This document shows positions 1-64,000 of a stretch of DNA of 64,000 nt, piece by piece. The first letter of the stretch is position 1. Each line of letters opens with the position of its first letter. Source of the stretch: Sulfurimonas sp. SAG-AH-194-L11 (GTDB lineage: Bacteria > Campylobacterota > Campylobacteria > Campylobacterales > Sulfurimonadaceae); contig NZ_JAEMVB010000006.1 of assembly GCF_029215995.1 (NCBI RefSeq), positions 1-64,000 on the forward strand, written 5' to 3'. The notes below the pieces were generated by a model. The model had not been told where the DNA came from, ran no database searches, and worked only from the letters and a program-made list of their open reading frames with translations. The position numbers were made by a program, and so were the translations under genes.

Positions 1-395
1 TCGTGATTACTGAGTTTAGTATTCCCTCTATGTCAATCCTTAAGACCTACATAGATATTATTGATAAAAGTGGTTGGTATAAAAAAACACACATAATAGC
101 GAATCGTTCAGACTCTTTTGGATCTGTAACACATGAAGAGGCAAAAAAGATTTTAAGTAAGGGTTTAAAACATAACTTTGAAATCGATTTCTCTCTTCCA
201 AATGATGCTCTACATCTTCGTGAGTGTTGGAATGAAGCACAACTTGTGAGTGATGTGTATCCTCACTCTCCATTTATGAATGGGATAGTTGAAGTAGGAG
301 AAAAGTTTTTTCTTCATAACGATGAAAGTAGTAGTAAAGATAGTAGCTTAAAAAAAGAGATAACATTTTTAGAGAAGATTAAATCATGGCTTTAA
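1..395 (+). CDS. C-terminal part of a TadZ/CpaE-like pilus assembly ATPase (5' truncated by window edge)
   Basis: ORF open from window start, directly upstream of and overlapping cpaF; position fits TadZ/CpaE in Tad loci. Confidence 0.55.
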   Translation, partial: VITEFSIPSMSILKTYIDIIDKSGWYKKTHIIANRSDSFGSVTHEEAKKILSKGLKHNFEIDFSLPNDALHLRECWNEAQLVSDVYPHSPFMNGIVEVGEKFFLHNDESSSKDSSLKKEITFLEKIKSWL

Positions 396-1954
396 AAGAG
401 AAAATCAAAGGACGACTCCTACATAGTGTTCAAGCAACAAAAGAAGTCTCAGAGTCTAGTGTTATAGCTCAAGATGAGTTTGCAGTCTGTTCAGAACTCT
501 GTTTCCCACTTATGTATAAAAATGAAGAGTATTTTCAACTTGCATGTGAAATATATGATGCTTTTGTAGAAAAACTCAACATTAAAAGCCAGTTAACAGA
601 AAAGATGATTAGAGAAGTCGTTGTTAAACACATTTCTGAGTTCTCTATACCAAAGGCTGCTCTTAAGACAGAAATAGCTGATTTTGTAACAGATAATCTC
701 TTGAACTATGGTCCTATTAGTACAATTATAAGAATGGCTGGACCAGACTTAAATGATATTATTGTCAATACAAAAGATTACATTGATGTGATTTACGATG
801 GACAAACAATAGCTACACCTTTTCGTTTTAGAAGTGAAGAGGAACTCAAACGAATTATAAATAGAATGTTAAGTGAATCAAATAGAAAAATAGATGAGTC
901 TAGCCCTATCGCTTCTGCTAAACTCCCCGATGGTTCTAGAATTGAGATTCAGATTCCTCCAGTTGCCGCAAACTTAGATAAAGATGGAAAAGCTGGTTCT
1001 TACCTTACAGTAAGAAAGTTTCGTGAAATTCCTCTCCTTTTTGAAACACTTATTGATTCTCAAATGATAGATTTAAAAATAGCATATTTTTTATGTAAGG
1101 CTATTCAAGGCAAACTTAATATCGTTATTTCTGGTGGTACATCTAGTGGTAAAACAACTTTTTTAAATGCTATTACTCGTTTTATAGATGAGGGTGATCA
1201 ACTATTAACTATAGAAGATACAAAAGAGATGAAACCACAAATGCCATGCCACTCAATCCGCTCTTTTGAAACACGACCTCCAAATGAAGAGGGTGCTGGA
1301 GAGATCAGTATAGAGTCACTTTTACGTACTGCTCTGCGTTCAAGCCCTAGAAGAATCATAGTAGGAGAGTGTAGAGGTCCTGAGATTGTAACTATGCTTA
1401 ATGCTATGAATACGGGACATCCAGGTTCTATGACCACTATTCATGCGGATGATACTAAAGAGGCTATAGTTCGTATTGAAAATATGTTTTTAGAAGCTCG
1501 TCCAACTGCAAATATGAGTTTTGTTCGTTCTCAAATAATTTCTGCAGTAGACTTAATAGTACAAATTGTTCGTTTTCCAGATGGAAAACGCCGTGTTGTA
1601 AAGATCTCAGAACCTGAAAAACGTGTAGAAGAGAATGGAATAGTCTCAATGCTTGACTTGTTTGAGTTCAAACGCTCTTTAGATACAGACAATCCTATGG
1701 ACTCAAGTGGAAACTTTATGGCGATTTCAGCATCTACTCGTTCAACAGCAAAAATGCTACAAAATGGAGTTGTACTTGATAAAAGTATTTTTGATAATGA
1801 TTTTGTAGTCACAAGAGAACAACTTATTGAAGAGTTAAGAAGTTTTCATCCTAAGCGTATGTGTGGATGGAAGGCAAATTATATGACAGAGATTGTAAAA
1901 GCAACATACACTTCTGGACAAAATCTCCTTGAACGATGGCCTAATTTACAGTAA
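386..1954 (+). CDS. cpaF: CpaF/TadA-family secretion ATPase of Tad pilus
   Basis: Walker A GGTSSGKTTFLNA, LLTIEDTKE, HPGSMTTIHAD: type II/IV secretion ATPase motifs. Confidence 0.93.
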   Translation: MALKEKIKGRLLHSVQATKEVSESSVIAQDEFAVCSELCFPLMYKNEEYFQLACEIYDAFVEKLNIKSQLTEKMIREVVVKHISEFSIPKAALKTEIADFVTDNLLNYGPISTIIRMAGPDLNDIIVNTKDYIDVIYDGQTIATPFRFRSEEELKRIINRMLSESNRKIDESSPIASAKLPDGSRIEIQIPPVAANLDKDGKAGSYLTVRKFREIPLLFETLIDSQMIDLKIAYFLCKAIQGKLNIVISGGTSSGKTTFLNAITRFIDEGDQLLTIEDTKEMKPQMPCHSIRSFETRPPNEEGAGEISIESLLRTALRSSPRRIIVGECRGPEIVTMLNAMNTGHPGSMTTIHADDTKEAIVRIENMFLEARPTANMSFVRSQIISAVDLIVQIVRFPDGKRRVVKISEPEKRVEENGIVSMLDLFEFKRSLDTDNPMDSSGNFMAISASTRSTAKMLQNGVVLDKSIFDNDFVVTREQLIEELRSFHPKRMCGWKANYMTEIVKATYTSGQNLLERWPNLQ

Positions 1955-2889
1955 TGACAAACTTTGAAATAAGAATACTACTTTTACTAGTCATAAGTTT
2001 TAGTGCAACCTTTTTAGCTTATATAATGTATGTTGAGTACAAGAGAATTAAACATCTAAAATATGTAAAAAATGTCATTTCCCTTAAAGAAGAGGAGATG
2101 ATGGATATTTTAGAAAAAAATGAAAAAGCACAAACACTTGCCTTTACTAAAAAACTACATCTTATTATGAAGCATGCTGGTTTGGAGTTTCCACTTCCAG
2201 TTTTTATCTTCTTATTTGTTGTTTTTGTAGCAGGTTCTGGATCTGCATTTACTCTTTTTTTACAACATTGGCTTGGTTACTTTATTGGTATACCTTTTGG
2301 AGTAATGATCTTTTATATGATACTTAATGGTATTACACTCAGAAGAAAAAAAGAGTTTAACCGAGCATTAGCAACATCTATCTCAGTTTTGGTAAAGATG
2401 ATGAAAAATGGTATTGGTTTTGAGCAGGCTCTGCTAAAAGCCATTACTGTGTCAAGTTCTAGTATGTTTAAAGATATCTTTAGCCGATTTTTCCAAGAAA
2501 AGAATGCTATTGGTGAAGTTGAGGCATTTAAGAACTTAAATGATTATGTAAACTCCAAAGAGCTACTTATTTTTGCACTTGCTATAAAAATAGGACGAGC
2601 AAGTGGTGGTCAGTTTTCAAATACCTTAGAAAAAGTCGAAAAAACAATTTCGTATAGAAAAAAAATGCAAGAAAAAGTAGATGTTGTAACTCGTGAAGCA
2701 AGTATGGGTTCTTATATAGTTGTTGGTATAGCTATATTTTTATACTTTTCACTCAACGGAAATTTTGATGGAAAAATTCATGAGTATTTTATGAATTCAG
2801 AGTATGGAAGGTTTCAACTTCTAGGTATAGCAATGTGGGTTTTTATAGGGATGATTGCTAATAAAATAATTACAAGGATAGATAAATGA
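1954..2889 (+). CDS. tadB: TadB-like type II secretion F family membrane protein
   Basis: T2SF-like segment (LLIFALAIKIGRASGGQFSNTLEKVEKTISYRKKMQEKV), TM segments, follows cpaF. Confidence 0.85.
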   Translation: MTNFEIRILLLLVISFSATFLAYIMYVEYKRIKHLKYVKNVISLKEEEMMDILEKNEKAQTLAFTKKLHLIMKHAGLEFPLPVFIFLFVVFVAGSGSAFTLFLQHWLGYFIGIPFGVMIFYMILNGITLRRKKEFNRALATSISVLVKMMKNGIGFEQALLKAITVSSSSMFKDIFSRFFQEKNAIGEVEAFKNLNDYVNSKELLIFALAIKIGRASGGQFSNTLEKVEKTISYRKKMQEKVDVVTREASMGSYIVVGIAIFLYFSLNGNFDGKIHEYFMNSEYGRFQLLGIAMWVFIGMIANKIITRIDK

Positions 2890-3722
2890 TAGAGATGATT
2901 TCTTACTTTATTATGTCTTTGTCAGTATTAGTATTTATTGTTTTAGGTGTATGGTACTTTTATATTAAATTTAAACATGAACAGAGAATAAATCGTATCT
3001 TTAGTTTAGAAAAAGTACAGATACTATCAAGCACAGAAACAAAAAAGAAAGAGGACTTTAAACTCAAACTAATCAAAGCAGGTATAACGCAAAAACATTT
3101 TAATGAAGTTATCGTAGCGGGGATAGTTACTTGCTTTTCTCTACTCTATCTTGTTTATATCCTCAAGCTTACTTTGATGATGAATGTTTTACTAATACTT
3201 ATAGCAGTATCAATTGCAATTTTTATGCCAATGTTATATTTAGAAGAGCAGATAAAAGCAAGAATTAAAAGAATTGACAATGATTTAGCTATTTTTATTG
3301 ATCTTTTAATCATTATACTAGAAGGTGGGGGTGGTTTAAATAATGCCATTGATAGAGTTACAACTGATGGAGAAAATGTACTTGGACCTGACTTACTTGA
3401 AGAGTCAAGAAAGTTTAAAAACGAGTATATAACATATAGCAGCGAGATAGCTTATAACAACTTAGCATTAAGAACAGGTTCTGAAGCTATTGGTGCCATT
3501 GTTGGTTTTATGAAACTCTCCGAAGAGACAGGAATAGGTGTCAAAACTATTTTTGAAAATCAAGCAGAAGATATAAAAGCTGCCGAAATTTTAAATGTAG
3601 AAAAAGGTGCTGCGAGTATGAATATATGGATAACATTAACTATGTTTATATTTATAATACCCGCGGTTATAGCGATGATAGCATTTCCAATGGCAGCAGA
3701 TGCTTTAATGCCGGGATTTTAA
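2886..3722 (+). CDS. tadC: TadC-like type II secretion F family membrane protein
   Basis: IFIDLLIIILEGGGGLNNAI... T2SF-like, TM segments, 4-nt overlap with tadB. Confidence 0.85.
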   Translation: MIEMISYFIMSLSVLVFIVLGVWYFYIKFKHEQRINRIFSLEKVQILSSTETKKKEDFKLKLIKAGITQKHFNEVIVAGIVTCFSLLYLVYILKLTLMMNVLLILIAVSIAIFMPMLYLEEQIKARIKRIDNDLAIFIDLLIIILEGGGGLNNAIDRVTTDGENVLGPDLLEESRKFKNEYITYSSEIAYNNLALRTGSEAIGAIVGFMKLSEETGIGVKTIFENQAEDIKAAEILNVEKGAASMNIWITLTMFIFIIPAVIAMIAFPMAADALMPGF

Positions 3723-3735
3723 CTAAGGGAGTTGT

Positions 3736-4623
3736 ATGAGAAATAGACAAACAAGAATTATAATGGGAATTTTAGTGGGATTGGTACTTTTTTCTTCCTC
3801 TATTGCATTACTTATGTATTCAAAACAGGATAGTTTAAGTGAGTATGTTGAGGGACATATAGAAGTATATGTTGCGACAAAGCATTTAAATAAAGGTGAT
3901 TTGATTAGTTCTGAGGATATAGATAAAGCATACCTACCTAAGAGTTATATCGCTTTTACACCATTGACTCAGAGTGAAATTATAGGACGTTATGCAAAAG
4001 TAGAGATTTTTGCAAAAGAGCCTCTTCGTAAAGAAAAAATCTCTCTTACAAAGCCAAATGAAGAGCCAATAGTATCAAAACAACTTGTAAGAGAAAAAGT
4101 TAAAGTGAAAGTTTTAAAAACAAAAAAACTTAAAAAAGACACTATTACAGTAACTCTATCTCTATTTCAAAACATAGATGCTTCTCTTAAACAAGGGGAC
4201 TATATAGATATATTATCCGTGATTCCTAAAATTAGCAAAGGGAAAACTTCTAGGTATGACACAAAGTATGTTGCTCTAAAAGTAAAAATTCACTCATTTG
4301 TCAGTAACTATAAACAAGTTAAAAGATACATAACTAGTGATATAGATGGGAAATCTCTTACAGCAGACTCTATCATTTTTGAAATGAGTCCAAATGAGAT
4401 TAAAAACTTTTTATCTGTTTATTATAAAACACAGGAGTTAAATTCAAATAGAGTTTTTAACAGCAAAAAGAGTAACGAGGGTCATTTATGGATGGTTAAG
4501 TGTAGTACTAACGAAGATGATAAGCAGCAAAAAATGAAAAACAAGATGCTTGTAGATCATAAAACTACTTATAGAAAAAGAGTTGCAAAACGAGATAAGG
4601 TAAGCATATCTTATGAAGACTAA
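3736..4623 (+). CDS. cpaB: RcpC/CpaB-like pilus assembly protein with SAF domain
   Basis: N-terminal TM, VYVATKHLNKGDLISSEDIDKAYLP SAF-like segment, Tad locus context. Confidence 0.75.
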   Translation: MRNRQTRIIMGILVGLVLFSSSIALLMYSKQDSLSEYVEGHIEVYVATKHLNKGDLISSEDIDKAYLPKSYIAFTPLTQSEIIGRYAKVEIFAKEPLRKEKISLTKPNEEPIVSKQLVREKVKVKVLKTKKLKKDTITVTLSLFQNIDASLKQGDYIDILSVIPKISKGKTSRYDTKYVALKVKIHSFVSNYKQVKRYITSDIDGKSLTADSIIFEMSPNEIKNFLSVYYKTQELNSNRVFNSKKSNEGHLWMVKCSTNEDDKQQKMKNKMLVDHKTTYRKRVAKRDKVSISYED

Positions 4624-5071
4624 AAAGAGCTTTCGTAATGCCTTTGGTTTAGGACAAATTATGGCGACACTTTTGGTTGTTTTACCAACTTTAGCATTTA
4701 GTGTTACTTTTATGATTGAGTACTGGAGCATAATGCAGATTGATTATAAGTTAAAACTTATTGCAAATATGGGAAGTACTTTTGCAAATTCTCGTACAGA
4801 TTTACGAAATTGGTCTGATGGTAGTGGTGGCAATGCAAGTGATTTGAACTCTTTTATCGCATCTGCAAGTTCCCTATGTCCTGGTGGAAAAACACTTCAA
4901 TTTGGTCCGGTAAGTGATGGAAGTATGAAAGGTGAGATTGATATCACTGTGCAATATACTACACCTGAGGGGACATACTTAGGAACTAAAACACTCAGTA
5001 CTAACATAAAAACATACTCATATCATGATCAAAACATGTCGGTTGTGCTTACTTGCCCAACAAATCAATAA
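4613..5071 (+). CDS. TadE-like pseudopilin
   Basis: Prepilin-like N-terminus FGLGQIMATLLVVLPTLAFSVTFMIEYW; between cpaB and secretin. Confidence 0.6.
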   Translation: MKTKKSFRNAFGLGQIMATLLVVLPTLAFSVTFMIEYWSIMQIDYKLKLIANMGSTFANSRTDLRNWSDGSGGNASDLNSFIASASSLCPGGKTLQFGPVSDGSMKGEIDITVQYTTPEGTYLGTKTLSTNIKTYSYHDQNMSVVLTCPTNQ

Positions 5072-5085
5072 ACGAAAGGTAAAAA

Positions 5086-6786
5086 ATGAAAAAATTAATA
5101 TTATTACTACTTATCACCATAAGTGCTCTGCTTGCTCAAGATATAGTTGTCTTTAACAATGAATACAAGGTTTTAGATCTTGGAAAAAAAGTGAAAAAAC
5201 TACTTGTTGGAAATAAAGAGATGATAAATGTCTCTTTGTTGAGTACATCTAACTCAAGAACTACTACTCTTAAAATATTTGGAAAAAAAAGTGGAACTAC
5301 TTCTATTCTTATTAAGTATAAAGATGGAAGTATAGAGAATTATCATGTATATGTAAATGAGAACCTAGGTTTTATACAAAAAATGATAAACATGATAGAG
5401 CCAAGTCTAAGTTTAAGTAAAATAGGGGATGCATCAACTGTCATCACTGGAAGTTTTAAGGACCCACACAATAAAAAAAGAATTTTTGCTGTTTTACAAA
5501 GTGCTGGTTTAGATATGACAAAACTTATGGACTTAACTGAAACCGCAAAAGTAAATAAAATGGTACGAACAAAACTTTATCTAGTAGAAATCAATAACCA
5601 AAAAGCAAAAGATTTAGGTGGAATTACAGGGATGGGGTTTTTCTCTGAGTATCTCAACGCAGCTATAAATCCAGGAGCAGTAAACGCTGCAACTTTTAGT
5701 GGTTGGTTACTCGATAATGCGGGTGCCTTTACTACTACAAAAGGAAAGTCTGTAAGTGGTACACTTAATTTTCTGCAAGAGAGTGGCATAGGTAAAATTT
5801 TAGATGATACAGTTCTTATGACAACTGAAGATGAAAATGCTAGTTTTCGTGTGGGTGGAGATGTCTATATTCCTATAGGTGTAACACAAAACATTGGACT
5901 TGCTCCAACTATTTTACTTGAAGAAAAAAAGTATGGTTTAACACTAGCACTCAACAGTCAGTTTATGGAAAAAGATGGTTTTATGCATATAACTGTAAAC
6001 ATAGAAGATAGTCAGTTTGATACAAACAAAGATCATGATGTACAACTAGGTGAGTTTATAGTGGTTCCATCTTTTGTAAACAAAACAATTGCAACAAATG
6101 TTGTAGTAAAGTCTGGACAAGTTATAGTCCTTGGTGGTCGTTTACATACAGAAGATATTGAGAGTGAAGAAAAAGTACCATTTTTAGGAGATATTCCACT
6201 TTTAGGTGAACTGTTTACACATACTGTTTCTGCTCAAAAAGAGAATGATTTACTTTTTTTCTTGGTGCCTGAGATAATTGATGCAAATGAAAATATAGAT
6301 GACACAGGTTTTTATAAAGAATTTAAAGACTCTACTGTAGAGTTTCACAAAGATGCATATACATATAAAAAAAGCCCCGATAAAAATAGTAGTATAGAAG
6401 TAGTAAATAAAAAAATTCCCTTAGTTGTTTTAAATGATGAAGCCGATGATGTTATGCTGATTGAAGTTGAAGAGAGTAATGAAAAGCAAGAGAATCTCAT
6501 CCAAAAAGATATCTCTCAAGAGATAATTGTAGAGGTACCAGCAGAAGAAAAAGTAGTACAAAAACAGACAAAATATGCGGTAAGAAGTGAGAAAGTTTTC
6601 TTGCGCTCAAAACCAGTCGATGGAAAACGTGTACGGGTATGGACAAGGGGACACTCTTTTACTGCGAGTGAAGAAAAAATGATTGATGGAAAGGTCTGGT
6701 TACGTGTCAAAGAAAACTGTTTAGAGAAGTGTGTAGCGGAGAATAGTGAGCTTTGGCTCTCAAAAGCAATAGTGAAAATAATATAA
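5086..6786 (+). CDS. cpaC: RcpA/CpaC-family secretin with C-terminal SH3-like domain
   Basis: Signal peptide, BON/T2SSN-like N-terminus, secretin core (VVVKSGQVIVLGGRLHTEDIESEEKVPFLGDIPLLGELFTH), SH3b-like tail YAVRSEKVFLRSKPVDGKRVRVW. Confidence 0.9.
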   Translation: MKKLILLLLITISALLAQDIVVFNNEYKVLDLGKKVKKLLVGNKEMINVSLLSTSNSRTTTLKIFGKKSGTTSILIKYKDGSIENYHVYVNENLGFIQKMINMIEPSLSLSKIGDASTVITGSFKDPHNKKRIFAVLQSAGLDMTKLMDLTETAKVNKMVRTKLYLVEINNQKAKDLGGITGMGFFSEYLNAAINPGAVNAATFSGWLLDNAGAFTTTKGKSVSGTLNFLQESGIGKILDDTVLMTTEDENASFRVGGDVYIPIGVTQNIGLAPTILLEEKKYGLTLALNSQFMEKDGFMHITVNIEDSQFDTNKDHDVQLGEFIVVPSFVNKTIATNVVVKSGQVIVLGGRLHTEDIESEEKVPFLGDIPLLGELFTHTVSAQKENDLLFFLVPEIIDANENIDDTGFYKEFKDSTVEFHKDAYTYKKSPDKNSSIEVVNKKIPLVVLNDEADDVMLIEVEESNEKQENLIQKDISQEIIVEVPAEEKVVQKQTKYAVRSEKVFLRSKPVDGKRVRVWTRGHSFTASEEKMIDGKVWLRVKENCLEKCVAENSELWLSKAIVKII

Positions 6787-6818
6787 GTTAATATTATAAT
6801 ATATTTAGTGAATATTAT

Positions 6819-6847
6819 TTGCTTTTGAAGCTTAGATTCGCTATAAT
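6819..6847 (+). promoter_or_regulatory. Probable sigma-70-type promoter for the Flp-like pilin gene
   Basis: TTGCTT - 17 nt - TATAAT, about 34 nt upstream of the pilin ATG. Confidence 0.6.
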
Positions 6848-6880
6848 AATTACAAGTTTATCACAAAGAAAAGGAAAATC

Positions 6881-7069
6881 ATGTTGAAAAAACTGTTTGG
6901 TCGTGTTAAGTCACAAAAGGGAATGAGTGGAGTTTTAATTGCTATGTTATTAGTAGTTGTTGGTGTTGGTTTAGTTGCGGGTGTGAATACATTTATGACA
7001 GATAATATGTCTGATATAACATTGAAAGCACAAGGTAATATTGATACTGCTACTAGTAATGTACCATAG
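6881..7069 (+). CDS. Short Flp-like type IVb pilin
   Basis: 62 aa; KSQKGMSGVLIAMLLVVVGVGLVAGVNTFM prepilin-like hydrophobic N-terminus next to Tad genes. Confidence 0.65.
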   Translation: MLKKLFGRVKSQKGMSGVLIAMLLVVVGVGLVAGVNTFMTDNMSDITLKAQGNIDTATSNVP

Positions 7070-7086
7070 GTATTTATTGTTAATAA

Positions 7087-8022
7087 CTACTTCCTTATGG
7101 AAGTAGCCGTTAAAAAGATATAATCTTTACCTGTAATTGTTACACGGTATTTTTTCTGTTGCAGGTATTTTTTAGAAAATACAACATCTTTATAGAGTAG
7201 TCCCATCTCTGAAAAAGCATAGTTTTTTACTCTTGCTCCATAAATCATCTCTCCATCTACCCATCGACAATTTGGAAACCCAAGTATCATAGCAGCATCC
7301 TTTTTAAGCTGATTTTGTACTATAGACATAAGCAAAGGATTAAACTCAAGGTTTGAGCTTTGTAGTGTTCCTATGCTTATGATAAGGTCAAATTTCCCTA
7401 AGTTTAAACTCTCTAAGTCATTGATATCATGTTGATAAAAAGAGATGTTTTTGTACTCTTGAAAATGCTCTTTTGCCCTGTTTATGGCTGATGAACAGTA
7501 ATCAATTCCTATAAGTTCTAATCTTGATATATCTTGAGTAAGTGAGAGTATGGCTTCAAACTCATCTCCACTGTTTACTCCAAGGTTTAAAATTCTAAGT
7601 CGAGTATCTATTTTGACATTTTGAAGTGCTTGAAGATAGTAGTAGATAAAAGAGCTCTCTTCATTTTTATGAATTTGACTAAATATAGAGTCTTGACCAT
7701 ACTTTTCTTCTTTATCTATGATAGATTTATGAAAACTAGAGTCACTATTTAACTTTTGAAATTTAAGTAAAACTGTATGCTCTGTATAGATTTTTGGTGT
7801 TAGCATTCTACACTGAAGTAGTTGTGCTAAATCTATCCAAGATTTGTATCCTCTATAGATATATTTTTGCTTATTAAGCGAGTAGATATTTCCATTATAA
7901 GAGGAAAAGAGGTCTGGGTTAAGTACTTCAAACTCGATGCTATCTCGAGGTTTAAGGGGTTTTAGTTGTTCTTTAAGTGCTGTTATGATTTGTGTCATGG
8001 GTTCTATGGTAAAAGTATACAT
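7087..8022 (-). CDS. Class I SAM-dependent methyltransferase
   Basis: ILNLGVNSGDEFEAIL...LIGIDYCSSAINRAKEHF motif I/II. Confidence 0.75.
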   Translation of the reverse strand: MYTFTIEPMTQIITALKEQLKPLKPRDSIEFEVLNPDLFSSYNGNIYSLNKQKYIYRGYKSWIDLAQLLQCRMLTPKIYTEHTVLLKFQKLNSDSSFHKSIIDKEEKYGQDSIFSQIHKNEESSFIYYYLQALQNVKIDTRLRILNLGVNSGDEFEAILSLTQDISRLELIGIDYCSSAINRAKEHFQEYKNISFYQHDINDLESLNLGKFDLIISIGTLQSSNLEFNPLLMSIVQNQLKKDAAMILGFPNCRWVDGEMIYGARVKNYAFSEMGLLYKDVVFSKKYLQQKKYRVTITGKDYIFLTATSIRK

Positions 8023-8265
8023 ACAAGTATTATACTATAATAGACCTCTTACATAATCCAGTAAAAAGAATCTATCAGCCTTAGCACATCACTTTTGTAA
8101 AGTAAAGCTATCGCAATAGCTAAGGCTATTACTCAATCTTGACTTTACAAAATTAATGCACTCTGACTCATATCTTAAGTTTTATAGCTTATGCAAGAAG
8201 TCTAATAGAAAATTAATCTTTATTTTGGACAATATAAGTTAGTATAAAGATAAGGTTTTAAAAAT

Positions 8266-10113
8266 ATGAATACAAATACAAATATGAGTTTTTACAAGTT
8301 TATGCATAAGCAGATTCTTGTCATCATCGCTTTAAATATCTCAACTGCTCCAGGGTATCTTTTCATGGGGTATCTCTACACCTCTATGGTATATGAGTCC
8401 ATTTGGATTATTTTTATGGTACTCATTGCTATTTATGGATACACCTTGTACACAAGTTATTCCAAAGAGATGACAATTGCTGCAAAAAATAGATGGCTAG
8501 ACAGGGTGAGGTTTTTTATGTTTTTATACTCTATCTCATGGAGTATAATGTTTGTATATTATGTAACATTTGATAATTTACAAATGCACTACATAACAAT
8601 TGCTACTGAACTTGGAAGTTCTGTGGTTGCAGCAACACTTTTAGCTTCTCAAAAAAAGCTTGTAACATTTACTGTTATCTTTTTAATGACTCCTCTTATT
8701 GTATACTTTAGTCTTATAGGGGAAACCTACTCTTATATACTTGCATTTTTCTCTGTTGTGCTTAGTGGAGTGATTCTGTATGCGGCTAAAAATACTAATG
8801 ATTACATCATAAAAAGCAACTATCAGGCATATCACGACCATTTAACTTCTTTGGGAAATCGAAGATATTTCTTAGAAATATTAGAGAGTTCTGTTCGAGA
8901 GTATAAAAATAAATATACCTATCTACTGCTTATTGATTTAGACTATTTCAAAACAATTAATGACACACTTGGACATGATATTGGTGATGAACTACTCCAA
9001 GCAGTTGCTTTGAGAATGAAAAATCTCTCTGAGTCTTATAACAATGAGGTCTCACGATTAGGTGGAGATGAGTTTTGTGTATTAAGTCAAAGCTTTCCTA
9101 CACAAGAAACTTGTCTTGAGAATGCACAACTATTCTCAGAAAAGTTACTAGAAGAAATTAAAAAAACTTATAATATAGCTGATAATCAACTCTATATAAG
9201 TGCAAGTATAGGCATTAGTCTCATTGATAATAGAGAAATCGATGCAAACGAATTTCTCAAAGAGGCTGATATGGCTATGTATGAGGCGAAAAATAGTGGT
9301 CGTGATGGAATCATTATTTTTAATGAACCACTGCGCAAACTCGTAAAAACGAAGTTAGATATAGAACGAATCATACACTTTGCAATACAAGAAGATGAAA
9401 TCACTCTTAATTATCAAGCACAAGTCAATGCAGATAAAAAAATTATTGGCTGTGAAGTGCTAGTAAGATGGCATAGTAATACCTTGGGTTTTGTAGGGCC
9501 GGATATCTTTATTCCTATTGCTGAGAATACAGGTTATATTATTGAACTAGGGACTTATATCTTAGAAGAGTCTCTTAAAACACTCCGAGAGTGGCAGAAA
9601 AAAGGTATTATTTTAGAGCAAATTTCTATTAATATCAGTATGCGACAACTCCATCATTTTGGCTTTGTTTCGCTTGTTGAAGAACTTGTCAAAAAGTATG
9701 TTGATGAGAACTCTACTACACAGATTATATTTGAGATTACAGAAACAAGTACAACAGAAGATATAACAGAACTTGTAAGGGTTATTGAAGCACTTAAAGC
9801 ATTTAAGATATCTTTTTCTATGGATGATTTTGGTACAGGCTACTCATCACTGAGTTATCTTCGTGAGATACCTATCAGTGAGCTAAAAATCGACAAATCA
9901 TTTATAGCAGCCTTAAAAAATCCACAACAGGCCTCTTTAGTAAAAACAATAGTGAGCATCGCTAAAAACTTAAACTTAACAATAGTTGCAGAGGGTGTTG
10001 AAGAGGAGTACCAAAGAGAATTTTTAAGAGAGATTGATTGTGATTTATATCAAGGGTATCTCTTTTTCAAACCTACAACAAAAGAGAAGTTTGAGCAATT
10101 ATTTGTAAGATAA
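8266..10113 (+). CDS. Membrane-anchored GGDEF/EAL c-di-GMP protein
   Basis: TM N-terminus; SRLGGDEF; EVLVRW, NISMRQL, MDDFGTGYSSL, AEGVEEE motifs. Confidence 0.93.
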   Translation: MNTNTNMSFYKFMHKQILVIIALNISTAPGYLFMGYLYTSMVYESIWIIFMVLIAIYGYTLYTSYSKEMTIAAKNRWLDRVRFFMFLYSISWSIMFVYYVTFDNLQMHYITIATELGSSVVAATLLASQKKLVTFTVIFLMTPLIVYFSLIGETYSYILAFFSVVLSGVILYAAKNTNDYIIKSNYQAYHDHLTSLGNRRYFLEILESSVREYKNKYTYLLLIDLDYFKTINDTLGHDIGDELLQAVALRMKNLSESYNNEVSRLGGDEFCVLSQSFPTQETCLENAQLFSEKLLEEIKKTYNIADNQLYISASIGISLIDNREIDANEFLKEADMAMYEAKNSGRDGIIIFNEPLRKLVKTKLDIERIIHFAIQEDEITLNYQAQVNADKKIIGCEVLVRWHSNTLGFVGPDIFIPIAENTGYIIELGTYILEESLKTLREWQKKGIILEQISINISMRQLHHFGFVSLVEELVKKYVDENSTTQIIFEITETSTTEDITELVRVIEALKAFKISFSMDDFGTGYSSLSYLREIPISELKIDKSFIAALKNPQQASLVKTIVSIAKNLNLTIVAEGVEEEYQREFLREIDCDLYQGYLFFKPTTKEKFEQLFVR

Positions 10114-10214
10114 TGCAATAATTGTTCCAACTTTTAAACTTTGGCCTATCTTCTTACATTACTTTCAGTTTAATCAGACTACAATAAGTAAAAATTAATT
10201 TGAAAAGTCAAACA

Positions 10215-10460
10215 ATGAGAATAGATAAATTTTTAAATTCGGTAAATATTACAAAGCGTCGTTCAGTTGCACAAGATATGCTTGCCAACAGAGTTGTAGA
10301 GATAAATGGTGTGCTTGTTAAACCGAGTAAGAATGTAGAGGTAGGAAATATCATTACTATAAACTATCTTGAGAGTTCTAAAAAGTATGAAGTTTTACAG
10401 CTTCCCACAACAAAATCAACACCAAAATCATTACAACATGAATACATAAAGGAGTTATAA
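10215..10460 (+). CDS. S4-domain RNA-binding protein
   Basis: MRIDKFLNSVNITKRRSVAQDMLANRVVEINGVLVKPSKNVEVGNIITI S4 domain; start moved to internal ATG. Confidence 0.8.
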   Translation: MRIDKFLNSVNITKRRSVAQDMLANRVVEINGVLVKPSKNVEVGNIITINYLESSKKYEVLQLPTTKSTPKSLQHEYIKEL

Positions 10461-11446
10461 TGACTTATGAAAGTACTAAAGAGGACTTTACTTCACTTTT
10501 TAAGCATGAGATGAGTGATGAAGTGATGCGAGAGTTTTTAGTTTCAATGACATTAGATAAAAACACTTCAGTAAACACTATCGCAGCCGCAGCAGAAGTG
10601 ATGAGAAGTTTTGCTATCCCTCTCCCTATACAAGAAGAGACAAGAGCAAGAGCGATAGATATTGTGGGAACAGGTGGAGATAAGATAGGCTCGTTTAACA
10701 TCTCTTCAACTGTAGCACTTTTAGTGGCTGCTTGTGGAGGAACTGTCGCTAAACATGGGAGTCGTTCTATCACTTCAAAGAGTGGGAGTGCAGATATGTT
10801 TGAAGCACTTGGTGTAAGACTTGATTTAAGTCTAAACAATAGTGCTAAACTTCTTGAGGAGACAGGGTTTACATTTATGTTTGCACAAAATCATCATCCT
10901 GCAATGAGATTTATAATGCCTGTTCGTAAAACAATTCCTGATAAGACAATTTTTAATATTTTAGGGCCACTCACAAATCCTGCGGGAGTTGAGAAGTCAA
11001 TGTTAGGTGTATTTGATAAGGCTTTCGTACCTAAGATGCTAGAAGCACTTAAAATTAATGGTGCTACATCAGCTATGGTTGTAAGCTCTCGTGAGGGAAT
11101 GGATGAGATAAGTATAAGTGACATTACCTATGCATCGCGTTTACATAATGGTGTCATACATGAGTTTGAGATAGATCCAGAATCTTGTATGATAAGAAAA
11201 ATGCCTATAAAAGCTATTGTGGGTGGTGATGCTCAAGAAAATGCGAATATTCTTCGTCATATATTTGATGGTACTTCTACTGAAGCACAGAGAGATATAG
11301 TACTTATAAACACAGCAGCTGCACTTATGGTGGATGGTCTTGCTCGTGATATGCAAGATGGTATGGATATGGGGCGAGAAGCTCTTAAAAACCATAGAGG
11401 TAAAAAGAAATTAAGACAAATAATAGAAGTGAGCAATAAATTATAA
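10460..11446 (+). CDS. trpD: Anthranilate phosphoribosyltransferase
   Basis: IDIVGTGGDKIGSFNISS, KHGSRSITSKSGSADMFEALG, NILGPLTNPAG. Confidence 0.95.
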   Translation: MTYESTKEDFTSLFKHEMSDEVMREFLVSMTLDKNTSVNTIAAAAEVMRSFAIPLPIQEETRARAIDIVGTGGDKIGSFNISSTVALLVAACGGTVAKHGSRSITSKSGSADMFEALGVRLDLSLNNSAKLLEETGFTFMFAQNHHPAMRFIMPVRKTIPDKTIFNILGPLTNPAGVEKSMLGVFDKAFVPKMLEALKINGATSAMVVSSREGMDEISISDITYASRLHNGVIHEFEIDPESCMIRKMPIKAIVGGDAQENANILRHIFDGTSTEAQRDIVLINTAAALMVDGLARDMQDGMDMGREALKNHRGKKKLRQIIEVSNKL

Positions 11447-11862
11447 TGAAACATATACTTAATGAAGATAGACTATTTCGATTAACAAGAGAACTCCTTA
11501 TAAATGTGAAAACTGGTGTGGTTATACTACAAGGTGATTTAGCAGCTGGAAAGACTACTCTTGTTAAGGCGGTTGTAAAAGCGATGGGTTTAGCAGACAT
11601 CGTTACTTCACCTACTTTTTCTCTACAACAGTGTTATGGTACAAGTGTGTATCATTACGACTTATATAACCATGGACTTGACCATTTTCTCTCGCTTGGA
11701 ATGCTTGAAGAGTTAGATAAATATGGCATACATTTTGTAGAGTGGGGTGATGATTCTCTTGTTGAACTCTTAAATAGCACAGGAATACCAACAACAGTTA
11801 TAAAAATAACTAAAGTTTCTGATGATGAAAGAGAGTATGAGGTTACATATGCACACACTTAA
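11446..11862 (+). CDS. tsaE: tRNA t6A biosynthesis ATPase TsaE
   Basis: LQGDLAAGKTTLVKAV, VTSPTFSLQQCY, HYDLY. Confidence 0.93.
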   Translation: MKHILNEDRLFRLTRELLINVKTGVVILQGDLAAGKTTLVKAVVKAMGLADIVTSPTFSLQQCYGTSVYHYDLYNHGLDHFLSLGMLEELDKYGIHFVEWGDDSLVELLNSTGIPTTVIKITKVSDDEREYEVTYAHT

Positions 11863-12571
11863 AGCTGTAAACCTCAAAAAAAAGATAAAAAGCCTTGAAA
11901 TAGTAAAGGGGATGAGTCTTGAGGTTTCTAGTGGTGAAGTTGTGGGACTGCTAGGACCAAATGGAGCAGGAAAGACAACTACTTTTTATATGATATGTGG
12001 ACTTGTAGAAGCGAGTGGAGGTGAAGTGTTTTTTGATGGAGAAAACCTCTCAAATATGCCTCTACACCAACGTGCAATTAAGGGGATAGGCTACCTACCA
12101 CAAGAGGCATCTATCTTTAAAGATCTTAGTGTAGAAGATAACCTTATGATAGCCGCACAAGTAGGTATAAAAGGAAAAGAGGCACAAGAAAAACGTATCT
12201 TAGAACTTCTTGATATGTTTAATATTGAGCCTATCCGTTATCGTAAAGGTATATCACTCTCAGGTGGAGAACGCCGTCGCGTTGAGATTGCAAGAGCACT
12301 TGTAAATGAGCCAAAATTTTTACTTCTTGATGAGCCTTTTGCAGGGGTTGACCCTATCGCTGTTATGGATATTCAAAAAGTTATAAAACAGCTTGTCTCT
12401 TACGACATAGGTGTGCTCATAACAGACCATAATGTTCGTGAGACCTTAGATGTTTGTGACAGGGCTTATGTTATTAAAGCAGGTGAGCTTTTAGCAGAGG
12501 GTACGAGTGATGAGATAGGAAAAAACGACGATGTTCGTAAACACTATCTTGGTGAAAACTTTAAGCTGTAG
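11849..12571 (+). CDS. lptB: LPS export ABC transporter ATP-binding protein LptB
   Basis: GLLGPNGAGKTTTFYMICGL, GIGYLPQEASIFKDLSVEDNL, LSGGERRRVEIARAL; start set to MHTLKAVNL. Confidence 0.93.
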   Translation: MHTLKAVNLKKKIKSLEIVKGMSLEVSSGEVVGLLGPNGAGKTTTFYMICGLVEASGGEVFFDGENLSNMPLHQRAIKGIGYLPQEASIFKDLSVEDNLMIAAQVGIKGKEAQEKRILELLDMFNIEPIRYRKGISLSGGERRRVEIARALVNEPKFLLLDEPFAGVDPIAVMDIQKVIKQLVSYDIGVLITDHNVRETLDVCDRAYVIKAGELLAEGTSDEIGKNDDVRKHYLGENFKL

Positions 12572-12586
12572 GAAATAGAGTAAATT

Positions 12587-13858
12587 ATGGGAGCATTAAG
12601 ACAAACGCAGTCAGTTGAGAACAAACATAAACTCTCAAACACACTACGTAATTGGCTCCCAATACTGCACTCCTCTTTGTCTGACTTAGGTGAGGCTATG
12701 GCTCCTTTTGTTGAAGCAAATCCTGTAGTGGAAGTTGAGTCAGGTTATGAAGAGGATTTTGAGGCTAAAATCCCTCGTAAAGTTATCTCAAGGGCTGTAA
12801 GTAACTCACGGACAGAGCAGATAGAAGCCCTAACAATTCAACACCGAACACTCTATGAAGTTTTAGATGAACAACTCGGTGCACCTCTATTTCCAACTCC
12901 TATTTCTCAAAATATAGCTCAGTATGTCATAGAAAACTTAGATGAACTCGGTTTTTATGAGGGTGATAGTGAGAGTTTTTGTCAAAAGAATGATATATCC
13001 TTAGAGGTGTTTGAAAAAACAAGGTTGCGTTTTGCTCATATTGAGCCTCTTGGTATTGGGGCTAAGGATTTAGCTGAGTGTTTTATCTTTCAACTTGATA
13101 GTGCAGAGATAAGTGATAGTGCTTACTCGCTTGGCGTTGAAGTGATTAACAATATGCAAGAGATTCATAGCTACTCGAAGGATAAAGACTTTGCTGAAGT
13201 TATGCATGTTCTAGGCAGTTTTAAAAACCCACCAAACATAGAGTATCAAGAAGAATCAGCACAAATAGTTCCAGACTTGATGATATACTTTAACGAAGAT
13301 GAGAACATAGAAGTAAAACTAAACGATGCCTATTATCCAACTATAAAAATAGATACAAACTATGCTGTTGAGCATGAGTTTATAAGTCAAAAGATAAAAG
13401 AGGCGAAATCTCTCGTAGATGCACTTGATATGCGTAAAGCTACACTCTATAAAGTAGGGCTGATGATAGTTGAGTATCAGTATGAATTCTTTACGGGTGG
13501 ACAAATTATGCCACTTACCCTTAAAACACTTGCAGATGAGTTTGGACATAACCCCTCAACTATCTCCAGAGCTATCGCTAACAAGTACATAGCTTGTGAC
13601 AGAGGAACGTTAGCCATGAAAGAGTTCTTTACGACTGCCATAGATGAGGATGTTAGTAATGCGGCTATAAAAGAGTTCCTTATCGGTCTTGTAAAGAGTG
13701 AGAGTAAAGAAAAACCTCTGAGTGATATGAAACTTCTTGCGCAAATTGAAGAGAGGTTTAAAGTCAAAATGGTGCGTCGTACCATCGCTAAGTATAGAAA
13801 ACAGCTCAATATTGCAGGTTCAAGTGAGCGCAAAAAACTCTATCAGCTTTCCGTTTAG
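12587..13858 (+). CDS. rpoN: RNA polymerase sigma-54 factor
   Basis: RpoN core and C-terminus (TLKTLADEFGHNPSTISRAIANKY; VRRTIAKYRKQLNIAGSSERKKL). Confidence 0.95.
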   Translation: MGALRQTQSVENKHKLSNTLRNWLPILHSSLSDLGEAMAPFVEANPVVEVESGYEEDFEAKIPRKVISRAVSNSRTEQIEALTIQHRTLYEVLDEQLGAPLFPTPISQNIAQYVIENLDELGFYEGDSESFCQKNDISLEVFEKTRLRFAHIEPLGIGAKDLAECFIFQLDSAEISDSAYSLGVEVINNMQEIHSYSKDKDFAEVMHVLGSFKNPPNIEYQEESAQIVPDLMIYFNEDENIEVKLNDAYYPTIKIDTNYAVEHEFISQKIKEAKSLVDALDMRKATLYKVGLMIVEYQYEFFTGGQIMPLTLKTLADEFGHNPSTISRAIANKYIACDRGTLAMKEFFTTAIDEDVSNAAIKEFLIGLVKSESKEKPLSDMKLLAQIEERFKVKMVRRTIAKYRKQLNIAGSSERKKLYQLSV

Positions 13859-14602
13859 ATGGGTATAAAACAGAGACTCGATGAAGAGGTAGCTAAACGC
13901 AACTCTCTTGATGAGATAAATGAAGATAATTTAGACCCTATTATGGTGGCACACCGATATAATGACTCTACAATCTCCCTTATCTGTGCACTTTTTGCTT
14001 ATGGAAATGTAAAACAGATAGTAAAGTTTTTAGATTCACTTGATTTTGACTTACTTCAAGCAGATGATGTAACTATAGAAGATAGACTCAAAAATCATTA
14101 CTACCGTTTTCAAAAAGCTGAAGATGTTGTCGCACTTTTTATAGCACTTAAACGACTAAACGCAGAGACAAGTTTAGAGTCTGTTTTTAAAGAGGCTTAT
14201 CTAAAAGAGAAAAATCTTATAGCCGGTATAAATGCTTGTATATCTAAAATACTCTCGCTAAACCCTCACAAAACACAAGGGTATAACTTTTTAGTAGGGA
14301 AGGTCACAACAAAGACAAAAGGTGCAGGAGCACTTAAACGCTGGATGATGTATCTTAGATGGATGGTAAGAGATGATAACATAGACATGGGTTTATGGAC
14401 TGGTGTTGATAAGGCTGAATTGATAATGCCACTTGACACTCATACTTTTAAAGTAGGGCACAAACTCAGACTCCTTAAACGCAAGACTTATGACTTAGAA
14501 GCGGCTATTGAGCTCACAAAAAAATTAAAAAAATTTGATAAGAATGACCCACTTAAATACGATTTTGCCTTGTATCGTTTAGGACAAGAGAAAAAAATAT
14601 GA
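13859..14602 (+). CDS. TIGR02757-like conserved protein
   Basis: PLDTHTFKVGHKLRLLKRKTYDLEAAIELTKKLKKFDKNDPLKYDFALYRLGQ. Confidence 0.75.
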   Translation: MGIKQRLDEEVAKRNSLDEINEDNLDPIMVAHRYNDSTISLICALFAYGNVKQIVKFLDSLDFDLLQADDVTIEDRLKNHYYRFQKAEDVVALFIALKRLNAETSLESVFKEAYLKEKNLIAGINACISKILSLNPHKTQGYNFLVGKVTTKTKGAGALKRWMMYLRWMVRDDNIDMGLWTGVDKAELIMPLDTHTFKVGHKLRLLKRKTYDLEAAIELTKKLKKFDKNDPLKYDFALYRLGQEKKI

Positions 14603-14644
14603 GTTTTTTGATATAATCAATAAAAATAATTTTAAAGGACAGAG

Positions 14645-15070
14645 ATGGAGTGCGAATTTCCTACTGTTAATTCAAATAAAGAAGAGATACAAGAGATATT
14701 TTCAACTGTAAAAACTATTGCTATTGTTGGGCTCTCACCAGATGAGACAAAGGCAAGCTATATGGTTGCAGAGTATTTACAAGAACAAGGCTTTGCGATA
14801 ATCCCTATTTATCCAAAAGAAGAGACAATTTTAGGTGAAAAAGTCTACAGAACTCTTGCAGAGATTCCATTTAATGTCGATATGGTTGATATATTTAGAA
14901 AACCAAAAGCACTTATAAGTGTTGCTGAGGCAGCTATTAAACGCGGTGATGTTAAAGTTTTTTGGGCACAAAGTGGTATTGTAAATAATGAAGCAGCACA
15001 GATGGCTAGAGATGCTGGTATGAAAGTTGTACAAAATTCTTGTTCTATGGTAGAACATAAAAATTTATAA
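14645..15070 (+). CDS. CoA-binding domain protein (YccU-like)
   Basis: KTIAIVGLSPDETKASYMVAEYLQEQGFAIIPIYPKEETILGEKVYRTLAEIP. Confidence 0.85.
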   Translation: MECEFPTVNSNKEEIQEIFSTVKTIAIVGLSPDETKASYMVAEYLQEQGFAIIPIYPKEETILGEKVYRTLAEIPFNVDMVDIFRKPKALISVAEAAIKRGDVKVFWAQSGIVNNEAAQMARDAGMKVVQNSCSMVEHKNL

Positions 15071-15081
15071 GAGAGTAATGA

Positions 15082-16284
15082 TTGTTAAATTTACAAATGA
15101 TATATGAAGCTAAAGAACGTATAAAAAATATAGTAGTGGATACACCTCTGGCTTTAGCTCCTTATCTGAGTGAACTGTGTGAGTGTGAAGTTTTTTTAAA
15201 AAAAGAGAACTTACAGGTGACTGGTGCATTTAAAATTCGTGGTGCATATAATAAAATCGCATCATTAAGTAAAGAGCAACATGCCTGTGGTGTTATCGCT
15301 GCGAGTGCGGGAAACCATGCTCAAGGTGTCGCACTTTCTGCTTCAAAGTTTAATACAAAAGCTATTATTATTATGCCGGAATCTACACCTCTTACTAAGG
15401 TTGCTGGTGTTAAGCATTATGGTGCAGAAGTTATTTTGCATGGAAGTAACTATGATGAGGCTTACGGCTTTGCAAGAGAGTATGGTGAGAAGCACTCTTT
15501 AACTTTTATACATCCTTTTGAAGATACACAAGTTATAGCGGGTCAAGGAACAGTTGCATTAGAGATACTTGATAAGTGTGAGTCACTTGATATGGTTATC
15601 ATTCCTGTGGGTGGGGGTGGACTAATAGCAGGTATGAGTGAGGCTATAAAAGCGATAAATCCTGAGATAGAAGTTATTGGTGTAAGTGCTAGTGGGGCTC
15701 CCGCATTTAAAGAGTCATATGATAAAAAAACTGCGGTTGATAGTACTCATGTTCGTACTATCGCTGATGGAATTGCTGTTCGTGACACCTCAGATATAAC
15801 ACTTGGATATGCACTTAAAAATGTAGATAAGATTATATCTGTAGATGATGAAGAGATAGCAAGTGGAATTTTGTTTTTGTTAGAGAAGCAAAAGCTTGTT
15901 GTTGAGGGTGCTGGAGCTGTCGGTGTAGCAGCCCTTTTACATAATAAACTTCCAAATATTAAAAACAAGAAGATAGCAGTAGTTCTGAGTGGCGGGAACA
16001 TGGATGTTACACTACTTTCTGTCATTATAGAAAAAGGACTGCTCAAATCACATAGAAAAATGAAACTTACAGTGACACTTGTAGATAAACCTGGTTCACT
16101 GATGCGTTTTACTGAAATTTTAGAGAGTCTCAATGCAAATATTGTTCATATCTCTTACGATAGAACATCTATATCTCTTGACTATGGAGATGCCAGTGTA
16201 ACTGTTCATATGGAAACTAAGGGTAAAGAACACCAAATTACGATAGAAGAAGCACTAAAAAATGAGGGTTATTTAAGGGAGTAG
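15082..16284 (+). CDS. ilvA: Threonine ammonia-lyase
   Basis: KKENLQVTGAFKIRGAYNKI PLP-lysine region, GGGGLIAG, C-terminal ACT-like domain. Confidence 0.92.
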   Translation: MLNLQMIYEAKERIKNIVVDTPLALAPYLSELCECEVFLKKENLQVTGAFKIRGAYNKIASLSKEQHACGVIAASAGNHAQGVALSASKFNTKAIIIMPESTPLTKVAGVKHYGAEVILHGSNYDEAYGFAREYGEKHSLTFIHPFEDTQVIAGQGTVALEILDKCESLDMVIIPVGGGGLIAGMSEAIKAINPEIEVIGVSASGAPAFKESYDKKTAVDSTHVRTIADGIAVRDTSDITLGYALKNVDKIISVDDEEIASGILFLLEKQKLVVEGAGAVGVAALLHNKLPNIKNKKIAVVLSGGNMDVTLLSVIIEKGLLKSHRKMKLTVTLVDKPGSLMRFTEILESLNANIVHISYDRTSISLDYGDASVTVHMETKGKEHQITIEEALKNEGYLRE

Positions 16285-16291
16285 TGGCACA

Positions 16292-18418
16292 ATGAATTTT
16301 GTTACAAGAAAAGGTATCAATAAAGCAGTAATTTTACTAAAAATCTTAGGGGATGGTAGACTTATAGTAGTTGATAATGAAACAACTATACGTTTTATGA
16401 AAGTAGATGATTTAAGTCTTATTAACGGATTTAAAGTAAATATAAAACATCAGTACTACAAAACAAGTGTAGTGACATATAGTAATGATGGAAAGTACTT
16501 TGCAACATTAACTGCTGATCATAAAGAGTCCTGTCTTTATAACGCTATGACAAAAAAGCGTATAACAAAGGTAGATAGACACCACGGAGAGGCTTCATGT
16601 GTCGGGATAGACCCTTTAAATCGTTATATGTTCTCTTGTGGTGATGATGGAAAAACTTTTGCTATTGATATAAAAAGTGGCAAACTTGTTTTTACTCTTC
16701 CCGCACATGTTGACACTATCAATGATATAGCATTTAGTGAAAATGGAAACTGGGTTGCAACTTGTAGCTATGATAGAAAAATATCTATTTTTTCTCTTGT
16801 TACTATGACTGCTAAAACGAAGTTAAAAGCACATGCAGCAGCAGTAATTAAAATGAAGTTTATAAAAGGTAACCGACTTGTAAGTATTGATAAAAATTCA
16901 TCTGCTATTATTTGGGATATGTATACAGGTAAGGTTATCGAAAGACTTCAAGGTATACACGATGATGTGAGACAACTCACTACAAATAAAGATGATCAGT
17001 TTTTATTTTTAGGAACTGCTCTTGGTTATATACTTGTTTATGATTTAACTACATATGAATTGCTCTCTCCAAAATATATTAAAATTGCTTCAGCGATTAC
17101 AGCATTAGAGTTTAATAATGAAAATCATCAACTTATTATTGGTACAGATGATGGGTTTATTATGTCGTACAATATTTATGAGGGTGAAGAAAAACTTAAA
17201 GATTTACTGAAAAATAAAAAGTTCGAAGCTATTCAAAAAGAAGCACAATTCAATCCTATCTTAGCCTATACACAGATATATAATCTTGTCTCAAATCTTT
17301 GGGAAAACATATTAAAAAAAGCAAAAATTGCCTTACAAAACAATGATATGGACAGGGCCTTACTCCTTTTTAATACTTTTAAAAACATTCCCTCAAAAAA
17401 TAAAATTATTCAAAAAACAATTGCTGATTATGCTGAATTTTCAAAGTTTTCAAAATTTGCTAAAGAGGGTAAGTTAGCACTCGCATATAGTTTGGCAAAT
17501 ACATATCCCGCATATAAGGATTCTAAACTCTATAAGGCTTTAGAAGAGAGATGGAAAAAGACATTTATGCAGGCACAAAAATATATACTAAACCCTAAGG
17601 GTATAGATGCAGCTAAAGAAGTTTTAAAACCCTATCGAGGTATAAGTGAAAAAACAAAACTTATACAAGAACTTTTAACACAAGGTGAAGTTTATAAACG
17701 TTTTCGTACAGCTATAGGACAAAAAGATTTTGCTATCTGTTTTGAGTTGATTAAACAGCATAACTTTTTAAAAGAGTTTCCTGAGTATGATATTTTAATG
17801 AATTATGCTGATACATTGTATATAAAATCACAAGAGCTACTAGCCAAAGGTGATAATAACTCAGCAATTAAAATGTTAAGAATACTTTCTGTGTTTGATG
17901 ATTTTAAAGAAGAAGTGAAAATTTTAATGCACGATATCGAAATAAGACAGAAGTTTTTTAATGCTATAGAGAATGAAGAGTATAATAAAGCATATGATTA
18001 CATGACTCAAAATGAAGAGCTACAAGAGACTCCTGAAGGAGAAAAGCTACAGACACAATGGTATGATGACTTAGCAAAGGCAAATGCATATGCCGTTAAT
18101 GGTGATGCCTTAAATGTTAAAAAAGCATTGAGTGCTTATATGAATACAAGTGTAAAGATAAGGGCAATTGCTACAGTATTTGCTTGGACTTATATGGTGC
18201 AACTTGAAGATAGTGCAAGGAATGATGCTTCACAACTTGCGCTAGAGAAAGGCATAAAAAATTATATGTTAAATTTTGGACTTTTAGAACAGATAGAAAG
18301 TTATTTTATGCTTTTTAAAAAGAAATATCCTGCTACTAAACTAAACCTTGAACATTTAACACAAGGCTCATTGTCAATGTGGCGACCATCAATGATAGTT
18401 GAATCAATTCTAGACTAA
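16292..18418 (+). CDS. WD40 repeat protein with long alpha-helical C-terminal region
   Basis: Repeated WD40-like blades (HVDTINDIAFSENGNWVATCSYDRKISIFSL etc.). Confidence 0.8.
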   Translation: MNFVTRKGINKAVILLKILGDGRLIVVDNETTIRFMKVDDLSLINGFKVNIKHQYYKTSVVTYSNDGKYFATLTADHKESCLYNAMTKKRITKVDRHHGEASCVGIDPLNRYMFSCGDDGKTFAIDIKSGKLVFTLPAHVDTINDIAFSENGNWVATCSYDRKISIFSLVTMTAKTKLKAHAAAVIKMKFIKGNRLVSIDKNSSAIIWDMYTGKVIERLQGIHDDVRQLTTNKDDQFLFLGTALGYILVYDLTTYELLSPKYIKIASAITALEFNNENHQLIIGTDDGFIMSYNIYEGEEKLKDLLKNKKFEAIQKEAQFNPILAYTQIYNLVSNLWENILKKAKIALQNNDMDRALLLFNTFKNIPSKNKIIQKTIADYAEFSKFSKFAKEGKLALAYSLANTYPAYKDSKLYKALEERWKKTFMQAQKYILNPKGIDAAKEVLKPYRGISEKTKLIQELLTQGEVYKRFRTAIGQKDFAICFELIKQHNFLKEFPEYDILMNYADTLYIKSQELLAKGDNNSAIKMLRILSVFDDFKEEVKILMHDIEIRQKFFNAIENEEYNKAYDYMTQNEELQETPEGEKLQTQWYDDLAKANAYAVNGDALNVKKALSAYMNTSVKIRAIATVFAWTYMVQLEDSARNDASQLALEKGIKNYMLNFGLLEQIESYFMLFKKKYPATKLNLEHLTQGSLSMWRPSMIVESILD

Positions 18419-18520
18419 ACTTTACTCATAGGGTTTAGCTCTCCTTTTAACCTCTAATATAGCTATCTTTTAGTATAATCACGTAAAATACAAAATTATA
18501 ATTTTTAGAGGAGACTTTTC

Positions 18521-20218
18521 ATGCAAATTAGTGGTGCACAGATGGTCATTGAAGCTTTTATTGCTGAAGGTGTAGATACAGTTTTTGGTTACCCAGGTGG
18601 GGCAATTATGAATGTCTACGATGAGATTTACAAACAAGATAAATTTCAACATATTTTAAATCGTCATGAGCAAGCTTCTGTCCATGCCGCTGAGGGTTAC
18701 TCAAAAGCGAGTGGAAAAGTCGGTGTAGCAATGATTACATCTGGTCCTGGTTTTACAAATGCCGTCACAGGTTTGGCAGATGCTTATATGGACTCTATTC
18801 CTTTAGTTGTTATTTCAGGGCAAGTTCCTATGAGTCTTATAGGTACTGATGCATTTCAAGAGATAGATGCTGTTGGAATAAGTCGTTCATGTACAAAACA
18901 CAACTACCTTGTAACGGATGCAAAAGATTTACCGCGCATATTAAAAGAGGCATTTTACATTGCTCGTAGTGGTCGTCCAGGTCCTGTTCATGTTGATATT
19001 CCTAAAGATGTTACAGCGCAAATAGCAGAGTTTGATTATGATATTGAGCTTAATTTAGAGACATACAAACCACATACAAAAGGGAATCCTCGTCAAATTA
19101 AAAAAGCGATAGAGGCAATTGCTAAAGCAAAACGTCCACTTTTTTATCTTGGTGGTGGTATTATTAATGCAAACGCAGCATATGAAGTAAGAGAGCTAGT
19201 TCAAAAAACAGGTATTCCAGCAGTTGAGACTTTTATGGCTCGTGGTGTTTTAAGCCATGATGATGAACTTCTTATCGGTATGCTTGGAATGCACGGATCT
19301 TATGCTTCAAACATGGCGATGAGTGAGACTGACTTAGTTATAGGTCTTGGTGTTCGTTTTGATGACCGTGTTACAGGTAAACTTTCAGAATTTGCAAAAA
19401 ATGCTGATGTTATCCATGTAGATATCGACCCTGCATCTATCTCTAAGCTTGTAAATGCAGACTATCCTATAGTCGGTGATGTTAAAAATGTTGTTGAAGA
19501 TATGTTAGAGCAGGTTGGAAAGATTGATAGCAATAACTATGAGTCATGGAGAGAGACTATCATCAACTTTAATGAGCTCCATCCTTTGACTTTTCATGAA
19601 GACACAGAGCGTCTTAAACCTCAGTGGGTTGTAAAACGTGTTGGTGAGCTTCTTGGTGATGATGCAAATATCTCTACAGATGTTGGACAGCACCAGATGT
19701 GGGCAGGACAGTTTTATCCATTCACACGTCCTCGTCAGTTTGTAAGTTCATCTGGACTTGGAACTATGGGTTTTGGTTTTCCAGCGGCTATTGGTGTTAA
19801 AGCCGCATCTCCTGAAAAAATTTCTATCAACTTTACAGGAGATGGCTCAATTCTTATGAATGTTCAAGAGCTTATGACTGCGGTTGAAAAGAAGATACCA
19901 GTTATTAACATTATTTTAAATAATAACTTTCTTGGTATGGTTCGTCAGTGGCAAACGCTTTTTTATGATAAACGCCATGCAGAAACTGATCTTTCTGTTC
20001 AACCAGACTTTGTAAAACTTGCAGAAGCTTTTGGTGGAATAGGCTATAGGGTTAAGACTAAAGAAGAGTTTGATGCTGCTCTTAAAGATGCAGTAGAGAA
20101 AAATGTTGTTGCTTTTATAGAAGTGATTGTACATAGAATGGAAAATGTTATGCCAATGGTTCCATCAGGTGGAAGCCTATTTAACATGATGCTGTTAGAA
20201 AAAAAAGGAGATAAATAA
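18521..20218 (+). CDS. ilvB: Acetolactate synthase large subunit
   Basis: FGYPGGAIMNVYDEIY, HEQASVHAAEGYSKASGKVG, TPP-binding region near GDGSILMNVQEL. Confidence 0.96.
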   Translation: MQISGAQMVIEAFIAEGVDTVFGYPGGAIMNVYDEIYKQDKFQHILNRHEQASVHAAEGYSKASGKVGVAMITSGPGFTNAVTGLADAYMDSIPLVVISGQVPMSLIGTDAFQEIDAVGISRSCTKHNYLVTDAKDLPRILKEAFYIARSGRPGPVHVDIPKDVTAQIAEFDYDIELNLETYKPHTKGNPRQIKKAIEAIAKAKRPLFYLGGGIINANAAYEVRELVQKTGIPAVETFMARGVLSHDDELLIGMLGMHGSYASNMAMSETDLVIGLGVRFDDRVTGKLSEFAKNADVIHVDIDPASISKLVNADYPIVGDVKNVVEDMLEQVGKIDSNNYESWRETIINFNELHPLTFHEDTERLKPQWVVKRVGELLGDDANISTDVGQHQMWAGQFYPFTRPRQFVSSSGLGTMGFGFPAAIGVKAASPEKISINFTGDGSILMNVQELMTAVEKKIPVINIILNNNFLGMVRQWQTLFYDKRHAETDLSVQPDFVKLAEAFGGIGYRVKTKEEFDAALKDAVEKNVVAFIEVIVHRMENVMPMVPSGGSLFNMMLLEKKGDK

Positions 20219-20694
20219 TGACTGAAGAGAATCAAAGAAGAGTAGTTTCAGTAATTGTTATCAATGAAGCGAGTGTTTTATCTCGTATCACTGACCTTTT
20301 TTCAGGACGTGGTTACAACATCACATCTTTAACAGTTGCACCTATTCCTGAGAGTAAGTACTCGCGTTTAACTATTGTAACCGCTGGTAGTGTTCGTGTT
20401 ATCGAGCAGATTACTAAGCAACTTCATAAGCTTATTCCAGTACTTCGTGTATATGAACATGAAGATATGGTTGAAAAAGAGATGGCTATGATAAAATTAC
20501 CTATAACAGAAAATCTTAGTGATATAAATGCACTCTGTGAAGCTTATAATGGTAAGATAGTAAATGCAGGTGAAAACACTATTATTGCGATGGTAGCAGA
20601 TGAGCCAAAGCGTATTGACAACTTTCTTAATGCGATTAAACGCTACAATCCAAAAGAGATAGTCAGAAGCGGTGCAGTAGCACTCGAGAGATAA
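20218..20694 (+). CDS. ilvN: Acetolactate synthase small subunit
   Basis: ACT domain VSVIVINEASVLSRITDLFSGRGYNITSLTV; overlaps ilvB stop. Confidence 0.95.
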   Translation: MTEENQRRVVSVIVINEASVLSRITDLFSGRGYNITSLTVAPIPESKYSRLTIVTAGSVRVIEQITKQLHKLIPVLRVYEHEDMVEKEMAMIKLPITENLSDINALCEAYNGKIVNAGENTIIAMVADEPKRIDNFLNAIKRYNPKEIVRSGAVALER

Positions 20695-20696
20695 AA

Positions 20697-21647
20697 ATGA
20701 AACTGAGTGAAATCGCACAACTTATAGGTGCAAAATTTGATGGAAGCGATAGAGAAATCACTTCTATGAATACACTGAGTGAGGCAAATGAGAACGAAGT
20801 CTCTTTTGTTGCAAATGCGAAGTATATAAAAGAAATCTCTTCTTCAAATGCAGCTGCTATTATCTGCGATAAATCTACTAAAGATAAAGTTTCCACTGAT
20901 AGAGTCGCTTTAGTAGTGGATGCACCATACTGGCAGATGGCAGTTCTTAGTGCTAAGTTTGCTCCAGCATTGGAAGATGTCTCATCTCCTAAAGCTATAA
21001 TAGGTGAAGGTAGTATGGTCTCGGCTAAAGCAGAACTTGCGAATGGTGCAGTTATTGGTAAAAACTGTAATATCATGGCGGGTGTATATGTTGGATCTAA
21101 TGCTATAGTTGGTGATAATACTATACTCTATCCAAATGTAGTCATTTATAGAGACTGTAAAGTAGGAAGCTCATGCATTATCCATGCAGGAACAGTTATT
21201 GGAAGTGATGGTTTTGGTTTTGCATCTAACAAAATGGGTATTCATAAAAAGATATATCATATTGGAAATGTTGTTATAGAAGATGATGTTGAGATAGGTT
21301 CTAACACTTCAATAGATCGAGCAGTGTTTACGAGCACATATATAAAAAAAGGTTCTAGGTTAGATAACCTTATTCAGGTAGGGCATAACTGTGAAATAGG
21401 TGAGTATAGTGTAATAGCAGGACAAGCAGGTCTTGCTGGATCATCTAAAATTGGCAGAAGTAATGTTTTTGGTGCACAGTCAGGTGTAGCAGGACACTTA
21501 GAAATAGCTCCTTTTAATACTTTTGCAGCACGAACAGGTGTAACGAAAACTATTAAAGAGAGTGGTAAAACATTTGCTGGATTTCCTTTTATGGAGCATC
21601 GTACATGGCTTAAAATTCAGGGTAAATTAGCTAGACTTATTAAATAA
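20697..21647 (+). CDS. lpxD: UDP-3-O-acylglucosamine N-acyltransferase
   Basis: Left-handed beta-helix hexapeptides; SDGFGFASNKMGIHKKIYHIGNVVIEDDVEIGSNTSIDRA. Confidence 0.95.
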   Translation: MKLSEIAQLIGAKFDGSDREITSMNTLSEANENEVSFVANAKYIKEISSSNAAAIICDKSTKDKVSTDRVALVVDAPYWQMAVLSAKFAPALEDVSSPKAIIGEGSMVSAKAELANGAVIGKNCNIMAGVYVGSNAIVGDNTILYPNVVIYRDCKVGSSCIIHAGTVIGSDGFGFASNKMGIHKKIYHIGNVVIEDDVEIGSNTSIDRAVFTSTYIKKGSRLDNLIQVGHNCEIGEYSVIAGQAGLAGSSKIGRSNVFGAQSGVAGHLEIAPFNTFAARTGVTKTIKESGKTFAGFPFMEHRTWLKIQGKLARLIK

Positions 21648-21664
21648 AAAAAAGGATATTTAAA

Positions 21665-21865
21665 ATGAGTACAATTCCATTAAGTTCAACAAAAAAAGGT
21701 GTTATTTCAGTAACAAAGATAGAGAGACCATATGGTGAAGATAGTGCTCCAGTAGTAAGTGTTGGTATATCTTTAAGCGGAGATGCTGAGAATCCAGAGT
21801 GGAAAGTTCATATTCCAATGGATAATTTAGATGATGTTATTAAAGCACTTCAAGCTTTAAAATAA
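21665..21865 (+). CDS. Conserved small hypothetical protein
   Basis: 66 aa ORF preceded by aaaaaaaggatatttaaa. Confidence 0.6.
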   Translation: MSTIPLSSTKKGVISVTKIERPYGEDSAPVVSVGISLSGDAENPEWKVHIPMDNLDDVIKALQALK

Positions 21866-21877
21866 AAGTTTTATTTT

Positions 21878-22318
21878 TTGAATAATAAACTTTCGCAAAC
21901 GACAGTTTCAATTATAAAAAACTCAGCACAGCTTATTACAAAGAATGATATAAAAATTTCAATGAAAATGTATGAATTGTTATTTTTAAAATATGCAGAA
22001 CTACAAAAGTTATTTGCACATAAAAGTACAGATCAATATATGCGGCTTGCTGAAGCACTATCGGCATATGCTATCAATATTGATATGATAGAACGTTTAA
22101 GGCCAGCACTTTTAGTTATTGCACAAACACATGCAGATGCAAATGTTAAACCAATTCATTATCCTATGGTTGGTATGGCTTTGATAGAAGCAATTGAGAG
22201 TGTATTAGGGGATAGAGCAACACTTGAATTTATTGATGCTTGGCGAGAAGCCTATCGTTTTGTTGCAAATATTTTAATTGAAATGCAACAGGAAATAAAC
22301 AAAAGTCAAGAACTTTAA
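21878..22318 (+). CDS. Single-domain bacterial globin
   Basis: 146 aa, globin-like helices (MYELLFLKYAELQKLFAHK, HYPMVGMALIEAIESVLG, AWREAYRFVANILIEM); TTG start. Confidence 0.75.
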   Translation: MNNKLSQTTVSIIKNSAQLITKNDIKISMKMYELLFLKYAELQKLFAHKSTDQYMRLAEALSAYAINIDMIERLRPALLVIAQTHADANVKPIHYPMVGMALIEAIESVLGDRATLEFIDAWREAYRFVANILIEMQQEINKSQEL

Positions 22319-23490
22319 GTTCTGACCTTTAGGTTTTTAACAAACTCTTCTATACGCTTGATTCCTTTACGTATACTCTCTATATCAGTTGCAAATGAAA
22401 ATCTAAAATAACCCTCACTTCCAAAACCAACACCTGGTACTACAGCAACCTCTTTTTGTGCAAGTAAATCTTTTGCAAATGTAAGAGAGTCACTACTTAC
22501 TTCTTTAATATTTACAAAAAGATAAAATGCACCATCTGGTTTTAAAACACTGAGTCCATCTACGGCGTTAAAAAGTTTTACAGCCTCATCACGACGGATA
22601 ATAAACTCTTTTCTCATCATCTCTATATCTGCATCTGCACTACCATCTAAACCTGCGATAGCTGCCATTTGAGTGATAGAGTTAATGTTTGATGTACTTT
22701 GTGACTGTAATTTTTTAGTCGCTTTAATTAGCTCAGTATTAAAAGCAGCCATATAGCCAAAACGCCATCCTGTCATTGCTACTGATTTACTTAGACCATT
22801 GATAGTAACAGTTCTTTCATACATATCACGACTCACTGCAGCACTTGATGTAAACTCGCCATCATAGATGAGTTTTTCATACATCTCATCACTCGCTACA
22901 ATGATATCTGTACCTTCTAAAACTTTAGCAATAGCAGTCAGTTCTTCTTTTGTATAAACACTTCCCGTCGGATTTGAAGGTGTTGTTAAAATAAGCATCT
23001 TTGTTTTAGTTGTGATAGCACCTTTAAGTTGCTCTGGAGTTATCTTAAAAGCTGATGTATCATCCGTTTGAATCTCTACAACATCTCCTCCACAATACTT
23101 TACAAGCTCAGGGTATGTAACCCAATAAGGTGCAGGAATAATTACTTCATCACCCTTATCAATAGTTGCTGAAAAAAGATTAAAAAGAGAGTGTTTAGCT
23201 CCATTACTTACGATTATTTGGTTTGGAGCATACTCTAAGCCATTGTCGCGTTTAAGTTTTGTCGCAACAGCTTCTTTTAAAGCAGGAATGCCATCAACAG
23301 CAGTGTATTTAGTAAAGTCATTATTGATAGCATCAATTGCTGCATCTTTTATGACTTGAGGTGTGCCAAAGTCTGGCTCTCCAGCTGAAAAACTAAGTAC
23401 ATCTTTACCCTGAGCTTTTAACTCTTGAGCTAGTGTTGTAATAGCAATTGTGATTGATTCAGATAATGTGTTTATGCGGTTAGTTAGCAT
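22315..23490 (-). CDS. aspC: Class I/II aminotransferase (aspartate aminotransferase-like)
   Basis: SFSAGEPDFGTPQVIKDAAIDAI, TINGLSKSVAMTGWRFGYMAA. Confidence 0.9.
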   Translation of the reverse strand: MLTNRINTLSESITIAITTLAQELKAQGKDVLSFSAGEPDFGTPQVIKDAAIDAINNDFTKYTAVDGIPALKEAVATKLKRDNGLEYAPNQIIVSNGAKHSLFNLFSATIDKGDEVIIPAPYWVTYPELVKYCGGDVVEIQTDDTSAFKITPEQLKGAITTKTKMLILTTPSNPTGSVYTKEELTAIAKVLEGTDIIVASDEMYEKLIYDGEFTSSAAVSRDMYERTVTINGLSKSVAMTGWRFGYMAAFNTELIKATKKLQSQSTSNINSITQMAAIAGLDGSADADIEMMRKEFIIRRDEAVKLFNAVDGLSVLKPDGAFYLFVNIKEVSSDSLTFAKDLLAQKEVAVVPGVGFGSEGYFRFSFATDIESIRKGIKRIEEFVKNLKVRT

Positions 23491-23558
23491 TATAAACCCT
23501 TAGGTGAAATTAGTAAAAGAATTATACTAAAATAATAATATATATAAGCTAATGCGGT

Positions 23559-24260
23559 TTAACTTTGCATAGATTTTATGAAAGAATCATAAATATGTTC
23601 GAGTTCAAGGTCTTGTTCTAGTAGTTCTTTATTGTCCTCAACTAAAATATGTTCCAAAATAGCAACACGCTTAAGCATATACTCAAACATCTCTTTGTTG
23701 ATGTCTGGAAGCATATTGTGCATAAAAGGATCTTTACAGCGACCTTTAGCAATAACATGAGCAGGTATACCAATTGCAGTAGAGCAAGAGGGAACTTCTT
23801 TGACCACAACAGAGTTAGCACCGATTTTAGAGTATTCACCTATCTCTATATTTCCAAGAATCTTTGCACCGGCACCTAAAACAGCACCTTGTTTGATAGT
23901 AGGATGGCGTTTACCACAGTCAAGTGAAACACCACCTAGTGTAACACCTTGATAGATAAGAACATCATCTTCTATAATAGAAGTCTCACCAATAACAACA
24001 CCTGTACCATGGTCAATAAATACTCGTTTACCAATTTGTGCTGCTGGATGTATATCTATATGTGTGAAAATTTGAGTAAGACCCATAATCATTCTCGCGA
24101 AACGTTTAAAGTTCGCGGTATGGAGCCTATGTGCTATTCGATACCATGCTATTGCCCATACACCAGGATAGTTAAATAAAAAGTCTATTTTAGAGTTGAG
24201 AGCTGGATCGTTTTTGTAAGCATTTGAAAAGTCTTCTTTTATATCGTTGTACAGTCCCAT
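23559..24260 (-). CDS. cysE: Serine O-acetyltransferase
   Basis: HPAAQIGKRVFIDHGTGVVIGETSIIEDDVLIYQGVTLGG. Confidence 0.95.
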   Translation of the reverse strand: MGLYNDIKEDFSNAYKNDPALNSKIDFLFNYPGVWAIAWYRIAHRLHTANFKRFARMIMGLTQIFTHIDIHPAAQIGKRVFIDHGTGVVIGETSIIEDDVLIYQGVTLGGVSLDCGKRHPTIKQGAVLGAGAKILGNIEIGEYSKIGANSVVVKEVPSCSTAIGIPAHVIAKGRCKDPFMHNMLPDINKEMFEYMLKRVAILEHILVEDNKELLEQDLELEHIYDSFIKSMQS

Positions 24261-24268
24261 AAACTACC

Positions 24269-26098
24269 TTAACTTGTTGTTCTTAGATAACCATTTTGTG
24301 CAAGGATGATCTCTAGTTTTGATAGTGTATCACTTTTTTCTTTTTTTGTGATAAAACTGCTTTGGTTTAGATCCATTTTAAGTTTTCTTACAAGTTTATT
24401 TGTGTCATAACCGATAGAATCTAATATATTTAAGGTACTTTTTGATTCAACTTCATTTTTTATCTCAAAAGAGTTGTCATCAATGACTATAGTATATTCA
24501 TTTGGGTGTGTAAAGAGGTTATGGCTCATTCCAAGAGCCTCTTGATATGCTCCAACATTAAAAAAACCTAAAAAATAATCCTCTTTTGTTAGGTCTATAT
24601 CATGAAGATAGAGTGGTTTGTCAGGGTCAAAACCAATCTCGCCATCACTATCACAGGTTATATCCCATATTGAAGCAGCTCTCATCGCTTGTTTTGTATG
24701 ATGATGAATCGGCATAACAGGAAAATGCTGTTTAAGCCCCCAGTAATCTGGAAGACTCTGAAATATAGAAGCATTAATCAAGTAACGCTCTTGAAGACTC
24801 ACTTGCAGTTGTTTGAGTTCACTAGCATTGATTTTAGAAGTGAGGTTCAAAGATTTTTTTATAATGTTATGAACAAGTATCTCTGCATTTGAGCGGTCTT
24901 GAAGATTTATGTATCCTAAATCAAAAAGTGTAAGTAAAGATTCTATATGATCTAGTGCATCATGTAGGTACTCTATACAGTTATCTGGATTAAGGTGAGT
25001 GTAGAGTTCATTTAGCTCCTTAATAAGGGGAGGGTTGCTTTCTTGAAGATTTAATAAGTTCTCATGATAATCTTGTGTAAAGAGTTCTAAAACAGGTGTA
25101 ATAAGTACAGAATGAGAAGCAACTACAAAACGACCTGATTCTGTAAATACATCAGGGTGTTTAACCCCTTTAGCATCCATTATTTCACCGAGTAAAAAGA
25201 TAACACTACTTGAAAACTCTTCTATAGAATAGTTATGAAGTTTAGCATCATCGTGTTGTGCATATGTTACTGCTAAACCACCACCAATATTAATACTATT
25301 TAATGAGGATGCCCCTAGTACTTTAAGCCCAGCATAAATATTTCCAGCCTCCCTGAGAGCTCTTTTTATAGGTGCTATATCTTCCATCTGAGAACCAATA
25401 TGAAAATGTATCATAGTAAATTTATCTAAAAGATTAGCGGCACTTAAAAGTTTTCTAGCTTCAAGTATCTCTGTAGCAGTGAGACCAAATTTTGCATCCA
25501 TTCCTGCACTTTTTGCCCATGTTCCACTTCCAGTTGAGTGTAGCCGTACTCTTAGACCTATGTTTGGTACTTTCAAGTCCGATTTTTCTACAACTTCTAT
25601 GATTGTTTTGAGTTCGCCTAAACCCTCTATAGTAATAGTGATATCATGTCCAGATTGTTTTGCGATAAAAGCAAGTGTAATCATCTCCTTGTCTTTAAAA
25701 CCATTTACAGTTATAGGAGAGTTATTAGTTGACTTACTCATAGCTAAGATTAGCTCAGCTTTACTTCCTGCTTCTAAACCATAAGAGAAGTTTTTGCCTT
25801 CATCTGTAACTGCTGCAACAACAAAGGGGAGTTGATTTACTTTAAGTGGAAATACAGCTCTGAAACTACCCTTATAATTGTTCTCTTCTATAGAATAATT
25901 AAAAGAGTTGTAGAGATTGTTTATCTGTTTTTTTATGAGGTGTGGGAAACGCAAAATAATTGGTCCCCTAACATCTAAAGAACGAATTTTTTGTGTTATA
26001 TCCAACAGGGAGGGTTTTGATTTGTAATTAACCAAAACTTCATCTTCGTCTATAATAAAATTATCATCTGACCATATATTTAAACCGTATGTATTCAT
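24269..26098 (-). CDS. speA: Biosynthetic arginine decarboxylase
   Basis: FRAVFPLKVNQLPFVVAAV, GLEAGSKAELILAM, SINIGGGLAVTY. Confidence 0.93.
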   Translation of the reverse strand: MNTYGLNIWSDDNFIIDEDEVLVNYKSKPSLLDITQKIRSLDVRGPIILRFPHLIKKQINNLYNSFNYSIEENNYKGSFRAVFPLKVNQLPFVVAAVTDEGKNFSYGLEAGSKAELILAMSKSTNNSPITVNGFKDKEMITLAFIAKQSGHDITITIEGLGELKTIIEVVEKSDLKVPNIGLRVRLHSTGSGTWAKSAGMDAKFGLTATEILEARKLLSAANLLDKFTMIHFHIGSQMEDIAPIKRALREAGNIYAGLKVLGASSLNSINIGGGLAVTYAQHDDAKLHNYSIEEFSSSVIFLLGEIMDAKGVKHPDVFTESGRFVVASHSVLITPVLELFTQDYHENLLNLQESNPPLIKELNELYTHLNPDNCIEYLHDALDHIESLLTLFDLGYINLQDRSNAEILVHNIIKKSLNLTSKINASELKQLQVSLQERYLINASIFQSLPDYWGLKQHFPVMPIHHHTKQAMRAASIWDITCDSDGEIGFDPDKPLYLHDIDLTKEDYFLGFFNVGAYQEALGMSHNLFTHPNEYTIVIDDNSFEIKNEVESKSTLNILDSIGYDTNKLVRKLKMDLNQSSFITKKEKSDTLSKLEIILAQNGYLRTTS

Positions 26099-26104
26099 AA
26101 TTAG

Positions 26105-27832
26105 CTAGAGGTGAAGTTTGTTTCTAAAGTATACATCAATATCAAAGAAAACTTCACCATTTCGATTTGTATATGTTAAAGCACTTTTATCAAGATTATT
26201 TATACTTTTTTTACCCATGACCGCAAGTACCACTTTCATACTTTTTATAAGGTTGTTATGATAGTTTCCTATCTTTTGACCTTGTTTGATGACAAGATAT
26301 GAGGCACGTTTTTTCTCATCTTGAGTTGCAAAACCAACAGGACAAACATGTGCACCAAATCCAGAACACATACGAGCACGGATACAGCCACCACTCATCA
26401 TAAAACCACGAGCCATACCAACTGCATCAGCTCCCATAGCCAAGGTTATAATAACATCATCGGGTGTGAGTATCTTTCCACTAGCGATAATTTTTATATC
26501 TTCTCGAATCTTATGCATTGTAAGCATAGTATCGAGAATATATAAAGCATTGTTAGTTGTAAGACCAACGGACTCCATAAGTTCAAGTGGTGCAGTAGCA
26601 CTACCACCCTCACCACTATCGACTGTAATAAAGTCAGGAAGATTTTTACCATCAGCTTTTCTTTGTGCTAGTTCTTCACACAACTCCTCTATGGCATGTG
26701 CATCTGAGATAACTATCTTAAATCCAACAGGTTTATCTGACAGGTTTTGAAGTTTTTCTACAAAGTTAAGTAGGTCCTCTGTTGTATCAGCATAAGGAAA
26801 GCGATTTGGAGAAAAGACATTTTGCCCTTGTGGTACACCTCTATAGTAAGCAATATCAGCTGTTACCTTAGCACCTGCGAGTTTCCCACCTGTTTGCTTA
26901 GCACCTTGTGCAATTTTTATCTCTGTCATACGACAAAATTTCATTACTTTTTGATATTTGACTGCATCAAATTTACCATCATCATCTCTTACACCATAAA
27001 GACCTGAACTCATTTGAAAAACAATATTTCCTATACTATCAGGAACCTTTTTGGGAAAACTCTCCATAGGTGCATTCCAGTTAACACGAAAAAGTACATG
27101 ACTTGCATTATCATAGATATATGTATTTTGAGTTTTTTTATTGAGTAATATATTGCGGTACCATTTAAGTGCGACTTTCTTATTGAAGAAAAAGTTACCA
27201 ACTTTAAAGATGAACTCTGCATAGGGGGTACTTGGAATTATTTCTAAGTAATCACAATTATCTAAATCTGGCTTAAGAGTAAAAAGATGATTTGAAGTAA
27301 GTGATCCCTCACCTGTATTGACTGTTAGTCCGGAGTTTTTTCCTGCAATACTAAAGGCACGAATCGCTTCAGGGCTGAGTGAGCCATCGCTCATGGCAGA
27401 ACGTAATATTGGTGAATAAGATCTAAAAGGTATCTTCCTTTTAGTACCAAATACAACACTAACATCTTCATCAACTTCATCTTCATTAAGAACAGATCCA
27501 GAGTGCTTTATAACAAATCTTGATCCTGAGAAAGGTTGATTAACTGAAAAAGATTGGTAGTTTGGAAGGTTTTTAGAAGCCTTATAGACCCAGTCAACCT
27601 TATCTTTTGATTCATAAAAGTTTTCATCAGCAAAATATTGGCGGAGGGGCTCACGAAGTGCCTCAAATAGATAGCGCATACGACCTATAACAGGGTAGTT
27701 GATAAGAAGAGCACGCTTGCGTTGTACATATTTATCATGGATAAAAAGAGCAAAAAGTAAAAAAACAGCAACGATAATAAAAAGCTCTAAGAAATGTACA
27801 AATACATTCCAAACACCCATAAATAATTCCAT
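26105..27832 (-). CDS. FMN-binding glutamate synthase family protein
   Basis: ITVDSGEGGSATAPLELMESVGL; CIRARMCSGFGAHVCPVGFATQ. Confidence 0.9.
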   Translation of the reverse strand: MELFMGVWNVFVHFLELFIIVAVFLLFALFIHDKYVQRKRALLINYPVIGRMRYLFEALREPLRQYFADENFYESKDKVDWVYKASKNLPNYQSFSVNQPFSGSRFVIKHSGSVLNEDEVDEDVSVVFGTKRKIPFRSYSPILRSAMSDGSLSPEAIRAFSIAGKNSGLTVNTGEGSLTSNHLFTLKPDLDNCDYLEIIPSTPYAEFIFKVGNFFFNKKVALKWYRNILLNKKTQNTYIYDNASHVLFRVNWNAPMESFPKKVPDSIGNIVFQMSSGLYGVRDDDGKFDAVKYQKVMKFCRMTEIKIAQGAKQTGGKLAGAKVTADIAYYRGVPQGQNVFSPNRFPYADTTEDLLNFVEKLQNLSDKPVGFKIVISDAHAIEELCEELAQRKADGKNLPDFITVDSGEGGSATAPLELMESVGLTTNNALYILDTMLTMHKIREDIKIIASGKILTPDDVIITLAMGADAVGMARGFMMSGGCIRARMCSGFGAHVCPVGFATQDEKKRASYLVIKQGQKIGNYHNNLIKSMKVVLAVMGKKSINNLDKSALTYTNRNGEVFFDIDVYFRNKLHL

Positions 27833-29043
27833 TAAAAATCCTTAAGTAATATAACCTCTTCTGATTTAGCTTCTAAATCTTTCACCCATATAGTACCATC
27901 TTTCTTTTCGTTTTCTCCAATAACACAACAATATTTTGCATTTACCTTATCTGCTGCATTTAAGTGTTTCTTTAAGTTCTTTGCTTTGTAGTCACATACA
28001 ACTTTCTCTGTAGCTCTTTTGTCCTGAGTTAACTTAACCACGAGGTCTACAGCATCACTATCCATAGCACCTATGTAATAACCCTCACGTTTAACTTTTG
28101 GCATAACTATAAGTTCCATAAGTCTTTCTATACCCATTGCAAATCCAACCGCAGGAGTAGGACGACCATCTAAAAACTCTACAAGTCTATCGTATCGTCC
28201 ACCACCAGCAATAGCACTCTGGCTTCCGATGTTGTCACTTACAAACTCAAACGCAGTCTTTGAGTAATAGTCAAGACCACGAACAAGGTTTGTGTCTATC
28301 TCGAACTCAACTCCGTTATCTGTAAGAATAGTCTTTAGTTTAGTAAAGTCTTCCTCGCAAGCCCCACATAAAGAGTTAATAAGTTTTGGTGCTTTCTCAT
28401 ATAAAGATTGACAGTGTGTGTTTTTACAATCAAGTACACGGATAGGGTTAGTAGTTTTTCTGCGTTGACAGTCTTCACATATCTCATCTTCAACAGACTC
28501 TATATAAGTCACAAGTGAGTCACGATACTGAGGCATACAGTTTTGATCACCAAGTGAGTTTAACTGCAGTCTGTAACCTATGCCACATTTTTTAAGAATA
28601 TCAGCAACCATCATAATCATAGTAGCATCTTCATAAACACTATCAACACCAAAGCTCTCCACTCCAAACTGGTGAAACTGACGCAGGCGTCCTTTTTGTG
28701 GACGCTCATAACGAAACATACTTCCGTGATAAAAATATCTATGAATTCCACCGGCTTTATCTAGTTTCTTTTGAACAAAGGCACGAACAACACCAGCTGT
28801 GCCTTCAGGACGAAGACAAACATCATTCTCACCCTTGTCGATGAACTGATACATCTCTTTACCAACAATGTCACTACTCTCACCAACACTGCGTTTAAAA
28901 AGTGCTGTCTCTTCTAAAAGAGGTGTTTCGATAAAATGAAAACCATAATTTTGTGCAACCTTAGTCGCTAAGTTTATGAAGTATGTAAAACGTTCATAAT
29001 CCTCACTTAAAATATCGTTCATTCCTCTGAGTGACTTAATCAT
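27832..29043 (-). CDS. hisS: Histidyl-tRNA synthetase
   Basis: LRPEGTAGVVRAFV, YRYERPQKGRLRQFHQFGVE-type motif 2, GLDYYSKTAFEFV, AGGGRYDRLV. Confidence 0.96.
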   Translation of the reverse strand: MIKSLRGMNDILSEDYERFTYFINLATKVAQNYGFHFIETPLLEETALFKRSVGESSDIVGKEMYQFIDKGENDVCLRPEGTAGVVRAFVQKKLDKAGGIHRYFYHGSMFRYERPQKGRLRQFHQFGVESFGVDSVYEDATMIMMVADILKKCGIGYRLQLNSLGDQNCMPQYRDSLVTYIESVEDEICEDCQRRKTTNPIRVLDCKNTHCQSLYEKAPKLINSLCGACEEDFTKLKTILTDNGVEFEIDTNLVRGLDYYSKTAFEFVSDNIGSQSAIAGGGRYDRLVEFLDGRPTPAVGFAMGIERLMELIVMPKVKREGYYIGAMDSDAVDLVVKLTQDKRATEKVVCDYKAKNLKKHLNAADKVNAKYCCVIGENEKKDGTIWVKDLEAKSEEVILLKDF

Positions 29044-29162
29044 TTGCTGTCCTTGTATAATAGTAATGTAAGGATACCATTTTTAATCTTTTGTTTTAAT
29101 GATGAACCTTTTTTGAAGTAAAAATAGTGTAAAATTGACCTCATATTAAGATAGGAAAATAG

Positions 29163-30404
29163 ATGACATTTGACAAATTAGAACTCTCAAGAGAAATCCT
29201 TCAAATTTTAGAAGAGAAAAACTTTAAAACTCCAACACCAGTACAAAAAAGTGTTATCCCTTTAGTTCTGCAAGGCAAAGATGTAATTGCCCAGGCACAA
29301 ACGGGAAGTGGAAAGAGTGCTAGTTTTGTTCTGCCTATTTTACAGTTATGGAGTCAAACTCGTGATAATGCTAAAAAGGGAAAAATAAAAGTTCTTGTTT
29401 TAACACCAACTCGTGAGCTTACTTTACAGATAGCATCAGCATTTAATGAGTTCTCAAAGTATCTAAAAAAGACTCCACAAATAGTGAGCCTTATCGGTGG
29501 AGAAAAGATAGGAGAGCAACTTTTTGAGGTGCAAAAAGGGTGTGATATTCTTGTGGCAACAAGTGGGCGTTTTTTAGATGTTTTGAGAAAAAAACAGATG
29601 AATTTATCGCATTTGAATTTTTTAATATTAGATGAAGCAGATAAGATGCTAAACCTTGATTTTAGCGAGGAGTTAGACCTTATTTTAGAGTCTATTCCAA
29701 GTAAGAGACAAAACTTACTTTTCTCTGCGACATATCCACAAAAAATGTTAAGCATTATCTCTAAAATAGTAACTTCTCCAGTTGAAGTAAAAATCCAAGA
29801 GACACAAACAGTAGAGACAATAACTCAAAGAGTTATACAAGTAAATCGTGAAAACCGTGGACCGCTACTTCGCCATCTTTTAAAAGAGAACAATTACAAA
29901 CGAGTTCTTGTTTTTATGGCTAACAAACGAGCAACTGATAATATCGCGGAGAAGTTTAGAAAACATAATATAAAAGCAGCTTCGTTTAATGCAGACTTAG
30001 AACAAGATATAAGAAATGCGACTCTCGCTGCATTTAAAGAAGCGAAGGTAAATGTTCTTTTTGCAACAGATATTGCAGCCCGTGGACTAGATATTGACAA
30101 TATTGACTGTGTTATAAACTACGACCTACCGCGTTCACCTGCTGATTATATTCATAGAATAGGGCGAACAGCGAGAGCGGGTAAGTCAGGAGAGGCTATA
30201 AGCTTTATGGATTATGAAACGCAAGAACATTTTAAACTCATTGAAAAACGCAGTGATATTAGTTTAAAGTATGAGCAAGTCAAAGGTTTTGAGCTCTTAG
30301 GCGAAGCACCTAAAAAGCAAAAAGGTCCTGCTCCTGTTAAGGGAAAAGCTAAGAGTAAAAAAGATAAACTCAGAGAGAAGAATAAACTAGCTAATAAGGA
30401 CTAG
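29163..30404 (+). CDS. rhlE: DEAD-box RNA helicase (RhlE-like)
   Basis: AQTGSGKSASFVLP, PTRELTLQIA, LDEADKML, SATYP, HRIGRTARAGKSG. Confidence 0.93.
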   Translation: MTFDKLELSREILQILEEKNFKTPTPVQKSVIPLVLQGKDVIAQAQTGSGKSASFVLPILQLWSQTRDNAKKGKIKVLVLTPTRELTLQIASAFNEFSKYLKKTPQIVSLIGGEKIGEQLFEVQKGCDILVATSGRFLDVLRKKQMNLSHLNFLILDEADKMLNLDFSEELDLILESIPSKRQNLLFSATYPQKMLSIISKIVTSPVEVKIQETQTVETITQRVIQVNRENRGPLLRHLLKENNYKRVLVFMANKRATDNIAEKFRKHNIKAASFNADLEQDIRNATLAAFKEAKVNVLFATDIAARGLDIDNIDCVINYDLPRSPADYIHRIGRTARAGKSGEAISFMDYETQEHFKLIEKRSDISLKYEQVKGFELLGEAPKKQKGPAPVKGKAKSKKDKLREKNKLANKD

Positions 30405-32014
30405 GCTCTTTTCTTACACTCTAGTCTGTCATACATTTGAAGCATCTTCTTATAGTCTTCATGGAGTGTTACATCACAGAGTAGGGCATCTCCATCTAAA
30501 ACACGAAGTGCTTTTTGAACTCTGTCTTCTCCAAAAACACTATAAAGTGCTTCTTTATACTCACTAAATTCTAACTCAGACTCTTCCATTTTTGCAAGTT
30601 CTACTATAACAAGACCGAATTTATCCGCTCCGTACTCTAAAAGTTCAAGTGCTTCTTCTGTTTCACCTAATACAAAGAGTGTTTGTGCTTTAAACTCTCT
30701 AAGTGTAAAGTTATTAACAAAGATAACACCAATATACTTCTCAATATTAAGAGCCTCTTCTAGTTGCTCAATTTCTATCATAACATCTTGTGGATCATAA
30801 TCTTTGAAGTTTAAGACCATATCACGAATACGTTTTCCATTGTTCTTGTTGTTGTAAATTAAATCTTCTATAGGGTAGACTTCTGATATGCTAGGTACAA
30901 TAAGCTGACATGAGTAAAATCCAAGATAGTTATACTCTCTTAAGTAACTCTCTTTGTTCATAGTCTCTAAAATAGCTGTTAGATAGTTGTGCTCTTCTTG
31001 TGTACTCTCACCCTTATAAGCCCAAGGTGTGTACTCAAAACTTTTTTTACTACTTAAAAAAGGAAATCCAAGTTTACCATTTGAATCAATAAAGTGAGAC
31101 TCAAGGTTAAAACTATCAGAGACCAAACTCATATCAAATGTAGGTACTTCAAAACTATCAAGATTTTCTAAAGAACGTCCTTGCATAAGCTCTGTCATAG
31201 TTCGCTCTAGCGATACTTCTAAAATAGGATGTGCACCAAAAGAGACAAAGAGAGTCGAAGTTTTAGGGTTTATCAAAGAGATTGCTGTGACTGGAAATTC
31301 TCCACCTAAAGAGGCATCAAGGACTTCGATGATATAACCAAGTGCTCTAAGTTCCTCTACATCTTTGTAAACTCTAGGAAATTTCTCAAGAACATCCTCA
31401 GGAAATGTAGGTAAGGCATAACCTTTTTTGATAATTTCTATTTTTGCATGGCGTTCAAAAATTTCACTGAGTGCTTGAACTTGTGCTTCTTCTGGAGTGT
31501 TACCAGTTGCTAAACCATTACTAACATAGAGATTACTGAGTATGTTTAGAGGAATGTATGTAGTAGTTTTATTACTGCGTTTAACAAAAGGAAGTGCGAT
31601 AACTTTATCTTCATAGTCACTGTTATAATCAACTAAATCTTCAGCTGTAAGTTCATTAGTTGGATTATAGATAGCACTTAACTCTGCATTTAAGTACTCT
31701 CCTCCAAACTCAAACGCCACTTCATCGGGAAAGTACTTTCGTTGTGGAAGATAGAAGTCAATGAAGAAGTTGTTAGTTTGAAGTCTCTCTATGTACTCAC
31801 CCAAAGCACTAGCCATAGACGCCTCAGAAATTATACCTTTACCGTTAGAGTATATATGTCTTGGAGCCTCAACTGAAGTAAGGTTAACAGAAAAACAGTT
31901 TGATAAAGGGTGCTTTTCTTGTGCAAAAGTAGTCTCACAACCAACCTCTGCCAGTGTGTTTTTCATTCTTTTGAGTGACTCTTCTAGCGAGGCATCTTTG
32001 GAGAGCAGTTTCAT
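30401..32014 (-). CDS. ycaO: YcaO-domain protein (YcaO cyclodehydratase/accessory-like)
   Basis: ASALGEYIERLQTNNFF, NGLATGNTPEEAQVQALSEIFERHAKIEII YcaO signatures. Confidence 0.85.
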   Translation of the reverse strand: MKLLSKDASLEESLKRMKNTLAEVGCETTFAQEKHPLSNCFSVNLTSVEAPRHIYSNGKGIISEASMASALGEYIERLQTNNFFIDFYLPQRKYFPDEVAFEFGGEYLNAELSAIYNPTNELTAEDLVDYNSDYEDKVIALPFVKRSNKTTTYIPLNILSNLYVSNGLATGNTPEEAQVQALSEIFERHAKIEIIKKGYALPTFPEDVLEKFPRVYKDVEELRALGYIIEVLDASLGGEFPVTAISLINPKTSTLFVSFGAHPILEVSLERTMTELMQGRSLENLDSFEVPTFDMSLVSDSFNLESHFIDSNGKLGFPFLSSKKSFEYTPWAYKGESTQEEHNYLTAILETMNKESYLREYNYLGFYSCQLIVPSISEVYPIEDLIYNNKNNGKRIRDMVLNFKDYDPQDVMIEIEQLEEALNIEKYIGVIFVNNFTLREFKAQTLFVLGETEEALELLEYGADKFGLVIVELAKMEESELEFSEYKEALYSVFGEDRVQKALRVLDGDALLCDVTLHEDYKKMLQMYDRLECKKRA

Positions 32015-32049
32015 AGGTGTTCCTTTAAATTTAAATGGATTATAGCTTT

Positions 32050-32850
32050 TTATTTTTCTAAAGTGGGTATAAAGTACATAACAGTCTCAAAAATCCCTTC
32101 CATGTAGTGACGAAGGTAGACTTTATAATCATCTCGGATACCTAAAACTACTTCAGGAATTTTATACCAATCCTCAGCTTTATGATAGATACAAATAGCA
32201 AGAACAGGATGTGAGTCTAAGATAGTTTGTTTAGCACCATCTATAGCATCTTGTTCAGCACCTTCGATATCGAGCTTTATAAAATCAACTTTTTCTTTTA
32301 TGATGTTATCAATAGTATCAACTTCGACACTTTGAGTGCCTTTACCGTAGATACTGGAAAATGATTTCTCTTCATTAAAGTAAAGCGTCTCTTTTTTGTT
32401 TGAAACGCCACAAGTTAAGAACTCTATATTTTCATATGATGCTAACTCGCGTTTAGCTATTCTAATATTTTCGGGTATTGGTTCGATGAGCCATATTTTG
32501 GAAAAGTCAGGATAGTTTTTGATGACTTCTTCTGCTGTGTCTCCAACATAACCACCCCCATCAACAAAGCGAATGTTTTTTATCTCAGGTACTATTGTCT
32601 CATCGAAGTACTGACCAGAATGGTCATTAGTAAAACCTTTCATAAAGTTATAATCACTAGAGATTTTAAAGTTTATAACTTTAGTAAAGATTTCTTTAGA
32701 CTTTTCATCAGATAAAAGTTCATAAGTTTTTAAATATTTCTCTTGATTTTTAAAAAAATCATCATCAAAATCACTAATAAAAGGAGGGTGAACTAAATTT
32801 AAGGAACTGTATTTGAGAAGCGCTTGATAGGAGATATTTTTATAACCCAT
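32050..32850 (-). CDS. FkbM-family methyltransferase (ATG-delimited part)
   Basis: RFVDGGGYVGDTAEEVIKNYPDFSKIWLIEPIPENIRIAKREL, IDNIIKEKVDFIKLDIEGAEQDAIDGAK. Confidence 0.85.
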   Translation of the reverse strand: MGYKNISYQALLKYSSLNLVHPPFISDFDDDFFKNQEKYLKTYELLSDEKSKEIFTKVINFKISSDYNFMKGFTNDHSGQYFDETIVPEIKNIRFVDGGGYVGDTAEEVIKNYPDFSKIWLIEPIPENIRIAKRELASYENIEFLTCGVSNKKETLYFNEEKSFSSIYGKGTQSVEVDTIDNIIKEKVDFIKLDIEGAEQDAIDGAKQTILDSHPVLAICIYHKAEDWYKIPEVVLGIRDDYKVYLRHYMEGIFETVMYFIPTLEK

Positions 32851-33129
32851 TTCGTCGAGTCTGAGTTTAACTTCAAGAGGACTCCCCGTAGCAGTCCAGA
32901 GAATAATCGAATCAAGTGTAACATCCTCTATCTTTAGTATCTCTTTTTTTCGAGAATGCTGTACTCTGCTAAAGTCATCAATAATTCCATCAACTTCAAT
33001 ATTCTTTTTAACACTTTTGGTGAGCTTATTTATCCCAAGTATGTATTTTTTTATATCTTTTGAGTGGACAAAAAGCTCTACTAACTCTCTGTCTTTTTCA
33101 TTGATGTAGTCAGGGCTTATGAGTTGAAT
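32851..33129 (-). other. Probable unannotated N-terminal coding extension of the FkbM methyltransferase without ATG/GTG/TTG start
   Basis: Hand translation in the same frame is open back to the tmk stop: ...QLISPDYINEKDRELVELFVHSKDIKKYILGINKLTKSVKKNIEVDGIIDDFSRVQHSRKKEILKIEDVTLDSIILWTATGSPLEVKLRLDE-MGYK; resembles the Rossmann-like domain preceding FkbM domains; first near-start codon is ATT at 33127-33129. Confidence 0.6.
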
Positions 33130-33138
33130 AGGAGTACT

Positions 33139-33717
33139 TTAAGTGTTAATATTAGATAATATGTTTTGTGTTATTTCTTCGCGAGAAAGAGTTGCATCTA
33201 TCTCTACAAGCTCAATGTTTAGGAGCTTTGTTGCCTCAATGATAGCATCTTGAATATCTAAAAGGTACTTACTTCCACGAAGTTCTATTCCATCTAGCTC
33301 TTTTTGAGAGAGTCTGTACTCTAGTTCCTTTTTTGTTAAACGCAGTAAGAAAACTTTTTGAGGATAAATACTATTAGTTGCGAAGTCATTAAGAGAAACT
33401 ATCTCCTTCGTTTTTAGTGTACCTTGAGTAAGTGCATAAGCCACTCCACTTACAGCACTTCTATCGCTTATAATCATTTTTGTTTTTAGGTTAGGCTCTA
33501 TTACCTTTTGCATATGTTCAGCACGGTCAGCTAAAAAGAGTAAAAACTCTGCTTTTTTACTCTCTACTCTTGCAGATAAAAGCATTTCGCGTATCTCTTT
33601 ACCTATCTCAGTAGCACCCGGCTCTTTAGTGAAAATAGCATCAGGAAGCTTTTGATGCAGTGCTTGTATCTGTGTACTTTTACCTGCTGTATCGATACCT
33701 TCTATTGCAATGTACAT
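33139..33717 (-). CDS. tmk: Thymidylate kinase
   Basis: YIAIEGIDTAGKSTQ, FTKEPGATEIGKEIR, ISDRSAVSGVAY. Confidence 0.94.
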   Translation of the reverse strand: MYIAIEGIDTAGKSTQIQALHQKLPDAIFTKEPGATEIGKEIREMLLSARVESKKAEFLLFLADRAEHMQKVIEPNLKTKMIISDRSAVSGVAYALTQGTLKTKEIVSLNDFATNSIYPQKVFLLRLTKKELEYRLSQKELDGIELRGSKYLLDIQDAIIEATKLLNIELVEIDATLSREEITQNILSNINT

Positions 33718-34211
33718 GAAGTCATACTTCCTATGATTTTTTGAACAGGTGCTGGTAATATATGTTCCGTTTTTCCATTGAATTTAAGAAGATTACGAAC
33801 AATTGATGAGCTAATAAAAGCATTTTGAAGTGTTGGCATAAGATAGACAGTCTCTATACTCATGTCAAGAGAGTTATTTAAGTATCCAAGTTGTAGCTCA
33901 TACTCAAAATCACTCACTGCTCGAAGACCACGAATAAGGACACCAGCATCATACTCATGTGCTAAATCAATAGTAAGGTTATTAAAACCAACGACTCGTA
34001 CATTTTTTAAGTCTACTACAGCTGCATTTGTCATCTCAATACGTTGGGCAAGTGAAAACATCGGTTTTTTATCCACTGATGCAGCAACTGCTACTACGAG
34101 TTCATCAAAAAGCTTTGAAGCTCTTTTTATTATGTCAATATGACCATTAGTAACTGGATCAAATGTACCAGGGTAAAGTGCTATTTTTTTCGAGTTCATA
34201 TCTATTCCCAT
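33702..34211 (-). CDS. coaD: Phosphopantetheine adenylyltransferase
   Basis: ALYPGTFDPVTNGHIDIIKRA, LIRGLRAVSDFEYELQL, FISSSIVR. Confidence 0.96.
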   Translation of the reverse strand: MGIDMNSKKIALYPGTFDPVTNGHIDIIKRASKLFDELVVAVAASVDKKPMFSLAQRIEMTNAAVVDLKNVRVVGFNNLTIDLAHEYDAGVLIRGLRAVSDFEYELQLGYLNNSLDMSIETVYLMPTLQNAFISSSIVRNLLKFNGKTEHILPAPVQKIIGSMTSCTLQ

Positions 34212-34723
34212 CTTTTATATAAATTGTTTTGTATTCCAAGTAAATCAAACCATTTTCCTATGACAAAGTTTTCCATTTCATCAAGTGTCTGTTGTTCTGA
34301 GTAGTAAGCCATAACAGGTGGAGCTATAATGATTCCAAGAGATGCAAGTTTTTGCATATTTTCTAAGGCAATGGCAGAAAAAGGCATCTCTCTAGGTGCT
34401 AAAATAAGCTTCTTTTGCTCTTTTATTATAACCGATGCACACCTTGTAACTAAGTTGTCTGAGATACCACATGCTATTTTTGCAAGAGTATTCATAGAAC
34501 AGGGTGCAATTATCATAGCATCAACACCAAAAGAACCAGAAGCTACACTTGCACCTATGTCATTGTTCTCATGAACTATGATATCACCCAGTTCTTTACT
34601 TAAAACAGTTTTAGAGTTCTCTGACATTATAAAGTGCTTTTCTATCTCTGTTGGCAGTAGTTTAAGGACTTTTAAACCTAAGTTTACTCCACTCGCACCA
34701 CTTGTAGCTACAACTATTTTCAC
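34202..34723 (-). CDS. ubiX: UbiX-family flavin prenyltransferase
   Basis: VVATSGASGVNLGLKVL, APCSMNTLAKIACGISDNLVTRCASVIIKEQKKLILAPREMPF. Confidence 0.94.
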   Translation of the reverse strand: MKIVVATSGASGVNLGLKVLKLLPTEIEKHFIMSENSKTVLSKELGDIIVHENNDIGASVASGSFGVDAMIIAPCSMNTLAKIACGISDNLVTRCASVIIKEQKKLILAPREMPFSAIALENMQKLASLGIIIAPPVMAYYSEQQTLDEMENFVIGKWFDLLGIQNNLYKRWE

Positions 34724-35617
34724 TTATCTTATCTCCGCACTATTTTTAGCAGTTACAACCGCCTTTAATTTTTTCCCTTGAGAGTTTATTATAGTAATAC
34801 TCTCACCTAATCTACCATTTTGTTTAGCTTTTGCTATAAAGGATATAGCTATATTTGAGTCAATAACTACTACATTTATCTTAGAGCCGCGTTTTACTAA
34901 AAAGAGACCGACAACATCCCTAATAGTTAAAATAGTGCCTTTTTTTACTCTATGTTTAAGCTGTAAACTTGAGTTCTCTATCTTTTGCAGAGGTGACGCT
35001 TTAAACTTTTTTAGCATTATACTCTTTTTTTTAGCATTTAAAATAGAGAGCTCAGCATCTTTTTGTATCTTTTGTTTGCTTACCACAACACTTACTTTTG
35101 CTTTTATAAGGTAGTTGAAAAATATTTTTTTGTTATCATCAGTTTTTATGTTGATAATACCTCTGTTGGAGAGGTAGGCATTTCTATGTATATCTATTGT
35201 GTAATTAAGAGGCATATGTTCAAGGTATGAACGCGGCAAAATAGAAATTTCATCTATTTGGATATTTTGATAGTTTGCTTCATAAAGTTCACGTAGATAT
35301 AACTCCATTTTGTCTGTATTAATGGGACTTTTTTGTGTAAACTGTGTATAATTATGTCTAGAATATATCTCTTTATATCCAAGTTTATTAAGTTTATCTA
35401 ATAAATATTTCGTTTTTATTCGTAGGGAGTGTCTATCTGTATCAATATCAAAAAGTTTAAGTGTCGAATTTGAATTTTTAATAATATCAGATACTAAAAC
35501 ATATTTTTTTTCTACAACATAGTTACTTTTGAGTTGTGTATTTGCAGATAGTTTGAGTTGTGTATTTGCAGATAGATAGAGTAAAAGAGTAAAAGATAAG
35601 ATAAATAGTAGTTTCAT
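34724..35617 (-). CDS. flgA: Flagella basal body P-ring formation protein FlgA
   Basis: Signal peptide, SAF domain, HRVKKGTILTIRDVVGLFLVKRGSKINVV. Confidence 0.85.
   Translation of the reverse strand: MKLLFILSFTLLLYLSANTQLKLSANTQLKSNYVVEKKYVLVSDIIKNSNSTLKLFDIDTDRHSLRIKTKYLLDKLNKLGYKEIYSRHNYTQFTQKSPINTDKMELYLRELYEANYQNIQIDEISILPRSYLEHMPLNYTIDIHRNAYLSNRGIINIKTDDNKKIFFNYLIKAKVSVVVSKQKIQKDAELSILNAKKKSIMLKKFKASPLQKIENSSLQLKHRVKKGTILTIRDVVGLFLVKRGSKINVVVIDSNIAISFIAKAKQNGRLGESITIINSQGKKLKAVVTAKNSAEIR
35528..35575. repeat. 24-bp perfect tandem direct repeat inside flgA 5' end
   Basis: TTTGAGTTGTGTATTTGCAGATAG x2 (35528-35551, 35552-35575), giving the duplicated peptide LSANTQLK-LSANTQLK. Confidence 0.97.
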
Positions 35618-35663
35618 GAGGTGTATTATACCCTTAGTATAATTAACTTATATCTATAAGAAG

Positions 35664-35747
35664 TGGTACCAGAGATGGGATTTGAACCCACAAGCCGTGA
35701 GGCGGCGGATTTTGAATCCGCTATGTATACCATTCCATCACTCTGGC
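35664..35747 (-). tRNA. tRNA-Leu (anticodon CAA), CCA encoded
   Basis: Reverse complement GCCAGAG...GCGGA-TTCAAAA-TCCGC (anticodon stem-loop), long variable arm, GGGTTCAAATCCC T-arm, CTCTGGT-A-CCA. Confidence 0.95.
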
Positions 35748-35822
35748 AGAATAATGCTTACGAGTCGAAATAATAGTCAGATATTACTTAAAAGTAAATA
35801 AGATTATGCCGATATATGAGTA

Positions 35823-35838
35823 TGGAACTTTTATTGCT
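35823..35838 (+). promoter_or_regulatory. Probable sigma-54 (-24/-12) promoter upstream of flgL
   Basis: TGGAACttttaTTGCT with GG-N10-GC spacing (GG 35824-35825, GC 35836-35837), 44 nt before the flgL ATG. Confidence 0.75.
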
Positions 35839-35881
35839 AGATTTAATTTAACAATAAACAAATAATTTTAGGAGATGCATC

Positions 35882-38002
35882 ATGCGAGTTACACAAAGTA
35901 TGTACTACAATAATATTTTTTCAACTAGTAATTCGAGATTAAATCAACAACTTTTTGATGTAAATAAACAGATTGCATCTGGATTACAGATACAGTATGC
36001 AAGCGATGATGTCAGAACATTTACTGAAACAATGCGTTTAGATAATGAACTTGCGACAATAACTCAAACAAAAAAAAGTGCAGAGAGTGGTTATAAAGTC
36101 GCGAATCAAACAGATGTAACGATGAATGAGTTTACCGGCAGCATGAACCGAATGCGAACTCTCTTGGTTCAAGCAGCGAATGATACAAATGATGATACAT
36201 CAAGAGCAGCTATAGCAGCAGAGCTTAGAGGAATTGAGAAGAACCTAAGATCTTTAGCAAATACTTCAATAAATGGTCAGTTTTTATTTGCAGGTTCTGC
36301 TGTTGATACGAAACCAATTGCTGATGATGGTAGCTACCAAGGAAATGATGTTGCGATGAACTCTTTTTTAGGTTCAAATAATCAGCAAAAATATAATATT
36401 ACAGGTGCAGAACTGTTTTTAGGTGAAGAACCTTCTGTTTCTAGGGATATAACTACTAATGTACTTCAGACTCCTAATGCTCCTGGCGTGAATGGAAGAT
36501 CTATTACAAAAGCAACAACGATAGAAGAACTGATGGGAACTTCTCCAAGTGCAAAACACTACTTTTATCTTCGTGGAGTACAGAGTGATGGAACAAATTT
36601 TAGTGAAAAAATAGAACTTGACAATACTGATTCTATGGATTTGTTACTACAAAAAATTGGTGAAGCATATGGTAATACAGGTTCAGTAGATGTTGTCAAT
36701 GTTTCACTTAATCCTCAAGGTCAAATTCAAGTAGAAGACAAGTTAAAAGGCTCTAGCAAGTTAGATTTTCATCTTGTAGGTGCAACAGATTTTGATGGCG
36801 CAGGAGCAGATGATGCTAATGTGACAGATATTAGTCTTCTTGATAATGCCACTACAGATTATGCTACTGCATCATCAGGTACAGGATCTCTTTATGTAAG
36901 AGAATTTATTAAATCTGGAATGTCTCCTATCGATGGTGTTACGGCACCAGAGGGTAACTTGTATGATACAACTCAGTTTGTAAAAGATGGTTCAAAGTTA
37001 TCAGCTACCGTAGCTCAAATTGTGAAAAATTCTAATGAGACAATTAAAGATGGAAATGCTTTTGCACAACCCTCAACCCTTCTCTCTGAAGTTGCTGATA
37101 TATCTAAGGGTACATTAGATACTGCCGATGATACTCTTGCTGGAACACAGTTCATTTTAAAAGGTACCGATGTAAATGGAAATACTTATGATGTTACTAT
37201 TGACTTAGATAAGTCAGTTTCAAATGGTGGAGTAAATGGCTCTACTTTTACCGTTGCTGGAGTAACATATGATATTTTTAATATGCAAAACCCAAGAGTC
37301 GCTGCTGATGCGGATGAAGTTACATATCAACAGTTGATGGATATAATCAATATGACTGTTACAGGAACACTCCCTGCAACGAATAACAATGCTGATGATT
37401 ATGATAATGCAATAAAAGCTTCAGGATATCTTGGAGCAACAACATTAAGTTATGATGGACGTTTAGAATTTAATGATTTAAATGTAACTTCCACATCTGC
37501 AACTATCGCTTTATATGATGCCAAAAGTGGTAATTTCGCAAAAAATATTGATAGTAATGGAGATGGCACATTAGATACTGCTAGTACTTCTTCTATGGTC
37601 TTTAATGCAAATAATGCATTGACTATTCGTGATCCAAAAACAGACTTTTTTACTGCTATAAATGAAATGATAGAGGCTGTTGAAAGTTTTAGTAACAACC
37701 CTGATGCTGATGCTAATGTGAAACGTAATGTAGGTATTCAAAATGCTATAACGATGATGGATGATTTACAAGATCATACTTTTAGAATTCAGTCCGTTGT
37801 TGGTGCACAATCTAATACTTTAAGTAACTCTGTAGAGAGGATTGGTATATTAGAAATAAGTACCATGAGTTTGCGCTCATCAGTAATAGATACTGACTTA
37901 GCTGAAGCATCGTTGAAACTCTCACAGCTTACTTTAAATTATCAAGCAATGCTCTCAACCGTAGGAAAAGTTTCTCAACTAAGTCTTGTAAATTATCTCT
38001 AG
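35882..38002 (+). CDS. flgL: Flagellar hook-filament junction protein FlgL (large form)
   Basis: N-term MRVTQSMYYNNIFSTSNSRLNQQLFDVNKQIASGLQIQYASDD and C-term SVIDTDLAEASLKLSQLTLNYQAMLSTVGKVSQLSLVNYL. Confidence 0.9.
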   Translation: MRVTQSMYYNNIFSTSNSRLNQQLFDVNKQIASGLQIQYASDDVRTFTETMRLDNELATITQTKKSAESGYKVANQTDVTMNEFTGSMNRMRTLLVQAANDTNDDTSRAAIAAELRGIEKNLRSLANTSINGQFLFAGSAVDTKPIADDGSYQGNDVAMNSFLGSNNQQKYNITGAELFLGEEPSVSRDITTNVLQTPNAPGVNGRSITKATTIEELMGTSPSAKHYFYLRGVQSDGTNFSEKIELDNTDSMDLLLQKIGEAYGNTGSVDVVNVSLNPQGQIQVEDKLKGSSKLDFHLVGATDFDGAGADDANVTDISLLDNATTDYATASSGTGSLYVREFIKSGMSPIDGVTAPEGNLYDTTQFVKDGSKLSATVAQIVKNSNETIKDGNAFAQPSTLLSEVADISKGTLDTADDTLAGTQFILKGTDVNGNTYDVTIDLDKSVSNGGVNGSTFTVAGVTYDIFNMQNPRVAADADEVTYQQLMDIINMTVTGTLPATNNNADDYDNAIKASGYLGATTLSYDGRLEFNDLNVTSTSATIALYDAKSGNFAKNIDSNGDGTLDTASTSSMVFNANNALTIRDPKTDFFTAINEMIEAVESFSNNPDADANVKRNVGIQNAITMMDDLQDHTFRIQSVVGAQSNTLSNSVERIGILEISTMSLRSSVIDTDLAEASLKLSQLTLNYQAMLSTVGKVSQLSLVNYL

Positions 38003-38095
38003 TATAAAATTTTTGTATTGCAAAATGCCAAATAAATCCTTTATGGAACATTTTTGGCTATACTTCTTATAAATTTATTATAGGGATTTATAAGC

Positions 38096-40288
38096 TTGAA
38101 AGATACTCTTTTTATTATAGTTTTTGGTGTTTTAATTTACCTCGGTTTTTCAACTATTCTTGGCAGTAGTGCATTAATGGGAAGTTATGGAGCGATTTTT
38201 TCTTCATATAACCACCTCTACTTTGGATATATTTCATATGTCTATCTATTTATTTTAATTGTACCTCTATATTTTCTATATAAAAACCCACTCTTGAGTT
38301 TTCGATCATCAGAATTAAGTACAGCTTCATTTTTGGTGTTCTTTTCTTTTTTGCTTGCACAGGCTTTACTTGTACAAAATGATTTAAGAGGGAAGTTCGG
38401 GGCAGACTTTGTTGATTTTTTAAGCCCCTACATTGGTGTGTTTGGTCTATGGGTATTTTGGTTTATAATCACATTTGTTTCTATTGTAATAATTTTAGAC
38501 AAAAGTACTTCTGAAATTTTAAGCATGCTTTACAGCTTTATAGTGGATAAAACTCCAAACTTACCTTCTAAAAAAATAAAACGGATAGAGTTTAAAGAAG
38601 AAAAAACAGTTGAACCAGAGTTTACAGAAGATATAATAGAAACAGAACAAGAAATCGAGATAAGTACTAGTACACAAGAGCTATCAGAGCAGATTTTAGA
38701 AGATATAGAAACTCCAAGTTATTTAAGAAAGAAAGATGAACAAGAATCACCTACAGAAAAAAAAGAAGCAAAAAATCTTTTAGATATAGTAGAAGAGGTT
38801 AAAGAGCAAAAGAGTACTATCATTGTTGATGAGTTAGAAGAGAATGCTAAACTTTTAGCAGATATAGATAAGGGGGTAGTTGAGAAACCTAAAAACTTTA
38901 AGCTACCATCAGTGAATTTTTTACAAAAAGCACCAAAGACTGCAAAAAATGTGGATGAGAGTGAACTTGATGATAAGATCCGATTTCTTATAGAAAAACT
39001 TGCACATTTTAAGATAAATGGTGATGTAGTTCGTACTTATGCTGGCCCTGTTGTTTCTACATTTGAGTTTAAGCCAGCAGCAAATGTAAAAGTTAGTAAG
39101 ATTTTAGGTCTTCAAGATGATCTTGCAATGGCACTCTCAGCAGAAACCATCCGTATCCAAGCACCAATCCCAGGAAAAGATGTTGTAGGAATAGAGATAC
39201 CAAATGAAACAGTTGACACTATATATCTTCGTGAAATTTTAGATGATAAACTTTTTCAAGACTCCTCTTCTCCTTTAACCATAGTTCTTGGAAAAGACAT
39301 AGTTGGAAAACCTTTTGTAACTGACCTTAAAAAATTGCCTCACCTTCTTATTGCAGGAACAACGGGTAGTGGTAAGAGTGTTGGAATAAATGCGATGATA
39401 CTCTCTCTACTTTATAAAAATTCACCAGATCAGCTGCGTTTACTTATGATAGACCCTAAAATGCTTGAATTTTCAATATATAATGATATCCCTCACTTAC
39501 TTACTCCTGTTATTACAAAACCAAAACAAGCCATAGCAGCACTTAATAATATGGTAGCTGAGATGGAGCGCCGTTATGAACTTATGGCAGAGTCTAGAAC
39601 AAAAAATATAGAAAATTATAATGAAAAAGTTAAAAAGGTTGGTGGTGAACACTTTCCATATATAGTAGTTATTATAGATGAGCTAGCTGACTTGATGATG
39701 ACAAGTGGAAAAGATGTTGAGTTTAGTATCGCTAGACTTGCTCAAAAGTCTCGTGCTTGTGGTATACACTTAATCGTCGCAACGCAGCGTCCTTCTGTGG
39801 ATGTTGTAACAGGACTAATCAAAGCAAACCTTCCTTCTCGAATTTCATATAGAGTAGGGCAGAAGATTGACTCTAAAATAATTTTAGATCAAATGGGAGC
39901 AGAATCACTACTTGGACGGGGTGATATGCTCTTTACTCCTCCGGGCTCAACAGGACTAGTACGTCTTCATGCTCCATGGGCAACAGAAGATGAGATAGAG
40001 ACAATAGTGGAGTTTATAAAAGCACAAAGAGAGCCAAACTATGATAAAAGCTTTTTAGTAGAAGAGACTGAGTCTAATAGTTCAGCTTTAAATGATACTT
40101 ATGAAGAACTTGATGAGCTCTATGAAGATGCTAAAAATGTTGTTTTAAGCGATAGAAAAACTTCTATTTCTTACCTACAAAGAAAACTTCAAATAGGTTA
40201 TAATCGTTCTGCTCGTGTTATAGAACAGTTAGAACGCGAAGGAGTACTCTCTTCTCCAAATACTAAGGGTATTAGAGAGATTCTGTAG
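38096..40288 (+). CDS. ftsK: DNA translocase FtsK
   Basis: TM N-terminus; PHLLIAGTTGSGKSVGINAMI; C-term gamma domain SYLQRKLQIGYNRSARVIEQLEREGVLS. Confidence 0.96.
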   Translation: MKDTLFIIVFGVLIYLGFSTILGSSALMGSYGAIFSSYNHLYFGYISYVYLFILIVPLYFLYKNPLLSFRSSELSTASFLVFFSFLLAQALLVQNDLRGKFGADFVDFLSPYIGVFGLWVFWFIITFVSIVIILDKSTSEILSMLYSFIVDKTPNLPSKKIKRIEFKEEKTVEPEFTEDIIETEQEIEISTSTQELSEQILEDIETPSYLRKKDEQESPTEKKEAKNLLDIVEEVKEQKSTIIVDELEENAKLLADIDKGVVEKPKNFKLPSVNFLQKAPKTAKNVDESELDDKIRFLIEKLAHFKINGDVVRTYAGPVVSTFEFKPAANVKVSKILGLQDDLAMALSAETIRIQAPIPGKDVVGIEIPNETVDTIYLREILDDKLFQDSSSPLTIVLGKDIVGKPFVTDLKKLPHLLIAGTTGSGKSVGINAMILSLLYKNSPDQLRLLMIDPKMLEFSIYNDIPHLLTPVITKPKQAIAALNNMVAEMERRYELMAESRTKNIENYNEKVKKVGGEHFPYIVVIIDELADLMMTSGKDVEFSIARLAQKSRACGIHLIVATQRPSVDVVTGLIKANLPSRISYRVGQKIDSKIILDQMGAESLLGRGDMLFTPPGSTGLVRLHAPWATEDEIETIVEFIKAQREPNYDKSFLVEETESNSSALNDTYEELDELYEDAKNVVLSDRKTSISYLQRKLQIGYNRSARVIEQLEREGVLSSPNTKGIREIL

Positions 40289-40680
40289 TGAGTAAGCCCA
40301 TTTTTGTATTTACAGCTTACAAAAACTCTTTTAAGGTTCTTGTAAAAAACTTAGAGTCACTAAGTGTCCCTCAAATTCAGGCTATACAAGAGTTTGTATC
40401 TGCTCGTAAGGGAATATTTGACTTTAGTAGCTACTCTTTTGTTATTCAAAAAAGAATAGAATTTAAAGAGTTTGTAAAAATTATTAACTTGAGTTCTTTA
40501 GATGCAACTTGTGTTGATAATCCTCTGATAAGTCAAGTAAAACCACGTGTAAGTTTTGGACAGTATAAGGGAATGCTCTATTGTGAACTACCAGACTCTT
40601 ATCTTTTATGGTTAAAAGAGAACTATTCAGGTTCCCAAAAAAATATTTTAAAGGAAGAACTAAATAGTAGAAGCCTTTAG
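40288..40680 (+). CDS. DUF3820-like conserved protein
   Basis: VSFGQYKGMLYCELPDSYLLWLKENY; GTG start overlapping ftsK stop. Confidence 0.65.
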   Translation: MSKPIFVFTAYKNSFKVLVKNLESLSVPQIQAIQEFVSARKGIFDFSSYSFVIQKRIEFKEFVKIINLSSLDATCVDNPLISQVKPRVSFGQYKGMLYCELPDSYLLWLKENYSGSQKNILKEELNSRSL

Positions 40681-40801
40681 TGTTACCATAATTCACATAT
40701 TTCTAATCTGTTTAAATATAAGTGTTTACATTCGTAACACTTAAAAAATGATTATTTATATTTAGCTATAATCTTCCAAAATTACTTACATAGGAATTAT
40801 T

Positions 40802-43387
40802 ATGGCATTTATTGAAGATTATAAAGCACATGTTGCACAACGTGCTGCACTTGGTGTACCACCATTAGCACTTAGTGCTGTGCAAACAGCAGAAGTTATC
40901 GAACTAATTAAAACAAACTGTACAGATGAGTTACTTGACTTACTTACAAACCGTGTAGCACCTGGTGTTGATGACTCAGCACAAGTAAAAGCAGCATTCT
41001 TAAATGAAATTGCAGCTGAGAACATAACTGTTGATGCTATTTCACCAGTAAGAGCAGTTGAAATGCTAGGTATGATGTTAGGTGGATTTAATGTTCTTCC
41101 TATGATTCATGCACTTGCATCATCTAACTCTGCTGTTGTAGATGCGGCTGTTACAGCTCTATCTAAAACTCTTTTAGTATATGATGCATTTAATGATGTT
41201 GAAAAACTACATAAAGAGGGAAATGCAGCTGCAACTAAAGTTCTTACTTCATGGGCGGATGCTAAGTGGTTTACATCTAAATCTCCAATTCCTGAAGAAA
41301 TTAAAATTACAGTATATAAAGTTCCAGGTGAAACAAATACTGATGATTTATCCCCAGCTTCAGAGGCTTTTACTCGTTCAGATATTCCTTTACATGCAAA
41401 TTCACTTCTTATCAATAGAATGGATAACCCATTAGACACACTTAAAGAATTAAAGAAAAAAGGTAACCCTATCGCTTATGTTGGCGATGTTGTTGGTACT
41501 GGTTCTTCACGTAAGTCAGGTGTCAACTCTGTTCAATGGCACATTGGTGTAGATATTCCAGGTGTTCCAAACAAGCGTACTGGTGGTATTGTTCTTGGTA
41601 ATACTATCGCTCCAATCTTTTTTGCTACTTGTGAAGATTCAGGTGCACTTCCTTTAGAACTTGATGTTTCTAAAATGGAAACTGGTGATGAAGTTACTCT
41701 TTACCCGTATAAAGGTGAAGCACATAAAGATGGTAAATGTATTGCTACTTTTAAACTAAACCCAAATACCATTACTGATGAAGTACAAGCGGGTGGTCGT
41801 ATTCCATTGATTATTGGTCGTGGTCTTACTTCAAAGGCTCGTTCTGTTTTAGGTCTTGGTGCTTCTGAGGCATTCTTAACTGCTGAACAACCAGCTGATA
41901 CAGGTAAGGGTTACACTCTTGCACAAAAAATGGTTGGAAAAGCTTCAGGTCTTACTGGTGTTCGTCCAGGTATGTATGTAGAGCCAGAGATGAATACTGT
42001 TGGTTCTCAAGATACAACTGGTCCTATGACTCGTGATGAGATTAAAGAACTTGCAGCACTTGGTTTTAATGCCGACCTTGTACTTCAAACTTTTTGTCAT
42101 ACAGCTGCTTATCCTAAACCATCTGATGCTGAGATGCATAAAAACTTACCTGCATTTATCTCTAACCGTTCAGGTGTTGCTCTTCGTCCAGGTGATGGAA
42201 TCATCCACTCATGGTTAAATAGAATGGTTCTTCCAGATACTGTTGGTACTGGTGCAGATTCTCATACACGTTTCCCAATTGGTATCTCTTTTCCTGCAGG
42301 ATCTGGTGCTGTTGCATTTGCTGGTGTTACAGGGGCTATGCCTTTAAGTATGCCAGAATCTGTACTTGTACGTTTTTCAGGTGAAATGCAACCTGGTATC
42401 ACTCTTCGTGACCTTGTTAATGCTATTCCTTATGTTGCAATTCAGCAAGGACACTTAACTGTTCCTAAAGAGGGTAAAATAAATGTATTTGCTGGTAGAA
42501 TTTTGGAGATTGAAGGTCTGCCTGATCTTAAAGCTGAGCAAGCATTTGAACTTTCAGATGCATCTGCTGAACGTTCTGCTGCTGCATGTACTGTTCTTTT
42601 AAATACTGCTCCAGTTGAAGAGTATTTAAAATCAAATGTTACTTTACTTAAAGCAATGGTTGAAGATGGTTACGAAGATGCTACAACTTTAAAGCGTCGT
42701 ATCTCTAAGATGGAAGATTGGTTAGCTAATCCTACACTTATGCAACCAGATCCTGATGCAGAATATGCAGCAGTAATCGAAATTGATTTAAATACAATTA
42801 CTGAACCAATCCTAGCATGTCCAAATGATCCAGATAATGTTAAACTTTTATCTGAAGTTGCTGGTACTCATCTTGATGAAGTTTTCCTAGGTTCATGTAT
42901 GACTAATGTTGGTCACTACCGTGCAGCTGGTGAAATCATGAGAGGTGAAGGTAAACACAATGTTGAAAAATTCTGGATTGTTCCACCAACTAGAATGGAT
43001 GAGCAACAACTTATCAACGAAGGTTACTACGAAGTTTATAAGGCTATCGATGCAACTACAGAAGTTCCAGGTTGTTCTTTATGTATGGGTAATCAAGCCT
43101 CTGCTCGTGAAAACTCAACTGTTTTCTCAACTTCTACTCGTAACTTTAACAACCGTTTAGGTAAAGGTACACAAGTGTATCTTGGTTCTGCAGAGCTTGC
43201 AGCACTATGTGCAAAACTTGGAAAAATTCCTACTGTTAAAGAGTATATGGACTTCGTACCTGCAAAGATTGCTGGTAAAGAAGATGCTATATACAAGTAC
43301 CTTAACTTTAACGAAATCGCAAACTATCATCTTGAGCCACGTACTATCGCTGAAGATAAGTATGGTGTTACTGTTAAACCAGTATAA
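40802..43387 (+). CDS. acnB: Aconitate hydratase B
   Basis: AcnB N-terminal HEAT-like domain; [46 protein letters not shown]. Confidence 0.97.
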
Positions 43388-43391
43388 ATCT

Positions 43392-43424
43392 AAAAGAGTA
43401 AAGTACTAATTACTTTACTCTTTT
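43392..43424 (+). terminator. Intrinsic terminator after acnB
   Basis: 14-bp perfect stem AAAAGAGTAAAGTA-CTAAT-TACTTTACTCTTTT ending in a T-run. Confidence 0.8.
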
Positions 43425-43519
43425 ATCTATTTCCTTCTCTTATATATATAACTTCATTAAAAAATTAACTTTAAACTGCTACAATATACAATAAATAAAA
43501 ACAAAGTTATGGATTATAT

Positions 43520-45262
43520 ATGGCAGAACTCAAAGACCTTTTACCTCTTAGTAAATCTTTATCTCTTTTATATATAGATGAAAATCAAGATTTTTTAACA
43601 ACTATTACAAATGTATTAAAAAAAGTATTTTCTACTGTTGATGATGCAAGTGATGCAGTTGTTGGGATTAGTTATCTTAAAGTACATAAATATGATTTAG
43701 TGATTGTTGATGCAAGTTCTGCCATAATGAGTACAGATAAACTCATTAAGAAAATACAAGAGCATAGTCCATATCAAAAGATTATACTCACTACGGCACA
43801 AAAATCACCAGATGAGCTCTTAAATTTTTATGCATTAAATATCTCAGCAATACAAATGAAACCTTTTAAGACAACTCTTTTTCTTGATACAATTATAAAT
43901 GTTTTAGAAAAGTTAAATTATGATAGAACATATCTGCAGACCCAAATAGAAAAAATAAATAATGACTTGTTATATGAACGAAAACGAATAGGTCGATTTA
44001 TGATGAATGAAAAAATACTTAAACAACAAATAAACTCATATAAAGACAGTGTACATATTAATAAATATATTTATGAACTTACAAAACTACCAAGTCGTTA
44101 TGCACTTCAAGATGCTCTTGGTGACAGCGAGCAGTCTCTTGTGTATATAAATATAGATCATTTTGAATTTGTGAATACAACCTATGGAATGGGTAAAGCA
44201 AACAAGCTTTTAAAAGAAACCGCTTTAAAATTAAAGCAATTTTTACCCACAAATGCTAATCTTTATCATATTACAGCTGATGAATTTGTTTTACTCATTG
44301 ATAATCCAGCGGATAATCAGGCTATATTATTAGCAAGTCAAATCCAGTCCTTTTTTAAAGAGTCAGCAGTTGAGTTTGATGGACATACACACCGTATATT
44401 ATTTTCTATTGGCATTGATGGTGGTAGAGGAAATAAACTTTTTATAAATGCCAAGTCTGCCTCAAAAGAGGCAAGGTTTTACGGTGGTAGCACAACAGTA
44501 ATATATGATGTAGAGTCAGACTATATGAAAGAGCAAAGAGATAGTTTATACTGGATTGGAGTACTACAAAAAGCTTTTGATGAGGATAGAATTTTTACAT
44601 ATTATCAAGTGATTATTTCTAATAACACAACAAAAACGAAACATTATGAAGTACTTTGCAGACTAATGGATAGCAATAATAAACTTGTAGATGCTGACAA
44701 GTTTATCCGCAGTGCAAAACAAATAGGATATATCACTCAAATTACAAAAATTGTTATAGATAAAGCATTTAAACTGTTTGCTAAAAATGATTATAATTTT
44801 TCAATTAATATAAGTATGCATGATTTACAAGAAAATTATTTATTAGGTTTTTTAAATTATAAGTGTGAACACTATGGTGTTTCTCCATCACGTGTTCATT
44901 TAGAACTTGTTGAAGATATTATCATTACTAAAACAGATAGCTTAGATGCTCAAATTTTAGAGCTTAAAAGCAGTGGTTATCATGTGATTGTAGATGACTT
45001 TGGTACAGACAAGTCAGCTTATAACCGTATGTTTGAACTACAAGCAGAATATATAAAAATTGATGGTACTTTTATAAAAGAGTTAAGCAAAGATAATGCT
45101 TACAAAGTTATAGTACAAAGTATTGTAGATTTTGCTAAAAAGAGTGGTATTAAAACCATAGCAGAACATGTAGAGACAGAAGAAATACATGCAATTGTTA
45201 AAGAGTTAGGTATAGACTACTCTCAAGGGTACTACATTGGTAGACCCTCTCTTAATGTTTAA
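43520..45262 (+). CDS. REC-like + degenerate GGDEF + EAL protein
   Basis: LLYIDENQD...LVIVDASSA...QMKPF (REC-like); ITADEF in place of GGDEF; EVLCRL, NISMHDL, LELVEDI, VDDFGT, AEHVETE (EAL). Confidence 0.85.
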   Translation: MAELKDLLPLSKSLSLLYIDENQDFLTTITNVLKKVFSTVDDASDAVVGISYLKVHKYDLVIVDASSAIMSTDKLIKKIQEHSPYQKIILTTAQKSPDELLNFYALNISAIQMKPFKTTLFLDTIINVLEKLNYDRTYLQTQIEKINNDLLYERKRIGRFMMNEKILKQQINSYKDSVHINKYIYELTKLPSRYALQDALGDSEQSLVYINIDHFEFVNTTYGMGKANKLLKETALKLKQFLPTNANLYHITADEFVLLIDNPADNQAILLASQIQSFFKESAVEFDGHTHRILFSIGIDGGRGNKLFINAKSASKEARFYGGSTTVIYDVESDYMKEQRDSLYWIGVLQKAFDEDRIFTYYQVIISNNTTKTKHYEVLCRLMDSNNKLVDADKFIRSAKQIGYITQITKIVIDKAFKLFAKNDYNFSINISMHDLQENYLLGFLNYKCEHYGVSPSRVHLELVEDIIITKTDSLDAQILELKSSGYHVIVDDFGTDKSAYNRMFELQAEYIKIDGTFIKELSKDNAYKVIVQSIVDFAKKSGIKTIAEHVETEEIHAIVKELGIDYSQGYYIGRPSLNV

Positions 45263-45265
45263 AAA

Positions 45266-45781
45266 CTATCCATTAATTACATCGTAATTTAAAGGTATAG
45301 TTAGTGTAAACTCTTTTGCATCCATATTTTTATTTATTATATGATTAGTAAAATCAATAGAAACACTATTATCTAGTTGATCTTTATACTCTATAGATTT
45401 TAACTGAGAGTCTGATATGTGTATGGTATATTGTACAGACTGGAGATTTGTTGTGTATGTGTACTTATCAATTTTAGTTGCATTTTTAATAATTTTAAAA
45501 AAATCTATACTATTATGCAACTCTTTAACTATAACCTGTTCTAAATCAGGTTCTATAATCATAACTCTATTTTTATTAACATAAATAAATTTTGTGCTTG
45601 GTTTACGATACTCCCATAGTGCATATTGGGGTTTCATAGCCTTTATGTGACCAGTATATTTTAGTCTGTTCCCTTTTTCGTTTGTAACAACTTGTGTAAA
45701 GTCAGCTTCAAAGGAGTTCATAGAAAAAATATCGCCAAATGAAAGGGTGAAAAGTAGTGCTGAGAAAAAAATGTATTTCAA
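45266..45781 (-). CDS. lolA: Outer-membrane lipoprotein carrier protein LolA
   Basis: Signal peptide, FEADFTQVVTNEKGNRLKYTGHIKAMKPQYALWEYRKPSTKFIYVNKNRVMIIEPDLEQV. Confidence 0.88.
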   Translation of the reverse strand: MKYIFFSALLFTLSFGDIFSMNSFEADFTQVVTNEKGNRLKYTGHIKAMKPQYALWEYRKPSTKFIYVNKNRVMIIEPDLEQVIVKELHNSIDFFKIIKNATKIDKYTYTTNLQSVQYTIHISDSQLKSIEYKDQLDNSVSIDFTNHIINKNMDAKEFTLTIPLNYDVING

Positions 45782-45914
45782 ATAGTATCCTTTTTATAAA
45801 AGAAATTATAGCAAAAATTGTATTTATACTTCTTATTAGATTATATGTGTTAAAATAAAAGCAATTTCACTGTTACTATATAATAAACTATATAGTACAG
45901 ATATAAGGTTGTGA

Positions 45915-48488
45915 ATGCTACTTGGATTAATGGGAAAGGTTTTTGGAACATCTAATGACCGTGAATTAAAAAAATATTTTAAAAAAATAAAAGCTATAAA
46001 TGCTCTTGAGTCTCAATATGAGCAAATGAATGACGAAGAACTTAAAGCTGCATTTGATGTGCTAAAGTCAAGTATAAAAGATGAAACAAAAACACTTGAT
46101 GATGTTCTTTGTGATTCATTTGCTATTACAAGAGAGGTAAGTAAACGAACACTTGGTATGCGCCATTTTGATGTACAACTCATAGGTGGTATAGTACTTC
46201 ATGAGGGGCGTATAGCTGAGATGAAGACAGGTGAGGGTAAAACACTTGTTGCAACTCTAGCTATCATTCTTAATGCGATGTCAGGAAAGGGTGTTCACTT
46301 AGTTACAGTAAATGATTATCTTGCTTCACGTGATGCATCTGAAATGTCACCACTTTATAACTTTTTAGGATTTAGTGTTGGAACAATATTAGAAGATGCA
46401 AATTCTCCTGAAGAAAAAATTGCAGCTTATGAGTCTGATATTACATACGGTACAAATAATGAGTTTGGATTTGATTACTTAAGAGATAACATGAGTTACT
46501 CTAAAAGTCAAATGGCACAACGTGGTCATAATTTTGTAATTGTGGATGAAGTAGATTCAATTTTAATTGATGAAGCAAGAACACCACTGATTATTTCAGG
46601 TCCAACAAACAGAAATATGCAAGATTATGAAAATGCTAATAGAGTTGCAACAACTTTAGTAAAAGATGTGGATTTCACTGTCGATGAAAAAGACAAGGTT
46701 ATTCTTATTACAGAAGAGGGAATTACAAAAGCTGAGACTCTTTTTAAAGTAGAGAACCTTTATAGTGCGGAAAATCCTTCCCTTTCACATATACTAGACC
46801 AAGCCTTAAAAGCTAATTATCTTTTTGAAATAGATGTTGACTATGTTGTTCGCGATAATGAAGTTATGATTGTAGATGAGTTTACAGGGCGAATCAGTGA
46901 AGGGAGACGTTTTTCAGAAGGCTTGCATCAAGCACTTGAGGCTAAAGAGGGTGTTGAAATCAAAGAAGAGACACAAACTCTTGCTGATATAACATTTCAA
47001 AACTACTTTAGAATGTATGATAAACTTGCAGGTATGACAGGAACTGCTGAGACTGAAGCAACGGAATTTGCTCAGATTTACAACTTAGATGTTGTATCAA
47101 TTCCAACTAATATTCCTGTGGCAAGAAAAGATTTAAATGATTTAATCTATAAAACAGAAAAAGAAAAATTTAATGCTGTAATAGATACTATCAAAAAGCT
47201 TAGTAAAACAGGCCAACCAGTACTTATTGGTACTGCATCCATTGAAAAATCCGAAGCACTACATGATGTACTAAAAAAAGAAAAAATTGCACATACAGTA
47301 CTCAATGCAAAAAACCATGAGCAAGAGGGTGAAATTATCAAGTCAGCTGGTTCTAAAGGTGCTGTTACTATTGCAACAAATATGGCAGGACGTGGTGTTG
47401 ACATCAAGGTAAATGATGAAGTAAGAGAGCTTGGTGGTTTGTATATCGTAGGTACTGAACGCCATGAAAATCGCCGTATTGACAATCAGCTTCGTGGGCG
47501 CTCAGGTAGACAAGGTGATGCTGGAACAACACAATTTTATCTCTCCCTAGAAGATAATCTTTTACGAATTTTTGGAAGTGATAAAATTAAGTCTATAATG
47601 GAAAGACTCGGTGTTGAAGATGGTGAGTATATAGAGTCTAAGATGGTTACTCGTGCAGTTGAAAAAGCTCAGAAAAAAGTTGAAAACATGCACTATGAAG
47701 GTCGTAAGCAGATTGTTGAATACGATGATGTAGCAAATGAGCAAAGAAAAATTATCTATAAATTTAGAAATCAACTTCTTAGCGAAGATTATGATATCTC
47801 AGCAAAGATAGATGCTATTAGAGAAGAGTATATAATGCATATTTTACAACTATGTGGTATTTATGAGGGAGCTGCTAGAGAAGATTTTAATCTTCAAGGA
47901 CTCTCCGAGCATATTCAAGAAAAAATAAACTTTTCCCTTGCTTTGGATCCATTAAAGAATCTAGAATATGAAGCGCTATTTAATAGTGTAAATGAAGCTA
48001 TTAAAAAATCTTACGATGAAAAAATGAGTGTTTTAGATGAAAATGTTAAACAAGATATTGAAAAAGAGTTTTACCTAAAAGAACTTGATAGTGCATGGAG
48101 AGATCATCTTTATGAAATGGACAGTATGAAAACTGGTATTCGTCTTCGTGCATACAATCAAAAAGATCCTTTGGTTGAGTATAAGAAGGAGAGTTTTAAT
48201 CTTTTTACTGAACTAATAGGTGAGATAAAATTTAATACAATTCGTACACTTCAAGTTATTCAGTTTAAGATGGAATCTCCTGAAGAAGAAGCTGCTGCAA
48301 TAGCGCAGCAAAGAGCACTAGAGCAAAAACAACAAGAAGCACAGATGCAACTAAACCATAGTGATACTGATGATATTAAACCTGAGAAAAAAATTGCAAG
48401 AAATGACCCTTGCCCTTGTGGTAGTGGTAAAAAATATAAACAGTGCTGTGGTAAAAGTGGACCAAAAAAAGGTATATTTGCTTCTTGA
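45915..48488 (+). CDS. secA: Preprotein translocase subunit SecA
   Basis: [38 protein letters not shown] motif [17 protein letters not shown]. Confidence 0.98.
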
Positions 48489-49687
48489 AAAAATCAATAG
48501 TTACTTATCTAGTAAAAAGGTTTCTTCGTTTTGATAAAGAACAACCTTTTATTTTTCTCTCAGCACTCCTTGCTTTTTTAGGTATTACACTAGGTGTTAT
48601 GGTTCTTCTTATAGCCATGGCACTTATGAATGGTTTTGATAAAGAGTTTAAGAAAAAGCTTACCATTATGAACTATCCTCTGACTATTATTCCGAAGTTT
48701 TATGGAGGAGTAAATGAAAATCTTCTTATTGACTTAGAATCAAAATTTCCTCACTTGTTTTTTAGTCCCTATGTTCAATCCTCAGTAATGATTCGCAATG
48801 GATCTAGGCTTGAGGGTGGTTATCTTTTTGGTGTAAATTTTGAAGATGAAGCTAAAGTTAATAGTGTTTTAAACGAGGCAATTTCAGGCCATACTTTTAG
48901 CAAATTTGATGTACTCATTGGTAAAAGCCTAAAACAAGAGTTTGACCTCTTTGTGGATGATAAACTTATGTATATTTTTACTAGTGTTGAACCTGGTGGT
49001 CTCTCTATGACACCAAAAATCAAGCGTTTTAAGGTTCGGTCCATATTTGATTCTGGCCTTTCAGCTTACGACAAGGCATATAGTTACACTACTTTAACTG
49101 CACTTCAGACAATGATGCATATGCCTTATAATATGTACGATGGAATTCATGTATACTCTAAACATCCTCATGAGGATATACAAAAAATAAAAGATTTTTT
49201 ACCAATTAGTACAACTGTTAAAGGTTGGTGGGAAGATAATTTAAACTTTTTTGCTGCATTAGAGATGGAAAAAGCATCACTCTTTATAGTATTAATGCTC
49301 ATTATACTTATAGCAGCTATAAATATAATCTCTTCACTGCTAATGACTGTAATGAATAGAAGAGGGGAAATAGCACTCCTCTTATCTCTTGGTGCTACAA
49401 CAGGAGAGATTAAAAAAGTTTTTTTATATCTTGGTGTTATTATTGGAATTACAGGTATTGGAGCAGGAGTTTTCTTGGGCTTAAGTGGTATATGGGTGTT
49501 AGGTACTTTTGATATTATATCTCTGCCTAAGGATGTTTACCCCACATCTACACTGCCGTTAGATTTAAGCTTGTTTGATTTTTCACTTATTGTCATAGGT
49601 GCATTTTTTATTGTTATAGGCTCTTCATATTATCCTGCTAAAAAAGCCAGCGAGGTAGATATTTTAACTGTATTGCGCAATGAATAA
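48485..49687 (+). CDS. Lipoprotein-releasing ABC permease LolC/LolE-like
   Basis: Four-TM permease, [23 protein letters not shown]-term [19 protein letters not shown]. Confidence 0.88.
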
Positions 49688-49693
49688 AACAGA

Positions 49694-52600
49694 CTATTTT
49701 TTATCTACAGCATCTTTGATTAAAAGATAGGGAAGAGAAAGGGTTCTTTTTATAATATTAAAAGGTGCTACTACAATATCCTCAGCAATTAGTGACTTTA
49801 TCTTAGGGTCAGATGCTTTTCCTTTTATGCTTAATGTTGTAGAAATTGTATCACCATCTAAAAGTATATAGCCCACAAGAGGAACCTTTGCAAGATCACT
49901 TCCTAAATCTGTTTTTAGGTTTAAAACAATATCTATTGTATCCTTATCAAAATCAGCAACTCCTTTTCCAAGAATATCTATCTCTTTTGAGTCCAAATAT
50001 ATATCACTTAAATGAAAAACATTGTCATTGTATTTAAATTTAATGTAGGCTTTATCTATAAAAAGTCCTTCGTTACTATATCCAGGTAACTGAAATGTAA
50101 CAAGAGAAGGGACTGTATTAACAAAAGCCAAAATATTATTCAGTGTTTTATAGTCTCTAATAGTGGTTTTTTTAACATATATGACACCATTATAATCATC
50201 TGTATTGCCACTAAGCGAAAAGTCTAAGTTACCTTTAGTGAATTTAGATAAAGAGAACAGTTCATTCATAAACTTGTCATTAAAGTTTTTTCCATAAAGG
50301 TGAAATTTATTGTTTTCAAATCGTAATCCTGCTTTACCTTTAGAATATGAAAGTTGGGCAGTTAAAATATTGTCATATAACTGTAAATCAAGTGTATGAT
50401 AGAGAATACTTCTACTTTTGTTAACATACAGTGTAGAATTTGTTGCTTTTAATAATATATTTAATGTATTGGATTTATCCGTATTCGATGGGATATCTTT
50501 AAGAACTCTCAGGAGTTCGCTAATGTTAAGAACACTATTATCCATATTTATATTGACAGAGTCTTTAATCTCTATGTGTATTTTATTGTTTATAGCAATA
50601 TATACTCTTTCTTTATATATTTTTCCTTTTATTTTATAAGCTTCTAAAGGTATATTATCTTTTACAAGTATTTTATATGGATAGACTACATTTGATTTAA
50701 ACCTTGTATATTTATCATTTTTATTTTTATAGAGAGTAAAATCACCATTTTCTAAATGTAGTTTTTTTAGTAAAGTAGAGTTCTTTGCAATTGGGTTCAA
50801 TGAATTTAGTTGAAGTTTCCATCCTTTATCTCGAGACAAGAATTCACCATCAAGTTCACGAGAACTAATTTTAAGTAAACCATCAAGATGTGAAAGAGAG
50901 AGCATTATTTTTTTATTTTTATATAAAATATTTTGTGTATTTGGATCAATCAATACAAAATTACTTAGACTTATATGTGATTTATTTGTTTTAGTATTAA
51001 AGTTGGCATAGATTTTGGTTGTTATATATTTACCAATATTGAGCTTGGTATGTTTTAATAAAATATTATTTTCATTTAATTCTAAATAAAAATTTGTTGC
51101 TCTATAGTTTGAACCAGATACCTTAAAAAATATTTCATTTTTAGAATAAATAGAGAATTTTTTATCATAAAATATTTTAAAGGGAGTATTAGATTGACTA
51201 AATTCTATACCTTCATAATTAAACTTCAAGACATCTACATTGAGCTCTGCTTTGATTGTGCTAAGATTAACAGAGCCAGAAATAAAAGCACTTCCTATAT
51301 CTATATCTTCTATAAAAGTTGTAGGAATTTGAAGTTTTAACTCTTTTAAATTAAAGGGTATGTGCATCGTATCAATTTTTATGTTTTGTTTTTTAAAGTG
51401 CCACAAGGAGCTATCTACATCTATAGAATCTTCAGTTTTTCCTATATTGTACTTTACATGTAAAGGGGAGCTATTTGTATTAAGAGATAAACCTTGTGTC
51501 TTTATGTAGTTAAAATCAAATCCGATTTCTCCCTCAGAAGTGGAAGCATTGTATTTCACATCAACATCCGCCTTGGCTATGTTCTTATATTTAGCCTTCA
51601 TCTTTTTAATATTTATATCATAATTGTCAAGTAAAATGTTTGCATCGTATATATCTATATTTAAACCGAGGTAGTCAAAGTTTGCTTCTTTGGTGAAAAA
51701 ACTTCCCCTTGCTTTTACATGTAACTCCCTCAAGCCTATTTCAAGGTTTAAGTCAGTCTTAACAACTCCTTTCTTTTGTAAAAAAGGAAGTTTTATTTTA
51801 TAAGTATTAAGAATATTGAGCATATCTTTATCAAGTATAGAATTAAAAATAAGTTTAATACTTAAAAGTTCTTCAGTCTTTGTAAAGTCTAGTTTTAACC
51901 AACTCTGACCTAAATACTTACCTGAAGTAAATGCTTGATGGGGATATATGTACAAAAGACCATCTTTAAATTCAAGCTGTGTCTCTTTTGTATGTATGGG
52001 GTCAAGGTCTTTATTGTATGTATACTCTAGTTTATCTACTGTTGCAGATACTTTAATATTCGTAAGGATTTCGTCCATCTTGTCATAATCAACAAATCCA
52101 TTCGCGTTTGTTATGTTCACAGATGACATTTTTATAACATCATAGGCCCAATATTGTCCTTCTTTAGGAAGGTTTGCTAAGGCAATGGCATGTTTATAAT
52201 CTCTTATAAGTTTATTACTTACTAATCTATAGTAAAGTTTTTTGGTATCTGATTGTAGATAGAGTGTTAGGTCTAATTCTTTAGAGACATTGAGGTTAAC
52301 ATTAGAAAGAAGTAAAGTATTTTTGGTGTCAATATAAATATTACCGTAAAGGGTAATATCCCTTTTTTTATCATAAAATTTCTTTATATTTAGAGTAAGT
52401 ATATCATTTACAACTCCAATCGATACATCTAAGTCTATATCTTTAGAAGATGCAAGGAAGAAACCTTTATCTTTACTAGCATACTTAAAAGATGCAGTAA
52501 TCTCTTTATATAATATTTTTTCAATTGTTAATGAGTTAAACCAAGGGCTAGTATGAGATAGCTTCTGTAAAGAGCTACTAAGTTTTTTATAGTCTATATT

Positions 52601-52840
52601 GGTATTAGTATTTATTTTCTTGTTTGAAATTTTTATTTCATGAATCGAAACATCGAGTTTTTCATTCCATTTAATGTATAATTGCTTTATATGAACATTT
52701 GAAACAGTTACTTCATTTAAGAAGAGTCCATTTTGAAGAATTATAAAACCTATAAAAAGTAAAAGTAAAATGAATACAAGCAGACTGACAATACTAGTGT
52801 ATGTTTTTGAAATTATATTAATTATTATTTTGTCTCTCAT
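49694..52840 (-). CDS. AsmA/DUF3971-like large envelope protein
   Basis: N-terminal TM, long beta-rich region, C-term KASDPKIKSLIAEDIVVAPFNIIKRTLSLP. Confidence 0.7.
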   Translation of the reverse strand: MRDKIIINIISKTYTSIVSLLVFILLLLFIGFIILQNGLFLNEVTVSNVHIKQLYIKWNEKLDVSIHEIKISNKKINTNTNIDYKKLSSSLQKLSHTSPWFNSLTIEKILYKEITASFKYASKDKGFFLASSKDIDLDVSIGVVNDILTLNIKKFYDKKRDITLYGNIYIDTKNTLLLSNVNLNVSKELDLTLYLQSDTKKLYYRLVSNKLIRDYKHAIALANLPKEGQYWAYDVIKMSSVNITNANGFVDYDKMDEILTNIKVSATVDKLEYTYNKDLDPIHTKETQLEFKDGLLYIYPHQAFTSGKYLGQSWLKLDFTKTEELLSIKLIFNSILDKDMLNILNTYKIKLPFLQKKGVVKTDLNLEIGLRELHVKARGSFFTKEANFDYLGLNIDIYDANILLDNYDINIKKMKAKYKNIAKADVDVKYNASTSEGEIGFDFNYIKTQGLSLNTNSSPLHVKYNIGKTEDSIDVDSSLWHFKKQNIKIDTMHIPFNLKELKLQIPTTFIEDIDIGSAFISGSVNLSTIKAELNVDVLKFNYEGIEFSQSNTPFKIFYDKKFSIYSKNEIFFKVSGSNYRATNFYLELNENNILLKHTKLNIGKYITTKIYANFNTKTNKSHISLSNFVLIDPNTQNILYKNKKIMLSLSHLDGLLKISSRELDGEFLSRDKGWKLQLNSLNPIAKNSTLLKKLHLENGDFTLYKNKNDKYTRFKSNVVYPYKILVKDNIPLEAYKIKGKIYKERVYIAINNKIHIEIKDSVNINMDNSVLNISELLRVLKDIPSNTDKSNTLNILLKATNSTLYVNKSRSILYHTLDLQLYDNILTAQLSYSKGKAGLRFENNKFHLYGKNFNDKFMNELFSLSKFTKGNLDFSLSGNTDDYNGVIYVKKTTIRDYKTLNNILAFVNTVPSLVTFQLPGYSNEGLFIDKAYIKFKYNDNVFHLSDIYLDSKEIDILGKGVADFDKDTIDIVLNLKTDLGSDLAKVPLVGYILLDGDTISTTLSIKGKASDPKIKSLIAEDIVVAPFNIIKRTLSLPYLLIKDAVDKK

Positions 52841-53726
52841 GTACTACCTAAATAAGCCGATTAAGACACCTACTGTTCTTTATATAAACAAAGGCTCTAT
52901 TAATAAGATTATAGCACAGTTACATGCTCAAAATAAGCAAATTAGTAAAATAGATGCATTAATCCTTCGTATAATAGGTTCTCCTCAAAGTGGCTGGATA
53001 AACATAGGTAGTGAGTACAATACAAAGGCAGATTTCTTATATAAACTAACACATGCTAAAGCAGCATTACAAAATGTAACACTTATCCCAGGTGAGACAA
53101 CATACATTTTTTTAAGACAACTCGCTAGTTCTTTAGATTTAAGTGTTACAAAATTAGAATATGAATTTTATAAACAAGCACCTTTTAGGGAAGGTGCCTT
53201 AGTGCCTGACACGTATAGCATACCATTAGGAATATCTGAAAAAGATTTAATAACACTGCTACTAAAAGTATCATTAAGTAAAATGAGAAGTGTCTCAATG
53301 AAAATATTTGGTACTTATAATGAAAAAAAGTGGTTACGCTACCTATCTATAGCCTCTATAATACAAAAAGAGTCTGCAAATGCAGAAGAAATGCCCATTG
53401 TTAGTTCTGTGATATATAATAGAATAAAAAAAGGTATGAAGTTACAAATGGATGGCACACTCAATTATGGAAAATACTCACACATAAAAATAACTCCCCG
53501 TAGAATCCGAGAAGATAAATCAATATACAATACATACCTACACAAGGGGATTCCATCGCTTCCTGCCTGCAATGTAAGTATCGTTGCAATCAAGGCAGCT
53601 ATTTTTCCTGCTAAAACGAACTACCTGTATTTTATGAAGAATAAGCATAACATTCATGATTTCACATGTAACTATTCTACACACATAGAGAACATAAGAC
53701 GTGCTACAAAACGAAACAAATTCTAA
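52770..53726 (+). CDS. mltG: Endolytic murein transglycosylase MltG
   Basis: YLSIASIIQKESANAEEMPIVSSVIYNRIKKGMKLQMDGTLNYG, YNTYLHKGIPSLPACNVSIVAIKAAI. Confidence 0.92.
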   Translation: MNTSRLTILVYVFEIILIIILSLMYYLNKPIKTPTVLYINKGSINKIIAQLHAQNKQISKIDALILRIIGSPQSGWINIGSEYNTKADFLYKLTHAKAALQNVTLIPGETTYIFLRQLASSLDLSVTKLEYEFYKQAPFREGALVPDTYSIPLGISEKDLITLLLKVSLSKMRSVSMKIFGTYNEKKWLRYLSIASIIQKESANAEEMPIVSSVIYNRIKKGMKLQMDGTLNYGKYSHIKITPRRIREDKSIYNTYLHKGIPSLPACNVSIVAIKAAIFPAKTNYLYFMKNKHNIHDFTCNYSTHIENIRRATKRNKF

Positions 53727-53843
53727 ATAAAACCAAATAATTATGGAAGCTTGCATAATATTTTCCTACTTGTGTTACTATTTGACTTGTACATCCATGA
53801 AGTGAAACTTTCATGAGATAAATTTAATTCACAAGGACAATAC

Positions 53844-56018
53844 ATGTCAAAAATCATTTGGTCAAAAATTGATGAAGCTCCGGCTTTAGCAACATACTCT
53901 TTACTCCCTATAGTTAACGCTTTTACGAAAGCTGCAGGTGTAGAAGTTGTAGTAAGTGATATTTCACTTGCAGGAAGAGTTTTATCTGCTATGGGTCTTG
54001 CAGAAGATGAACTTTCTAAATTAGGTGAAGTTGTACTTCAAGAAGATGGTAATATCATCAAGCTCCCAAACATTTCTGCATCTGTTGGTCAGCTTAAAGA
54101 TTGTATTACTGAGCTTCAAGGTCAAGGTTATGATATTCCTAATTATCCTGAAAACCCTAAAAATGATGCTGAAAAAGAGATTCAAGCTAAATATTCTACA
54201 TGTTTAGGTTCTGCTGTTAACCCTGTTCTTCGTGAAGGTAATTCAGATAGACGTGCTGCAAAAGCAGTTAAGAGATTCGCTCAAAAGAATCCACATAAAT
54301 TACGTGCATTCCCAGAAAACCCTAAAGCATATGTTACACATATGGAAGGAAAGGGAGATTTCTTTGCTAACGAGAAGTCAGTAACTATTTCAAAAGCACA
54401 AAAAATTACTATCGCACTTAATGGAAAAGAATTAGGTTCATTTGATGGTGTTGCTGATGAAATTCTTGATGGTACTTTTATGTCTATCTCTGCACTTAAT
54501 GATTTTTACAAAAAAACTATTGAAGATGCTAAGAAAAATGGTGTTTTATGGTCACTACACCTTAAAGCTACAATGATGAAAATTTCAGATCCTATTATGT
54601 TTGGTTATGGATTTGTTGCATTTTTCCCAGAAGTATTTGCTAAGTATGCAGATGTATTCGCAGAACTTAATGTAAACCCAAATCAAGGTATGTCAGACTT
54701 AGAAAACAAGATTGCTGGTCATGAAAAAGAAGCTGAGATTAAAGCAGCATTTTTAGCAGTAGTTGAAGGTGATTCTCCAAAGATAGCTATGGTTGATTCA
54801 GACAATGGAAAGACTAACTTTAATGCATCTAACGATGTAATTATTGATGCTTCTATGCCAGTTGTTGTTCGTGAAGGTGGTAAGCAGTGGGATAGAACTG
54901 GAGCTGCAGTAGAGTGTGTTGCTGTTATTCCTGATTCTACTTATGGTATGTTTCATGCTGAAATGGTTGCAGACTGTGTTAAAAATGGTCAGTATGATGT
55001 ATCAACTATGGGTACAATGCAAAATATCGGTCTTATGGCTCAAAAAGCTGAAGAGTACGGTTCTCATCCAACTACATTTGAACTTGCTGAGGCTGGTACA
55101 GTAACTGTAACTGGTTCTGAAGATGGTGAGCTTATGAGTTTTGAATGTGAAGCTGGTGATATCTGGAGAATGTCTCGTACTAAAGATGTTGCGATTAAAG
55201 ACTGGGTTCGTTTAACAGTTGAAAGAACTAAAATTGAAAATGTACCAGCTGTTTTCTGGTTAGATAATAAGCGTGCACATGATGTTCAAATTAAAATCAA
55301 AGTAGATGCATTCCTTAAAGATCATGATACTACTGGTTTAGATATTCAATTTATGAATGTAACTGATGCTACACGTTTTACAAATGCTCGTGTTCGCGAG
55401 GGTAAAACTACTATCGCTGTTACTGGTAATGTTCTTCGTGACCACTTAACAGATATGTACCCAATCCTAGAGCTTGGAACATCTGCAAAAATGCTTTCTA
55501 TTGTTCCTTTATTAGCTGGTGGTGGTTTATATGAGACTGGTGCTGGTGGATCTGCTCCTAAGCATGTTGAGCAATTCTTAAAAGAGGGTCACCTTCGTTG
55601 GGATTCTTTAGGTGAGATTTTAGCACTTGCTGAATCATTACGTTTCTTAGGTATTAAACATGGTGATGCAAAATTAACTGCTTTAACTGCAGGTCTTGAT
55701 GTTGCTAACGATGCTTACCTAGATAACAACAAAGAGCCAGGACGTAAAGTTGGTCAACCTGACAATAAAGCTTCTCACTTCTTTGTAGCACAATACTGGG
55801 CTAAAGCACTTGCTGAAGGTGAAAATGCAGAATTAGCTGCAAAATTTGCTCCAGTTGCTAAAGAACTTAAGGAGAAAGAAGATATTATTATGTCTGAACT
55901 TCTTGCTGTTGAGGGGAAAGCTCAAGATATTGGTGGTTATTTCCATCCAGATGATGCTAAAGCTGAAAAAGCTATGCGTCCATCTGCTACTCTTAACGCT
56001 ATAATCGACACTATTTAG
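53844..56018 (+). CDS. icd: NADP-dependent isocitrate dehydrogenase, monomeric type
   Basis: KIIWSKIDEAPALATYSLLPIVNAFTKAAGVEV, AYVTHMEGKGDFFANEKS, LLAGGGLYETGAGGSAPKHVEQF. Confidence 0.97.
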   Translation: MSKIIWSKIDEAPALATYSLLPIVNAFTKAAGVEVVVSDISLAGRVLSAMGLAEDELSKLGEVVLQEDGNIIKLPNISASVGQLKDCITELQGQGYDIPNYPENPKNDAEKEIQAKYSTCLGSAVNPVLREGNSDRRAAKAVKRFAQKNPHKLRAFPENPKAYVTHMEGKGDFFANEKSVTISKAQKITIALNGKELGSFDGVADEILDGTFMSISALNDFYKKTIEDAKKNGVLWSLHLKATMMKISDPIMFGYGFVAFFPEVFAKYADVFAELNVNPNQGMSDLENKIAGHEKEAEIKAAFLAVVEGDSPKIAMVDSDNGKTNFNASNDVIIDASMPVVVREGGKQWDRTGAAVECVAVIPDSTYGMFHAEMVADCVKNGQYDVSTMGTMQNIGLMAQKAEEYGSHPTTFELAEAGTVTVTGSEDGELMSFECEAGDIWRMSRTKDVAIKDWVRLTVERTKIENVPAVFWLDNKRAHDVQIKIKVDAFLKDHDTTGLDIQFMNVTDATRFTNARVREGKTTIAVTGNVLRDHLTDMYPILELGTSAKMLSIVPLLAGGGLYETGAGGSAPKHVEQFLKEGHLRWDSLGEILALAESLRFLGIKHGDAKLTALTAGLDVANDAYLDNNKEPGRKVGQPDNKASHFFVAQYWAKALAEGENAELAAKFAPVAKELKEKEDIIMSELLAVEGKAQDIGGYFHPDDAKAEKAMRPSATLNAIIDTI

Positions 56019-56027
56019 TTTTAAGTT

Positions 56028-56063
56028 TACTATGTGCATTTATGCACATAGTATTTCGTTTTT
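56028..56063 (+). terminator. Intrinsic terminator after icd
   Basis: TACTATGTGCAT-TT-ATGCACATAGTA 12-bp arms followed by TTTCGTTTTTT. Confidence 0.85.
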
Positions 56064-56210
56064 TATATGGTACTTATTTACTAGTTTTATACAAAAGGCG
56101 AAAAACCTTTCATAAATGATATCTTATTATACTTAAGTGATGTGTGTTAGCACATACTGTTTAAGTGTATCTCTGATTGGTATCATACTATTTAATATTA
56201 GGGAGTTTTA

Positions 56211-57167
56211 ATGAGTGTAGGAAAAAGAGTAGGGATAGTTGGTGCCGGTAATGTTGGTGCGACAGTGGCATATTCTCTAGTAATGCTTGGTGCATGTCAT
56301 GAAGTAATTTTACGTGATAATAAAATTGATGTAGCAAGAGGAAAGGCATTAGATATGTCTCAAGCTGCATCTGCTGTAAGAAGTCATACTGTTGTTAAAG
56401 TTGCTGAGGAAATGTCAGACTTAATAAACTGTGATGTTGTTGTTATAACTGCTGGTAGTCCAAGACTTCCTGGTATGAGTCGTGATGACTTACTTATGAT
56501 AAATGCAAAAATTACGAAAGAAGTTATACAAGGTGTAGCTAAATACTCTCCTGATGCTATCATTATAATGGTTTCAAATCCTTTAGATGCAATGACTTAT
56601 GTTGCACTTAAAGAGAGTGGTTTTGATAGAAGCCGTGTTATTGGTATGGCTGGAATCTTAGACAGTTCAAGAATGGCTGCATTTATTCAAGAAAAGCTTG
56701 GATATGGTGGTGGACAAATACGTGCATCTGTTATGGGTGGTCATGGTGATGATATGGTTCCTCTACCTCGTTATTCAACAGTAGCAGGAGTTCCTCTTTC
56801 TGATGTATTAACTGATGCTGAGATAGATGAGATAGTTGAGCGTACTCGTAAGGGTGGGGCTGAAATAGTAGGACATTTAAAAACAGGTTCAGCATATTAT
56901 GCTCCTGCAAAATCAACTGCTATTATGGTAAATGCAATACTTAAAGATACTAAGCAAATTTATCCTTGTGCAGTTCTCCTCGAAGGTGAATATGGCTTTA
57001 GCGATGTCGTTTCAGGTGTTCCTGTTATGATTGGTGCTAATGGTGCTGAAAAAATCCTTGAAGTAACACTAAATACACAAGAGAAAGAGATGTTTAAAAA
57101 TTCTTGTGAATCAGTGCAAGGGCTTATCGATACATTAAAAAACAATAATTTTTTTGACGGAGAGTAG
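56211..57167 (+). CDS. mdh: Malate dehydrogenase
   Basis: [58 protein letters not shown]. Confidence 0.93.
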
Positions 57168-57171
57168 TAAA

Positions 57172-58563
57172 ATGAGTACAAGAATTGAAAAAGACACAAT
57201 GGGCGAAATTGAAGTTCCTATAGATGCTTACTGGGCAGCTCAAACACAAAGAAGTATACAAAACTTTGCTATTGGTGAAGAGACTATGCCTTATGAGATT
57301 ACAAGAGGTTTTTCTTATCTTAAAAAAGCTGTTGCACTTGTAAATGCAGATCTTGGTAAACTTGATCAAAAAAAAGCAGATGCGATAGCACAAGCTGCTG
57401 ATGATATGCTAGCAGGAAAACTTGATGGAAATTATCCACTTGTTGTATGGCAGACAGGTTCAGGTACACAGTCTAACATGAACAACAATGAAGTTCTTGC
57501 AAACCGTGCTACTGAAATTCTTGGTGGGGACTTTAGAGTTGAAAAACTTATTCACCCAAATGATGATGTAAATAAATCTCAATCTTCTAATGATACTTAC
57601 CCAACAGCACTTCATGTTGCAGCTGTCATATCAATGGAGACACAAGTACTTCCAGCAATTGCTAAACTTAAAAAAACATTAGCTGCAAAATCAGCAAAGT
57701 TTGAGTCAGTTGTAAAAATTGGACGTACACACTTACAAGATGCAACTCCAATTACACTCGGTCAAGAGATTAGTGGTTGGGTTGAAATGCTTAACAAGTG
57801 TGAAAAAATGGCAAAAGATTCTCTAGAAGCAGTTCGTGAACTTGCTATTGGTGGAACAGCTGTTGGAACAGGGCTTAACGCTCATCCAGAACTTGGTGAG
57901 AGAGTTGCTAAAAAGTTAAGTGAACTTACTGGTCATGATTTTATCACAGCACCAAATAAGTTCCATGCACTTACTTCTCATGATGCTCTTGTCTATTCTC
58001 ATGGTGCCCTAAAAGCACTTGCAGCAGATATGATGAAAATTGCTAATGATGTTAGATGGTTAGCATCAGGTCCACGTTGTGGTCTTGGTGAGTTGGAGAT
58101 TCCGGCAAATGAGCCAGGATCTTCAATCATGCCAGGAAAAGTTAATCCTACACAGGCTGAAGCTGTAACTATGGTTACATGTCAAGTTTTTGGTAACGAT
58201 GTAGCTATTTCTATGGGTGCTTCACAAGGAAACTTTGAGTTAAATGTTTTCAAACCAGTAATTGCTTTTAACTATTTACAATCTTGTCGTTTACTTGCTG
58301 ATTGTATTGTTTCATTTAATGATCATTGTGCTGTAGGCTTAGAACCTGTTGTAGATAAAATCGATCACTTTTTACATGATTCTTTAATGCTAGTTACTGC
58401 TCTTAATCCATATGTTGGTTATGACAATGCAGCAAAAATTGCAAAAACTGCACATAAGAATAATTCTACTTTAAAAGAAACAGCTATAGAGCTTGGTCTT
58501 TTAACTGCAGAAGAGTTTGATAAGTATGTAATACCAGAAAATATGATTGCACCAAAGGCTTAA
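57172..58563 (+). CDS. fumC: Class II fumarate hydratase
   Basis: [54 protein letters not shown]; start [11 protein letters not shown]. Confidence 0.97.
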
Positions 58564-58616
58564 AAACCAGTGCAAGAAAAATAAAATAAAATAAATTTAA
58601 TAATTAAGGAGAATAA

Positions 58617-59789
58617 ATGAATATACATGAGTATCAAGCAAAACAAATTTTTGCTAAATATGGTGTTCCAACACCAAAAGGTATAATGGTTGAAAGCGTG
58701 CCCGCAGCAGTAAAAGCAGCAGAAGAACTTGGTGGTCCAGTATGGGTTGTTAAAGCTCAAATTCACGCAGGTGGTCGTGGTCTTGGTGGTGGTGTTAAAC
58801 TTGCTAAGTCTATTGAAGAAGTAAGAACATTATCAGAAGAAATTCTTGGAATGACTCTTGTTACACATCAAACAGATGCTGCTGGTAAATTAGTACAAAA
58901 ACTATACATCGAAGATGGTGCAGATATCAAAGCTGAATACTATCTTTCTGTTGTTTTAGACAGAAAACTAGAAATGCCATCAATTGTTGCATCTACTGAA
59001 GGTGGAATGAACATTGAAGATGTTGCAGAAAATACTCCAGAAAAAATTATTAAAGTTCCAGTTGATCCAGCTATTGGTTTTCAGAGTTTTCACGGTCGTG
59101 AACTAGCATTTGGTCTTGGTATCACTGATAAAACAGAACAAAAAAATATTATCTCTTTTGCAAGTAAATTATTTAAGCTTTACATGGAAAATGATGCTGA
59201 GATGATTGAGATTAACCCTCTAGTAAGAACTGGTTCAGGTGAATTTTTAGCACTTGATGGAAAAATGGGATTTGACAACTCTGCACTTGGACGTCATCCA
59301 GATATCGAAGCTATGAGAGACTTATCTGAAGAAGATGCTGATGAAGTTGAAGCTGCTAAATATGGCCTTTCATATGTTGCCCTTGATGGTGAAATCGGTT
59401 GTATGGTAAATGGTGCTGGTCTTGCTATGGGTACTATGGATACAATTAATCACATGGGTGGAACACCTGCTAACTTCCTTGATGTTGGTGGTAGTGCTAA
59501 TGCCGAGACTGTTGCAAAAGGTTTTGAGATTATTCTTAGAAATCCAAATGTAAAAGCAATTTTTGTAAATATTTTTGGTGGAATCGTTCGTTGTGACCGT
59601 ATTGCTAATGGTATTATTGAAGCAACTAAAATTACAGATGTTAATGTACCTGTAATTGTACGTCTTGATGGAACGAATGCTCCAGAAGCATCTGAAATAT
59701 TAAAAAAAGCAAATATATCTAACTTAATTGTCGGTGATGACTTAGCAGATGGTGCTGCTAAAGCTGTTGCTGCTGCGAAAGGAAATTAA
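58617..59789 (+). CDS. sucC: Succinyl-CoA synthetase beta subunit
   Basis: MNIHEYQAKQIFAKYGVPTPKG; VNIFGGIVRCDRIANGI. Confidence 0.98.
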   Translation: MNIHEYQAKQIFAKYGVPTPKGIMVESVPAAVKAAEELGGPVWVVKAQIHAGGRGLGGGVKLAKSIEEVRTLSEEILGMTLVTHQTDAAGKLVQKLYIEDGADIKAEYYLSVVLDRKLEMPSIVASTEGGMNIEDVAENTPEKIIKVPVDPAIGFQSFHGRELAFGLGITDKTEQKNIISFASKLFKLYMENDAEMIEINPLVRTGSGEFLALDGKMGFDNSALGRHPDIEAMRDLSEEDADEVEAAKYGLSYVALDGEIGCMVNGAGLAMGTMDTINHMGGTPANFLDVGGSANAETVAKGFEIILRNPNVKAIFVNIFGGIVRCDRIANGIIEATKITDVNVPVIVRLDGTNAPEASEILKKANISNLIVGDDLADGAAKAVAAAKGN

Positions 59790-59793
59790 TTAA

Positions 59794-60669
59794 ATGTCTA
59801 TACTAGTAAACAAAGATACAAAAGTAATCGTTCAAGGTTTCACAGGTAAAGAGGGTTCTTTTCATGCTGAGCAATGTTTAGCATATGGAACTAAAATTGT
59901 TGGTGGTGTTACACCAAACAAGGGTGGTCAAACACACCTAGGAAAACCAGTTTTTAATACTGTAGCAGATGCTGTTAAAACTACTGGTGCTACTGTTTCT
60001 ATGATTTTTGTTCCACCTGCTTTTGTTGGTGATGCTGTTATGGAAGCTGCAGAAGCCGGAATTGAACTTGCTGTAATTATTACAGAAGGTGCTCCTGTTA
60101 AAGACATGCAAATGGCTAAAGCTCATGCAACTAAACATGGTATGAAAACACTTGGGCCAAACTGTCCTGGTATTATCACGGCTGAAGAGTGTAAAATTGG
60201 AATTATGCCTGGTATGATTTTCAAAAAAGGTAATGTTGGACTTATTTCAAAGTCTGGTACATTAACTTATGAAGGTGCTAACCAAGTTTGTAAAGAAGGT
60301 TTTGGTATTTCAACAGCTGTTGGAATAGGTGGAGATCCAATTATTGGTCTTTCATATCTTCAACTTCTTCCAATGTTCGAAGCAGATCCAGAAACTGAGT
60401 GTATTGTTCTTATTGGTGAAATCGGTGGAGATCTTGAAATTCAAGCTGCTGCCTACATTAAAGATCATGTTACAAAACCAGTTGTTGCATTTATTGCAGG
60501 TCAAACTGCTCCTAAAGGTAAAACAATGGGTCATGCTGGTGCAATCGTATCAGGTTCTGCAGGTACTGCAGCGGAAAAAATGGCTGCACTAGAAGCTGCT
60601 GGTGCAACAGTTGTTGTTTCTCCTGCTGAAATCGGTCAAGCTGTCACTAAGGCAATGGCTAAAAAGTAA
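59794..60669 (+). CDS. sucD: Succinyl-CoA synthetase alpha subunit
   Basis: [44 protein letters not shown]. Confidence 0.98.
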
Positions 60670-60917
60670 TGATAAAAACTTTAGAATTACAAGATCTAAG
60701 CTGTGGTGCTTGTGCTGAGACTATTAGAACTGGACTTGACCTTGCAGGTTTTACATCTGTAAAGGTTACTCTTTTAACTCATCCTCATACTGCATCAGCT
60801 GAGATCATAGATGATGAGCATTTTGAACTTTTCAAGTCAGTTTTAAGAGGTCATGGTTACCGTTTAGTTGGTGATGAACTACAAAGACCTGATAAACCAT
60901 CAGGTGATTATGCTTAG
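60669..60917 (+). CDS. Heavy-metal-associated (HMA) domain small protein
   Basis: LELQDLSCGACAETIRTGLDLAGFTSVKV with CxxC; 1-nt overlap with sucD stop. Confidence 0.75.
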   Translation: MIKTLELQDLSCGACAETIRTGLDLAGFTSVKVTLLTHPHTASAEIIDDEHFELFKSVLRGHGYRLVGDELQRPDKPSGDYA

Positions 60918-60936
60918 TAATCTTTACAGACACTTG

Positions 60937-60966
60937 AGGTAAGCTAAAATAGCTTACCTTTTTTTT
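60937..60966 (+). terminator. Intrinsic terminator after sucCD-HMA
   Basis: AGGTAAGCTA-AAA-TAGCTTACCT then T-run. Confidence 0.9.
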
Positions 60967-60994
60967 AAAATTTAATATTAATATTATTTAATAT

Positions 60995-61612
60995 TTATAC
61001 TTTTATGCTTTCCCAAAAGAAATCTACATGCTTTTCAAAATGTGTAGAGAAGGCATTGGTAGATAGTTCATCAAAATGCATTAAAGTGATTTGAAGCCTA
61101 ATATAGAATAGGGTGGATAGAAACTCATAAGAAACCATCATAGGATCACCAGAGCGAATAAGTGAGCTCTGCATCATGATAAAGAAACCTTCTGAAAGGA
61201 CTTTAATATTTTTTTCATGAAATTCTGTCATAAACTCTGCTCTTAAGTCTCTATTTTGCATTAGTTCTATCATTAGCAATCTGAACATATTTTCATTCAT
61301 TTTATCAAAGGTTAGCATCTTATGCTGGAGTGCAAATTTTTGTAAAAATGGTTTTCCTCTTGTTGCTAATTCTTTTATTTCTTCACTAGAAAGAGAGAAG
61401 GGCGAAGAGAAAATCCCCTTTGCTACCTCGAGAAATATCTCCTCTTTATTTTTATAATGATTATAGATAGCACTCTCTCTTATTCCAACTTCTGAAGCTA
61501 TTTTTCTTACACTTGTACCTTTATACCCTAGTTTAGAGAATAGGGTGGTTGATACTTTAAGTATTTTCTCTTTAGTTCCGCTACGCTTAGCAGGTATCGT
61601 ATTTATAGGCAT
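60995..61612 (-). CDS. TetR/AcrR-family transcriptional regulator
   Basis: TKEKILKVSTTLFSKLGYKGTSVRKIASEVGIRESAIYNHYKNKEEIFLEV HTH. Confidence 0.92.
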   Translation of the reverse strand: MPINTIPAKRSGTKEKILKVSTTLFSKLGYKGTSVRKIASEVGIRESAIYNHYKNKEEIFLEVAKGIFSSPFSLSSEEIKELATRGKPFLQKFALQHKMLTFDKMNENMFRLLMIELMQNRDLRAEFMTEFHEKNIKVLSEGFFIMMQSSLIRSGDPMMVSYEFLSTLFYIRLQITLMHFDELSTNAFSTHFEKHVDFFWESIKV

Positions 61613-61633
61613 TTAAGCTCCTTTTATATACTA

Positions 61634-61742
61634 TGAACGCTTGTTAATAATGTATCTATTATATATGAACACTTGTTAATTATAGCTTATTTTATAAGAA
61701 TAACTGTTCATATATTTATCTATATCAATGAACAGTTGTTCA
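61634..61742. promoter_or_regulatory. Cluster of TGAAC(N)TTGTT(A/C)-type operator-like boxes upstream of tetR
   Basis: TGAACGCTTGTTAAT (61634), TGAACACTTGTTAAT (61666), AACTGTTCA (61702), TGAACAGTTGTTCA palindromic half sites (61729-61742). Confidence 0.7.
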
Positions 61743-61786
61743 TCAATTAAAAAAGATATATAAAGGTTTTTTTAGTACAATTTCGT

Positions 61787-62111
61787 AGGTACAAGGATAG
61801 TTACTTGGGAATCTCCCAAGAGGAAAGTCCGAGCTGCTGTAAGACAGTGTTCCATTTAACTAATGGCCGTAGTAATACGAGGGAAAGTGCAACAGAGATT
61901 AGACTTCTTATGTTTTTAACGTAAGTAAAGGTGAAAAGGTGTGTGTAAGAGACCACCAGTCTCTATAGTGATATAGAGAGCTTGTAAACCCAACATGGCA
62001 GCAAGAAACAGATGGTTAGCGTCTTACAATGCTATTGTTTCGCTAGAGGCACAACGTAAGGTGTGCAGTAGATTAATAACTATTACTACAAAACTCGGCT
62101 TATTTGTACCT
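61787..62111 (+). ncRNA. rnpB: RNase P RNA component
   Basis: P1 AGGTACAA/TTGTACCT pairing, GAGGAAAGTCCGAGCT (CR-I/P4), ACGAGGGAAAGTGCAACAGAGA, CAAACTCGGCTTA near 3' end. Confidence 0.95.
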
Positions 62112-62144
62112 CACATATTAATGTATAAACTCAAAATTTCTACA

Positions 62145-62194
62145 ACCTCTATCGATATCTTAAAAACTGTTGTTTTTAAGATATCGATAGAGGT
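62145..62194. repeat. 23-bp perfect inverted repeat with 4-nt loop
   Basis: ACCTCTATCGATATCTTAAAAAC-TGTT-GTTTTTAAGATATCGATAGAGGT. Confidence 0.97.
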
Positions 62195-62533
62195 ACTTCA
62201 AATGAAAAAATCAATAATATTTGTTTAGTGCATGTGCTACTCCACACATAGAACATACCCAAGACAATCTACTACAAATAACGATGAAATGATAAGGTAA
62301 TCATAATATATTTGCTGAGTATAACTACGAATTTATAGATGTTAAGGGTAATATCCACTTTTTTACACTTAAAACTAATACAGATACTGAATACTTGATA
62401 TTAGAAAATATGAAGTATTAAAGAATTAAAATGATTTACAGTTTAGACAAGAAACTCTTTCTTAAACTTTTAAGTGTACTTTCCTATGAAGAACTATATA
62501 CAAAGGTAGAATCTTTTAGACTTCTGTATGAGG

Positions 62534-63204
62534 TTTCTAAGCTACCTGTGCGGTAGTTTACTGAAGTATAGAGAATAGATTAAGGGGTGTAAATTTCTAA
62601 GCTACCTGTGCGGTAGTTTACTTTTTAATATATTTTTTACAATATCACCTCCTTTTCTAAGCTACCTGTGCGGTAGTTTACTTGGTTATACAATTTAGAA
62701 TCAAGCATTTGCATTTCTAAGCTACCTGTGCGGTAGTTTACCTTGTTGGAATTTTTAAATTTGGATGGATAATTTTCTAAGCTACCTGTGCGGTAGTTTA
62801 CCAGCACTTTATCAGTCTATTTTAAAAGGTACTTTTCTAAGCTACCTGTGCGGTAGTTTACCTGGAGTAATTGTTGACCTTGTCGGAGTTACTTTTCTAA
62901 GCTACCTGTGCGGTAGTTTACATATCTCCTCTACTGTGATTTTGTATCTTTGTTTTTCTAAGCTACCTGTGCGGTAGTTTACACTAGTATATATACTGCT
63001 AAAAACCATGCAGTTTTCTAAGCTACCTGTGCGGTAGTTTACATTTAGATGATAAATATAAGTTAGAATATTTATTTCTAAGCTACCTGTGCGGTAGTTT
63101 ACTTTTAAATGAGAATACAATCCCATCTTTTATGTTTCTAAGCTACCTGTGCGGTAGTTTACTTAAAAATGCAAACTCACATATTTCTTTATATTTTCTA
63201 AGCT
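62534..63204 (-). CRISPR. Type I-F CRISPR array: 11 identical full repeats, 11 spacers (ten of 32 nt, one of 33 nt), and a 10-nt truncated repeat at the leader-proximal end
   Basis: + strand unit TTTCTAAGCTACCTGTGCGGTAGTTTAC at 62534, 62594, 62654, 62714, 62774, 62834, 62894, 62955, 63015, 63075, 63135; partial TTTCTAAGCT at 63195-63204. Reverse complement GTAAACTACCGCACAGGTAGCTTAGAAA matches I-F architecture (5-bp stem, 5-nt loop, CTTAGAAA handle). Confidence 0.98.
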
Positions 63205-63663
63205 TTAAAATTTTTGGATAACAACTTTAATGGCACTAATTATTTAAATAATAAGGGTTTAGTCGTGCCATCTACTCTATATTGTTCAAGCTTATACATT
63301 CAATATAACAGATTGTTAAACAAATATGACATGAGTTCTGTTCTTACTAAATCTGGAACAATTAGTGGAATATCCAAACGGATATTTACAAAAAAAGATT
63401 TCATGAATCGATTTACAACAGGAGACAAGAAGAAAATATTTGGAAATCCATATATAAAAAAAGAGTTCATAAAAGGTGAAGGGCAGGTTACATCTACTTT
63501 ACAAAAAGCAAATGGAACACTAGATATAACCTTAGATATACCTCGAGAAAAGGCAAAAGAGCTAAAGAGACTTATTGAAAATGCTGGTGTCTCAAGTTTT
63601 TACATAGGTAAAAAGGGGTTGGCTTATGTAACAAATATAGATCCGAGGGAGGTTCAAAAGTGA
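63205..63663 (+). pseudogene. cas5fv: C-terminal part of Cas5fv (type I-F2/I-Fv), N-terminal half missing
   Basis: [38 protein letters not shown]...[49 protein letters not shown]...[20 protein letters not shown] matches the recalled C-terminal half of Shewanella putrefaciens Cas5fv; in-frame TAA at 63199 within the truncated repeat; no SD-supported ATG. Confidence 0.85.
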
Positions 63664-64000
63664 ATTACTTTATTGATATAAAATTAATGTCATCAAAAGA
63701 GATACAAGAAAATATATTGCTTAACCAACTTTATACTAATTTTCACAAACGATTGTATGATTTAAAAGCTGATAATATAGGAGTTAGTTTTCCAAGATAT
63801 AAATTGAAATTAGGTGATGTATTTCGTATTCATGGAGAACAAAAAGACTTAGAATGTTTGCAAAAGCAAAATTGGTTGGGAGAACTTTCTAAATTTTGTT
63901 TAGTAAATATAATTACAGAAATTCCAAATAATACACAGTATAGAATAGTTTCAAGAGTACAAACAACGATGTCACAGTCTAAACTTAGAAGACTAATTAA
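63660..64000 (+). CDS. cas6f: Cas6f/Csy4 CRISPR endoribonuclease (3' end beyond window)
   Basis: GTG start overlapping cas5fv stop (GTGA); hand translation [113 protein letters not shown] with Csy4 hallmarks (YIDIKL, IGVSFP, LG..FRIHG, RVQ...SKLRR). Confidence 0.93.

Follow-up and report, generated by a model that had tools for sequence, protein, structure and literature searches.

Decayed CRISPR-Cas loci are common. Intact type I-F2 (I-Fv) operons are found in three genomes of the genus studied here (G072, G053 and G033), as well as in other Campylobacterota and in Pseudomonadota. In the I-Fv Cascade, the crRNA is bound at its 5' tag by Cas5fv, which also recognises the PAM through an N-terminal linker, Q113 and helix 6 of its helical domain (PMC6546366). 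In Vibrio cholerae TM 11079-80, cas3 of the I-Fv locus is interrupted by a transposase (PMC6360697). The locus described here (Table 1) lies near the end of a 64,000-nt stretch (the window) taken from an 88-kb contig of Sulfurimonas sp. SAG-AH-194-L11, and is very probably the dead remnant of a type I-F2 locus, left by a microhomology-mediated rearrangement.

Table 1. Features of the locus and its left flank, in window coordinates
Feature	Position	Strand	Remarks
rnpB (RNase P RNA)	61786-62116	plus	left neighbour; same place in empty-site relatives
Left edge of insert	62494-62533		40 nt between end of empty-site homology and last repeat
CRISPR array	62534-63162	minus	11 identical 28-nt type I-F repeats; spacers 32 nt, one 33 nt
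Spacer 3	62682-62713	minus	agrees with the host ssb gene (contig C5, 49464-49495) at 28 of 32 nt
Partial leader-proximal repeat TTTCTAAGCT	63195-63204	minus	last 10 nt present; first 18 nt and leader missing
3' part of cas5fv	63205-63663 (stop codon included)	plus	second half of helical domain and C-terminal domain
cas6f (csy4)	63660-64211 (runs past window end at 64000)	plus	complete, 183 aa

The truncated cas5fv gene and its junction with the repeat

The frame that opens at 63205 (152 codons, stop-free through 63660) matches PF20158 (Cas5fv_helical; model positions 83-158 of 158, E = 3.8e-28), the PADLOC Cas5fv model (positions 188-327 of 328, E = 3.4e-62) and the S. putrefaciens protein (PDB 5o6u chain F, 336 residues; residues 190-334, E = 1.3e-55). 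These matches uphold both the type I-F2 identity and the alignment with the middle of the Shewanella protein that the initial annotation had given. The gene is clearly a cas5fv, of which only the second half is present. Since residue 1 of the query aligns to residue 190 of the chain, Cas5fv homology reaches the breakpoint, as had also been proposed; the loss of the first half of the gene stands as well, with the number of missing codons refined from about 200 to about 187-189. Upstream in the same frame there is a TAA stop within the repeat (63199-63201), so that the first usable start is a TTG at 63214, and the edge of cas5fv has neither a start codon nor a ribosome-binding site of its own. 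A natural full-length family of about 150 aa was rejected: Cas5fv of the intact relatives is 338-339 aa long, and the PADLOC Cas5f model (214 positions) was also entered only at position 69. No cas8f lies between the array and cas6f, and a search of viral contigs for relatives of Cas5fv found none. A longer, divergent Cas5fv was seen in another genome (G077; L040, 769-1947), with a frame of 396 aa that is 34% identical to the Cas5fv of G053 and an ordinary Cas6f adjoining it.

The Cas6f endoribonuclease gene starts with a GTG that overlaps the cas5fv stop. Its product matches the S. putrefaciens chain (E = 3.5e-49) and keeps His29, which has a catalytic role in Csy4.

On the other side of the breakpoint, the leader-proximal repeat stops after its last 10 nt, in agreement with the initial annotation, and cas5fv sequence follows where a leader would stand in an I-F2 locus. 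The GCT at 63202-63204 is repeat sequence and also equals a conserved alanine codon of cas5fv: of 21 relatives, 17 have an Ala codon at the position adjoining the breakpoint, in many cases GCT, and the bases preceding it are often AA or AG; the sister G072 has GTT (Val) at this place. Because GCT is common to the repeat and the Ala codon, the joint may lie anywhere within about 63200-63204. The two parental sequences therefore probably overlapped by 3-5 nt, to judge from the relatives, and an overlap of this size suggests microhomology-mediated joining.

Array, spacers and genome-wide searches

The array consists of 11 exact copies of TTTCTAAGCTACCTGTGCGGTAGTTTAC with a period of 60 (one of 61), read on the minus strand as the 28-nt type I-F repeat GTAAACTACCGCACAGGTAGCTTAGAAA. 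It holds 11 spacers, including one that precedes the partial repeat; repeat length and spacers of about 32 nt are those of an I-F2 locus. All 11 repeats are matched by Rfam CRISPR-DR4 on the minus strand, opposite to the cas genes (63205-64211, plus), which bears out the orientation first reported. This is the genome's single array of this repeat, whose sequence occurs nowhere else. The missing 18-nt repeat half, sought genome-wide, was found inside the array only, and no reciprocal joint was seen.

The absence of cas1, cas2-3, cas7fv and the leader, claimed from the window, holds for the genome as assembled, a draft of 1.81 Mb in 72 contigs that is 79% complete. Neither Cas1 and Cas7fv of the G053 locus nor Cas2-3 of G072 found a match of the I-F2 kind in it, so that the draft offers neither the Cas7fv backbone gene nor cas1 with the fused cas2-3; the Cas2-3 query did find its targets in G072 and G053. 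Genes missing from such a draft might simply have escaped assembly, and their absence is a weak argument; more weight falls on the contiguity of the locus.

The one Cas1-family gene of the genome lies on contig 7, separate from the I-F2 remnant. There, at 8511-13153 (L132), a gene for a 980-aa Cas9-like protein stands together with cas1, a cas2-like gene and a short array. These make up an apparently complete type II-C CRISPR-Cas locus, its genes having been identified by eye from their translations and with the Cas1 model. Use of the I-F array by this second system was considered and rejected, as a type II-C-like (cas9) locus takes guides of another kind.

Spacer 3 matches the chromosomal ssb gene, which has the ribosomal protein S6 and S18 genes on either side: the first 20 nt are identical, four mismatches fall at positions 21-25, and the flank reads TA where CC (PAM) is expected. 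Across 62 kb of the array's own contig, the closest spacer match has at least 10 mismatches. It is likelier that the true target of spacer 3 is the ssb of a mobile element. One may speculate that a self-match to the essential ssb helped to select for loss of the I-F2 locus, but with TA instead of CC and four mismatches, self-targeting as the cause is a suggestion only. Phage protospacers for the array gave no credible match, and viral contigs searched with free sixth positions for spacers 3, 6, 10 and 11 gave nothing. The stronger plasmid matches were discarded; they fall in repetitive, unannotated places with I-F-like repeats, which are probably other arrays.

Chromosomal site and possible histories

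On the chromosome, the remnant is flanked by rnpB and a response-regulator gene, in a neighbourhood (TetR gene, rnpB, response-regulator gene, tRNA, gltX) that is common to its relatives. In two of these (G010 and G003), with TetR proteins 91-92% identical to that of the window, the site is empty: collinearity extends up to 62493 and resumes at about 64283, no more than about 72 nt past the end of cas6f, so that the segment from 62494 to about 64282 stands in place of about 140 bp. The collinear flanks mark the remnant as an insert with both outer edges genuine, and the I-F2 locus was probably gained horizontally. Downstream of cas6f, neither an array nor a trace of one was found, nor any leader relic when compared with the leaders of G072 and G053.

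Two further elements were seen. At the right edge of the insert, just past the end of the window (64244-64272; L013, 4245-4273), lies a perfect sigma-70 promoter (TTGACA, 17 nt, TATAAT), of which 80 kb of the contig hold no second example; it points to a small ORF and the response-regulator gene. Just 3' of rnpB, a long hairpin at 62136-62203 (32-nt arms, 88% complementary, 4-nt loop) is also present in G010.

Arrays are hard to assemble and this draft is fragmented, so the joint might be a chimera of assembly or amplification, with the true locus intact. We consider this unlikely. The genuine flanks, both inside one 88-kb contig, make a chimera of unrelated contigs very unlikely and leave only an artefact inside the insert conceivable; the sequence shared at the joint (3-10 nt) is presumably too short for an assembler overlap. 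Furthermore, a single inverted chimera of the usual layout predicts a leader after cas6f, where there is none, and none of the other contigs carries the cas1, cas2-3 or cas7fv of the locus.

On the most likely reading, an I-F2 locus once stood between rnpB and the response-regulator gene, and a rearrangement fused the interior of its leader-proximal repeat to mid-cas5fv via the microhomology, with loss of the leader, cas1, cas2-3, cas7fv and the 5' half of cas5fv. These parts are missing from the assembly; the mechanism is suggested by the 3-5 nt overlap.

The closest comparison is the I-F2 locus of G072 (L037). In a tree of the Cas5fv end and Cas6f, the window is sister to G072 (support 100/98), and the two loci share an identical 28-nt repeat and 73% identity in the Cas5fv end and Cas6f. 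Unlike the remnant, the G072 locus has a complete operon, different chromosomal neighbours, and an array that lies downstream of cas6f and is co-directional with it. The same arrangement is found in all Campylobacterota relatives with a visible array.

This bears on the proposal that a single deletion in an ancestor with a divergent array produced the present layout. With one array upstream of cas1 and none after cas6f, a deletion from repeat 1 to the middle of cas5fv would be enough, and it fits the flanks and the orientation exactly; that part of the proposal stands. The empty-site flank so close to cas6f and the want of any array trace there are consistent with it, and in L025 (Mariprofundaceae) a divergent repeat and leader-like sequence do occur upstream of cas1. 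However, the layout of G072 and the other Campylobacterota speaks against such an ancestor, which must itself have switched layout, and the L025 arrangement, seen in no other locus, consists of a single repeat where a contig ends, in a locus that falls among those of Pseudomonadota in the tree. We hold the single deletion tentatively, at somewhat short of an even chance.

Alternatively, the ancestor may have had its array downstream of cas6f and its operon on the minus strand. An inversion with its ends in repeat 1 and cas5fv would have turned around the leader, cas6f and the cas5fv end, and a deletion, in a second step or within the same template-switching event, would have removed the leader, the cas5fv start, cas7fv, cas2-3 and cas1. 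This route takes as its starting point the layout seen in the sister and all of the closest relatives, and it yields exactly an array on the minus strand followed by the cas5fv end and cas6f on the plus strand. It requires two breakpoint pairs, however, and the reciprocal repeat half, being absent from the genome, must also have been deleted; we regard it as distinctly possible, if on the doubtful side. The two routes are comparable options, the two-step route fitting about as well as the single deletion.

Age, function and relation to described systems

The loss of the upstream genes was probably recent when set against the divergence from the sister locus. The window's branch is 0.16 long, against 0.28 for the intact G072 in the same tree, and the changes on it in the cas5fv part fall on codon positions 1, 2 and 3 in the proportion 8/7/30, as is typical of a constrained gene. 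All 11 repeats are perfect, both frames are open and evolution has not accelerated. Together with the constraint pattern, the lack of acceleration implies that the gene was functional along most of the branch. Alternatively, this lack may reflect continued use of the remnant, although continued selection is not needed to explain it.

Such use would have to lie outside defence. Without cas1 and a leader the remnant would acquire no spacers, without cas7fv and with half a cas5fv it would assemble no Cascade, and without cas2-3 it would not cut; Q113 and the N-terminal part of Cas5fv fall in the missing half. Judged by the established functions of these genes, both interference and adaptation would be lost. 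Given a chance promoter, Cas6f could at most trim array transcripts.

That selection keeps the remnant because Cas6f and the array, with or without the Cas5fv end, make small RNAs for another role is very unlikely. An intact Cas6f with its His29 and open frames that have not evolved faster would be expected under such a role, but recency accounts for the intact frames equally well. Moreover, the leader is gone, translation signals (start codon, ribosome-binding site) are lacking where the cas5fv part begins, and promoter-like sites at the locus are no commoner than in shuffled sequence. A crRNA-processing unit of array and Cas6f, perhaps joined by a short protein from the Cas5fv end, retained for a non-defence role is a most improbable reading.

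We therefore return to the dead remnant, which offers a well-resolved snapshot of CRISPR loss: the sister is intact, close relatives have the site empty, and the breakpoint is placed at the nucleotide level. It also carries a warning for annotators: an array with cas6f should not count as a working system. In comparison with the type I-F2 (I-Fv) system of S. putrefaciens CN-32 (PDB 5o6u, 5o7h, 9g44), the remnant shares the I-F repeat and 32-nt spacers and is homologous over its whole present length in the C-terminal half of Cas5fv and in Cas6f, but it is without cas1, cas2-3, cas7fv, the first 189 residues of Cas5fv and the leader. Like the I-Fv locus of V. cholerae TM 11079-80, it has a broken effector gene in an I-F2 locus, although the gene there is interrupted by a transposase and here is truncated by fusion to the middle of a repeat. 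The remnant looks like ordinary genetic decay of a known type of locus rather than a new kind of system.
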